Of a stretch of 64,000 nucleotides of DNA, positions 1 through 64,000 are shown in pieces; the stretch's first letter is position 1; the number at the start of each line of letters is the position of its first letter. Below the pieces are notes generated by a model. The model did no database searches and was not told the DNA's origin. It saw only the letters and a list, made by a program, of their open reading frames with translations. The translations under genes and the position numbers were made by a program. The DNA comes from Capsaspora owczarzaki ATCC 30864. Taxonomy: Eukaryota; Opisthokonta; Filasterea. The stretch spans positions 404,358 to 468,357 of the forward strand of contig NW_011887292.1 of assembly GCF_000151315.2 (NCBI RefSeq). The letters run 5' to 3'.

Positions 1-1
1 C

Positions 2-3000
2 ACGCTCTTGTTTTGGATTGGGCTGCGTTCGCAGCAAGTCTTCCCCTCGGTCGCCACCAACCCAAAGCTGCTGCAAGACTCGCTGGATCACGGAGAAGGC
101 GCACCGACCCCAATGCTGTCCATTCGAGGTGTCACCGCCGAGTTTGTCGGTCGCCAAGTCACCGCCGTCAACCAGCATCTTCCGGCAAATCGCAAGCTGT
201 CCGTCGCGCTTGTCAACGGCCCCACCTCCACGGTCGTTGCCGGTCCTCCCCAGTCGCTTTATGGTTTGAATGTGGCACTCCGGAAAATCAAAGCTGGACC
301 GAACGACGACCAGTCTCGCGTTCCGCACTCGCGGCGCAAGGTGGCCTTTGTCACTCGTTACCTGCAAGTCTCCGTTCCATTCCACAGCGAGCACTTGACG
401 AACGCACCCGCGCTGATTGGCACTGACGTTGCTCGCCTGCAGCTGGACTTTGATCCGTTGGCCTTGAGCATCCCCGTCTTGTCCGCTCACGATGGTCGCG
501 ATCTGCGCCACGGCCAGTACCTGCCTCAGACCAAGCCCAGCCCTTCCGGCACGGCGAGCGCTGGGCTCTCTCTGACCATGACGCTGGTTCAGGAAATCTG
601 CTGCGATGCCGTCAACTGGGAAGCGGCCACCAACCCTGGCGCTGTGTCCGTTCAAGTTGCACTGCCTGAGGCGGCCACCGCTGCTGCTCCTCTGACTGCT
701 GGCACCAACGTCAAGGCAGCAGCGGCGGGTGCCACTACCACACCCATCACTACTTCCACCAGCATCCCTCTGACTGCTCTGACTGTCAGGCAAAAGCACG
801 CCTTGAACGTCTTCCCTCCCAGCATCCAAGAAGAGGCCAACGGTAGCCATGGCGCTCATCCCAAGCCAGCTGCTGCTCGCCCGACCCCGCCCACAAAGAC
901 CGTCGTCGCTTCCGTCACCCACATGATTGACTTTGGCCCGGGCGACTCTGCCGGTATTGGTGGCCTGACGGCCCGAAACAAGCAAGGCCGTGGCATTCAA
1001 ATCATTCTTGCGGGCGCTGCGGCGACACCCAACAGCGCGCTGTTGCCGCAATGGTCGTTGCTGGATAACAGCACACTATCTGTGCGCTACTCGTCCGACT
1101 GGAGTCGAGACTTTGCGCCGCGCCTCGTTCGCACCGCGCACGATGGCGTGATTCATGTAGACACCAAGTTTTCGCGACTGATTGGCAAGCCTCCACTCAT
1201 GATTGCCGGAATGACCCCGAGCACGGTGTCAGACCGCTTTGTGGCTGCGTCCATCAACGCTGGCTTCCACTGCGAGCTTGCAGGAGGCGGCCACTACAAT
1301 GAGCGTGCGCTGCGCGACAAGGTGGACAAGATTCTGGCCCAGGTGCAGCCAGGCGAGGGCATTACGCTGAATATTCTCTTCCTCAACGTCAAGCAGTGGT
1401 CGTTCCAATACCCGCTTGTTCAAGTGATGCGCAAGGAAGGCTACAACATGGACGGCATGTGCATTGCTGCTGGTGTCCCCTCCCTTGGCAGCGCCAACGA
1501 AATTATCAGCTCGCTTCACCAAAGCGGCTTCCGCCATGTGTCGTTCAAGCCCGGCTCGATTGAGAGCATTGTGCGTGTCATTGACATTGCGAGTGCCAAC
1601 CCGCAGATGACCATCATTCTGCAATGGACTGGCGGCCGCGCAGGAGGCCACCACTCGTTTGAAGACTTCCACGCACCGCTTCTCGAGACCTACGGTGCCA
1701 TTCGGCAGCAAAGCAACATTGTGCTGGTTGGTGGCAGCGGCATGGGTGATGCGGAAGGCTCGCTCCCGTATCTGACTGGCGATTGGTCGGTCAAGTTCAA
1801 CCAAGCCCCCATGCCGCTTGACGGCATTCTGTTCGCCTCCAGGTTGTTGGTTGCCGAGGAGGGCTGCGCCTCGCTCGCCGTCAAGCAAGCCATTGTCGAC
1901 GCTCCCGGCATTCCGGCCGACAAGGAGCTCGAGTGGGAGCGCAGCTACCAGAGCGTGGTCGGTGGCGTTGTCACCGTCACCTCCGAGCTCGGCGAGCCCA
2001 TTCACAAGATTGCCACTCGCGGCGTACTGTTGTGGAAGGAGCTGGACGAGACAGTCTTTTCGCTCCCCAAAGAGAAGCGTCTTGCCGCCTTGCTGTCGCG
2101 CAAAGACTACATCATTTCCCGTCTGAATGCCGACTACCAAAAGGTCTGGTTTGGCCGCAAGGCTGACGGTCGCGTGGTGGATGTGCAGTTCATGACCTAC
2201 GAGGAGGTTGTGCGACGCCTCGTCGAGCTGACCTATGTCAGCCGCCAGTCTCGCTGGATTGACCCTTCCTTCCGCCGTCTGGTCGCCGACTTTTTGCTGC
2301 GCATTGAAGAGCGCTTTTGCGACTCTACGACTGCCTCTCCGCTGGTCGAGTCTGACGCGGTGCTGGGCTCCAACCCAACGCCCTTCCTCGACCAGTTCTT
2401 TAGCACGAGCAAGTACACGGACGCATGCACGCAGCTCCTGACATCGGAGGATGTCTTGTACTTTATGGCGCTGTGCCAGCGGCCTGGCCAAAAGCCCGTT
2501 CCCTTCATTCCCGTGATGGACGACAACTTTATCGTCTGGTTTAAGAAGGACTCGCTTTGGCAAGCCGAAGACATTGACGCTGTTGTGGATGCGGATCCGC
2601 AACGCGTGTGCATTCTGCAAGGTCCGCTTGCTGCCAAGTACTCGATCAAAGTCAACGAGCCGGTTCGCGACATTCTGGGTGGCATTTATGCCAAGCATGT
2701 CGAGGCCCTCAAGGCCAAGTACTATGACAACGACGTGGCTGCCATCCCCACCATCGAGTACCTCGGTGGCCTGCCCATCGAGTTCCCCGTTGAGCTCGAG
2801 CAGCGCGCCATCCGCGCGGCTCTCTCTCGCCCAGCAACTGCTGCTACTTTGCCGGTGACGACGACCGGAGCAACTCCTCCTTCGTCCTCCATCACTGTGG
2901 AGTACATGATTCCCGATTCGCAGTCTGGAAGTCTGCCAGATTCGTCGGCGTGGCTCGAGCTGCTTGCTGGCCGCTCGTACAACTGGCTCCGCGCTCTGCT

Positions 3001-3637
3001 CACTTCGCCCAGCATTGCGCAGGGTCGCCTGACCGTAGTCAATCCTCTTCGGCAGCTCTTCCGACCCCGCGCGGGGCAACGCGTGCAGGTGGTCTTTGAG
3101 CGACCCGCGGATGCAGGTGACTCTGTCACTGCGCCGACGATGCAGCAACCTTCCACGTCCGAGCTGGCTCGCTGCAATATTGTCAGCATTGCCGTGTTTG
3201 GTGGCACGCACGAGCCTCAGCAGCTTGCTCAGCAGCAACCGCCGCATGCGTCGCGCCCCGTGCGTCGCAGCTCCTTCCTCACTGGACATGCCCTGCCCGT
3301 CGATCAGCCTGCTTTGGAAGCGCGCATCCAGGGTTGCATCATTGACGTGACCATCCACGAGAAACGCGTATCCAAGCCTGGCAACGATGCCACCGTATCT
3401 CTCGCCCTGCAGTTCAAGTACACACCCCAACAAGGCTGCTGCCCTGTGCACGAGATCATGGAAGGCCGCAACGAGCGCATCAAGGCGTTCTACTATGAGC
3501 TTTGGTTTGGAGAGTCGTACAAGCCGTGGTTTATGCGCGTGCCTGCATCGCTCCCTCAGCCCGCCCTGCCTGGCGGCTCGCTCTCGTCCGCTGTCGGCAG
3601 GTTTGGCTCGCACCCATTCCTTGGCGCTGCCGCCCAA

Positions 3638-3676
<39 letters not shown>

Positions 3677-6600
3677 TCCAGCGACGCGTCGAAGCGTTCT
3701 GCAGCCCCCGGCGCCCTGCTGGCCAACCTGGCCGACGATGGTCTTGTCTTCCACGAGACTCACACGTTGCAGCGTGCTGACATGGCCACCTTCTGCCGCA
3801 CTGTTGGCAACAAGTCAGAAGCTTGTGTGGATCGCGGCCAGCCGCGTTTGTATGCTCCCATGGACTATGCCATTGTTGTTGGGTGGCGCGCAGTCATCCG
3901 AGCCATCTTTCCTGCAAACATTGACGGCGATCTGCTCAAGTTGGTGCACTTGTCCAACGGGTTCCGCCTGCTTCCCGGACCCGCGCCGTACGCCCACTCG
4001 TCTTCGTCGTCGCCGCTGCTGGCCGAGGGCGAAACTGTCCACACCCGTGCCTTCATCAACGCCGTGGTCAACGAAGAGTCGGGCAAAATGGTCGAGGTCA
4101 AGGCCGTGCTTTCCCGCGAAGGCGTCGACTTGCTCGAGCTCACCAGCCGCTTCTTCTTCCGCGGCAAGTTTGTCTCGGCCGCCGACGCTGCCAACGCGTT
4201 CCGCATCGTTGACGAAGTGCCCATGGAACTCACGCTCTCGGGTGCCAAGGAGGTTGCCGTGCTGCTGTCCAAGCCTTGGATGACCTGGGCGAGCGATGCC
4301 GTCCGCGACCAACACGTCGTCCCCGGTGCTGTGCTCACCTTCCGCTTCCGCTCGCTGCAGCGCTTCAAAGAGGCCAACACCTTTGCCCACATTGTCTCCA
4401 CCGGCTATGTGACTGCTCAGACCTCCGCCAAGGAGACGGTGCGCATTGGCACCATCCGCTACGAGTGCGCAGAACCCTCCAAGGGCAACCCCGTCACTGC
4501 CTTCCTGGCCCGCTTGGGTCGTCCCGTCGAGCAGGCCGTGTACTTTGAGAACGGTGGCTATTCCGTCATGCCCGACCCCGACAAGTTTTCCGCCTCGTTC
4601 CGCTGCCCGGAAACCAACCACGCGTACTCTGTTGCCTCTGGGGACTGCAATCCCGTTCACACCAACCCCTACTTTGCCGACCTCGCTGCGCTCCCCGACA
4701 CCATCACGCATGGCATGTTCACCAGCGCTGCGACTCGCCATCTCGTCGAAGTCTTTGCGGCCGAGAATGTTCCCCACCGCGTTTCGGCGTATGATGTCCG
4801 CTTCACTGCCATGGTGCTGCCAGAGGACACTCTGACCGTCTCTCTGCGCCACGTCGGCATGCGCAACGGACGCCGCATTATTCGCATCGAGACGACCAAC
4901 CAGCGTGGCGAGCGTGTGCTCGAAGGCGAGAGCGAGATTGAGCAGCCTGTCACTGCGTACGTGTTCACCGGCCAAGGCTCGCAAGAGCCTGGCATGGGCA
5001 TGGACCTGTACAAGTCGTCCGCCGTCGCGCGCAAAATCTGGGATCGCGCAGACCGGTACTTTGTTGAGAGTTATGGGTTTTCCATCCTTGACATTGTCCA
5101 AAACAACCCCAAGGACAAGACGGTGCACTTTGGTGGACCCAAGGGCGAGCGCATGCGCAAGACGTATCAAAGCATGACGTACGAGACTCCCGTGGACCCC
5201 GCCAACGCCGAGAGTGGCGCAATCATCGCGCGGCCCCTCTTCCCTGAGATTGACGACTCTACTCTGTCCTACACATTCCGCTCGCCAGGCGGCTTGCTGT
5301 ACGCGACCCAGTTTACCCAACCCGCTCTCACGCTGATGGAAACGGCAGCGTTTGAGGACATGCGTAGCAAGGGGCTTGTGCAGACTGACTGCATCTTTGC
5401 TGGCCACTCGCTTGGCGAGTATGCCGCGCTCTCTGCAATCGGTCAGGTCCTTCCCATCGAGTCGCTGGTGGACGTTTGCTTCTATCGCGGCATGACCATG
5501 CAGGTGGCTGTTGCCCGAGACGCTCGCGGGCGCTCGCAGTACGGCATGTGCGCTGCCAACCCGGCGCGTGTCGGAAAGGGCTTTAGCGACCAGGCGCTGC
5601 GGTTTGTGGTCGATCGCATCTCGCGCTCCTCCAAGCAGCTGCTCGAAATTGTCAACTACAACGTGGAAAACTGGCAGTACGTGTGCGCTGGCGAAATTGG
5701 ATGCCTCGAAACGCTGACCAAGGTCTTGGACAAGATCAACGAGCAGCGCATTGACTTGGCAAGCCTGCTTGCAAAGTCCTCGTTGGCTCAGGTCCAGCAG
5801 CAGTTGCAAACGCTGGTCGATGAGATGGTCATTCTGGTCGCCGAGAAGCGTCAGGCGCTTGGCGATGCATTTGCCCTCGAGCGTGGCACAGCGACCGTGC
5901 CGCTTGTTGGCATCGACGTGCCATTCCATTCCAAGTTTTTGCTTAGCGGCGTGGCGCCCTTCCGCAAGTATCTTGCCAAGCGCATCAACCCTCGCTTTGT
6001 GGATGTCCAGTTGCTCAGCGGCAAGTACATTCCCAATCTCGTTGCCAGCCCGTTCTCGCTCTCACGCGAGTACATTGAGATGGTCGCCAACTACTGCGGT
6101 TCTGCCAAGTTGGCTGCACTGCTGCGCGACTGGAACGAGACCGACCTCTCCAATCCGGAAGAGCAGCAAAATCTCGGCTTTATTCTGCTGGTCGAGCTGC
6201 TTGCCTACCAATTTGCGTCGCCCGTGCGCTGGACTGAGACCCAAGACCTTCTCTTTGGCCGATTCGGAGTTGAGCGCCTGATTGAGATTGGTCCTGGCCC
6301 CACGCTCTGCGGAATGGCTCAGCGCACCCTCAAGCTCAAGTACGAGGCCTACGACGAAGCTGTCACGCAAGCGCGCGCCACTTTGTGCTACGGCAAGGAC
6401 TCTGACGCCATTTACTACCGTTTGGGCGACGCTGCTCCCGTCGCTTCGGCCGGAGCTGCCGCAGAGTCGAAAAAGCCCACTCGCGCCGCAGCAGCTGCAT
6501 CTGCACCTGCACCCGCACCCGCACCCGCACCTGCGCGCCCCGCGCCACCAGCTCCCGTCTCACACGGCCCTGCTGCAGCAGTGCCAGACGAGCCAGTGTC

Positions 6601-9600
6601 GGCGGATGAGGTTGTGCATGTGACTGTTGCGCACAAGCTCAACAAGGCGTTGGCGGACGTGCCTGCGACCAAGACCATCAAAGACCTGGTGGGCGGCAAG
6701 TCTACCTTGCAGAACGAGATTGTCGGCGACTTGCACAAGGAGTTTGGCTCCATCCAGACCGATAAACTCGAGGAAGCCTCGCTCAAGGACATTGCTGGCA
6801 ACCTTGCCGCGTCCTTCTCTGGTACCCTTGGCAAGCACACTTCCTCCCTTGTGACCAAGATGGTGGGCTCCAAGATGCCTGGCGGATTTGGCCTTTCGCA
6901 GGTCCGTGCCTATCTGGCCTCTGACTTTGGGCTGGGCGCCGGGCGTGCAGACGGCGTGCTCCTGCATGCGTTGGTGATGGATCCAGCGTCGTCCCAGACG
7001 CGCTGCAACACCGAGGACGACGCCAAGCGCTGGCTCGACTCTGTTGTCACATCCTATGCGGCATACAAAAAGCTCCCCATTAGCAAGGGCGCTGCTGCTG
7101 CTGCTGCCCCAGCTGCTGCTGTCATGGCCTCCGCCGCGCCTGCTGCCGCCACTGGCGGGCAAGCTCAGCCAGATGCTCCCGTCTCGCCGTTGCACTTTAT
7201 TCGCACCATTATCGCCGTCAAGCTCAAGCGCAAGCCCAGCGAGGTGCCCGAATCCAAGTCGATCAAAGACTTGGTGGGTGGCAAGTCGACCTTGCAGAAC
7301 GAGCTCCTTGGCGATTTGCAGGCCGAGTTTGGTGAAATTCCTGGCAGTGACACTGCACCGGAAGTGCCCATCGGCGAGCTTGCCAAGAGCATTGGTGCCA
7401 ACTACGTCACGCTTGGCAAGCAGTCCAAGACTTTGCTTGCGCGCTCGGTCGCGAGCAAGCTGCCGGGCGGCTTTGGCCTCCCTCAGCTGAAGCAGACGTT
7501 CGCCGGCATGGGCTTTGGCGAAGGTCGCCAGGACTCGCTCTTGCTTCACGGCTGTGCGGTCGAGCCACCTGCACGTCTCAACTCTGAAGACGAGGTCAAG
7601 TCGTGGGCGCAGGCTGTTGTTGCTGACTTTGGTGCCACCTACAACATTTCCGTCTCTGGCGGCGCGGGTGGTGCCGGTGCTGGCTCTGCTGGTGGTGCGG
7701 GCGTGATGGTCAACAGCGCACAAGTCACCGAGATGCAAGTGCGCCAAGATCGGCTGATTCGCGACCAGATTGCCGTTTTCGCCGACTATCTCCGCCAGGA
7801 TGTGCACTATGCCGAAAAGCTGCTCCAGACCGAATCGCAGAGCCGCCAGCTCCTGCAGGAAGAGCTCGACCTGTGGCAGAAGGAGCATGGTGACTTTTAC
7901 GCTCAGGGCATCCGCCCCATGTTCAACCGACTCAAGGTTCGCGTGTATGACTCGTCCTGGAACTGGGCACGCCAAGAGGCGCTCCAGATGTGGAGCGACA
8001 TCCTCTCTGGCACGGTCAAGGTGGTTGACCGCGCTCTGCACATTCGCAGCCTCAACATTGTCAACCGCGCCTCGGCTTCGTTGGTCGATTTCATTCTGTA
8101 CCACATCCAGCCCTCGCAGCACCGCCCAGAGCCCGAGCACAAGCTCGTGTACGAGCTTGGCACTCTGCTCGCGGGCCTGGTTCGCGAGGCGGCCGCTTCC
8201 CCGCCGCGCTATCGCGACCTGACCCTGCTGACCGCACCCAGCACTGAAGTGCTCGAGGACGGCACCGTCGCCTTCCAAGAAACCAGGCGACAGGGCGTGT
8301 CCAAGCTCGAGCACTATGTGAATGAAATGCGTCGCGGTGTCGTGGCTCCGGCTCGTCTCTCCTCGGAGGAGCAGGCGTCGTCGGTTGTCAGCGCCAGCAA
8401 TTCCACTTCCACGCTAAAGACGCCGTCGTCCTCTGCTGAGAATGCAAACGCCGCCGAGATGAGCGAAATCGAGCACAAGACGTACAAGAAGCTTTGCGAG
8501 CTGCGCCGCCTCCAGTCCCCAGGCCGGCCGGCGCGCAAGGACCGCCGTCGACGCGTGCTGGCAGACATTCTCAGGCTGTTGTCACTCAACCCTCATCCTG
8601 TGGCGTCCAATCAAAAGCTCTTTGGCTTGCTGCTTGCGATGGCCTCCGGCTCGCCTGCCACGTCTCTCGTGGCTACCTCGAATGGCGGGTCTGCCAGCAG
8701 CAGCTTCCGCCAGCACCGTCTGCCCTTCTTGTCGCTCAAGAAGCGCTCGCCGTACGATCCGTCCCACTTTGTGCACGACCGCAAGTCGACCACCATGTTC
8801 TTGAATGCGCTGACTGACATGGCTGTGAACGGCGTCAGCTTTGCAGGCCGCACCGTGCTCATGACGGGCTGCGGCGCCGGATCCATTGGCGCCGAGGTCC
8901 TTCGCGGTCTGTTGAGTGGCGGTGCGCGCGTTGTCGTGACGACTTCGTCGTTCGGTCGCCAGGCCACCGAGTTTTACCGCAGCATTTACGAAGAGAAGGG
9001 AGCCAAGGGCAGCTCGTTGGTGGTTGTGCCCTTCAACCAGGGCGCCATGCGCGATGTCGAGGCGCTGGTTGGCTACATTTTCGACGACGTCAAGAACGGC
9101 GGCCTTGGATGGGATGTCGACTTTTTGATTCCATTCGCAGCCGTGAGCGAGAATGGCCGCGAGATTTCGGACATTGACTCGCGCTCGGAACTCGCACACC
9201 GCGTCATGCTCACCAACCTTCTTCGTCTTCTCGGCGCCATCAAGACGCGCAAGCACGCCGCTTTTGCCGTCACCCGCCCGTGCCAGGTCATTTTGCCCCT
9301 ATCGCCCAACCACGGCATTTTCGGCGGCGATGGTCTGTACAGCGAGTCCAAGGTTGCCCTCGAGACGCTCTTCCAGCGCTGGCATTCGGAAAGCTGGGGA
9401 CAATATCTGTCCATTGCAGGCGCAGTCATTGGCTGGACGCGCGGCACTGGATTGATGGCTGCCAACAACTTGATTGCTCAGGGCATTGAAAAGCTGGGCG
9501 TGCGCACCTTCTCGACCACCGAGATGGCCTTCAACCTTCTTGGTCTGATGCATCCCACCATTGTCAAAGCGTGCCACAACGAGCCTCTGTGGGCCGATCT

Positions 9601-12600
9601 GACTGGTGGTCTTCATTTGCTCTCCAACCTGAACACTGCCACCCTCGCGCTGCGCGCCGGCATCTCAGAGACCTCCACTGTTCGCAAGGCAGTGCTGGCC
9701 GACAAGAAGCTCGACGCCGAGGTTGTCCGTGGTGTCTCCAACACCAAGCGCCCAGCGGCCAATGGCCCATTGGCACGACGCGCCAACTTGACCATCACCT
9801 ACCCCACCATTCCCGACCACGAGTCGCTGGTCAAGGAGTTTGGCAATGCGCGCGGCTTGTTGGATTTGGACCGAGTCGTTGTCATTACCGGCTATGGTGA
9901 AGTTGGACCTTTCGGAAGCGCTCGCTCGCGCTGGGAGATGGAGAGCTACGGCCAGTTCTCGCTCGAGGGCTGCGTCGAGCTTGCGTGGGTCATGAATCTC
10001 ATCACCTTCAACGACGGGCTCAAGCTCCCCGACGGCTCGCGCTACACTGGCTGGACGGATACGGCAACCTCCAAGCCCGTGCGCGACGTCGATGTCAAGA
10101 AGAATTACGAAGAAAAGATTCTGGCCCACACTGGCGTCCGCTTGATTGAGCCCGAGCTGTTCGAGGGCTACGACCCCAACCGCAAGATGCTGCTCCAGCA
10201 GGTTGCTCTCGACCGTGACATGAAGCCGCTGGAAGTGTCCAAGGAAGAAGCGAACAACTTCCGCCTGCAGCACGGCGACAAGGTTGACGTCGTTCCCGTC
10301 GAAGGGGACACCTCTGGCGATCGCTGGGTGGTGACTCTCAAGAAGGGCGCTGTCCTCTACATTCCCAAGGCGCTCAAGTTTGACCGACTGGTGGCTGGAC
10401 AAATCCCAACTGGCTGGGACGCCAAGCGATATGGTCTGCCCAAAGACTTGGTCGACCAGGTGGACCCCGTCACGCTCTATGTGCTGGTCTCGACTGCCGA
10501 GGCCTTCATGTCCAGCGGCGTGTGCGATCCCTACGAGTTCTACGAGTATGTGCACGTGTCTGAGGTGGGCAACACGTCGGGCGGTGGCGTTGGTGGCATG
10601 CGCTCCAACATTCGCATGTACCGCGACCGCTTCCTCGACAAGCCCGTGCAGTCGGACATTTTGCAAGAAAACTTTATCAACACCATGCCTGCATGGGTCA
10701 ACTTGCTGATGCTGTCTTCGTCCGGTCCGATCAAGACGCCCGTCGGCGCCTGTGCCACGGCGGTCGAGAGTGTTGAGATTGCGGTCGACACCATTCTGAG
10801 TGGCAAAGCCAAGGTGGTGATTGCTGGTGGCTATGACGACTTCCAGGAGCAGGGTTCCAACGAATTCGCTTCCATGAAAGCCACAAGCAACTCTGTCGAC
10901 GAGTTTGCCAAGGGACGCGACCCGCGCGAAATGTCTCGTCCTGCCACTTCCACCCGTGCTGGCTTTATGGAATCCCAGGGCGCAGGCATGCAAATCCTGA
11001 TGCCCGCCAGCCTGGCCATCCGCATGGGTGTGCCAATTTATGGCATTGTCGCTCTCACCAACACGGCCACCGACAAGGAGGGCCGTTCGATCCCTGCCCC
11101 TGGCCAAGGCATTCTCACGACTGCGCGCGAGGCGACCTCTGCTGGCTCGCCCAGCATGATGCTCAATACTGCCTACCGCCGCCGCCAGCTCGAGTTCCAG
11201 CTGGGCAGCGTCGACCGCTGGGTTGAATCGGAAACGGCCTTTGCGCACGAATCGGTGAGCAGCCTGGCCAGCCCCTCCGAACGCGACCGCGCCCTTCACG
11301 AGCAGCTTGCTCAGATCCAATCCGAGGCCACCCGTCAGCGCAACATGGCCAGGATGGCCTGGGGCACAGACTTTTGGCGTGGCAACCCTGCGATTGCGCC
11401 GCTGCGCGGAGCTCTGGCCACTTATGGTCTCACTGTTGACGATATCGACGTGGCTTCCTTCCATGGCACTGGCACCAAGGCCAACGACTTGAACGAGTCG
11501 GAGGTTCTTTCCATGCAGTTGGCGCATCTCGGCCGCACCAAGGGGAACGCCGTCCCGTCCATTTTCCAAAAGTACCTCACGGGCCACCCCAAGGGCGCCG
11601 CTGCAGCATGGATGCTCAACGGTCTGCTCCAGGTGATGGAGCACAACATCATCCCTGGCAACCGCAACGCGGACAACATTGACGCGGACTTGAACAAGTT
11701 TGAGTTTATCTTCTACCCGTCGCGTGCCATCCGCACGCCGCGAATTCGCGCTGGCCTGCTCAAGTCCTTTGGCTTTGGCCAAGTCGGAGGCGAGGTCCTG
11801 ATGGTCAATGCCAACTATGTGTTGGCTACGCTGAGCGCATCCGAGCTGGCCGACTACCAGAAGCGCCGCGATGCCCGCAACCAGCAGTCCTTCCGCCATC
11901 TGCACGACAGCCTCACGGGCTCCAAGCCAATGATTCGCATCAAAACCGAGCCTCCATACACTGCCGCCCAGCAGAACCAGGTCTATCTCAACCCGCTTGC
12001 TCGTGCCTCGTACGACAAGTCCAAGCAGACCTGGTCCTTTACCAAACTCGGCTCCAAGCCTGCAGGCGTGACAGCAGCGGCTGCTCCGACCGCAAGCACG
12101 TCAACAGCGAACAAGCTTGCCTCCGACTCGACCTCGACCCCACATGCTGTCTCGGTTGCACGACACCTTGTTGCCGAGCGAGCGCTGTCGTCGCCAGCCA
12201 GCCCGTCTGCGTCCCGACCCTCCATGTCCAAGCTGATTGCCGCTCAGCAGGACGAGCAGCGTGCCGGTGAAGTTGCCAGCAAGGCCGCCGGGCTTCAGCA
12301 ACAGCTTCAGCAGCAGCAAAGCCAGCAATTGCAGGCGGATGCGATGCGTGCCATGCTCGAGACCATGGCCACGAACGGAAACACTGTTGCGCCCGGCGGC
12401 TCGAACGACAGCAGCGTCTTTGCTAGTGGATCGAGCACCCCGACCATTGGTGCTGTGAAGGGCATTGGCGTGGACGTCGAGCTCGTCACTGCCGTCAACA
12501 TTGACAATGACGTGTTTGTCCAGCGCAACTTTACGCGAGGCGAGATTTTGCTGTGCCGCTCGCGACCGGATCCCCGCGCTTCATTCGCTGGCCGTTGGTC

Positions 12601-12994
12601 GGCCAAGGAGGCCGTGATCAAGGCTATTACCAACAAGCACATTCAGCAAACTGGCGGCAGCGGATTGCCCGCCACCCCCGGTACTGGTGCTGGAGGTGCA
12701 CCCGCCCCTCTTGGCTCGTCCTTCCCTTCCAGCGGCGCTCTGCCTCTCACCCCCGCCCCATTGTCGGGCATCTCACCGTCCCACCAAGCCTCATTGTCTC
12801 AAGGCGCATCGCTCTGGAAGGGAGCAGGCGCTCCTCTCATTGACATTGAGATTCTGTCAACCGCTGCTGGCGCGCCGATTGTTCTCCTGCATGGCCACGC
12901 CCGTGAGGTTGCCTCCTACGTTGGTGTCTCCGACGTTCAAATTTCTATCAGCCACAGTGGCGATTACGCTGTCGCGATGGCCACAGCAATGTAA
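2..12994 (+). CDS. Fungal-type type I fatty acid synthase, fused beta-alpha chain (5' partial)
   Basis: Cytosolic multienzyme that makes long-chain acyl-CoA from acetyl-CoA and malonyl-CoA. The frame is open from base 2 with no intron, so the gene starts upstream and lacks the N-terminal part of its acetyltransferase domain. Visible order: rest of AT (about 2-1050), enoyl reductase (about 1080-2700), hot-dog dehydratase with GDCNPVHTNP (about 4640), malonyl/palmitoyl transferase with GHSLGE (Ser codon 5408), two ACPs each with GGKST (Ser codons 6701 and 7286), ketoreductase (about 8840), ketosynthase (Cys codon 10751; HGTGTKAND about 11463; GHPKGAA about 11580), and a C-terminal phosphopantetheinyl transferase (from about 12460; WSAKEA, ISHSGD). 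In yeast these are two proteins, Fas1 and Fas2. Here the beta end (about 6130) runs straight into the alpha start (VELLAYQFASPVRW, about 6190). A GCT-encoded Ala run and a Pro/Ala linker before the ACPs are the low-complexity parts. Confidence 0.97.
3641..3675 (+). repeat. (GCT)n microsatellite coding poly-Ala inside FAS
   Basis: About eleven GCT units in frame encode an alanine run between the enoyl reductase and dehydratase regions of the fatty acid synthase. It is probably a flexible, length-variable linker. Confidence 0.9.
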
Positions 12995-13674
12995 AACCTG
13001 TTGTTGTAACCTGCTTTGTGTTTCTGCTGTCTGTGTATGAGACGCCAGCGAAGAGGAAGTAGACAAGGGGGGGAATAAGTACGAGGGAACAGTGCCCAGA
13101 GCCACGTGCTTAGGCCGCGGGTCAGGATGAATGACAACTAAGTGGGAAGAGCGGAATCGAAGGAGAGGTAAGATGTGGAGGTGTCCTGATAAGGAGACGC
13201 GGCAGAGAGTCACGACGCTGAAGGCGTGAGATGAGAGCATGAAATACGGGGGAGCAGATTAGCGGGAAGGAGGAGAGGGAGCTGAGAGTAGGGGGAGATG
13301 GGCGAGCAGGAGAGTCATTAATCAGGACATGCTGCGCAGACGCAGAACACGAACGAACGTAAGCAAAAGAGTATGACGACATAAATACGACAGANNNNNN
13401 NNNNNNNNNNNNNNNNNNNNNNNNNNNNNNNNNNNNNNNNNNNNNNNNNNNNNNNNNNNNNNNNNNNNNNNNNNNNNNNNNNNNNNNNNNNNNNATGTTT
13501 TCTCTTGTGCGTGTTTCTGTTGCATGACTGTTTGTTGCACCTTCTACCTGATTGTTTACTTCTCTGTGGCAATGTTTGCCTCACCTTTTGTTTTTGTGCC
13601 AATGAACAAGTAATTTTAGCATGATTCGCTTTGTAAAGAAGAGATACGATTGCTTAATGATACACCATAAGACA

Positions 13675-13707
<33 letters not shown>

Positions 13708-13785
13708 CAAAGAGAGGGGGGGGGGAAAGCAAAGGCCGTTGGTCCTTTGCACTCATGCGTCCTCATTCACATACATACACATGCA
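12995..13785. other. Convergent intergenic region containing an assembly gap
   Basis: Spacer between the stop of FAS (+) and the stop of the glycosyltransferase (-). It holds a run of exactly 100 Ns at 13395-13494, the conventional placeholder for a contig join of unknown size, and a CA microsatellite. I see no convincing gene in either flank. Sequence hidden by the gap could contain one. Confidence 0.9.
13671..13709. repeat. (CA)n microsatellite
   Basis: Near-perfect CA dinucleotide run of about 38 bp with one CTCG interruption, in the spacer downstream of FAS. Confidence 0.9.
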
Positions 13786-15924
13786 CTAAACTCGATACAC
13801 AGAGTTTCGCATTAGCCCACCACACGACAGGAGCGGGTCTCGGTCACACTTGTTGTCACAGTCGCGCTCTGGCAACTGACCATACCGGCCAAATTCGGTG
13901 CCGCAGAAGCAGTCGCCGCCGCCTTGCAGCCCCATGAAGGGAAAGCCGCCGCAAACCTTGCGACAGGTGCTCGGAGTATGCCCTTCGCCGATGGCAATGC
14001 TGCCCAAAAGATCTCGCCGTGTCATGTCGTCGGCATAGCACCCAATGTAGCCATCTTTTGAGCGGAACGGGGTTCGCTTGAGCGCCTGGGCTGCTTCTTC
14101 GTCGTAGACGTAGGTGCGACTCCGCCATCGGGAGCGAATCTTGATTTGCTCTTGCCGTTGCTCTGGCGACAAGGACAGGCTCGTGAGGAGGGTGGAGAGC
14201 CGGCCCACATGCTGGACCAAGCTGGGCATGTGCTCGTAGATTTTGAGTTTTTGCTCGTACTGGTAGTGAATGATAAACAAAAAGTCGACAGGGTCTTCAA
14301 AGTAGTCGCGCCGTAGCATGGTTTCGTACTGGGCCAACGTGTTGGCTCGATAAAACAGCGCAACGGCACCGCATTGGCATTCGTGCAGGGGCGTTTGACC
14401 GAAATCGACGCCCTGCTCGGGCAGATGGTCGCTGTACAAGGTAATGACGGCCCAGTCCGGCCGGTTGGCAAAGTTATTCCGCGTAAACCAGCTGTTAAAC
14501 CGCGTCAAAAAGTTTTTCGACACCTCAATGTCGTCCTCCAAGATGAGCACATAGTCTGACTTGTACGATCGGCATGCCCGCACCAGGTTGGCATAGTCTA
14601 GCACATGTCCAGAGCGCCACTGGACGCGATCCAGTGTATCGTTGTGTGTGAGTTTGAGACTGCTCGGATTGAGCTCGAGGTACTCCCGACTGGCTTGGAG
14701 CACTTCGACGCTGGGGTACTTGCTTTCGAGAAACTCATTGAGACCATCTCCAAGCGTGGAAAACGAGCGCCAGACAATCACCTTGTGACGCGTGGGATCA
14801 ATCCAGGGCATCAGGGACTCCAGAGTGTCGGGCAGCGTTGGCTGCTGGCGAGCACCGTTCGTAATGCCAATGACGAGCTCGTACTGGCGCTTGTCCGAGT
14901 GGTGCATGGATGCATGCCCAGTCTTGCGGTCTGACCAGTTGACGACATCCTTCTTGACGCGTGCGCGCGCAGCTGGCTGCTGAGGCGGCGGGTTGGCAGG
15001 GGGAATTGCGTTCGCATCGAAGGGAGCAAGGCGGCGATCTGCATTGGGATTTGCCTTGACGTCGGGCTCCGCAACCTGCCCTTGGGATGGATCGTGCGCT
15101 AACGGGTCAATCGGGACTTGCTCGTCACCCTGGCCTTGCTCGCCATTGCGCCGACGAAGAGCGCGGCGTTCACTCTCGGCAATCTGCTGCATGCGCTGCT
15201 CGCGAAGCTCCTCGGCACCATTGCCAAAATTCTCTCGTCCGTCTCCGCCACGCTTCAACGGCACATCTTGAGCTTGCTCCTGATTGCCCAGTGCATCCAG
15301 TGGTGGCTGTGGCTTGCGCTTCTTGGCGCTGCCCGAGCCACTGCCACGCTGACGCCCAATTCCCATGAGCTGCTTCCGCGCAGCCCCGCGGCCCGAGCCC
15401 GCCTGCCGCCCATCGCCACCCGCACCGCTGCCGCCATCAGCATCGATGTGGCCACGCGCCTCGGGCGGCACTGGCGCAAGGGGCACTCGCTCGGCGTCTC
15501 CCAGAGGAGCAGCCTTCGCGCCACCGCCTCCTCGCGCCGCTGCCCCGCCGTCCTTGCGCCGCCGAACGTTCTTGACGTGCATTACACCAATGTCCTGGCG
15601 CAGCATCTCCTCCATGGTGGCATCGTCAATGCCGTTCTGCTCGATCGCGAGCTCGTCCCAAGGGTCGTCGTCCACCGAGAACTGCTGCTGGTCGGGCGCC
15701 GCGTCCAGCAGCATGATCAGCGTCAACGCACACACAAAGCCAAGCACAAGCAGCAGGCCCAGCACTTGAGCCTTGCGAAGCGATCGGATCACGCTGTTCG
15801 CCGGTGGTTGCGCTCCAGGCGCTGCTCCGACTTGAATTCGCATGAACAAGAACTTGCTCAAAAAGACTGAGTGAGAAGGAGGTCGAATCAAGGGTCGGTG
15901 TGCGTTCTGTCGAAGGATGTTCAA
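13786..15924 (-). CDS. GT54 (MGAT4-like) glycosyltransferase with C-terminal WSC domain
   Basis: Predicted type II Golgi membrane glycosyltransferase of 712 residues in a single exon. A short cytosolic tail precedes a transmembrane helix (about residues 50-72) and a long disordered stem (about 75-350) rich in Arg, Gly and Pro. The catalytic part (about 350-600) resembles N-acetylglucosaminyltransferase IV, which adds beta-1,4-GlcNAc to N-glycan cores: LDYANLV, an LILEDDIEV acidic motif near residue 464, and PSLVQHVG. Residues 625-712 form a WSC domain with eight cysteines, a putative carbohydrate-binding module. A second Met at residue 28 is an alternative start, and either keeps the anchor. 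Family membership comes from motif resemblance to MGAT4. The exact linkage made is not determined. Confidence 0.82.
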   Translation of the reverse strand: MNILRQNAHRPLIRPPSHSVFLSKFLFMRIQVGAAPGAQPPANSVIRSLRKAQVLGLLLVLGFVCALTLIMLLDAAPDQQQFSVDDDPWDELAIEQNGIDDATMEEMLRQDIGVMHVKNVRRRKDGGAAARGGGGAKAAPLGDAERVPLAPVPPEARGHIDADGGSGAGGDGRQAGSGRGAARKQLMGIGRQRGSGSGSAKKRKPQPPLDALGNQEQAQDVPLKRGGDGRENFGNGAEELREQRMQQIAESERRALRRRNGEQGQGDEQVPIDPLAHDPSQGQVAEPDVKANPNADRRLAPFDANAIPPANPPPQQPAARARVKKDVVNWSDRKTGHASMHHSDKRQYELVIGITNGARQQPTLPDTLESLMPWIDPTRHKVIVWRSFSTLGDGLNEFLESKYPSVEVLQASREYLELNPSSLKLTHNDTLDRVQWRSGHVLDYANLVRACRSYKSDYVLILEDDIEVSKNFLTRFNSWFTRNNFANRPDWAVITLYSDHLPEQGVDFGQTPLHECQCGAVALFYRANTLAQYETMLRRDYFEDPVDFLFIIHYQYEQKLKIYEHMPSLVQHVGRLSTLLTSLSLSPEQRQEQIKIRSRWRSRTYVYDEEAAQALKRTPFRSKDGYIGCYADDMTRRDLLGSIAIGEGHTPSTCRKVCGGFPFMGLQGGGDCFCGTEFGRYGQLPERDCDNKCDRDPLLSCGGLMRNSVYRV

Positions 15925-16148
15925 GGGCTTGCTGCACCAATTTCATGAGGGAGGTGCGGGGCGGGGGGGGGGCCGGGGAAGGTATCACTCGCATCCTTTT
16001 TGTTTGAGTTGTGTATTCTGTTCTTGATCTCGATCCAAATCCATCAAAACCGGCAGCAAGATGTCACAATTGTACAAATCTTCATTCAAGTCATGACTAC
16101 AAAAAAAACACAATACACCCTTAAAGAATCATCCAACCACCGCACGAA

Positions 16149-17677
16149 TCACGCCACACTTTTGGCAACGAGAGCGGCGACATTGCGGCCAGCAATGACT
16201 GAAACCTCCATGGCCGACGCAATGCTTTCCATCGTGTTCAAGTAGAACAGATCGGGCGAGAGCTCGATGGGCTGGAACTTGGTGGTTGCAACGAGCTCGG
16301 GGAAAGTGTACGGCCAAACTTGGACGTCATACTCGCGAATGTCAACAAAGAGCTCTGGCAACGTGCTGTTGACCCAGTCATTCGAAAAGATCTTGTAAAT
16401 GTGGTAGCCATTGTCGGCATCGGCAATGTACTGCACAACATTGAAGACGGTCGCGTTCCCGCTCTTCGGCTGGGTGGTGAGCACCGCTTCGGGCACCACG
16501 AACGACGGCTGCTCGTTAAAGTACGCCGGGTTGACGCTCTTGGCGACAATGATGGTCACGTACCAATGCACAAACTGGCGAGGGGTGACGGACAGCGAAG
16601 TGTTGATAAAGAGAATGGAGGTGTACTCGAGCGGCGAGGCAATCACGACACGATCGACAATGATGTGCTGCTGGTCTGCCTCGGGGTCCTGGCTCGCTGT
16701 GGACACGTACGTCAGATTCCAGTTCTTGGTGTCACGGTGGTAGGCAATCGACACGACTCGCGACTGCAGGGAGACTTGCGAGCCAGCAGCAGCAAAGAGC
16801 GCCTCGACCAGCTTGCTGTTGCCGGTCGCGATCGAGTACGCGTCAATGAGGGAAGTGAGCGAGACGAGGGCGCCAAAGGCGTGCGACTCGTCCAGCGACT
16901 GGTCGTAAATGACGCGCAGCACCGGGTTGATGAGGTCTTGCTGTGTGGCCTTTGCGACGCCATGGCCATCAAAGAAGGTGTCTGCGGTGGTGTTGGTGTA
17001 CATCTCGAGGTCGCCAAAGCGCAAGAACGCGTCAACGGTCTTGAAGGGCGTGGTCAAGTCATCGCGAAGGACGTAGTTTTCGCGCAGACGAATCAGGAAG
17101 CCCGCAAGGGATTCGAGCGTGCCCGTGTCGGAGAGCAAGTGGTCGAGCAGCGTGAGTGTGAGCGGAATCCAGCCCGTTCCCGTCCAAATGCCAATGTTGT
17201 CGCCCGAAACGCCCTGGACACCCGATCCGGCCTTTTGCGCTCTGGCCTGCAGCTCAATCAGCCGCACCTTGAGTTTGGCAACGAGGTTGTCAATCGGGGT
17301 GCTGACGCCGTTGTCGTTCTCGTCCAGCGACTCACTGTGACGGCCAGCAGCAGCTGCACCACCGCTGCCGCGACGCAGTGAGATTGGCAAGTTGAGCTCC
17401 TTGACCAGCTCCTCCATGTAGATGTTGGGCGACGCGTATGCATCGCCACCGAGCTCGATGACCTGGTTGTCGATGATGGTGTGCTTGAGCCGTCCGCCAA
17501 TGTAGTCACGCGAGTCAAAGACGACCGTCGTGTTTGCGAGGCCGTGCTTGGTTGCCAGATAGTACGCCGTGGCGCCTCCGCCGATGCCAGCGCCGACGAT
17601 GGCGATCCTGGGTGGCGTCGCAGTCGCAGTCGGAGTGAGGAGCGGCGGCGATTGAGCAGCATTAGCAATCTGCACAG

Positions 17678-17710
<33 letters not shown>

Positions 17711-17762
17711 CCAGTGTCGGCACCGGCATCGGCATGGTGCTCGTCTGCTTCTTCATCGTCAT
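16149..17762 (-). CDS. PCYOX1: Prenylcysteine oxidase (PCYOX1-like)
   Basis: FAD-dependent thioether oxidase that degrades prenylcysteines released from prenylated proteins, in a lysosomal or secretory compartment. The single exon gives 537 residues (human about 505). The chosen Met (17762) is followed by a leucine-run signal peptide (about residues 12-32) encoded partly by a CAG/CTG repeat. In-frame Mets upstream (for example 17849) are possible. Next come a Rossmann FAD motif (IAIVGAGIGGG), VGGRL-like IGGRLKHT, and the family C-terminal signature FYLNTMESIASAMEVS. The gene is divergent from cortactin. Length and both end motifs match the prenylcysteine lyase family. Confidence 0.88.
17680..17709. 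repeat. (CAG)n microsatellite coding Leu in the PCYOX1 signal peptide
   Basis: About ten CAG units on the + strand read as CTG (Leu) on the - strand and form the hydrophobic core of the predicted signal peptide of the prenylcysteine oxidase. Confidence 0.85.
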
Positions 17763-18103
17763 CTGGTGGTGCCGTGCTGGGGTTGCTGGCGATGGCGCCC
17801 GGGTGCACGCAGAGCGTGACTGCGGCTCGGAATAACACCAGACAGTCATGTGCCGTTGTTCCTGAGTTCTCACAACAAAACCAAGGCAAAAGAACTCAGA
17901 CTGAGCCAAAGTGCAAAAAAAAAAAAAAAAAACAATCAGGAAACAACAACAACAAACAAAACCATTCTTCAACTTTTGTTCGCGAACATGGTAACAAAAT
18001 GCATGCTCGCTTTGTTCAAGAGTTAAGAGTTGAACTTGGAACAAGAAAAGTTCACTCTTGTTTTTTTTTTTTTTTGTGAAAAACCAACTCAAGTAGCATT
18101 GCA
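17763..18103. promoter_or_regulatory. Divergent spacer between PCYOX1 and cortactin
   Basis: A 341 bp region between two start codons pointing away from each other must hold both promoters. It contains an A run (about 17915-17932) and a T run (about 18060-18075). I could not identify a TATA box or other core element with confidence. Confidence 0.5.
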
Positions 18104-18655
18104 ATGTGGAAGTCGACGACTGGACACGATCTCAAGGTCGATATGCCCGAGGAAGAGGCCTGGGAGACGGACTCTGACTTTGTGGTGAGCATTGCAGTCA
18201 GCAGTCAGCAGTCACCAGTTGCAGCAGTAGCAGCAGTGTGAAGCGAGAGCGAGAATGAGAGTGACCAAAGGGGATTGAAACAGTCGAATCTGCAATGCAG
18301 CACCGACGCGTGCTCTGCATTCGCACTGCCAGCAGTGTGTGTGATCCACTGTGTAGTGTAGTGAGGGATGGGCAGCAGCAGCTAGCATAGGGGACACTGT
18401 GGTTGTTGTGAGCTTTCAAAATCCCCTTCTCGTTCCCGTTTTCCGTTTCCGTTTCTCCTCCATCATTCCCCTCGCTTGTTCCCCCCCCCCTTTTTTTTCG
18501 CAACGCACTCTCGTGTGTCATCATCCTCGCTTCACTCTTGTCGCTCAACCAACGTTTGACAAGCAAATGCGATTTTTTTCACCCACTTTCACAAACTGAA
18601 AATTTTTACTTGTTTTATTTATTATTTATTTATTATTATTCTTTTATCATATGAG

Positions 18656-18687
<32 letters not shown>

Positions 18688-20856
18688 GTGAATCGTTCCA
18701 TCGCTTTGTTTTTGTTTGAGCGATCGTTTTGAAAGGCGGTGGTTTTGTGAAAGGCATGAATCGCGAATGCTCAGGCAACCCCCGCCCCCGCTGGTCTCAG
18801 CTGCCGTCGCGAGCAGATTCTGGCTCAAACATTAAAAAAAAAAAATAAATAAAAAAATCAATAAAAAAAAATAATAAATAATAAAAAAATAAAAATAATA
18901 AAAGTGTAGGTTTGATGGTGAACTTTTGGTAGCCAAATTGTTTGAGGCTGGTGCAATTCAAACCGTTACGGTTGTTCACCGTCCTCCTCCTTTGCTGTTC
19001 GTTTTCTGGTTGAATTGCGTTGACCTCACCACCCGCTGTTTTTGCTCTGGCGCTTTTGCCTTTGAATATGTTGATCGTCTCCAGAACGACGTCTCGGAGA
19101 AGGAGCAGCGATGGGGCTCAAAGTCCGTTCAGGGCTCTGGCAAGGCGTCCGCGCCCGTCGACTTGGCTGCCATGCGTGAGACTACTGCAAAGTCGCACGA
19201 GGAAAAGAAGAAGGCTGTCGTCCCCAACTTTGCTGCTGGCTACGGCGGTGAGTGCACATGCCGATTGAAGTGGGATGCAAAATGCTTGATCTTTCACTTT
19301 GAGTTGATTTTTTTTTCGTCCAATCAGGCAAGTTCGGTGTCCAGAACGACCGCAAGGACAAGAGCGCCCAGGACTGGTCTTACGAGGGCAAGACCGAGGC
19401 TCACCAGTCGACCACCGACTTTGCCAAGGGTTTCGGCGGGTACGATTTGGAGCTTTGTGGTGGTTTTTTGTTTTTTGCGAGCCGATTTGAAACGCACGAG
19501 ATCCCCATGTCTCATCTTGCTATCGACCTTTCTTGTTGCCATTTGACAGCAAGTACGGTGTCCAGAGCGACCGCAAGGACAAGAGCGCCCAGGACTGGTC
19601 GTACGAAGGCAAGACGGAGGCGCACGAGTCGACCAAGGACTTTTCCAAGGGCTTTGGCGGGTATGTTTGTTGTTTGTTGCCAGTCTCGGACACCTCCTTC
19701 ATCCCTCTCATCAAAGCACTCACCAACTAAATTCAATTTTTTTTAATGCTCCGCTTTTCGCAGCAAGTACGGCGTTCAGAACGATCGCAAGGACAAGAGC
19801 GCAGAAGACTGGTCGTACGCTGGCAAGACTGAGGCGCACGAGTCGACCAAGGACTTCTCCAAGGGCTTTGGCGGGTAGGTTGAGCCATTTGCTTGCAGTG
19901 TTCAATGGACACGTTTTCCTTTTAGCCTGTTGAACTTTGTCGCTTACGTCCTCCTGCTCCTCTTCTTCTCTCTCCTCTCATCAACCCTCTTTTTGACCCC
20001 TCTTTTCAATCCATTCCATCTTGCTAGCAAGTACGGCGTTCAAAGCGATCGCAAGGATGCCAGCGCCAAGGGCTGGGATGAGCCAGAGAAGGAAAAGCCG
20101 GCTGTTGCCGGCAAGCCACAGGTAGCAGCGCCATCGAGCGGTGCCGCTTCGGCTCGCAGCAAGTTCCAGAACCTTGCTTCCGCCGGTACCGACGACTCAC
20201 AGGCCAAGATTGAGGCTGAGCGCAAGGCCCGCCAGGAGCGCGAGAAGGAAGAGAAGGCTGCCGCCCAGAAGGCCAACGCTGAGCGTGCCGCTGCTCGCCA
20301 GAAGGCTGAAGCCGCCGAGGCCGCCGCAGCTGCTGAGGCTGCTGCTGCTGCAGAGGCTGCTGCCGCCGCTGAGGCCCCCGCCGAGTACGAAGACGTCGAG
20401 TCCTCTCATCAGGAGGCCCACTATGAAGAGCCAGCTGCCGAGGCGTACGAGGAACCCGCTGCCGAAGCATACGAGGAACCCGCCGAGGCCCCCGCTGAGG
20501 AGCAGTACGAAGAGCCCGCCGCCGAGGAGCAAGCGTACGAGGATGTCGCGTCCTCCGAGCCGACTGGCGACGTCTTCACTGTCACGACCCTCTACGACTA
20601 CCACGAAGGGTGAGTGTTTTTTTTTTTTTCCTTTTTGCCTTGCTGCGATTGTTCTGGATTTGCCGAAGATAAGTTCGTTGAAAACTCACCTTTTTTTTTT
20701 GTTTTCTTCGGTTTTTGGTGCAGTGGCGATGACGAGCTTGCCTTTGATGCTGGCATTACCATCGAGAACGTCACTGAGGTTGCTGAAGGCTGGTACCAAG
20801 GCGATCTTGACGGCAAGACTGGGCTCTTCCCCTCAAACTTTGTTGAGCGTGTTTAA
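18104..20856 (+). CDS. CTTN: Cortactin: acidic N-terminus, cortactin repeats, SH3
   Basis: Actin-branch regulator that links Arp2/3 to F-actin. Seven exons: 18104-18184, 19085-19247, 19328-19439, 19550-19660, 19764-19874, 20028-20609, 20724-20856, giving 430 residues. The N-terminus begins MWKSTTGHD and carries an acidic [11 protein letters not shown] stretch, matching the Arp2/3-binding region of animal cortactin (DDWETDPDFV); the Trp is kept but the first Asp pair is changed. [11 protein letters not shown] follows, then four F-actin-binding repeats of the form [13 protein letters not shown] (the fourth partial), an Ala/Glu-rich helical and acidic middle, and a C-terminal SH3 domain ([23 protein letters not shown]). 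Repeats are encoded one per exon. Intron 1 is 900 bp and homopolymer-rich. Confidence 0.95.
18480..18912. repeat. Homopolymer-rich core of cortactin intron 1
   Basis: The middle of the first intron consists of C, T and A/TA runs (for example T at about 18661-18687 and an A-rich AATAA-like stretch at 18833-18903). No coding or RNA gene is visible in it. Confidence 0.7.
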
Positions 20857-21143
20857 CCATGGTGCGCACCAATTGTCCAACAAGGCAACCAGCCAGGTTC
20901 TTGGGGTTTCTCTCACAAACCCAACCAATGACCAGTGCTGGGACGTGCGGGCTGCGTTGGCAGTTTTTTGTAAAAACCTCTGAAAATGTGTTTGTTGGGT
21001 GTTTTTCCGTCATTTTGTCTTCTTTCAAAACGAGTAAATTTCACATTTGATTCTTCGTTCTCATCGATACCCTTGTCCTCAGCTCGAGCACCCTGTCTTG
21101 CCGCAGTCTCAGTCTCGATTTCGCTGTTGACAAACTTGGCAAA

Positions 21144-22538
21144 ATGTCGCTCAGCCCGCCAAGTCGCCCTGTTCCGGAACCACCGGAGCGCGTCGCACCG
21201 ACACCACCGGCCTCGCAGGCTGGTGCATCCGATCAAGAGCTGGCCGATCTGTTTGCTGCGTTGGAAGCGGAGGACGTCCAGCTGAGGGAAGAGCACTTGC
21301 TGCTCGACGACGTGCCACCTCAGAACGAGGTTGTCGTGAGCTTGCAGCTGCGGCTCATGCTTCAGGGCGCCTGGTTTGCGTTGCTCGGCAGCGTCCTCCT
21401 GTTGACCTCCAAGCCACTGTGGATTGTCCATCGCCGCTATGCCCTCGTCATGCTGCTGACGACCGTCGGGCTGTTCGTTGCGCTCCATTTGCTTATTATC
21501 CCGTTCCGGATTGTCATCACTTTGCTCTCGCTCCTCTCCCTCGACCTCAACTTTCTGCTCGAATCGGCATCGTCCACGATTCTGAGCTTCTGTCGGCTTG
21601 TTCCGTTCGGATTGCTGCTTGTGATGCGGTAAGACGGTGGGTGAAGAGTGAGAGAGAGTGAGAGAGAGTGAGATAGAGTGAAACGGGCGCACAGGCAAAT
21701 AGCACGGCTCAGAGAGCTGTCATCAATGACCCGCGCACTGACATCCACTCGTACATTGTGTGTGTGCGTGTGTGTTGCTTGTACCGCTGGACAGCTATGG
21801 CTACATGGATGTCCTTGACAATCTCTTTTTCATTGGCATGGATAACTTCCCTCGTAAGTTGGTTTGCTGTGTGATTGCTGTGTGATTGCGCTTGTTGAAT
21901 CAAAATCACTCAAAATCGTTCCGACAGGATTGAAAGCTGCGCTTCGGGAGGAAAGGCGGCCCCCATTCAGCTTGCGCAGGTTCATCGACAAGTAGGTTTG
22001 ATTTGCATCATGTGGAACGTTGTTGCATTGTTGAGTGTTGTTTTTTTTTGCCAAACTCAGTTTTTTGCCAAACGGTGTTGACAGGAAAATCGCTTTTCTG
22101 CTCAAAATCATCGCCGCACTGCTGCTGTCACTGGTGCCGTATGTTGGACCAGCGATCCTGTTCTTCCTCCAGTACAAGACAGTCGGCTTGGTGCTTGGAC
22201 GAGGGCTCGGGTTAACGATTGCATTTTTGGGTGTGTTTGTCCCGCTTCGCGAGCTGTGCTGGGGCTTCTTGTACGTGTGTGTTCTGGCTCGTGCCATTTC
22301 TTGGGAGCTGTTGGCACCGTACCACGAACGAGTTTCACAGCAACGCTCGCGCAGCTCTGGTGATCCGCGACCCCGCATCGAGCGCTCCGCGTTGACTCAA
22401 CTGCAGCAAGATGCGATGGCGCTCGGTTTTGGCATTCCGATCGCGTTGCTATTGCACTATACTCCCTACGGGTGGGTCATGTTTGGCCTTCTTCAAGCCA
22501 GCGCTGCTTACCTTGTGGCTGGATTGCATTTCCATTGA
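21144..22538 (+). CDS. Multipass membrane protein, family unresolved (EI24/LDS-like at best)
   Basis: Four exons: 21144-21628, 21795-21853, 21928-21991, 22085-22538, with phases that join cleanly to 353 residues. The N-terminal 60 residues are Pro- and Glu-rich and probably cytosolic. Hydrophobic segments follow at about residues 68-85, 93-115 and 118-150, then two more groups after a short amphipathic linker. The segment LVPYVGPAILFFLQYKTVG recalls the EI24/LDS (Rrt8) group of membrane proteins, but I cannot place the protein firmly. It lies 287 bp after cortactin on the same strand. No function is claimed. Confidence 0.65.
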
Positions 22539-22940
22539 AGCAAACCAAAAAAACGTTGGAATTTGCCACTTTAGTTTTCGTCTCCTTGTTCCCGGCTCGC
22601 TCGGGGTCGTGGAGCTACAATACATTTACCACATGCTTTGTTCAGCCCACCACAGTACTTTTGAGATGAGGGAGCAACCAAACGCAGTCCATTACTTTTT
22701 TTGTTGTGAAAGACAACCAGACACAGCCAAAACCGGAAGATTCGATCTCTTTTGCTTTTGCTCTTTTGCCTTCTTTGCCTTCTGCGTGCGCCTCCCGACG
22801 TTTGTGAGGATTGAGAAAGGGACGTGTTCCGTTCAGCGGTCTCTCCAGTTTCGCTCTATTGCAGAGTACATGGGCCGCTCTAAAAAAGGCTCAGGTTGGT
22901 TGTTTTTCCCGCCAACTTTGACTCTGAGACCCTCGCTCTG
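22539..22940. other. Intergenic spacer before the myotubularin gene
   Basis: About 400 bp with no convincing coding sequence. It should contain the 3' end of the membrane-protein transcript and the promoter and 5' UTR of the phosphatase gene. Confidence 0.6.
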
Positions 22941-25900
22941 ATGCTGCCCTCTCTCGTGGACGACCCTTCGCTCTGTGTTCCCCCACCACCACCACCACCA
23001 CCATCAAGCACAACATCATCATCCCACCCAGCAGCCGCAACAGCAGCAGCAGCCGCAGCAGTCATGGACAACAGCAGCAGCGCTCGTGATGATGACGCTG
23101 TGCAGCGTATTGCGCAGTGTCCTCCTCTGCTTCCTCTTCCTCCAGGGACGGCGACTCCGACACCCATCGCCACCACCACCCCACCAACAACAACAACAGC
23201 ACCACCACTAACAGCAACAGCGACTCTTGAGACTGCTGGTAGCGCAACACCCACGGGAGAGCCGTCGTCGTCGCAGGACCCGTCGGCGCCCGGCGTTCAA
23301 CTGCTCACTCCCAGTACCAGTACCAGCAGCAGCAGCAGCAGCAGCAGCAGTGCCGCCCCCGCCCGGTCGGCTACCGAACTGCCGACACGCGAGCTGTCGT
23401 ATGCGTCGGCGCTGGTCGCCAGCAAGCGGTCGGCCGGTGTGGCCAGTCCAGCTCCGCAGGCTGCGCCATCATCGTCATCACTTTCATCCCGATCCTCCAC
23501 CCAGCAAAAGCCAAAGCAGGCCTCAACTGCTGAGCAGGCCCGTCCACCTGGAGACGGAATTCTTAGCAATGTCACTGTTGACACGATGGAGCAAGATGAA
23601 GGCGATCTGCCGTCCCAGTCACTCTTGCCGCGTGCTACTGCGACCCAGTCGCTCGTTTCGCTTGTGGGTCGGAATGCAGGCGGAAATGGCAGCCATGATC
23701 CGAGCCCCATGCCCGTGGGCAGATCGTTCGTGTCAAGCCCTCCAACAGGGCGAAAGCTGTCCAAGGACGAGTTCGACATGGAGGACTGGACGAGCGTCGA
23801 TGGCGATGCGACCACCAGCTTGGCTTTGGATGGTACGTTTGTCGTTGTGTTTGACAATTTTGGAAATTCTCCGTGTGAAAAGTCAGCAGTGGAAAATCAC
23901 AAACTTTGTGAGCGAAATTGACTCTTGGTGCAGATGTCAAGTTTGACGGACATCCTGGCGAGCGCAAGCTGGGAGTTGAGTGGTGCCACATTCGGACGGC
24001 GGGATCGTCGAGCTGGAACGAAGCTGCACAACTCGTTCTGACAAACTACCGCATTTGTGTTCAAGGCCAGAGCAATGCTGGCCAGGCCCCTGTTCCTCGA
24101 TTAGATGTAATTGCTTGTGCTTTGACAGGACGTGCTGGAGCGTGATTCTTGGAGCCTGCTCACTGTTTACTGACATTGCTACTTTGTTCAACCGCTCACT
24201 CGTTCTCAAGATTCCACTCATGCTCGTCGAGTTGGTCACGCCCGTCGATGCTACGCGACTCGACATCTTCTGCAAGGATTTGCGAAAAGTGCATTTGGCT
24301 TTCACGACGGCAGACGCTTGCGCCTCGTTTCAACGACAGCTCCAATTCATGCTCCAGCCCAACAACGTCTCCGACCTCTTTGCCTTCCGCAGGCTGGCGG
24401 ACGAACAGGAAGCGCCGCCGCGCCAGTCAAGTTCTGGCGAGCCGGATTGCCTGTCGTCCGTCACCAACAACAACGGCAACAACTACAATCATGGCGGGCT
24501 GCTCGCGATTCCAACCACAGATCCAAACAGCTGCCCGATACAGCGGCAAAGTCCGCAAATTCATCACAGCTCCTCGACTGAATCCGGCAGTGGAGGATCG
24601 GCGACCGCGCTTTTGACACGAGTTCAAAACCGCAGCATCGCGACGCGCACTCACTCTGCCAGCTCCGACCCATCCAGTGTTCCCTCCAAGATTTCGGACG
24701 CTGTGTGGAGAGGACTCTCGTGGGCGAGCTCCGCCTCAAAGTCTCTTCTCGCGGGTCGGGCGGAAGACCGGCTGGAAGACGAATCGACAGGCGCGCGACC
24801 AATAAACAGGCCGCTGCGCGACGCTGACTTGAGTGATGTGGACCAGCCACTCCCATCGTCTTACGAAGAGGTGAGCGCCTTTGATCTCGCCGCCACCCTG
24901 CGTCGCTTTTCGGGCGAAGGAGGCTTTCATCGTCCCGAACAGCATCATCGGCATCCGTCTTTCTCGGCCTCGTCTCCGACATCGCCGTCATCGCTTCTCG
25001 CGTCGTCGCACCCGATTGCTATCGCTTCTGCAGCGCACGGATCTCGCGACGATAGCGAGTTGGACTTGTCCACCAGTCCGCACCGCAGGTCGCTCAAAAA
25101 TTCGCGCTCCCTGACTTCATTGGTGGCTGGTGCCGACGCGGCGCGTGATCCCAGTACAGAGTCTGCCCTTCCCATTCCCACATCCGCGCAGCCAATCCTC
25201 ATGTCGCAGTTGGCGCCGGTGGAGATGGATGTGGAGCACGCCGCTCAAGATCTGGTCCGAGAATTTTCGCGCTTGGGCTTGACGCGCAACGTTTTGACGC
25301 GTGTTTCGACCGCCAACCGCTCCTTCCTTCTTGCCCCAACCTACCCGACGCATCTTGTGGTCCCTCGCGAGTTTAGCGATGCGCAGCTCAACACTGTGGC
25401 GAATTTCCGCAAAAAGGGCCGCGTGCCTGTCATCACCTGGATTAATCGCGCCAACAGCACGGTGCTCGTTCGTTCCTCGCAGCCAGGTGTTGGCTTGACC
25501 GGAAAGCGCTGCTTGGAAGACGAGCAACTGCTTGCCGCGTATGCAAACTTTGCCAGTCGCGGTTCTTCAGCCCCGCCGCAGCTTCCGCATGATCCTCAGG
25601 GGACAACCACTCCGTTGCCCCTGTCCTCTCGCCTGTTTATCGTAGACGCTCGGCCCTATGCCAGTGCATTAGGCAATCAGACTCTTGGTGGCGGATACGA
25701 ATCTGAACGTAAGCAAGATGAGGTTTTTTTTTTTTGAGATGATGCGGCGGGCCTGTTCGTTGAGCTCTGACTTGATGTTGTTTCGCTATTTTCATCTTGT
25801 CCAGTCAAATACCCGTTTAGCAAGATTGAATTCTTTTCGATCGACAACATGCACAAGGTGCGAGATGGCTTCTTGGAACTGTACAGCTCTTGCAATGTCG

Positions 25901-27515
25901 CGAGAGAGAGCAGCTTGTCGGCACAGGTTTTTGCACAATCGCGGTGGATGCAGTTCATGTTGGCCCTGTTTGTCGGGGCCAAGGCGATTGTCAACAAGAT
26001 GACAGTCGAATCCACGTCCGTCAATGTGCACTGCAGCGACGGGTGGGACCGCACGCCACAGCTGGTGACGCTTGCTCAGATCATGATGGATCCGTATTAC
26101 CGCACGATTCAGGTAAGCATCAAGTGTTTTGGTGCCGGTGCTGGGGCTGGCATCAGTTTAAACAACCTTTCTGCACATTTTTATAACCGTTTCGGCTTTC
26201 TGCGCTGTGTTTTGCTCTTTTGTTTTCGTCTCTTCCCTTCTGTGACAGGGTTTCCGAATTCTCATCGAGAAGGACTGGCTCCACTTTGGACACAAGTTTG
26301 CGGATCGGTGTGGACACTCGGTGCCAGCGTCAGACCGTCATGAACGCTCGCCCATCTTTGTGCAGTGGCTCGATTGCATCTATCAACTGATGGTCCAGTT
26401 TCCGCAGGCGTTCGAGTTTAGCGAGGACTTTTTGCTCCGGCTCATCGAGCATTGCTCCTCTTGCATGTTCGGGACGTTCTTGTTCAACAACCATCGCGAG
26501 CGGCTGCTTCACGACACGGCCAGCAAAACGCGATCTGTTTGGACAGAGTTTCGCGATGACATGCAGACGGACATTCTCAACTTGCGCTACAAGTTTTCCT
26601 CCGTCGTGTTGGATCCTTCCACCGACAGGCTGTCCTTGTGGCAGTCTCTATTTTTCCGAGGCAACCCGGCGCTTGCCGTCCAGTGCCAGGCAAAGCGCGA
26701 CGCGGCTCGGCAAGCCGAACAGCAAGAATACAAGCAGGCTCGTCTCGAGGCGGAACGCTGGTATGAGGCATGCCGAATCAAGTCCAACGCCATGCGATTG
26801 CGCTTGCTTGCCAAGCCAAGGTTTGATGCGTGGCGGCAATACGCGAAAGAGCGGGCTGAGCTGCATGCCGAGGCCAAGCTTGTTGTGGCCGAAAACATGG
26901 AGCTGCTGCTGCTCAGAGTTGGCCAAGAGCTCGCAAAGATCGTGGACAATCCGCTCCACGAGTCGACTGCCGCGTCCACAACACACTATGACTCGGATAG
27001 CAACAGCGGCTGCTTTGAGTTTCCTGAAGAAGACGAGGAGCACGAGGTTGACGCAGCCAAGAAGGCCCTCCGACCAAACAGCCTGGGTCCATTGCGGCGT
27101 TTGCTGTCGGGCTCGAGCACCACCTCATCCTCTACCACTTCTCTTCCCTCCGTTCTATGGGTGCCGGACGAAATGGTGACTTCGTGTCGGCACTGTCACT
27201 GTGCTTTTACGTTAACAAAGCGGCGCCATCATTGTCGGTACGTGTGTTGGTTGTTTTGGGTGTTGTTTTGAGATGTGAGGTGTCTTGAAGACATTTGAGA
27301 CGATTTGGTTGCCTTTCTTTGCTACATTGATTGCTCATCGGTATTCGAATACTTTTTGGGGGGATTTCAGGGAATGCGGCCAAATCTTCTGCGGTCTATG
27401 CTCGGATTTCGAGCTGGTTGTTCCGAGAATTGGCAAGAATACGCCATCGCGAGTTTGTCTCAACTGCCATGCGTTGCTAACAACGAACAAGTGGAGCCTG
27501 CCACCTCCATCGTGA
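22941..27515 (+). CDS. Myotubularin-related phosphoinositide 3-phosphatase with C-terminal FYVE domain (MTMR3/4-like)
   Basis: Removes the 3-phosphate from PI3P and PI(3,5)P2 on endosomal and autophagic membranes. Six exons: 22941-23832, 23934-24106, 24211-25708, 25805-26112, 26249-27237, 27371-27515, giving 1334 residues. Residues 1-295 are disordered, with Pro, Ala, Thr and Ser runs from CAC/CAA/AGC repeats. A PH-GRAM domain spans exons 2-3 ([20 protein letters not shown]), followed by a long Ser-rich insert. The phosphatase domain carries HCSDGWDRT with catalytic Cys931 and the Arg of the CX5R loop. After the phosphatase a helical region with many charged residues leads to a FYVE zinc finger ([13 protein letters not shown], then C..C pairs) at the extreme C-terminus, the MTMR3/4 arrangement. 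The start is the first ATG of the open exon; Met at 23064 is an alternative. Confidence 0.92.
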
Positions 27516-27604
27516 ATGCTTTCAGGATTGCCCCTGTTTTTTTGTTGCCGTCAAAATTGAGATTCAGGATTGAAACCAACTTTCCCCTCCTTCTTCTTCC
27601 CTCC

Positions 27605-29332
27605 ATGTCTTCAAATACAAAAATGCCATACTTTTTTGTTCTCAGTCCTTTTATTCATTGTTTGCTGAGTGTTGCAATGACGCTGGTCAATCTGACAACC
27701 AGCTCGCCCGTGTCGTTCGTCTCGCTGCTCGGGATTACGCCGCAGGATGTCTCGGCGTGGTTTGATCCGTCCGCTGCATCTGCTTCTTCTTCGTCCGCGT
27801 CCATGCTCGCAGACACATCAGCTCACGGGGTGTTTGGCACACTGGTCTGGACGCTGACTGCGCTGTGGACGCGTCTGGGCGAGTTGGCAATTGCAATCCC
27901 GCTCAGCTCCATCATGCTGTTTGTCCTCGTCGCGCCGCTCGTGTACTACATTCTGCGACCCATCATCAAGCTGGAGCTCTTGCATCATATTGGTGAGTGC
28001 AAATCCCAACGTGACGTGTGGTCAAACCCATTCATTCACGTTGTTTTGTTTCTTGTTCATTCCTTCATTCTCTACGATTTGGATGGATGAACGTGATGAC
28101 TTTTTTTTGCAGCCAAGAACGGTTCGAGCAAAAAGACAGTCTACGGATCATTGTTTGCCTATTGTGTTCGAACGGGTACGTCGGAGTCTTGCGCGCAACG
28201 TGTGACCTCAGATGGTTGGCATTTTGGTCGGTGTTTTTTTCCATTCTCAAACCGCGCACTTTTGCATGTCTTGTCAACTTTGATAGAATTACTCGATGAT
28301 GCGGCCTTGCATGAGGTAACAGAAACCATTCAAGTTGGCATGTATCGGCTTTTGCTTTGGTTGATCACAGCGCGTCATTTTCACCTCAATCTGTCCCCTC
28401 CAAAATAGTTGCTGGTTCTTGCGCACGACATGGTCGACGTGCGCTCGGAATCCGAGCTTGAACTCTTCCACCGATACCTCTTGAGTTTCCTGTACGTGAT
28501 CATCTTCCGAGACCAAGTCGACGGCAGCTTGCGCGGCATGTTTTTGATTGATCGCGAACGAGGTCAGAGCTACAACGGCAAATCCTTCACGCTGTTCAAG
28601 ACCGGACTTGCCCTGTTCAAGGCCTCCAACCGCGGCGGACCTCTCATCTACCTTGCCTTCTTTTACTTTTTCATCAAGGAGCTCATCTGGCACCCGTTCA
28701 CGCCGCTCTATGGCGTGTTCAAGTGCTTTAGCGTGAAGAGTTATCTCATGGCCAAACGCTCCTCGGAAAGCGTCTGGCCACAGGCAGGTGTCCCGACGCC
28801 TGCCTGGGAGCAGTCCCTGATTGACTCGTTTGGCGTCAAGACTGCCACTGGACAAGAAGTGTACGATCCCGTCACCGGCGTTATCAACCGCACCACCACT
28901 GCGCTGCGACCCGACGTAGCCCCGATTTCCGAAGAGGATCTCAAGAACCCCGACATTCGTTTCTTTGCCGAGCGCAATCCCCGTTGGGACCAAGGGCATC
29001 TCCTCGTGGTGCTGTACAAGTAAGATTGCGAGGTCTTTCGTTTTTCGTTTTTCGTTTGTTTTTTGTTTCGATTCTTTGAGTCGGTTGGATCGAGCTTCCG
29101 TGTTTCTGATTGCCATGTTTGTTGCACCGACAGAATCACCTGGGGATGTGTTTTCAAGAGCATTGTGGCCATTCTACGAAAGACGTTCCGCGTAAAAGCA
29201 CAACAAAAACTGCTACGAATTCAAAGCAAGCACCGGCTGCTTCGAAGTCCCTCCGTGAAAGACCGCTTTGAACAAGCGAGAAGGGTCACGGTTGTAGATC
29301 CCCTCACCAACTGCCAAGCAGACACTCATTGA
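27605..29332 (+). CDS. Unrecognised membrane-anchored protein
   Basis: Five exons: 27605-27992, 28113-28175, 28287-28315, 28409-29019, 29134-29332, giving 429 residues with consistent phases. Exon 3 is a 29 nt microexon. The N-terminus has one or two hydrophobic stretches (about residues 10-40 and 95-120, the latter LSSIMLFVLVAPLVYYIL). The body contains ELFHRYLLSFLYVIIFRDQ, DGSLRGMFLID and a hydrophobic GGPLIYLAFFYFFIKEL block. The C-terminus is basic. The FRDQVDGSLRG pattern is faintly reminiscent of acyltransferase-like folds, but I do not recognise the family. The gene starts only 90 bp after the myotubularin stop. An alternative start is Met at about 27677. Confidence 0.62.
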
Positions 29333-29525
29333 GCGGGCCTTGATGTTGCACCTTGTCGACATCTCTGAAAATCACATAGAAACCAAATACAATGAACAAA
29401 ATCTGAAACCAATGTGATATTGTGTACTTGGACATCAACACGAGAACACCATGACAAGAAAAAGAAATCCACAAACAAACAAACAAAAAAAAAAAAGATC
29501 AAAAAATAAAATGCCACCAGTATTT

Positions 29526-32500
29526 TCACACACTCAACAGCTTGCGCGAACGAGACTCCCGTCGGAACCATTGCCAGCGAAGCCGCATTGCCTGGAAGGC
29601 TCTTCGAACGCGAGAATGGAAGAGAACCGCGCCTACCACGGCAATGAGCGCGCCCAGCGCCATGTGATACAATGTTCTCCTCCAGGTCATGGCACGTTGC
29701 CTATGGGAACGAACGCAATACAAAGGTAAGTACATTATCATCGCGATTCGCATCGAAACACGCAGCAGTAGCAGCAGCCAGCAAGCCGTTACCATTCGCG
29801 AAGTTCGCTGGCATGCAAAAAGCGGTTTCGAGTTCCTGCTGGCAGCTCAAAGGCCGATGGCACCGGGAAGAGACCCTCGTAAAAGTCGCGCAATGCAGCA
29901 ACAATCTGAATCATCACGCGCCCCCAAAGTCAACGTCCCGACTCGGTACAAGTGAGAAAAGAGCGAGTCAAAACAAAATCACAAGGCCCAGTTTCATCGA
30001 TTGCAATTCTAAGAGCATGCCTTGTAACTGTCGTTCTTGCTGTGATCAATGTTATCGTTGAGGCAGACAAACTTGTTGCGTGCCTTGCGAATCGAATCGA
30101 GCTGCTTGTAGACGTGCGTCAGATCGTCACGAATCATCTTGAAGGCGACGTCCTTGCCTTCGCCATCAAGAATTTCATACCTGGATGGCGACAAAAGGAC
30201 AAAAAGACAGACGACAATGGTCAGTCATCTACTTGGTCAGGACACAGAAACCTCAAAGGACAAGATTGTCTCTTACTTGTAGTGCGACCGCTTGGCATCC
30301 TGCAGTTTGCGCAAAATTGGAGGGCACATTTGCAGTACGGCGGCGGTGATTGGGGGTGCATCCGACCGGAAATGCAGATGATAGGTGTGATCATCCGCGG
30401 GCGGTGGTGCGATGGGAGATGCTGAGGGTGAGGCGTCGGTGCTGGCAGACGCAGCGGAAGCAGCCTCGGCGGAAGCACGCTCGTCGCGTTTGGCTCGCAG
30501 CGCCGCCTCTGCACGTTCTTCAACACTCAGAGCGGGCCCTGACGTTGCCGGGACGGATGTGCTTTCCGGAAGTGGGGCTTTGCTCACGGGCACTGAGCCG
30601 TTGGTGTGTGCCGATTCGGTTGCCAAAAGTGTAATGTTCATGCTGCAATTGTACAATGTGCCGAACAGCTGCTCCATCACGGTTGCGGTGATGGGCAGGT
30701 CATAAATACGCGCCGCGAGGTTGCGAACTTCGTTGGCATTGAGAGCACCGTCGTGATTGGTGTCGAAATCACCAAAGATGCGCTCAAGATTGAATTCTTC
30801 AGGATCGCCCATCATGTAGTAAAAGTACGAAAAGCCATACTGCATGTCGTCGGAAGCTCGGAGCTTGTGTGAAGACGTCTTGTCGAATTCCTCGGGGAAC
30901 CTATCGACCAAAAACCAGAGACAGCGTTGAAATTCAGCACAAAAGTCACGAGACGACCAGCAAAGACAAAATCAACTTGAACAAACAGCAAAAAAAGCGG
31001 TAACCAAATTCATTTGGGAGAAAATGAACTCACGTTGCCTGCAGATCGGTCATGATGTGGCGGTCAATCATGTGCGGCATGTGCGCGGGAACCTTGCGCG
31101 GGATGGCGCCAAACATTTTGTTGTACAGCTTGTTGACGTGTTTGAGCGAGTCTCCGAACGTGTCCAGCAGCTTGCGCCCAGTCGCACGCCCTTCTTGGTG
31201 CAACTGTTGGCGACGAAGTGTCTGGCGAACAGCTCGCTGGAGATCATCCAGATGCACGTCGTCCAACAGCAGCAACTCTTCCGGCGACAGATGCTTCTCC
31301 CAATCCAGCGGGAACATGCGCTGCTTCTCCCAGGGGAATTTTCCTCGGTAGAATACCTCGTCCCGGTCGCCAAAACGGTTCCCGTGCTCTGCCTCCCATT
31401 GCTGCACACTTTGTTGCAGGTCATCGGCGAGCGAGAGCTGCTTTTGCTTGGCGTTTGCAATCCAGTCAGCCACAAAGCGCTCGTCAAAAGTGGGTTCATC
31501 CTGTTGCTGCCGGTGATTGGGCGTCTCGCGAGCTCGCTTTTGGCCCAATCCGGTTGCCCTTGCGCGCTCTAGCACAGCCGCTCGCGCTTGTTGCAGCACA
31601 CTGTCAGATTGAGAGGATGTAGCCACGCCGGCAGCCGCAAGCGCGCCAACTGCCAGTTGGGCGCTGTCGAGCCATTGCAGCTTGCGCCCACCGGCAACCG
31701 TAGAGCTGTTGTCGAACGCGTAGCTGTCTACGCCCGCGTCCAGAGGGGTGGCTGGCTTGTCGACAACATGATCGGGCAGCAAAAGCAGCGCTGTCATGCG
31801 TTTGATAAATCCGCGCTCGGTCAGGTCGCCTTGAACATAACTCTCGCGGGTCTCAAGCATGAGCGTCAAAACGTCTGTCGACACTACGGCAAGGTCCAGA
31901 TTCGGGAAGGTCCGTTCAATCAGCAAGTCGACTTCTTGAAAGGTGGGGTTGGTCGTATTCGACGAGGAACTCGAGGGAGTGCCAATTTCCCAGTAATTCA
32001 AAGGGATTTCGTCGTCCTCGTCCTTGACGGCTATTGCAGATGGGCTCGGGGAAGGCGTGCGGTCTAGGAGCGAGGAGGCAGATGTTGGAGTCGCAGCGCT
32101 AGTGCCGTTCAGAGGCGTGGTGTGGTTTGTTGAAGTGGTTTCTTGCGCAGTGGAAATGTTCTTCGCTGGAAGCATATTGAGGGGCAAGATTGGCGGGGGA
32201 GACATAGTGAGGTTGACAAACAAGTCGTGGGCCAGCGACAAATGGTCTGGATTGGTGACTGTGGCCAGCAAAAAGTGCTTGGCGACGGTGGTGCCATTCA
32301 CTTCTGCAGCCACCGTGACATTGGTGACCTCTGCTGAAACGTTGCGGTGGAAGGTGATGCTCATGATTTTGAACTTTTGCGAGATGATGGCCGTGCGTAC
32401 AGCCACGCCATTGTCGTGCGAGCCTTCCACGATTTTGGCATCGCCAAAGTGTGATCGAAGGTTGATAAAGATGGCGGGGGTGTTTGGCTCGACCACAATA

Positions 32501-34605
32501 TAATTCACCTATCCATCCGTGGCAAAACAGCACGAGCAGTGAGTCTTACATGTTTCGACTTGGAAAAACACACACACAAAAAACACAGTGTCACCGAATG
32601 GTACAAACCTGCTCGGTTAGGTTGTAGCTCAAAACCTCGTCTTGAATGACTTGCAATCCACAGTCGCCGCCATCAAAGCCGCAGGCCAGGTTCTTGCAGG
32701 GATTGTCGCAGTATCGATCTCCAATCCAGGTGTCGGGACATCCAGGCGCGCAGAATGTGGTGGCGCTGGCGGAGGTGGTGCTACCCGTCCAGCTGCCAAA
32801 TCGGCTGTTCTGCGCTGTTGTCACGTTCGTGCAATCTCCATTGTCCCAATCGCAGGAGCTGACGTTGCACGCAGCGTCGCAGTACTTGTCGCCCAACCAA
32901 CTCGAGGGGCACCCTTCGTTGCAGTTGGGAACGGCCCACGAGAGGTAGACCTTTTGGCCGTTGGCGTGCGTGTAAAAGTCGTCCGGCCACACATCGCTGC
33001 CAAACATGACATCGTCGTTGAGATAGATGAACTTGTCAGACAAGCCCGGAATGCGATGAATGTGGCTCTCGATCGCGGGAGAGCTGAAGGTGGGAAGGTG
33101 TGTCTTGTTCACGAAAATGTCCTCGTGTGTGATGAGGTGCATGCGAGGATGGTCCAAGTTCAGCCAGTTTGGAATCTGGCCGTTGGTGACCACGTAGACA
33201 TTTCTGACCCAAGGCGCGTGGGTTTCGAGCGATCGCAAAGAGAATCGGAGTTCTTCGTTGTCTGTGGCATTCAGCGCATATATGGCGCAAAGGGGCAAGA
33301 GTGAAGGCATCACAGCAGCTCAGCAATCAGCACGACTCGGATGGTGCAACAATGGCGAACAAAGAAGAAAGAAAGAAAGAAAAAACTCGCGCAAAAACAC
33401 CCTTACCTTGGAATCGACTCGCAGACGCTTCTTCGCTTTCGGTGACGACGGAGGCATTCGATGCGGCAGGAGAACCAGATACAGTGGCATTCATGCCGTG
33501 TATTGACGACGCCGGCGAGGTCTCAGACGCGTTCAAAGATGATGACGGAGTGGCGGCGAGTATTGACGTGGCGAGCTTGGCTTCGTGCAAGCGGCGGTTG
33601 AGAGCGTGCGACTCGGCCACGGCCGGAGCGATCGAGACCGAGCCAAAGCTGCCATCCACGCTCGCACCGTCTACCAGAACCTGACTGCCGTTTGCGTCGG
33701 TGCTAGCCAGCAGCGTGCCGTTGGCAGCAGCAGCAGAGAGGGCGCGATCGGGATGAGCTCCGGCAGCCAGCGCAGCCTTGACGCGCTTGAGATCAGCAAT
33801 GAGCTTTTCGTCGCTTCCGTTGACCCATGTGTATACAATATCGATCGGCATTGGCGAGCACAGTCTGGCCTGGAACGATCGGCCCGCCAAGTTGTCTGTG
33901 AAGGCCGAGAATCGCTCCTCGTACTTGGCCGTGCTCCACTCCATCCAGCTCTGCACGAACAAGCATCAAAAAGTGAGTAAAGCAGCATGATGAGTTTGAG
34001 CATCCATGCCGTCGAGTCGATTTGGTTGCGTGTGAGACAAGGAGGGGGGGGGTTGGTTCACATGATTGCCAACTCAGCCATTGCTGTAGAGTCGCTCCAT
34101 TGAAGCCGGATGTCGCCATCGGGGCAAACGCAAGCCAAAAGCAAGTTCCTGTTTGAGATTCTGCATCGGTTGAGAGAGACTGACCTCGCCAAAGTGGAGC
34201 GCCGAGACGACGAGCATGACGAGCGAGACGAGGACGAGCACGACGCCATAGCGCGCGGACAGGCACGAGTAGACCTGCAGTCAACCACCACGAACCACCA
34301 CCCCCAAAAGGCATCAAAAGCAAAGAAAGAGATAGAGTCAGTTCAGTGCAACATCAAGCAGTGGCAGCAGTTCAGCAAGCGCAATGGTGAGGCAAAGCGG
34401 ACCAGCTCATGTGCTTCTCAAATTTGTCCTCGATGTTCAGACGCTCGCTCGTCTCTGCACATGAGCAAGTGTGCTATTGGGGAGACATTTGGGAATAGAA
34501 GAGCAAAGTGGTGGAAGGAGAGCGGAGGAAGAGGGCGGAGGAAGAGGGCTCCAGTGCACTCACCTGCCGCTGCACGAGTTTGCGCAGATGCTGTTGTCCC
34601 GCCAT
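29526..34605 (-). CDS. GNPTAB: GlcNAc-1-phosphotransferase alpha/beta precursor (Stealth family)
   Basis: Golgi enzyme that starts the mannose-6-phosphate tag on lysosomal hydrolases. Nine exons on the minus strand: 34564-34605, 34185-34274, 33407-33950, 32609-33261, 31034-32508, 30277-30900, 30021-30180, 29793-29905, 29526-29700, giving 1291 residues (human 1256). An N-terminal signal anchor ([19 protein letters not shown]) precedes Stealth region 1 ([15 protein letters not shown]), region 2 ([32 protein letters not shown]) and two Notch/LNR modules. [11 protein letters not shown], an EF-hand ([12 protein letters not shown]), [11 protein letters not shown] and [13 protein letters not shown] follow, then a C-terminal membrane helix. 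An RKLL-D892 site matches the position where site-1 protease splits human alpha from beta. Intron 7 uses a GC donor. Head to head with POLG. Confidence 0.95.
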
Positions 34606-34861
34606 CGCGGAGTCAAAAGAAGAAGGGGAAATAATAATAAGAATGAATAAACACAAAGAAAAAAAATTGAATAGACTGTCACCGGATTTGGGGGAAATGC
34701 GAACGAAACTCAGGATCTCGGACAGCTCAGGTTGGTGTGAAACAAGGCTCCTGTAACAATGTCAAATGCAGGTCATTGTTCAAAAGTCACTCTTTTTCTT
34801 TTTGATTTCCATAGTTCGGCATTGTCTGTCTTAGAAGTTTTGGGCGCCAACCTTTTTCCAA
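34606..34861. promoter_or_regulatory. Divergent spacer between GNPTAB and POLG
   Basis: A 256 bp spacer between two outward-facing start codons, so it must serve both promoters. It is A-rich on the GNPTAB side and shows no clear core-promoter motif. Confidence 0.5.
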
Positions 34862-37800
34862 ATGCTGAGTGCTGCGTTCATGCTCGTCTCGCGAACGCAA
34901 CGAGTGCAGTCCGTTCGCTCGTCGTGTCTGGTTGCACAGCAGCGTCTGATGCATCATCATCATCCTCATCATCATCAGCAACAGATGCAAGTGGCCAAGA
35001 CCAAGCCGCAACCATTGCTGACGATCGCCGCCTCGTGTCTTGGCAATCTCAACATCCAAGCCAACCCGCGCCGTGGTGCCGCGTCTGCTGCTGCCACTAC
35101 AAACACTACAACCACTAGCACTACCACTAACACCAGTACCAACGCGAGTCCGAGCCAATCGCCGCCAACAGTCGCCCAAGCCAAGCCATCCCTCTCGAGT
35201 AGTAGTCCGCTCGCACGCTCCAACGAGCTCAACCTGCAGATGCTGTCCAGGCCGCTCCACGAGACCGTGTTCGGGACGCAGACACCCCAGGTGACATGGC
35301 TGGCCGAGGCGCGCGCACACCTCAAGCAGCACGGACTGGCAGACAAGGTGGCCGACGTGATGCCAGAGATTGACTGGGAACTCCCGCCATTGCAAGGCGA
35401 CACGATCGAGGAGCACTTTCGCAAAGTGGGCGCCGAGACGGCCGCGCCGTATCAGCAGTATGCGATCGACTATGCATCAGCCGCGTATCAGCCCTCTCCG
35501 ACAGTCGACGCGTGGCGAGCGTGGCCGCAGGAGGTGCAGGAACCCGACGCGGTGATTGCCCCGTTCGAAAACGACAACAACCATCAACCATCACGCATGC
35601 CGCGGTTGCCGTTTGCGCGACATGTGCCAGGATCGAGCACCGACGATATGGTGCCGATAGAGCAGGCAATACCGCCCATGCCCACTCGCTGGTCGCGCGC
35701 GGCAGGCTGGACGCGAATCGGTCGCGACGGCGTGGTCACGCAGGTGCCCTACCCGGACTTGTCCGAGACCGCGCTCACGTTTGACATTGAAAACTGTGTC
35801 CAAGCTGGTCCGTACCCCATCATGGCCGCCGCCGTGTCGGTGAATGCGTGGTACACTTGGGTGTCGCCACAGTTCCTCCCGTGGTTGGACGGGACTGCCA
35901 ACAGCACCACGCCCAATCCGAAGATACTCATCCCTTTTGGCAATGTTCGAAACGTCGTTCGGCCCGATGACCGCGACGCGAGCAGCTCGGCGGCACCAAC
36001 TGAAGGAAGCAACAACCCCCGGCAAATTGATCTGAACAGTGTCGAAACGGTGACGGGCCCGCCACGCCTCGTGGTTGGCCATCGCGTCAGCTACGATCGC
36101 GCGCGCATTCTCGACGAGTACTTTATTCGCGACAGTGGGCTTCGTTTTGTGGACACGGCCAGCCTGCACATGTGCGTCACTGGCGAGCGTCGCGAGCGCG
36201 CCAACTCGCCGTTTCCCAAGCGAACGACCCTACCGACGAATGATCTGGCTGATTCGGGCTCGCTCAAGGACTTGTGCCAGTTCTATCTGGGCGAGGAGGT
36301 CTCCAAGGACGCGCGCGACATTTTCGTGAATGGCTCGTTGCAGGACGTGGCGGATAACTTTGAGCTCCTGATGGCCTACTGCGCCAACGACGTTCGGAGC
36401 ACCTACCGTCTGTACGCCAAGCTCCTGCCCGCGTACATGCACAAGTGTCCAAACCCCGTCAGTTTTGCAGGCATGCTGGAAATGGGCAGCTGCTACCTGC
36501 CGATCGACGCGACGTGGTACAACTTTATTGCGCAGGGCCAGGCCATGTACAGCGAGAGCTCGGGTCTTGTCAACCTGAGTTTGCAGCAGATGGCAACAGA
36601 GGCGCTGGCTCTAGCACAGGTCGACCCTGCGACAGGGCGGCCCAAGTACGAAAGTGATCCGTGGCTGCGCAACCTCGACTGGCACGCCGAGCCCCAGCGC
36701 ATGACCAAGGAGAAGCGCAACAAGAAGGGCGAAATCACCGAGCCTTCGCGACCAGTGAGCAAGCAGCGCTTGGCGGGCATGCCCGAGTGGTACAAGGCGC
36801 TCTGTCCCACGGGCTCCGATCGACCGGAAAAGCTCACATCGCGAACCATGGTCACGCCGTATTTGCTCAGGCTTGCGTGGCTGGGCCACCCTGTGCGCTT
36901 CATCAAAGGCGAAGGCTGGGGCTTTGTGTTGCCGGCCAACCAACCACGGCCACCTGGCGTTTCAACGTTGATGCGCAGGTTTTTCCAACTTGATTCTTCA
37001 TCTCCGACCGAGAAGGAGGAGGAGGAGGCGGCGGCGGAGGAGGAGGCCGCGGTGGCTGAGGATGACGAGTTTGCTGAACAGCTTGAAGTCTTGGCGGGCG
37101 CGGATGCCAACAAGGACGATGCTGACATGATTGACAATGTCTCCACCACCATCACCACCACCACCATGGACAACATCGACCACGTGAACAACACACCAAA
37201 TACAACCACAAGATCAACAACAAAAACAAAAACCAAACCAGCAACCACCGCCGCCGCCGCCGCCGCCGCCAAGAAAGACCGAAGCCACTTGGAACCCGTT
37301 CTGTTCAACGACAAGACCGTCCCAATAACTGTGCTCCACGGGCAAGAGCCCGATTGGCTTGTCTTCTACCGCATTCCACACAAAGGAGGCGAGACAGTTC
37401 GCTGTGGCTCGCCTCTGGCCAAGGACTACTTGAAGGCGTTGGAAAAGGGCGTGCTGACGTCCCAGTCGGAGACGGCCTCCAAAGCGCTGGCGCTCAACAC
37501 CATGTGCGCGTATTGGGTGGGTGTGAATCGGCGGGTCAAGTCGCAGTTTTCCATTCTGCAAGACATGCTGGCCGCAAGTGGCAACGCCTTCCCAGTCGAT
37601 CCGAGCACGGTGCCGTCTGACTGCCTGCTGCCGCCGTCCACCATCTCGATGGGCACCGAGCCTCGCCCTCCGAGCAGCCACGGCCAGGATCAAGCGTCTC
37701 AGCTGCGCCAGGACTTTGGCGCCATTGTGCCTCAGGTTGTTTCGGCTGGCACCATCACGCGGCGCGCAGTTGAGCCAACGTGGATGACTGCCAGCAATGC

Positions 37801-39775
37801 AAAGAAGAATCGCCTTGGCTCTGAGCTGAAAATCAAGGTGGTGGCTCCGCAAGGGTACCAGCTTGTGGGTGCCGACGTTGACTCTGAAGAATTGTGGATT
37901 GCCGCCTTGTTTGGCGACGCTCGATTTGGGCTGCATGGTGCCACTGCTCTGGGCTGGATGACGTTGGCAGGCAAGAAGAGCGATGGCACAGACATGCACT
38001 CCAAAACCGCTGCCACCCTGAAGACGGATCGTGACCACGCCAAGATTTTCAACTATGCGCGCATTTACGGAGCGGGAATGTCGTATGCCCAAAAGCTCCT
38101 CAAGCAGTTTGATGCCTCGCTGAGCCAGGAAGAGGCCGACAAGCGCTCCAGCGATCTGTACGCGAGCACCAAGGGCAGGCGAGACGGCCAAAGTCGCTCG
38201 CCGTCCCAGCCCACGGGCGAGTGGCGCGGTGGATCCGAGTCATACACGTTCAACAAGCTGGAGCAAATTGCAACGAAAAACCCGCGCACGCCTGCGCTGG
38301 GGTGCGAGATTTGCAACGCTCTGCATCCGAACGTGATCAAGGGCGAGTTTGCGACCACGCGCGTCAACTGGGCGGTGCAGTCGTCTGGTGTCGACTATCT
38401 GCACCTGCTGCTGACCTCGGTCAAGTGGCTGGTGCAGCGCTACAAGATTGACGCCAGGCTGTGCATCACCATTCACGATGAGGTGCGGTTTTTGGTGCGC
38501 GAAACAGACACTCTGCGCTTGGCCCTGGCCATGCAAGTGGCCAACTTGTGGACGCGCGCCTTGTTCTCGGCGCAAGTCGGCGTGTACGACCTCCCGCTAT
38601 CCGTTGCCTTTTTCAGTGGCGTGGATGTAGACCACGTTCTGCGCAAAGAGTCCAACCAAATCTGCGTCACTCCGTCGCAGCCAGTCCCCCTGGCCCTCGG
38701 TCGGACGCTCGACATTCAGCAACTGCTGTCTGAAACGGACAATGGAAGCTGGCTGATTCATCCGCCACCGACACCCACCGACGCAGCTGCTCAGCTTGCT
38801 TCAACGAGTGTTCGCGGTCTAACGCCGGCTCGGACCCTTCGGCCAGCACCGCCCAACGCCCACTTTAAGCCCGAAGTCAAGAAAACATCCGCAAAGGCTC
38901 TTAAGGCGGCAAAGGCACTGCCGACGACAATGACCGTTGAGGTGGATGCGATTGACGAGCCGCTGGACGATGAAGATGCGGAAGATTTCATCATGGAGCA
39001 AGGGCTGTCTGCGGAAGCGCTGCGTCAGCGGGTGGACAAGGCGTTGGTGGCCCTGTCTGGCTCGCAAGACACGGTTGCTGAAGACACGGTTGTCGATTTC
39101 GATGAGGCGCTGGAGGATGTCGGGGCTGCGATTCTAAGCGCAACGGAAACGCCCACCCACAACCAGTTTGCGTATCGTCCAAACTGGCTGAAATCGCGAG
39201 TGCAAGAGAAGGGCGCTGTTCGAAGCGCTGCATCAGAGGTCAAGGGCCGTTCAACAGCAGCAGCAGCAACCAAGTCCACTGCTCCTGGTGCATCGACATC
39301 AGCAGCCCAAGCAGCTGCTGTAGCCCCACCTCTGAGCACCGCCGCAAAGCGCACTAGGCAAAAGACGGTGGTGGTGCAGGTTCCCCATCCCGATTCCAAA
39401 TCCGCGTTCGTAGTCAAGAAGCCCGTCGCGCGGAAACCGCGTGCCAAGACTGCTGATGCGACTGCTGCAGAAAAACCGTCCAAGAAAGTCAAGGATGAAG
39501 CTGACGCCACTCTGACGAAAAAGTCGCGCACCAAGCTGCCACAGGAAGCGTCGCCAACGGTTGAGCCGGAAGCGGCTGCCAAAGTTGACGCTCCCAAAGC
39601 TGCGGCAAAGTCCAAGCGCTCCAAGTCAGCGTCAGAGTCCACTAGTTCCGAGTCTGTCCCAAAACCAAAGTCGTCCACTCCCAAAACTGCGGCAAAGTCC
39701 AAAGGTTCCAAGTCTGAGTCGGCGTCCGAGTCTGCCACAAAACCAAAGGCTTCGCGTGCTCGGACGACCAAGTAA
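34862..39775 (+). CDS. POLG: Mitochondrial DNA polymerase gamma, catalytic subunit
   Basis: Replicates mitochondrial DNA. Single exon of 1637 residues, about 400 longer than human POLG. The N-terminus is Arg/Ser-rich with a His/Gln run (MHHHHPHHHQQQ), consistent with a mitochondrial presequence. Exonuclease motifs: LTFDIENC (about residue 308), GHRVSYDRA and YCANDVRSTY. Polymerase motif A is GADVDSEELWIAALFGD (about 1003), motif B is HAKIFNYARIYGAG, motif C is ITIHDEVRFLV (about 1204). RVNWAVQSSGVDYLHLL is also typical. An acidic then Thr/Asn/Lys-rich low-complexity insert (about 37010-37280) separates the exonuclease/spacer from the polymerase. The last ~290 residues are a Lys/Ala/Ser-rich, histone H1-like tail not present in animal POLG. 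Confidence 0.96.
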   Translation: MLSAAFMLVSRTQRVQSVRSSCLVAQQRLMHHHHPHHHQQQMQVAKTKPQPLLTIAASCLGNLNIQANPRRGAASAAATTNTTTTSTTTNTSTNASPSQSPPTVAQAKPSLSSSSPLARSNELNLQMLSRPLHETVFGTQTPQVTWLAEARAHLKQHGLADKVADVMPEIDWELPPLQGDTIEEHFRKVGAETAAPYQQYAIDYASAAYQPSPTVDAWRAWPQEVQEPDAVIAPFENDNNHQPSRMPRLPFARHVPGSSTDDMVPIEQAIPPMPTRWSRAAGWTRIGRDGVVTQVPYPDLSETALTFDIENCVQAGPYPIMAAAVSVNAWYTWVSPQFLPWLDGTANSTTPNPKILIPFGNVRNVVRPDDRDASSSAAPTEGSNNPRQIDLNSVETVTGPPRLVVGHRVSYDRARILDEYFIRDSGLRFVDTASLHMCVTGERRERANSPFPKRTTLPTNDLADSGSLKDLCQFYLGEEVSKDARDIFVNGSLQDVADNFELLMAYCANDVRSTYRLYAKLLPAYMHKCPNPVSFAGMLEMGSCYLPIDATWYNFIAQGQAMYSESSGLVNLSLQQMATEALALAQVDPATGRPKYESDPWLRNLDWHAEPQRMTKEKRNKKGEITEPSRPVSKQRLAGMPEWYKALCPTGSDRPEKLTSRTMVTPYLLRLAWLGHPVRFIKGEGWGFVLPANQPRPPGVSTLMRRFFQLDSSSPTEKEEEEAAAEEEAAVAEDDEFAEQLEVLAGADANKDDADMIDNVSTTITTTTMDNIDHVNNTPNTTTRSTTKTKTKPATTAAAAAAAKKDRSHLEPVLFNDKTVPITVLHGQEPDWLVFYRIPHKGGETVRCGSPLAKDYLKALEKGVLTSQSETASKALALNTMCAYWVGVNRRVKSQFSILQDMLAASGNAFPVDPSTVPSDCLLPPSTISMGTEPRPPSSHGQDQASQLRQDFGAIVPQVVSAGTITRRAVEPTWMTASNAKKNRLGSELKIKVVAPQGYQLVGADVDSEELWIAALFGDARFGLHGATALGWMTLAGKKSDGTDMHSKTAATLKTDRDHAKIFNYARIYGAGMSYAQKLLKQFDASLSQEEADKRSSDLYASTKGRRDGQSRSPSQPTGEWRGGSESYTFNKLEQIATKNPRTPALGCEICNALHPNVIKGEFATTRVNWAVQSSGVDYLHLLLTSVKWLVQRYKIDARLCITIHDEVRFLVRETDTLRLALAMQVANLWTRALFSAQVGVYDLPLSVAFFSGVDVDHVLRKESNQICVTPSQPVPLALGRTLDIQQLLSETDNGSWLIHPPPTPTDAAAQLASTSVRGLTPARTLRPAPPNAHFKPEVKKTSAKALKAAKALPTTMTVEVDAIDEPLDDEDAEDFIMEQGLSAEALRQRVDKALVALSGSQDTVAEDTVVDFDEALEDVGAAILSATETPTHNQFAYRPNWLKSRVQEKGAVRSAASEVKGRSTAAAATKSTAPGASTSAAQAAAVAPPLSTAAKRTRQKTVVVQVPHPDSKSAFVVKKPVARKPRAKTADATAAEKPSKKVKDEADATLTKKSRTKLPQEASPTVEPEAAAKVDAPKAAAKSKRSKSASESTSSESVPKPKSSTPKTAAKSKGSKSESASESATKPKASRARTTK

Positions 39776-40584
39776 ATGTCATTGCGTTGCTTGTCGTGTA
39801 TTCTTTCCTGTTGGTGTGTTTATAAATACAAGCAGTTTGACATCCACAGTTGTTGTGCTGGCGTTTCAACTCGTCCTTTTCCCCCAGAGGACTCGTGTGC
39901 CCATATTTCAGCCAGAGTTCAGACTTTGTCTACACCAGCCAGACTCAGACTTCCAGACCTGTGACGCCGCTCTGGCTCGTTGCTGCGATCGCTTGGAGCG
40001 GAGCATTTTTCGTTTCGATGGTTCCAACAACACAAAACACGCCTGCACGTGAAATGTCCATTTTTCAAATCACGCTGCTTCCTTGAATCCGATGCGCTTG
40101 TTCATGCATTTGGCACGCCGTTTTCCAAGCCAAATGTTTCGTTTGATAATGTCAACAGTGCATCGCGACCAACACCCAAAAGCGGTTTCAATGTCAAAGT
40201 CGAAAGATCAGTTTTCATTTTTGTTTTTTGGTAACTTGGCTTTTTTTTTTTTTTTTTTTTTTTTGTTCTTGAGCTGTGTTTCACGGTGCCTTTCGTTGCA
40301 CGTGTGATTGAGCGCGCCAGAGTGTGATGGGCACTGGCACCCTGCCCGCAGTTCGTCATGCACGGTCGCTACACATCCAATTCCCCCCTCACAAACTCAA
40401 TACCAAAGCAGGCAGACCAGCAGGAGGGAGAGTGTCGAAACGAGAAGGAATCCCAACTCACGCCACTTGCTTTCCTAGTGTTCCTTTTTTTTTTCTTTTT
40501 TTTTTTTTTTTCCATTTGGTCTTCCTTTCCTCCCAACAACGTCGCCGTCTCACTGTTGCAGCTTGGTTGTTTTATTTTTCAGAC
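39776..40584. other. Intergenic spacer between POLG and AACS
   Basis: About 800 bp with long T runs (for example 40242-40264 and 40488-40512) and no convincing gene. It holds the POLG 3' UTR and the AACS promoter and 5' UTR; TTTTTCAG just before the AACS start could be a 5' UTR splice acceptor. Confidence 0.6.
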
Positions 40585-43500
40585 ATGGTTCAACCCACCG
40601 CAACATACCAAGAGCCGCTGTGGCGCCCGCGTCACCACGCGCACCATCATCATCATCACAAGCACCACGCTCAAACGCCGACAGTCGTGACTGAGCAACT
40701 CGCTGATGTGGCTGCCGCCGCCGCCACCGCCGCTCCTCCCGCGCGCCCCACGCAGATGGAGGCATTCACTGCCGCCGTCGCTGCCAAGCGCGGTCTCACT
40801 TTCGGTAAGGGCCTTCGTCGTACGCTCCAGCCCTTCCTGCATCATTTCGTTTCAGTGACTCGCAATGAGGTGATTTTTTTATCCTCTTTTTTTTTTTTTC
40901 TTTTTTTTTTTCAACTGAGGCGTGACTTTTTGTATTTTATTCTTCTCCTTTTGGTTTTTTGCTGTTCCTGGACGACCCAGCGACGCCGCAGTGTGAGGAA
41001 GAGGAAGAGGAAGAGAAAGAGAAAGAGGGCGCTGTGAACCAGCAGGCATTCTCAGCAGAAGCGCTGTGAGCGAATGAGGACGGGATAGGAAGAGAGAAGG
41101 AAAAGTAGGAACCCAAACCTGATTCATTGCACTTTCGCCCCCTCTCTCTGTTTGCATGACGACAATGGCGGGGAGCAGTTTTGTCGAATGGCCGGCGTGT
41201 GGAAGGGAAGAGTTGGTACAAGACGAACTCAGTCAATGCTTGTGTGGAGTGTCAATATTATTGGCGATGCACGGGGGCAACTCGAACGTCCACCGCTGAG
41301 TTTGACAGCCCCCACCAATGAGAGTAACAAGCCGAAAAGCGTCATGCATGACCAGCTGTCGCCTCTTTGAAAGTAGAGTTTTGCCTTTTCGTGGTTTTTT
41401 TTTCTAGTTAGTTTTGAGGGGTGGCGGGTGATGAGAAAAGTGCGCTGCATGATCAAAAGTCACGAACCAGTCGCTTTCGCCCCAACAAAAGCGGAACGTC
41501 AATTCCGACCCACCCACCCTCCTCAACACTCGACTTATCTTTGTCCTTGTCACTTTGCAATAGACTCGTACGAGAGCCTGCGCAAGTGGTCGGTCGACAA
41601 GTATGACGAATTCTGGGGTGACCTCTGGCAATTTGTCGGTATCAAGCACTCCAAGCCTTACGAACAGGTAACCAACGAACGCCATTGTCCAACTTGCGCC
41701 TCCCGTTTGGTTGTGGTTTTCTCAACGACACAAACTCTCGTAACCTCTCCCCCCCCCGCTTTCGCACAGGTCGTGGACATGACAAAGCAGCCTGTGGACG
41801 TGCCCGAGTGGTTCCGCGGCAGCCGCCTCAACTACGCCGAGCACCTGCTTGAGCACCCCAGTGACAAGGTTGCTCTCATCGGCACTGGTAAGCGACAAGA
41901 ATGGCAACAGAAGCGAATGCGACACGCGTCAGAAATGACTTACCTTTTCCCTTCCCCTTTTCTTGTACTTTGAACTCGACGCAGGCGAAAACACTCCGCC
42001 CACTCGTTATACTTTCGGCCAGCTCAAGGCGCTTGTTTCGCGCATTGCTGCTGCCCTCAAGAAGCAGGGCGTCAAATCCGGCGACCGCGTCGTGGGTTAT
42101 GTGCCCAACTGCATTGAGGCTGTCGCCGCCATGCTGGCCACCGCAAGCCTTGGTGCTGCCTGGAGCTCGACCAGCCCTGACTTTGGCGTCAAGGGTGTTG
42201 TGGAGCGCATTAGTCAAATCTCGCCGCGCGTTGTCTTCTCTGTGAATGCCGTGCACTACAATGGCCGCGTCCACGACCACACTGAAAAGCTCGACGCCGT
42301 TGTGCGTGACTTGAGCACGGTTCAGCGCGTCGTAGTGTTCCCGTTCGTTCAGGAGCACCCGTCGCCCATGCTCCATGCCAACTGGGTCAGCTTTGACGCC
42401 TTCCTCAACGAGGCCTCCTCTCCCACTGAGCCTGCCCCCGCCCTGGTGTACGAGCAGGTCCCCTTCAACCACCCATTATTCATCATGTTCTCGTCCGGCA
42501 CGACTGGCATTCCCAAGTGCATGGTTCACTCGGTCGGTGGAACGCTCTTGCAGCACCTCAAGGAGCACAGGCTGCACGGCGACCTCACCAGCGACGATGT
42601 CATTCTTTACTACACGACGGCTGGCTGGATGATGTGGAACTGGCTCATGACTGCCCTCGCTGTTGGCGCGACCGTTGTGCTGTACGATGGCTCTCCGTTT
42701 ATCCCTTCGCCCAATGTGCTGTGGGATTTGGTGGACGAGCTTTCCATCACCGTTCTTGGCACTGGCGCCAAGTGGCTTGCCGCCCTGGAAGAGAAGAAGC
42801 TTGTGCCAAGTGAGGAGACTTGTTTTTGTTGTTTTTTGATTGGATGATGGATTGAATGCATTTTTCTAACTTTGTGCTTTTTGTTTGTTTGGTTGTGTGT
42901 TTCCAGAGGAAGCTCATCATTTCAATAGCCTCCGCTGCGTTCTGTCGACTGGCTCGCCCCTCAAGCCCGAGTCGTACGATTACGTGTACAATAGCATCAA
43001 GCAAGATATTGTTCTTGGCTCGATTACTGGTAAGGCCTTTGTTTTTTGTTTTGTTTGTGTTTTGTTTGTGTTTTGTTTGTGTTTTGTTTGTTTGCTTTCC
43101 TTCGAAAACCAGCTTTACGAGTCGCTGTCGTTCACACAACTAAATGATGTGGTGTGTCGTTCGTTGAACAGGTGGCACGGATATCATCTCTTTGTTCGCT
43201 GGCCATCACGTCTCATTACCCGTCTACCGCGGCGAGATTCAATGCCGCTGCCTGGGCATGGACGTCCAGGCCTGGGACGACGACGGCAAGGAGGTCTTTG
43301 ACGTGGCTGGCGAGCTTGTTTGCGTCAAGCCATTCCCCTGCCAACCAGTCTTTTTCATTAACGACGATGATGGCAAAAAGTACAAGAAGGCGTACTTTTC
43401 CAAGTATCCCGGTGAGTGTGGTGATTCAACTTTCTTGTGGTTGTTTGTATGTTGGGTTGTTCAACGTTTTGTGTGCTCACATGGCGACTTTCGTTCGTAG

Positions 43501-44169
43501 GCGTGTGGTCGCACGGCGATTACATGATGGTGAGCTCGCAGACAGGCGGTGTCGTGATGCTCGGTCGTAGCGACGGCACCCTCAACCCCGCCGGTGTCCG
43601 CTTTGGCAGTGCTGAAATTTACAACATTGGTATGTGACGAATTCGACGGGCTGACAATGAATGAGCAAGACAGCAACGAAACTCTGTTACTAACAAACAC
43701 CTTTGGGTGGAATTTGGCAGTCGAGCAACCCGAGCTCTTCCCCGAAATCCTCGACGCGCTTTGCGTCGGTCAAAAGATGGGCGCCGACGAGCGTGTCGTG
43801 CTCTTCTTGATGCTGCGAAATGGCGAGTCTACTCTGGACAAGGCGCTGCTGACGCGCATTCAATCAACAATCCGCGCGCAACTGTCTGCACGTCATGTTC
43901 CTGCCATTATTCTGCCGATTGCAGATATTCCGGTCTGTATTGTTGCTTTTTTTGCCTGTGGTTTGGTTTGCTTTTTTTTGTTTGTTTGTTTCATGCACTC
44001 ATTCTCGCTCATTTCTCTTGTGTCTGCCCGCTAGTACACGATCAATAACAAGAAAGTCGAAGTTGCAGTCAAGAAGATTATCTCAGGCGAGCCTGTGACA
44101 GAGCGTGGCGCTTTGCGAAACCCTGACTCTCTCGATCTCTATGCCAACCTTGCAGCGTTGGCCTTGTAA
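40585..44169 (+). CDS. AACS: Acetoacetyl-CoA synthetase
   Basis: Cytosolic acyl-adenylating enzyme that activates acetoacetate to acetoacetyl-CoA for sterol and fatty acid synthesis. Nine exons: 40585-40804, 41564-41667, 41770-41887, 41985-42809, 42907-43029, 43172-43411, 43501-43629, 43721-43932, 44035-44169, giving 701 residues (human 672). Signature blocks: [30 protein letters not shown]-binding P-loop [52 protein letters not shown], and the C-terminal [10 protein letters not shown] that carries the adenylation Lys. The N-terminus has an extra poly-His stretch ([12 protein letters not shown]) and an Ala run before the first conserved helix. Intron 1 (758 bp) is T-rich and has no visible gene. 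Confidence 0.95.
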
Positions 44170-44456
44170 CTTTGAAAGCTGTTGGAATGTTTGATGTTCG
44201 TTTCTTTTTGACGCATGGTTTTCGTCTCCGGTTTTTTTCCTCTTTATTGAATTGCTTTTGCATTTGCACTTGCATTGAGTGTTTGGATTAAGTACAAAAA
44301 CAACAAACCGATTGCTTGCGATATTCTTCCATGTCTCTTCCAGCACGCAACAATCTGCACAGTTTGCAATCATGCTGCATCCAATGCCAATCTACCTTTG
44401 TGAGATATGATCTGCCCGCTCAGTCTTTTGTTTGTCGAGGATTTGATTGAATCGAA

Positions 44457-47945
<3,489 letters not shown>

Positions 47946-48149
47946 ATGGAATTGTTGTTGTGAATGCTCAACCCAATACATGTAGCCCGCTTTACCTTCA
48001 AAATTCTGAGCTACTTTTGTCGTGTTTTTTTTTTTTTTTTTTTGCCTTTTCCTCGCTCTTGTTTCTCTTTTTGAATTTCCCTCTTCTGAATGAGTTTGTA
48101 TGCTCGTCACTCCTTTTTTTCTTTTTCACTGTTGGCTCAATCTTCAGTC

Positions 48150-48978
48150 ATGCCGTCCATCGTCGCCAGCAGTACCATTGTTGCGTCGCTGGGATTGTTT
48201 GCGACCTCGTTCATTCTCTGCGTCGTCGCCGTCTCCACGCCCATGTGGCTCGATCGCGAGTCCTTTGGTAATAACAAAGCTAAAGCAACAATACAAGACT
48301 CCCAAAGCAGTGACCTGACTGGAGGTTGAGTGAGCCTGTGTGATGGGAAATCTGCGGCTTTTGCTCACCGCTCTGCTCTGCAATACAACCACCATTGCCA
48401 TTATCTGCAGGGACGCATACGAGGCTCGGCATTGTGCACCAGTGCTGGCCGTCCTTGTCGGGCTCCGAGTACTGCATGGTCGCGCCTATCGACCAGCTGC
48501 CCGTCGCTTGGCAGGCCGCCTACTGCCTGATGGTCGTTGGAATGATCTCGCTCTTTGGCGCCATTCTGTGCTCGCTCGGCGCTTGGTACAACACCCACAG
48601 CATGCGCATTGCATGTAACCTGGGATTCTTTGCTGGTAAGTCAGGGGAAGGGGTTTTGCGGGGGTGTGGCTTCGAGTTCTGAGAATCTCAGAGATTCCCA
48701 TTTGTTGGCAGACATGTCATGAATGGTTGTGTGTAGTTGCACATCGACTAACTCCCTCGCCTGTTGTCAAACTCATTCAATTCTCAGCGTGCTTGCTCGC
48801 TTTGGCCACTCTCATCTTCCCGGGAGGATTTAGCTCGCCTCTTGTGAGCGGGAAGGCATTCAAGCTGCCCGAGAATGTCTCTGTGGGCTATTCTTATATT
48901 CTGTTCATCCTGTCAACGTTGTTTGCGTTCTTGGCCGAGCTGTTTGCTGCACGAATCATTCTGCCAGTCCACTTTTGA
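48150..48978 (+). CDS. Claudin/PMP22-like tetraspan membrane protein
   Basis: Three exons: 48150-48267, 48411-48635, 48788-48978, giving 177 residues with four hydrophobic segments (about residues 8-30, 75-97, 112-130, 147-172). The first extracellular loop has the claudin-family pattern: a Trp after the first helix (TPMW), then a LGIVHQC-x9-C motif resembling W-GLW-C-C, followed by LPVAWQAAYCLMVVG, which matches the claudin LQAARALM stretch at the start of helix 2. Function could be membrane organisation or adhesion; it need not form junctions. LHFPL, CACNG and EMP proteins share this fold, so the subfamily is open. The start follows TTCAGTC and may lie just inside a second exon. Confidence 0.72.
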
Positions 48979-49400
48979 ACCTGCCTCCCTTCTTGCGGGG
49001 AGGTACCTTTCCACGAGCCGAGGGATGAATCGCTGTGGCAGCTATGGCTTCCTTGGCAACCATAGCGGGGTCACTGGAGTATCCCATCGTGAGATACTCC
49101 ATCTGATTGTTAACACTCTTTGTTTTTTGCGTTCGTTGTTGTTGTTGTTGTCGGGTTTCTTTTTCGTTTTGTTTTTTTTCTGCCGTTTGTTAGTTGAATG
49201 GATCCAGAATGGATTCTGTAATTACACCACCATTGTAAATAAATGTAACACCACCACGAAACGTCTTGCTCGGAGCCCGCAGCGAACAGAAATCGTAAAC
49301 TTCTGTACTGTAAAACGAGATGGACCTGATACTGTATATCTTTTTCATCTCTAGCACACCCTGCATCAAATAGCCACGGCGCAGAACCAGAACGAGCCGC
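48979..49400. other. Convergent spacer with two adjacent hairpins
   Basis: The 3' sides of the claudin-like gene (+) and DNAJC17 (-) meet here. Two inverted repeats lie 10 bp apart: GCTATGG/CCATAGC (49041-49066, 12-base loop) and GGAGTATC/GATACTCC (49076-49100, 9-base loop). No gene seen. T- and G-rich sequence follows. Confidence 0.65.
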
Positions 49401-50599
49401 TCAGCTGTGGGCGTGCTGAAGCCGTCGTCGCTCCTGGGCTTCGCGCATCCGAAGCAAGGTAACCCGCTCGTACTCTGTGGCATCCGCGGGAATTGGAGTC
49501 TGGGTGGATCTTCGCAAGGATGAGTCGCTTTGGCGACCAGCCATCTGAGGAAAGCGAAACGCGCGATGCCGCTGCACAAGCGCAGCCACGAGTTCGGCTT
49601 GATCGGCTGGGGCACCAGAGTCCTCCTTGAGGATAATTTTTAACTTGAGGTCGGCACCAATGGGCGCGTTGGAGAGGTTGGTGGCCGCAGCGAGTGCCCG
49701 GGCAGCGCCTTCCAGCGACGCAAAGCTTGCGACAGCACTTCCTGGGTTTTTCGACGTGAGCAAGGTGTCGAGACCTCCACAAGCTCCGAGCATTTCCCGA
49801 AGCGTGTCTTCTGTGAGTGGCGGATCTGCGCTGGGATTCCATCGAATCACAACACTTGCGCTTGCGCTCTGAGCGTCGTGTTGTTGCATGGGTTGTGCCT
49901 CGCTCGTAAACGCGTATGCAGCGTGTGTCGCCTGTTTCCTCTCTTCCTCGATGGTCCTTCGCATCTTTTCTTGCTCTTCCTGCAATCGCCGCATGCCATC
50001 CTTGCGAAGCCGCTCAATCTCGTGCGCCAACTGCGCGCGGAGGTGATCCTCATCCATCCTCGGACGCTTGTTCGCCGCCCCACCGTTCTCCGCCGCCCCA
50101 GCAGCAGCAGCAGCGGCCCTGCGTGCAGACGCCTCACTCTCTCTTCGCTCGAGATCGGCGCGCAGCTCGCGCTGGCGGTCGTTCATTGCCGACACGCGCG
50201 CCTTGTTGACGTTGCGAGCAGTGAGCAGTCCGTCGTACGCCTGTCTCGCCTTCTCGTCGCCCAATATTTCATACGCTGGTTGTTTGTTTTTTTGCGAGCG
50301 CGCGCGCACACACACACACAAGTCAGCAAAGGTCAGTGGAATGAGCAACTCACAAACGTCCATCCGACGCTTTTCCAATAGCCAAAAGCCAAGAGCCCAA
50401 GCCGCTGGTCGCCCTCCAAGCACTCACCTCGCGACAGTCGCTGGAACAACTCGTGTGCTGCTGGGTTGTCTGGGTTCTTGTCTGGATGGCACTTGAGTGC
50501 TCCGACGCGGTACGCCTTGGCAATCTCCTTCTCTGTGGCTGTCGGCTCGACATTCAGCAGCTTGTACAAGTCCTCCTTGAGCATGTCGCTTTCCGTCAT
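49401..50599 (-). CDS. DNAJC17: DNAJC17-like J-domain and RRM protein
   Basis: Nuclear co-chaperone associated with splicing. Two exons: 50428-50599 and 49401-50275, giving 348 residues (human 304). J domain at the N-terminus (about residues 10-75) with the HPD triad at 38-40 ([10 protein letters not shown]), continuing across the intron into [18 protein letters not shown]. Next comes a charged coiled-coil ([30 protein letters not shown]) with an Ala run, then an RRM-like domain starting [18 protein letters not shown] and including [17 protein letters not shown]. The start is set by similarity to the short DNAJC17 N-terminus; Met at 50584 is an alternative. Confidence 0.9.
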
Positions 50600-51070
50600 G
50601 GCTGAGGACTGATGCTTGTTTTCGTTCGTTTTGAGTGCAGTGTGGCTTTGTTTGGAAGATTCTATGCAAGTGGCTTGTGTTTCCGGGTGAGAGTCGGCTG
50701 AGCAACGAGAGATTAGAAGAGACAAAGTTGGACTGGCATTCTCAGATCCCATCCCATCCCATGCCGCGCGAATGAATTGCTTTGTATTATCAATCGTTCA
50801 CTCAAAAATGCACAGAGTCAGATTTCCATTCGAGAGCGTGAGTTCAAACTTCAACGCTCTGCTGAGCTGGAAGCAGCTGGAAGCGAATTGGAAACAGACC
50901 AAAAGGAGTGCGAGATCGCCTCGCACTTCCGATTCGCACTCTGTTTTGCTCAGTTTAAAAGCGCATTTCGTCCAACCCAAGCTGCTCCTCACTCCTCTTT
51001 TTTTCATCAAGAAAAAGAAAAAGCCTTTACAAGACTCCTACTCTTATTATTACACAAGCTACATACAACC
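50600..51070. promoter_or_regulatory. Divergent spacer between DNAJC17 and the NDUFA4-like gene
   Basis: About 470 bp between two outward-facing start codons, so both promoters should lie here. It contains a short tandem ATCCC repeat near 50748-50761. No further gene was recognised. Confidence 0.5.
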
Positions 51071-51289
51071 ATGAGCGCTATCAACGCCGTCATTGCCGAT
51101 GTCAAGCAGTTCAAGGAAATCATTCCGCTGCTCGCCGTTGTCGGCACCGCTGTCACCTATGGCGTCGGATCAATGATCCACACCTCAAGGAAGACCGATG
51201 TTGTCTTTGACCATCGCAACAACCCCTTCCCGTGGCAGCAGGTCTCGTCAGCAACCCCTGCTCCCAAGGCGCACCAACGACGACCTTAG
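51071..51289 (+). CDS. NDUFA4/COXFA4 (MLRQ/B12D)-family small mitochondrial protein
   Basis: Single-exon 72-residue protein. An N-terminal amphipathic segment precedes one membrane helix (EIIPLLAVVGTAVTYGVGSM, about residues 15-35). HTSRKTDVVFDHRNNPFPWQQV then matches the family pattern DVxWDRxNNPEPWN of NDUFA4, which associates with cytochrome c oxidase in the inner mitochondrial membrane. It lacks the longer C-terminal tail of the human protein and ends in a basic TPAPKAHQRRP. The assignment rests on the short RNNPFPW block and the overall size. Confidence 0.72.
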   Translation: MSAINAVIADVKQFKEIIPLLAVVGTAVTYGVGSMIHTSRKTDVVFDHRNNPFPWQQVSSATPAPKAHQRRP

Positions 51290-51626
51290 ATTTTTGAAGG
51301 ATGGGTCTCAGACTGCTCTTCCAAATCCGCCTTTCGTAATATTGTACACCACGAAAATGGGGTTGTTACTTTATGTTTAAAGGAACAAATCCTGTGTATT
51401 GTTAGTTTTTCATTGTAAATACAAGCATTCAAATCTCAGAACTTGAAATCCAAAACCTTTTTTCATTGTCGGTTCCACGCAGCTTGTGGTCGGAATACAT
51501 TGCCTTCATCTTTTGAAGCCTCGTCCATGCATGACATGCACGACAGTCCTATTTTTGTTTTTGGACTTTGCGCGCTTCCAGTTTCTCAGAACGAGCCAAA
51601 CGCGTCATTGCCACCAAAACCTTCCA
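51290..51626. other. Intergenic spacer before Derlin
   Basis: About 340 bp with no gene seen. It contains the 3' end of the NDUFA4-like transcript and the upstream region of the Derlin gene. Confidence 0.6.
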
Positions 51627-53100
51627 ATGTCGACCATTGAGCGCTGGTTCTTTGGCGTGCCAATCGTCACCCGCTGTTACATTACGGCATGCGTGTTATC
51701 GGCCTTGGCAGTGGTACGTTCTGTCCTGCGAGCTTGTCGTTCTCTCTTTCTCCTTGGGCCACAAGCTAGACTAGAGTGGCTGAAAGTCCAAAGTGCCCCA
51801 GGCCCATCTTCCGACTCCTCCACCTCCACCTCCACCACAACCATCTTTCCAGTGTCATCGAACTCATGCGGCTGTGTTTGTCTTGTTCTGCGCTGCGCTG
51901 ACTGATTCGCTCGCCATTGCGTCGTTTGGCTTCTGTTTCAAATTGCAACAGCAACTACGAGTCGTCAACCTGCTCCAGCTGCTCTTCCGCTTTGACTTGA
52001 TCTTTTACCAGCACGAGGTAACAATGCTTGATTGGCCTTTATGAGTTCATCGAAGCGCTGTGTCGGAAGGCGCAGTGAACACCAATGTACTTTGCCAACT
52101 CAGCTCGCTTACTCACCCCACTGCTTGCGACATGTATCTGTCCACTTTCATCACTGGAAAATCCCGCCCTTCTCGGAAACTCGTAGTATTGGAGGCTGAT
52201 TACACACCTGTGCTTCTTCGGAGGGCTACAAGTGGGATTCTTCTTCCACATGTTCTTTGTGTACCACTACTCACGCAGCTTGGAGGAAGAGCTCTTCCAC
52301 CGCAGGTCGGGTGACTTTTTCTACATGATCACCATCGGCGTCGTTCTGCTCAATGTAAGGTTTGATGATGGGTAGTTTTCAGAATTGTTTTTTGCTGTCA
52401 GCGAACAAGAAACTTACTGTACAGTTTGGATACTTGCGCTTGTTTTGTTCTCAAAGATCATTGCATCCTTCCTGCAGCTGTACACCTCATTCGAGAGCTA
52501 CTTTCTCGGGTCCGCCCTCACATTTATGCTTGTTTACGTGTGGTCCAAGCACAAGGGCAGCACGCGCATGTTCTTCCTGGGCTTGTTCTCGTTCCGAGCG
52601 CCATTTTTGCCCTGGATTCTGCTGGGTAGGTGGTAATGTGTGGTCAACAGATAGTCGGGATGTTGACCTTGCCAACCCTTTCTTTTTGTATTCTGACGCG
52701 ACTCTGCGGTTCCATCCCTCTTGCTTGGTCAGGCTTCTCGCTGATCACGTCGCCAGAATCTACCGCCGCCGATATCATTGGCATCGCCATTGGACACATT
52801 TACTACTTTTTGCACGACGTTGTGCCTCTCGAGTTTGGCGCGCATCCACTCAAAACCCCTCGCTTCTTGTAAGTCATGCACAACAACTGACTGGGTAAGA
52901 ATTGCAATGCATACACTCATCTTTGGAAATAATGCAGCACTTGGTTGTTTGAGACACGACCAGTCGTACCGACCGTCCCCGAAGGCGCCGCTGCCCAAGT
53001 CCCTCAACCTGGCGGGTTTGAGTGGGGTGCAGCTGAACCCGTCGGCAATGTGCAGATTCGACGGGTGGCCGAGGACGAGGATAATGCGGCTGCCATGTAA
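51627..53100 (+). CDS. Derlin-family ER rhomboid pseudoprotease
   Basis: ER membrane component of ERAD that helps retrotranslocate misfolded proteins. Six exons: 51627-51713, 51952-52017, 52187-52354, 52457-52625, 52733-52868, 52938-53100, giving 262 residues (human Derlin-2 is 239). [18 protein letters not shown] matches the Derlin N-terminus. [13 protein letters not shown] is the conserved WR block after helix 1. [17 protein letters not shown] and [14 protein letters not shown] are also typical, as is [12 protein letters not shown] near the last helix. The cytosolic tail is acidic and ends DEDNAAAM. A p97-binding SHP box is not clear; FEWGAAEPV is at most a degenerate form. Exon 4 acceptor (TCAAAG) was chosen by phase and family alignment. 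Confidence 0.88.
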
Positions 53101-53180
53101 ACATTACCAACTATATAATAACTGTCCTCTGACACTGTCTTGATGGCCCTATGGCACTGAGTTATTGTCGCTCCAGAAAA

Positions 53181-53244
53181 AGGAAGGAAGGAAGGAAGGA
53201 AGGAAGGAAGGAAGGAAGGAAGGAAGGAAGGAAGGAAGGAAGGA
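53181..53244. repeat. (GGAA)n microsatellite
   Basis: About sixteen AGGA/GGAA tetranucleotide units in the convergent spacer between Derlin and VPS29, followed by a short CA-rich stretch (53327-53365). Confidence 0.95.
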
Positions 53245-53393
53245 CACACTCAAGAGAAAGGAAGGAGTGGCAGAGGTCGATTTATCGGACAAGAAACACA
53301 AAGAGGGGAAACCCCAATAACACAAGGACACACACACACATGATTGCACTACACACACACGCACATGATTACAAAATCAGCTTTTTATTTTTT

Positions 53394-54891
53394 TTAAGCT
53401 TGCTTCTTGTAGTCAAGCTTCTCAACCTTGACCTCCTCTCCACGGAGGGTGTACACGTACACGACAACGTTGGCGCCTTGGATGTCCATAAGGGCAAAGG
53501 ATGGGTTGATCTCGCTGTCGAGGGGAGTGAAAGCACCGGTTGCCGAACCGGGGTTGATGAAGAACTTGCCCTCACGCTCGAACGAGGCAAACTTGTGTGT
53601 GTGGCCAGTAATGAGAATGTCAACGTCAAGCTGTTGTGGACAGAACAACGATATAAAGGCGGAAATTGAGCGATCAGAGCACAAACCAACCAAAAACGCA
53701 TGACTACAACAAACAACCTCAACTCGATTTCGCACCTGTCGCTGGAGCAGAGAGAGGCTCTCCACATCGCCCCACGGCACGATTTGGTGGCCATGGCAGA
53801 GACCGATCTTGAACTGACCGACAGTCACGACCTTGTTTTCGGGATAGGTGGGGGTTCTGCGCGGCAGACCGATCCAAAAGAACAGCCAAAATAATCATAA
53901 AAAAAAAAACTGATGAGACTCGCGTGCAAATCTCACTGCGACAACTCAATCAAACACATCAACGACGACACGTACCTCGTCGAAATCTCCCTTCACGACG
54001 TGAACGTCGCTGGCGAGGCTCTTCAAGTAGTCAAAGCTGTCCTTACTGCAGAGGTTGCCGGTGCAAAGAATGTGTTGAATCTTGCCGGGGCCCTGTGGAA
54101 TTCGTATAACAACAGCAGCAAAGTTGAATGTGTTCGATGAGTGACCAAAGAGAAAGGAGGAGGAGTGGGGGGGGGTGCGCTAACAGCGATGTTGATGTAA
54201 GTGCTGATATTGAGTTGAAGTTGGTGATCCCGGTAGGACTGCACATGAATCACAGTCGTTCGGTTAAACCCTGCATCAACTCTGTGTCAGAAGGTCCGGG
54301 TTCTCCCTTTGCTGCCAAGCGAGATCAGCGAACGGCAATCCGGTCGAGTCCAACAAGTCAAGTGACTCTGAAAAATCAATCTCGAGATCTCGCTTTCGCG
54401 CCAATCACTCCACACAGGCCGAGAACTGGAGCGCGCCTGCAAGCTCGGCAGTGTTTTTCAGTCACACAAGACTAGCGCAGTGCAAGTCGGACTGGCTGCA
54501 GATTGGGGAAAGCGAGGTCATCGCTGCAAACGAACGAAACGCGAGAAGAAGGGACACAGGAGAGCGACAACTGGACCACTCTTGGGGGCGGGGGCGAACA
54601 GAGAGCACGCATCACATTGTGTCCTCGAACCACTCACCAGCAGCGCCTTGAACTTGGCGGGGAGATCGGCTGTTCGGTGGGGAATATGGAGATCGCCGAG
54701 AATCAGAACGAGCTGCCCAAAACGAAAAGCAAATCCAAGTGGAGGATCCAGTCGCGGAAGAAGACGCCCGCAAGCAAGGTGAACAAACAGACAATCATGC
54801 ACATGATGCATGGAGGCAAGGAGGGCAACGGTCGAAGGGAAGGGGCGGAGGGAGTGGGGAGCAAGAGGCCAAAGAGTCAAAAACCAAAAAC

Positions 54892-54928
<37 letters not shown>

Positions 54929-55002
54929 TAGCCAAATTCAATCCACAATTCAATTCAATGCAAATCAATCCAACGAAAAACGACGCGAGTACTGACCACC
55001 AT
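53394..55002 (-). CDS. VPS29: VPS29 retromer subunit
   Basis: Metallophosphatase-fold core subunit of retromer, which returns cargo from endosomes. Five exons on the minus strand: 54997-55002 (only ATG GTG), 54638-54712, 53976-54092, 53736-53856, 53394-53630, giving about 184 residues (human 182). Signatures: [74 protein letters not shown] and [13 protein letters not shown]. Exon 4 is one base too long: after the clean acceptor the sequence reads AACCCCCACCTATCCC, and the conserved frame needs one C fewer. This could be a homopolymer error in the assembly or a real frameshift. Intron 4 (105 bp) happens to be open. A 34-A run lies in intron 1. Confidence 0.9.
54893..54926. repeat. Poly-A run in VPS29 intron 1
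   Basis: 34 consecutive A residues on the + strand (T on the coding strand) inside the first intron. The transcript therefore has a long U tract there. Confidence 0.95.
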
Positions 55003-55319
55003 TTGTGGATGTGAATGCGCTGAGAAAGACTGGGCTTGCTCAGATCAATCATCAGCATCAAAAGGCAATGGTCACACGCGGGGAAAGAAGGGGGGGAGGG
55101 ATTGGTCGAAGAATCAAAGTGCAGCGCAAATCTCTCTCTGTGAACCAAACGTATAGCCCTTGACAATACACTCAGATCTTGCTCCGAACAGTAACACGAA
55201 AATGTACATTGAGTAGCTGGGACGACAGAACGACAAGCAACACAATGTCACCGCTGAAAATAACACGAAAACAAAATACATGTATCATTTTCCTTCCAAG
55301 GTTGGCCAGGCAGAGCAAC
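55003..55319. other. Spacer upstream of VPS29
   Basis: About 320 bp between the VPS29 start and the stop of the next minus-strand gene. No gene seen. It should include the VPS29 promoter. Confidence 0.6.
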
Positions 55320-56180
55320 TTAATTGAGCGAATCATGACGTGTAAAGACAGGATCGCTCAAATTGGCCCAGTAAAACTTCTTGTGGCAGTTCTTTGCGGA
55401 TTCGACGTACTGGCCGCAGATGTCCGGTTCAGACCACTTGTGGTCTTCCAGCCAAGACAACGGAATATACACCAACTTGTTCCAGGTGGTCTCGTTTGCA
55501 TACTGTTGATAGGCCGGTGCCCAGTCCACTGCCGCAACATAGTTGCCAACAATGTCAACAAAGCGCACGAACTCCTCTGCTGCGAGCGAGGCGAGGTAGT
55601 GGACAGGCGTATTTTCTTCTTTGGTTGGGATGCCCATCCCCAGGCGGTTGGAGCGCAACTTGATGACCGGACATTTGAGTGCTTGGACGAGTTTCACAAT
55701 GTACGGCATGTCACTGTTGCGCAAGTCGTTGCCTGAGAGATCAAGTGTCACGATTTCCAGGCGAGCGAGATTGCCAAGGCGGTCTTCGAGGTGCCCGAGC
55801 AGCTTGTCAATCGGAGCGAAAACTTGAGTTGACCTGCCCTCGCTCGAAGCCGCGGATTGAACTGAACCGTCCTTGAGCGAAAGCACCCCGTTCACGACGC
55901 CTTTGAAGCGAGTCTTGGGTTCGCGTATCTGAGGACCCGTACTGAGTCCACCCATCTCTTGCTCCAGCAAACGTTGGAGCAGAGCAATGGCAGCGAGTCT
56001 CTTCGAGGTCGCACTCGGTTCTTTCTGCAGTTCGTCCAGCAAAGCCTGCTGCATCACTGCCCAGTCGATGAGAGCGACGTCGACCACCGGCCACTGGCGC
56101 ATTTCGCTGTCGGGCGGAAGTTTCAGCGTGGCCTTGAGAACGACATTGTTGTCGATGATGTCTGCAAGAGTCCGAACCAT
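55320..56180 (-). CDS. Uncharacterised protein with an LRR-like segment
   Basis: Single-exon 286-residue protein starting MVRTLADIIDNNVVLK. The frame is open further upstream to a Met at 56279, but that extension reads through 21-bp tandem repeats, so I prefer the start at 56180. Two or so leucine-rich-repeat-like units sit in the middle (LEIVTLDLSGNDLRNSDMP, then PVIKLRSNRLGMG). The C-terminal third is Trp/Tyr-rich (VDWAPAYQQY, NKLVYIPLSWLEDHKW, CHKKFYW). No signal peptide, membrane helix or catalytic motif is seen. I do not recognise the family. Codon use resembles neighbouring genes, which supports it being real. Confidence 0.6.
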   Translation of the reverse strand: MVRTLADIIDNNVVLKATLKLPPDSEMRQWPVVDVALIDWAVMQQALLDELQKEPSATSKRLAAIALLQRLLEQEMGGLSTGPQIREPKTRFKGVVNGVLSLKDGSVQSAASSEGRSTQVFAPIDKLLGHLEDRLGNLARLEIVTLDLSGNDLRNSDMPYIVKLVQALKCPVIKLRSNRLGMGIPTKEENTPVHYLASLAAEEFVRFVDIVGNYVAAVDWAPAYQQYANETTWNKLVYIPLSWLEDHKWSEPDICGQYVESAKNCHKKFYWANLSDPVFTRHDSLN

Positions 56181-56749
56181 GAAGTCACATGTGCAGAAAG
56201 AAAACTGATAGCAATTGTCGTGTCGTGGGCTGGCCGGCAATTGTCGTGTTCTGGCCAGCAATTGTCGTGTTCTGGTCATCGAAGCGTTTGTTCAGGTCAT
56301 CGAAGCGTTTGTTCCAGTCGGCGTTCTGGTCGGCAACTTTCTTGTTCAGGGCCGGCAATTGTATCCTTCCAAAACGAGCGATTGCAGGCTTCGGTTTTGT
56401 TTTTTCGGTCCTTTTTCGCTTCCCTTGTCTCTCCCAGGTGAGATGGAGACGCACCGCTTTTTGTGCCGTGGTGCTGGAAGTGATGCTCAGGTATGGGAGA
56501 GAGAGGAAAGACGGGGCACAAAACGGCGTGAGCGTCGCGAATGACAAAAATAGTGGGAATTGGAGCTTTAATAAACAGTCACCGTTCCAGCAGCCCAATT
56601 TGCACGGTTAGACTGATCACACAATCGAAAACCCCCATTGTAATATAGGTGGGTCCCAAAAATCAGTGAAATTATGATCCGGACACAATCGGCCGGCTGG
56701 TATGTGTGCAGTCCAAGTCCGGCTAGAACAACGCCAATTGACGCTTGAT
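56181..56749. other. Intergenic region with possible coiled-coil exon
   Basis: About 570 bp between the LRR-like gene and adenylate kinase, both on the minus strand. On that strand a frame from about 56378 down to 56185 reads LNKKVADQNADWNKRFDDL followed by further heptads, then stops. It could be an upstream exon, a gene remnant or chance. The rest shows nothing definite. Confidence 0.4.
56235..56345 (-). repeat. 21-bp tandem repeats (two related pairs)
   Basis: On the + strand the unit GCAATTGTCGTGTTCTGGYC occurs twice in a row and is followed by two copies of ATCGAAGCGTTTGTTCARGTC-like units, all 21 bp long. Translated on the minus strand they give seven-residue repeats (NTTIAGQ twice, NKRFDDL/Q twice), the period of a coiled coil. 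Confidence 0.8.
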
Positions 56750-58240
56750 TCATGCTGGAGGAATGACCGCCTTCAAGTACTTGGCAACCTCTGGGTAGAT
56801 GACCTTGGACTCGGTGCCGGGGAAATTGTGCAACGTACCACGCTGCTGGTAGTAGTGCACCAGTGGCTGGGTGATGGCAGAGTACTTGACCAGCCGTGCA
56901 CGAACTGCTTCTTCCTTGTCGTCCTCACGCTGCACGTTGTTTGAGTGTCATCAAGACAAGAGTATCGAGAGGGTCAGCAAAGTGTCTCGGGGCGGGGCGC
57001 GCACACGACCATCACAAGTTGCAATTGCAAACAAAAATAGGAGCGATACCTGAGTGAGCGGCTCGTTAGTCACATCGTCGAGGCCCGCTTGTTTGGGTGG
57101 GTTGTAGATGGTGTGATAAACGCGACCGCTGCGAGAACAAACTGAAATTCAGTGCCAGAGCCTTTTTGAATCAACAAACGCGCGCTCTCCCAATTTCCTT
57201 TACCTTGGAATGTGCACGTGCCGATGCTTGATGCGTTCCGTAATCTCTTCGTGTGGAACGTCCAGGTTGATGACAGCATGGATCTTGTAAGCAGCGTCAA
57301 GTTCTTTGGCCTACATCATTTATGGAAGTGAGGTTGAAGGTGGTATCAACAAACCCTCATAAAGCCCATTGAAACAGCATCCTCGCCCAGTACCTGCTCG
57401 AGTGATCGCGGGAAACCATCAAGCAGCCATCGTTCTTCGGGGTCGAGGGAGGCCAGCTCCGCCAAGACCATGCCAAGGACGTGACTGTCCGGCACAAGGG
57501 CTCCTTTCTGTGAATGGTGGATGGCACGGGGGGGTGGTTTCGCGGTGAGTACAGTGAATGAACACTCGAATAGAGTTTTTCAAAGTTCAAAAAACAAGTA
57601 GACGTGCACAACCTTGATGTATTCATTTGCAACGCGACCGAGCTCGGTGCCTTGGGCAATCTGCAGAAGTTGAGGAAGTCGAATCGGCAAAAGTGAGTTG
57701 GCGCTCTTCTTCTTGACATCACTTTGTCTCCCGCCAAGACAATGACTCCAAAGTCTCAGCAGCTCCCGCCATTTTTTTTTCTTTTTCTTTGAGCTGATCA
57801 ACTCGGCCGATCAGCCAAGACCACAGACCAACGGCAAAATCACGTTGACCAGAACGAACGAACAACAAACCTGTTTGCGCAAAAGATCGCCGCTGGACAA
57901 GTGCTTGAACTGGAAGTCGCGAACGAGCCATGACGAGATGGTTCCTTTGCCTGTCGAGCGCGAGGAAGCGGAACACAGAGAGTGAGAGTCGTGAGAGAGG
58001 GACGAAAAACGAATGACAATCATCTTCTTGGACGATGGTTTTTTTGCAATTTGGATTCGAATCTCAACCGCCTCCCCTCCCCCTCGCCAAACACAACACA
58101 ACGAGCAATCGAAACTGAAACTTGCCTCCACCAGGCGGGCCCATCACAATGGCGTGGAACTGGCGGGTGGCGTTGCTGGAGGTGGCAGCAGCGGCGGTGG
58201 CAGCGGCGGACGTCAAAGTGGATGACGCCGTGATGGCAGA
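56750..58240 (-). CDS. AK3-type adenylate kinase (GTP:AMP phosphotransferase), start exon unresolved
   Basis: Nucleoside monophosphate kinase. The best match is AK3/AK4, which acts in the mitochondrial matrix. Coding exons on the minus strand: 58126-58240, 57871-57950, 57613-57660, 57394-57507, 57204-57310, 57050-57128, 56750-56929, giving 240 residues. P-loop GPPGGGKGT spans the first intron, which uses a GC donor (GGAG|GCAAGT). NMP-binding FKHLSSGDLLRKQ, the LLDGFPRSLEQ motif, DVPHEEITERIKHR, LID segment SGRVYHTIYNPPKQAGLDDVT and REDDKEEAVRARL follow the family. The exon at 58240 has no suitable ATG and follows an acceptor (CGCAG). A candidate first exon at about 58399-58431 encodes MLRVRLSSSRC, which would suit a mitochondrial presequence. 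Confidence 0.88.
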
Positions 58241-58637
58241 CTGCGATGATCAAACCAGCAAAGCAAAGGGGCAAGTCAGCGAGAACAGACATGGACAAGG
58301 TTGGATTGTTGGGGGGGGTTGTTATGGGCAAATCACGAAGAACGAACACGCAGAAGCCAGGCAACGGGGAGCGGAAGCAGACAGAGCACAAGCAGCACAC
58401 AACGCGATGATGACAACCGTACACGGAGCATTTTTGAAGTTGGTAGGAGTGATGATGACTGCCTGAAGTGAGACTGGACTTGGGAAACTGGAAACTGAAA
58501 CTGAATCGTGTCTCAAAGTGAAGGTCAAGTTCGAATGACTGTGCTGTAATTTATGTAGAGAGAGAGAGAGAGAGAGAAGCTGAGAATGGTTGATCTCAGT
58601 CTCTCTTGACCGTCCAAATCTTAGTAGTGGCCCCCGG
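58241..58637. promoter_or_regulatory. Divergent spacer between adenylate kinase and ORAI
   Basis: Region between outward-facing genes. It probably contains the first exon and intron of the adenylate kinase (candidate ATG at 58431 on the minus strand) and the ORAI promoter and 5' UTR. A GA dinucleotide run lies at 58558-58577. No core-promoter motif was identified. Confidence 0.5.
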
Positions 58638-60137
58638 ATGCAGAGGTCGGCGTCGCTGCAGAGTAGCGCGAGCGACCAATCGGCAGATGATGTCTTCTTC
58701 GACTTGATCGACGTGGATGGACAACCAGTGGCACACGAGGCGGGCGCTCAACAACCACCACAAGGTAGTCCAGCGTTCGCGCAATTGGAACCGAACGCCC
58801 TTCCTCCTCATCCAACAGCATCATCTGGGTTCAACCCCAATGTGGCCGCAAATATGCTTGCTGCACCCGCGGCTGCTGCTTCTGGCGGTTGGACACAGGA
58901 GCAGCAACGCCATCCACAGCAGGCTGCAGTGTCATTCGAGCTGGCAACCCGCCCGTCGCCAAGTCAGGCCGACGACGCGAACGCTGCAACGGTGCTGCAT
59001 GTATCAGTCAGCGGCGACGATGTCGAGGACGAATTTCTGGATGTGAGTCCCGTGGAGGTCGCAAGCATTATTACCGACACCGTTCGCCCGCTGTTCACGA
59101 GCGGATCGCCGGTTCTCAGTCCAACTGGACTCGTTGACGTGCCATCCAACCGGTCGCTGGGCGTGAGTTTTGCCGTTCCTGCCTCATCTATCGGGAGTTC
59201 GACCGGTAGATTTTCGTCAAGACCCCGATCCATCAGGTGTGTTTGTCCAGTCAAAGATTTCGGTTATTGTTTTTGCTTGTTGCTGTTGTTTGAGCGTCGT
59301 CACTGATCTCGAACGTTGTTTGTCTGTATGCTTGAAACGCTGTGCAGGGCACAGACAACAACCTCACAGAGCAACCACGACGATTCGAGTGTCGCCGACA
59401 TCAAATTCCGACTAGCCTCCGTGCGCCTCAAGGTCTCCTCGTTTCTCGGCATTTTGATTTCTGGCTTTGCGTTCACCGCTTTGGTGGAAGTCAAGTTTGG
59501 CGAGCTTCCGGCATCCGTGTTGGTGCCCTACGCTGTGATTGCGAGTATTCAGTGCACATCGAGCATGATCGCCTTCATGATGGGCTCGTTTATTCGCCCC
59601 GTCATCAACCCCTCCCTCATCGAGGGGCGAAAACAAAACCTTGCCGAGTATGCTCAACGTCGAGAGCAGCGGCGCCTGGAACAACTCACCCAGCCCCAAC
59701 AGCCATCGGCACGCGCCACGCTCCAGGCTCCCCCGAGTTTCGCGAGCGGGCTGACAGTGGCAACGTCAAGCGAGAGCCTCTTGTTGTGGGCTTCCAATCG
59801 TTCCGTGCAAACCCGTCAAGGGAGTCGCGGGGATTTCGCTGGGTCAGGCCGCGACCCAACTGCCGTGGCCTACGATCGGTTCCAAGTGATCATCACCTCC
59901 GTATGGCTTATCAGCACTGTCTCCAGTGTCATTCTCTTTGTTGCCAGCGCAGCAATGATTGGCTATGTGCGATTTTATTACCACGCCACGGCCAAGATTG
60001 TTTCGGTGGTCTTGATATCTCCTTTCGCCGCCATTTTTGTTGTGTTTGCCTTCTACATGTACCGTCTTCTGATGGCTCTCGAGTTGGCTTATCACAAGCA
60101 GCGTCTGGACCGAGCTCGTCGGTTGCTTCATGTGTAA
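58638..60137 (+). CDS. ORAI: ORAI calcium release-activated calcium channel
   Basis: Plasma-membrane pore subunit of store-operated calcium entry, opened by STIM. Two exons: 58638-59236 and 59348-60137, giving 462 residues (human ORAI1 is 301). Residues 1-215 are a long disordered cytosolic N-terminus rich in Ala, Gln, Ser and Pro. TM1, the pore helix, reads RLKVSSFLGILISGFAFTAL then VEVKF, aligning without gaps to human ORAI1; E247 corresponds to the selectivity-filter E106. TM2 ends MIAFMMGSFIRPVINPS. A TM2-TM3 loop of about 90 residues is longer than in animals. TM3 is VWLISTVSSVILFVASAAMI, with the Trp and STV conserved. TM4 contains ISPFAAIFVVFAFYMYRLL with the Pro that matches P245, then a basic helical tail. 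Convergent with STIM, stops 136 bp apart. Confidence 0.88.
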
Positions 60138-60273
60138 ATTCGTGAATATTCATTGTACATTTCATTCATGCGAAAAAAAAAATGAAACATGCAAGACATC
60201 TACACAACAACAACGACAACGACATACCCTCGCAAACGTAATAACAGCACTCCAACTAAAAGAGAGAGAGAGC

Positions 60274-62630
60274 TTATGATGAAGGAGAGATTCGACCAGT
60301 GCGTGATCCAAGCGATGTCATGGTCGCTGTTTTCGATAGGAAAGCGGTGTTGACACCGCTTGACAAGTTGTCGAGAACATTGTTGGAAACAACGCGAGGT
60401 ATGCCGTTGCTGCCGTTGCTGTTCATCCCGGTGGTCAGGCCGCTGTGGTCGCGAACGGTCACGGACAAGACATCTTCGATTTGCTGCCAGCGGAGTGACA
60501 TCTCCTCGGATTCTTTGCGCATGTGCGAGAGTGTCTGGAGCGCCGAGTGCACGGCATCGTTGAGACTGTCCAAGGAGCCACCGTGAGCGACACGGAAGCT
60601 GCCCATAAAGTTCTTGTTCTTGCGAGTGACATTCTCGAGCGCCTCGTGGGCTGCCTTCAGCTCAAGCTCGGCTGATTGGCGCCGGATGGTGTGCTGCTGC
60701 ATCTCAATCGCGAAGGTTCGCTGCAGCAGGATGCGCAGCTCATCCGACTGCACCCGCTCGTTCTGTGCCAGCAGCTGCTGCTCGGCACGCCGCAATGCAT
60801 CGCGCACTTGATCAAGCTCGCGTTCTGCGAAATTGAGTCGCTTTTCGAGTTGGTCAGAGTTCTCGCGGGACGTTTGCAGACGCGCGGCCTCGCGCTTGGC
60901 ATCATCAATCTCGCGCTGCAGCTTGGCCTCGAGTGCTTGCTTTTGGTTGAAAATCTCTTGCACGCTTTTGCCGTGGACGGCGGTCGTCTCACTCATTCGC
61001 TTTTCAAAATCGTCAGCCGCGAGCTGCGCCTTCGTCAGAGATTCGCCCATTTGCCGCAGCCTTTGATTTTGAGCTGTTGACTGGGCATGCGAGCGGAAGT
61101 ACAGAGCCAGCAAGATGGGCAGGGCAATCAGCAGTCCGTAGAGAGCGACTTCCTTGTAAATGTTTCGATCATCGGCTATCAAAGGGTTCGGGGGAAAAAA
61201 AACGAAAAAAAAAAAAACAAAAAAAAACACGAAAAAAGGGATCGGTTGAAATGAAAGTGTCAAGTGAGTAGGACAGAAACTGCCAAAGGCAGGATCGAAA
61301 CAAGAAGGAGACGTCGACAGGGTTACGTACGAATTCCGCCGAAAACAACATCCAGCGTAATCTGGTTGATCAGACGGTTCAAATGCTCGTGGTCAGTCAC
61401 ACCAATGTTCTGTCGAAGGTAGTAGCCATTGTTCATGGCCATGAACGGCAGCTTTTTGCCATCGACATTGTTGCGACGGAAGGCCGCAGCGTACTGGGGC
61501 AGTTGCACTTTCTCGACCAGCCACTTGGTGACGCCTTCTGTCGTCCACGAGCGGACTGTTGGGCATTAAACAAGACAATAAGTGAGTTGATTTGAACGTC
61601 AACTTCAGCAAGCAACAGCAACGCCACTGTGCACAAAGACACGACCAAAAAGCCCAACCTGGCGAGTGTGCCCAGCCTGTGGTCAATTCGCTGACAGAAA
61701 TAAAGTCGTTGTCGTCACGATCCGTGTCCAGCTTGTGGAATGCTTGCTGGCGCGCCTGCCACACTCGACCCATGCCTTTGGCGTCGTCTCCGGATAGAAA
61801 CTACAGCACAGATCAACAGGGTGCAGGGGTGTGAGTTTGAGGTTTTGAACTGAGGAAGAGTTTGGCATTCTTTTCTTTACCTTGGTTGACTCGAGCATGT
61901 TGATGGATCCATCATTGTCCTTGTCAAGCATGGAGTGCAGTTGCTTGATTGCTTCGGCTTCCTCGGAGGAGATGCCTATTGATGATGGAAATAAGCAACG
62001 TGAGTCGACAAATGCAAATTCCAGCATTGTGTCGAGTTTCGCTCAAACTGGTGATGCACCAAATTCCACTCGCACCAACACGCAGTGCAAAACGCCACCC
62101 CCAGAACAGGCAACCACATGCAGTCACACGCATTGAGGTCGAAGAAGGCATGCGAACGGGTGTGGAGGAATTCACGCTTTGCCCCTAGCGAAAAATCGAT
62201 CGCTCCCTCCACGTCCCGATGCGACTGCCGCTGCAGCGCGTGATGCTTTGCAAAGCCAAGGCAAACAGAAAACCCCCCAAAAAAATGCATGACACAACTC
62301 ACCAGAGCGTCGTTTTGCTCCCTTCGAGGAGGCCGAGTCGGACGACGAACCCAGCTTGTCAGTGCTGCTCTCGACGCCACTCGCTTGGAGCTCGCTCTCC
62401 ATTGCAGCAGCACTGTCATCGCTCGAGGCTGCCTCAATGTCGGCAGGAGCAGCATGCTGATCAGCAGCAGCGGCTGAGGCGGGCGGGGCTTTTGATGGAG
62501 TCGCGGCGTCGACGAGCGCAACCAGCAGCAACGAGCTCAGCAAGGCCAGAACGAGCCAGCGACGCAGCGTTGGTGTGGGCGTCGAACGCTTGGCATGCGA
62601 GCCTTGTCTCGATGGCGACCGTCCGGGCAT
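60274..62630 (-). CDS. STIM: STIM stromal interaction molecule (ER calcium sensor)
   Basis: Single-pass ER protein that senses luminal calcium and opens ORAI. Five exons on the minus strand: 62303-62630, 61881-61975, 61659-61800, 61331-61555, 60274-61175, giving 563 residues. Signal peptide RRWLVLALLSSLLLVALVDA. EF-hand loop DKDNDGSINMLE (127-138), then a second EF-like loop DRDDNDFISVSE in exon 3. SAM domain (about 189-262: SWTTEGVTKWLVEKVQLPQY, GYYLRQNIGV). TM helix EVALYGLLIALPILLALYF (272-290). CC1 contains KLQREIDDAKREAARLQ and ELDQVRDALRRAEQQLL. CAD/SOAR region contains NKNFMGSFRVAHGGSLDSL and SLRWQQIEDVL, matching human STIM1 GTFHVAHSSSLDD and HRWQQIE. The tail is short, and no Lys-rich PIP2-binding end is present. 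Confidence 0.93.
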
Positions 62631-64000
62631 TCCGACCTTGTTCGGTAAAGGACAAAAAAAAATACAATAATAAAAAATAATAAAAAATAAAAAAATAAAA
62701 AAAAAATAAAAAACACCAATCCAGAGCGAACACGAGAGCTCGTGCTTTTGTGTTGTCAAAGATGTTGAACGGAAGAGTGAGGCTGGGAAAGAGGGACTGG
62801 ACCAGAATCTTAGCAGTGATGTGGACTATTAATATTCGAAAGGAAATAGAACGCGGTGTGGTGTGCTTTGCTGTAACGAGTTTGCCAAGGGAGTCAAGCA
62901 AGCAAAATTCGGACACCCGATGTTGGGGCGTTGGTCCTTTTTTTTTTTTTTTTTTTTTTTTGCATTGGAATGGATTTGGTCGAGCTGATTGCGACATTGA
63001 TAGCTTGCAATTTCTGTCATTGTTGTCATGGATCGGCGTGTCAGCTCATTGAACTTGTTTGATTTGCTTGACAGATTGGACAGATTGGATGGCAAATTTG
63101 AGCGGTTTCAGCTTGGTTTCTACCGAATCGTTTTGGCTGAACGACTTTGGCACACGCTGCTCTGAGTAGTAGATAGAGAAGATGAAATCGCTGGCGCGAT
63201 TTAACGTCCGCGCTTCGCGCGGGTGAGAGTGACCGAGGGTAACCTCGATTTTAGATCCCAATCAATATAGACTATATTATATTATTATTTTTTTTAGGTG
63301 AAGAAGTGAGAGAGTGATAAAGAATAATTGCTTTCGTATGGAAGAAAAAAAAGGCCTTAGCGAAAAAAAGAAGATTTTTGGAGGACCACCCACTTTTTCA
63401 CCTCTTTTTTATTGAGGTACTGTATGGTTCAGTCCAGTCTCGATCCTTCCACCAGAGAAGGAAGGGATGGCGATGGTCCTTTATTTTTTTTTGTGGAGGG
63501 AGGGGGAGGGGAGGGAGGGGCGATGGTCCTTTTATTTCTCCTTCTAAGGGGGGAGGGGGGCGGGGCGATGGTCCTTTTCTCAGCGAATCAGATTATGGAG
63601 AATAAGGGTTTGTCTCTGGAATTTGCTCAAAGACTTTGGAGGAAAAATGCATTTTTATTTAAAAAATAAAAATGCCGAAGCTCGGCTCGGCTCGGCCGGC
63701 CAGAAATGTCCTCGGACATTGAAAACCGAAAAACAAAAAACCGCGGATCTCATTAATGCAATCCGAATGTCGTCGCTGAGGTTCGAACCCTTGACCTCTG
63801 TCCCGTTATATTCGAAATTTACAAGAGTTCTAACAAGACTTGTAAATGTTTTTGAAAATTTGTAATATTTTTGGATATTTAGATTGAACTAATCTCCTTG
63901 ACTCCCGGTGCCAGTTTCAAGAGATAATGGACGTAACCTTGAGGCCTTTTGACTGGTAGGTCACTGATAAGTGGATGTCCCCAAAAATTCTTGAGATCGC
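62631..64000. other. Non-coding region at the window end
   Basis: About 1.4 kb upstream of STIM. It begins with an A/T-rich run (about 62656-62713), followed by STIM upstream sequence, a T run (62938-62960) and then G-rich and palindromic sequence. Short open frames lack any recognisable product. The last 800 bp differ in composition from the rest of the window. Confidence 0.7.
63208..63847. repeat. Cluster of short perfect palindromes and direct repeats
   Basis: Six inverted repeats: 63208-63222 (CCGCGC/GCGCGG), 63234-63247 (CGAGG/CCTCG), 63649-63675 (GCATTTTTATTT with a 3-base loop), 63705-63720 (AATGTCC/GGACATT), 63780-63789 (GGTTCGAACC) and 63817-63847 (ATTTACAAG/CTTGTAAAT). Three direct copies of CGATGGTCCT lie at 63471, 63521 and 63566 among G-rich runs. 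Possibly a degenerate repeat element; no family recognised. Confidence 0.6.

Follow-up and report, generated by a model that had tools for sequence, protein, structure and literature searches.

Convergent neighbouring ORAI and STIM genes in the filasterean Capsaspora owczarzaki

INTRODUCTION

Store-operated calcium entry is central to signalling in animal cells, and the genes for its two partners, the channel protein ORAI and the sensor protein STIM, lie at separate loci in human, fly, and worm. For unicellular relatives of animals, a 2015 paper by Cai and others may already list the ORAI and STIM genes of Capsaspora. The origin of the process is unsettled, as a comparative study puts the emergence of STIM around metazoan accretion (PMC7016017), whereas STIM and Orai are cited in Monosiga elsewhere (PMC3194816).

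According to PMC6647248, V102T, H134S, and L138F confer gain of function on human Orai1, and R91W and E106Q loss of function. At position 91, hydrophobic substitutions are reported to disrupt the channel and hydrophilic ones to preserve it, and a single E106Q subunit in a linked hexamer to abolish calcium influx (PMC12893689). A divergent clade of diatom Orais is described as still having the filter glutamate (PMC11085791).

Concerning gene order in Capsaspora, PMC5560861 reports that it evolves slowly, with 142 and 129 microsyntenic genes in common with Chromosphaera and Corallochytrium, respectively, and that the genes for integrin alpha and beta are paired head to head and co-expressed. The same source gives a median intergenic distance of 373 bp, so that close neighbors are usual in this genome. 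Here, we describe an ORAI gene and a STIM gene of Capsaspora that lie tail to tail, and we compare the locus and its products with these systems.

RESULTS

ORAI and STIM converge on a short intergenic gap

We analyzed a stretch of 64,000 nucleotides (C1:404358-468357, termed the window) from the genome of C. owczarzaki ATCC 30864, which comprises 27.5 Mb in 29 contigs. Splice models for the two genes were built from the sequence before their database names, CAOG_00132 and CAOG_00133, were known, and the resulting translations turned out to be identical, in every letter, to the two database proteins (Table 1). The original prediction, that ORAI and STIM are immediate convergent neighbors, is thus borne out, down to its coordinates, by spliced models whose stops leave only a short gap. 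The deposited genes are recorded on one contig of 3,794,338 bases, which matches C1 in size, and their locus numbers are consecutive, from which we infer that the annotators put no gene between them.

Table 1. Features of the ORAI-STIM locus (window positions)
Feature	Position	Strand	Description
ORAI gene (CAOG_00132)	58638..60137	+	two exons, one GT-AG intron; 462 aa; start codon at 58638, TAA ending at 60137
ORAI exon 1	58638..59236	+	long low-complexity N-terminal part, presumably cytosolic; GT donor at 59237
ORAI exon 2	59348..60137	+	entire Orai-1 profile match, residues 220-443; stop ends at 60137
Convergent intergenic gap	60138..60273	.	136 bp from stop to stop; each 3' UTR ends within it or enters the neighboring gene
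STIM gene (CAOG_00133)	62630..60274	-	five exons, four GT-AG introns; 563 aa; start codon at 62630
STIM exon 5	60274..61175	-	putative transmembrane segment, CC1, SOAR, C-terminal tail; stop codon TAA at 60274-60276
STIM exon 4	61331..61555	-	SAM domain; SAM_2 1.2e-7, STIM1/STIM2 EF-SAM structures
STIM exon 3	61659..61800	-	second EF-hand, complete loop, residues 168-180
STIM exon 2	61881..61975	-	first EF-hand, loop residues 127-138; EF-hand_STIM1 (PF25578) 2.5e-10
STIM exon 1	62303..62630	-	start codon; N-terminal hydrophobic stretch that by eye resembles a signal peptide; luminal spacer of low complexity

An assembly error joining two distant loci would also produce such an adjacency, and a run of 2,768 N does occur inside a transposon-like element, 8.1 kb away from the gap and 5.8 kb past the STIM start codon. 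However, there is not a single N between ORAI and STIM, both gene models are intact through their stops, and the deposited annotation numbers the two loci consecutively. On these grounds, we rejected an assembly error as highly improbable.

The transposon-like element that contains the N run starts 535 bp upstream of the STIM start codon and extends from window position 63165 past 64000 to C1:475992. A 414-bp portion of its end is repeated in inverted orientation at C1:475587-475992 (95%), its termini read AGTAG...CTACT, and GCTCTG flanks it at both sides as a possible 6-bp target duplication. Similar ends were found on C1 at 3.14 and 3.15 Mb, where their order is inverted, on C8, on C5, and elsewhere. 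The six-base duplication and the AG...CT ends are, in our estimation, reminiscent of Polinton-type elements; the three open reading frame stretches of the element beyond STIM gave no Pfam match. Altogether, eight such stretches (five from the window, three from the element) were compared with Pfam, of which two could be named, one THOC5-like and one a mitochondrial-type DNA polymerase, and six were unmatched. The THOC5-like stretch (46673-47452) is adjoined by a long repeat on the plus strand (45702-46640) that in one of its frames translates into repeated CV. At the left edge of the window, an open frame of 4,330 codons (2-12994, plus strand) runs off the end and resembles, by eye, a fungal-type fatty acid synthase. 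A search of the whole window against Rfam at the gathering threshold gave no match.

The ORAI protein retains the filter glutamate and departs from insect Orais at gate positions

The family identity proposed for both proteins was upheld by profile searches, with matches over the Pfam cut-offs in addition to the exact correspondence with CAOG_00132 and CAOG_00133. ORAI matched the Orai-1 profile (PF07856) at 4.8e-20 (72.4 bits, cut-off 25) over profile positions 9-169 of 173, spanning TM1 to TM4, and it matched fly Orai structures with an E value of 4.5e-12 in phmmer. Judged by these matches, CAOG_00132 is a member of the Orai family in which the filter glutamate is retained.

We then compared CAOG_00132 with its homologues, using as a query both Capsaspora ORAIs aligned with a piece of the fly protein, which biased the search towards insects. 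At least 592 proteins were found from 8,000 scored candidates, and 34 of them, taken from the best 120 of the 592, were aligned: the 2 Capsaspora proteins and 32 insect proteins hand-picked for species spread. The alignment left out the other 86 listed proteins and 472 unlisted ones, including the top-scoring protein, P0004 from a cricket. Human Orai1 numbering was linked to fly numbering via PMC11085791 and PMC12893689, as far as these sources give it. The cricket protein P0004 outscored Capsaspora's own ORAIs in this search.

All 32 insect Orais carry R83, K91, V102, E106, H134, L138, and E190 (human numbering; the last is the alignment position that we take to be equivalent to human E190). 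Unlike them, CAOG_00132 has S, F, T, S, F, and S at 83, 91, 102, 134, 138, and 190, with E kept at 106, and the second ORAI, CAOG_00536, has N, T, Q, H, L, and S at 91, 102, 106, 134, 138, and 190. The selectivity-filter glutamate is therefore E in the first copy and Q in the second, and the latter is notable given that the divergent diatom clade is described as retaining it (PMC11085791). The animal-type gate set (R/K91, V102, H134, and L138) is absent from CAOG_00132 in this comparison with insects only; these residues are marks of animal Orais and not clearly a requirement for the whole family. Since both ORAI copies depart from insect Orais at gate positions, gating of CAOG_00132 by STIM is not assured.

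Set against the reported effects of human Orai1 mutants (PMC6647248, PMC12893689), CAOG_00132 mixes three opening-type residues with one of the blocking type. One reading of this mixture is that the gate may have been swapped; another is that the effects of human mutations fail to transfer to so distant an ORAI.

The STIM protein has the animal layout and a complete second EF-hand loop

CAOG_00133 matched the Pfam SOAR profile (PF16533) at 1.2e-32 (112.3 bits, cut-off 25) and also EF-hand_STIM1 and SAM_2, both above cut-off (Table 1). It further matched the EF-SAM, CC1 (6yel, 4o9b), and SOAR (3teq) structures of stromal interaction molecules 1 and 2. Together, these matches mean that the layout of animal STIMs is present. 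A hydrophobic segment, read by eye, spans approximately residues 272 to 290; the EF-hand and SAM domains precede it on the N-terminal side, which would place them in the lumen, and the CC1 match follows it. Two homologue searches were run. The first scored 8,000 candidates and, among the matches listed, returned the protein itself and one fish protein (STIM1b), with which it shares 33% identity (563 aa versus 689). The second, with residues 112-300 and 412 scored candidates, returned only the protein itself and no animal STIM.

The two EF-hand loops were compared with the calcium-binding EF-hand pattern. The first loop fits the 12 core positions and the second fits the pattern in full, whereas fish STIM1b fits at the first loop only. 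Where the second loop of CAOG_00133 is complete, four animal STIMs are gapped: by 6 residues in 6pw7 and 2k60 (STIM1) and in fish STIM1b, and by 3 and 1 in 2l5y (STIM2), with further gaps in some of the four just upstream of this stretch. The complete second loop makes two working calcium sites plausible in CAOG_00133, on an alignment that covers a short stretch of few sequences and is insecure. The C-terminal end differs as well, as the last 40 residues contain 1 K and 3 R, compared with 4 K and 8 R in fish STIM1b, and the polybasic tail of vertebrate STIM1 and STIM2 is absent. Such a tail, which targets the plasma membrane, is a feature of vertebrate STIMs and not a family requirement.

Profile searches find two ORAI loci and one STIM locus over cut-off

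Profile searches of the whole genome were done in six frames, exon by exon, so that genes split over many short exons could escape. The Orai-1 profile found two loci, both on C1: CAOG_00132 and, 1.3 Mb away, CAOG_00536 (C1:1790283-1790888, minus strand; profile match at 1,790,343-1,790,783). The SOAR profile found one locus above cut-off, CAOG_00133, and a weak match on C6 (21.8 bits, below the cut-off of 25). The sole match of the STIM EF-hand profile was a single exon of CAOG_00133 (28.3 bits, below the whole-domain cut-off). SARAF maps to C14, and loci of the IP3R/RyR type were found on C17 and, twice, on C7. These components are therefore on contigs other than that of ORAI and STIM and do not cluster with them.

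Geometry of the pair, its 3' ends, and the integrin precedent

As the genes converge, a shared promoter was rejected as a model. The earlier interpretation stands for the gene identities and the tail-to-tail adjacency; its idea of shared regulation is weakened, since convergent geometry argues against a common promoter. Overlap of the 3' ends is plausible from the size of the gap, which we scanned on both strands for 12 hexamers resembling poly(A) signals. On the ORAI strand, only the variants AATGAA (+43) and ACTAAA (+117) occur before the STIM exon. On the STIM strand, the gap contains AATGAA at +107 and again at +119, and AATAAA first appears 294 bp beyond the STIM stop, inside the ORAI exon. 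With signal-like variants inside the gap on both strands, overlap is not forced, and the scan, which did not draw on Capsaspora's own poly(A) signals, is only suggestive.

We next asked how often such an adjacency would arise by chance. Locus numbers 132 and 536 span 1.33 Mb, i.e., approximately 3.3 kb per gene and approximately 8,360 genes. On this estimate, the chance of STIM adjoining either ORAI is 4.8e-4, or 1.2e-4 if the genes must also converge, and among ∼4,200 pairs of single-copy partners, one would be expected to be adjacent. Because the pair was picked after being seen, and the partner pairs equally likely to have drawn remark may run to thousands, we do not take the chance figure as a measure of significance.

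Integrins provided a comparison within the same genome. Integrin-beta matches were found at four loci (C2, C3, C6, and C8), all on the minus strand, and each of the four is accompanied on the plus strand, 3.5 to 5.1 kb higher up, by a match to FG-GAP (alpha-type). Closeness was judged by these distances, and the four pairs agree with the head-to-head pairs of PMC5560861. An additional FG-GAP locus, on C6 at ∼1,576 kb, lacks a beta match in its vicinity and was left out of the pair count; the integrin alpha profile PF08441 gave zero matches in the genome, and the alpha-type matches came from FG-GAP repeats. Linkage of partners thus does occur in Capsaspora, in a geometry that allows a common promoter.

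These observations bear on whether the ORAI-STIM linkage is under selection, with a chromatin domain or overlapping 3' ends matching the dosage of the two proteins, either because the mRNAs pair as antisense partners or because termination is coupled. The 136-bp gap, the position of the first STIM-strand AATAAA within the ORAI exon, and the four linked integrin pairs, which are said to be co-expressed (PMC5560861), are in its favor. However, convergent genes have no common promoter, transcriptional interference would oppose co-expression, the integrin pairs that serve as precedent are arranged head to head, and the hexamer variants in the gap leave overlap unforced. On balance, we regard selected linkage as unlikely, although worth keeping in mind.

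DISCUSSION

We propose, with a probability of roughly 0.6, that CAOG_00132 and CAOG_00133 are a real store-operated ORAI-STIM pair and that their adjacency most probably arose neutrally from the way genes are ordered in a compact genome. The neutral part of this reading rests on the convergent geometry, different from that of the integrin genes, on the unlinked SARAF and IP3R/RyR-type loci, on the close spacing usual in this genome, and on the expectation of one pair in ∼4,200. Against it, we counted the low chance figure for this pair alone and the linkage of integrin partners in the same genome.

The adjacency could also be an ancestral holozoan relation without present function, kept by slow change of gene order. 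Slow gene-order evolution and shared microsynteny, unusual in extent, between Capsaspora and teretosporeans (PMC5560861) make such an old, retained linkage credible, but in animals the two genes are not known to adjoin, and we consider this origin improbable. Among the titles listed, no publication on linkage of ORAI and STIM genes was found, which is weak evidence of absence.

Whatever its age, the linkage looks less odd and less promising than the details of the proteins. If animal STIM and Orai are a guide, the neighbors CAOG_00132 and CAOG_00133 would encode a store-operated calcium-entry pair, a function deduced throughout from sequence. Loss of calcium from the endoplasmic reticulum would unload the EF-hands of STIM, EF-SAM would open and then oligomerise, SOAR would swing out to the plasma membrane, and its binding to the C-terminal helix of ORAI would open the hexameric pore.

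A joint reading of the protein details, which we consider doubtful, is that Capsaspora has a re-gated CRAC system with two kinds of subunit, combining a moved ORAI gate, a poison second ORAI, a STIM with two EF-hands, and a later loss of an EF loop in animals. CAOG_00132 would have kept its filter, and a hydrophobic ring at position 91 would plug the pore in the presence of opening-type residues at the equivalents of V102, H134, and L138. CAOG_00536, with Q at the filter, would act as a natural poison subunit lowering the activity of heteromeric channels. STIM would sense store calcium through two working EF-hands, and the "hidden" EF-hand of animals would have come later, through the loss of half a loop.

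That a filasterean has two ORAIs along with a complete STIM favors an older origin of the pair. Should the pore residues act as expected from the human mutants, the evolution of CRAC gating would be visible in native protist channels. Genes of Capsaspora can be disrupted via homologous recombination and its aggregates disperse in a calcium chelator, as described in PMC9170242, so the store-operated question is experimentally accessible in this organism.

Compared with known systems, CAOG_00133 follows animal STIM1 and STIM2 in the order EF-SAM-TM-CC1-SOAR, with TM putative, and in a first EF loop that fits the calcium-binding pattern. Like animal Orai (fly 4HKR), CAOG_00132 retains the TM1 pattern LKxSS...GF...E and the equivalents of E106, L95, G98, F99, K87, and P245; unlike it, it has a long N-terminal exon, a long TM2-TM3 loop, and a different C-terminal stretch. 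Within Capsaspora, the ORAI-STIM pair resembles the integrin alpha and beta pairs in that physical partners (presumed to be so for ORAI and STIM) are encoded close by in one genome, but the integrin genes are divergent, head to head, and paired four times, whereas ORAI and STIM are convergent and paired once.
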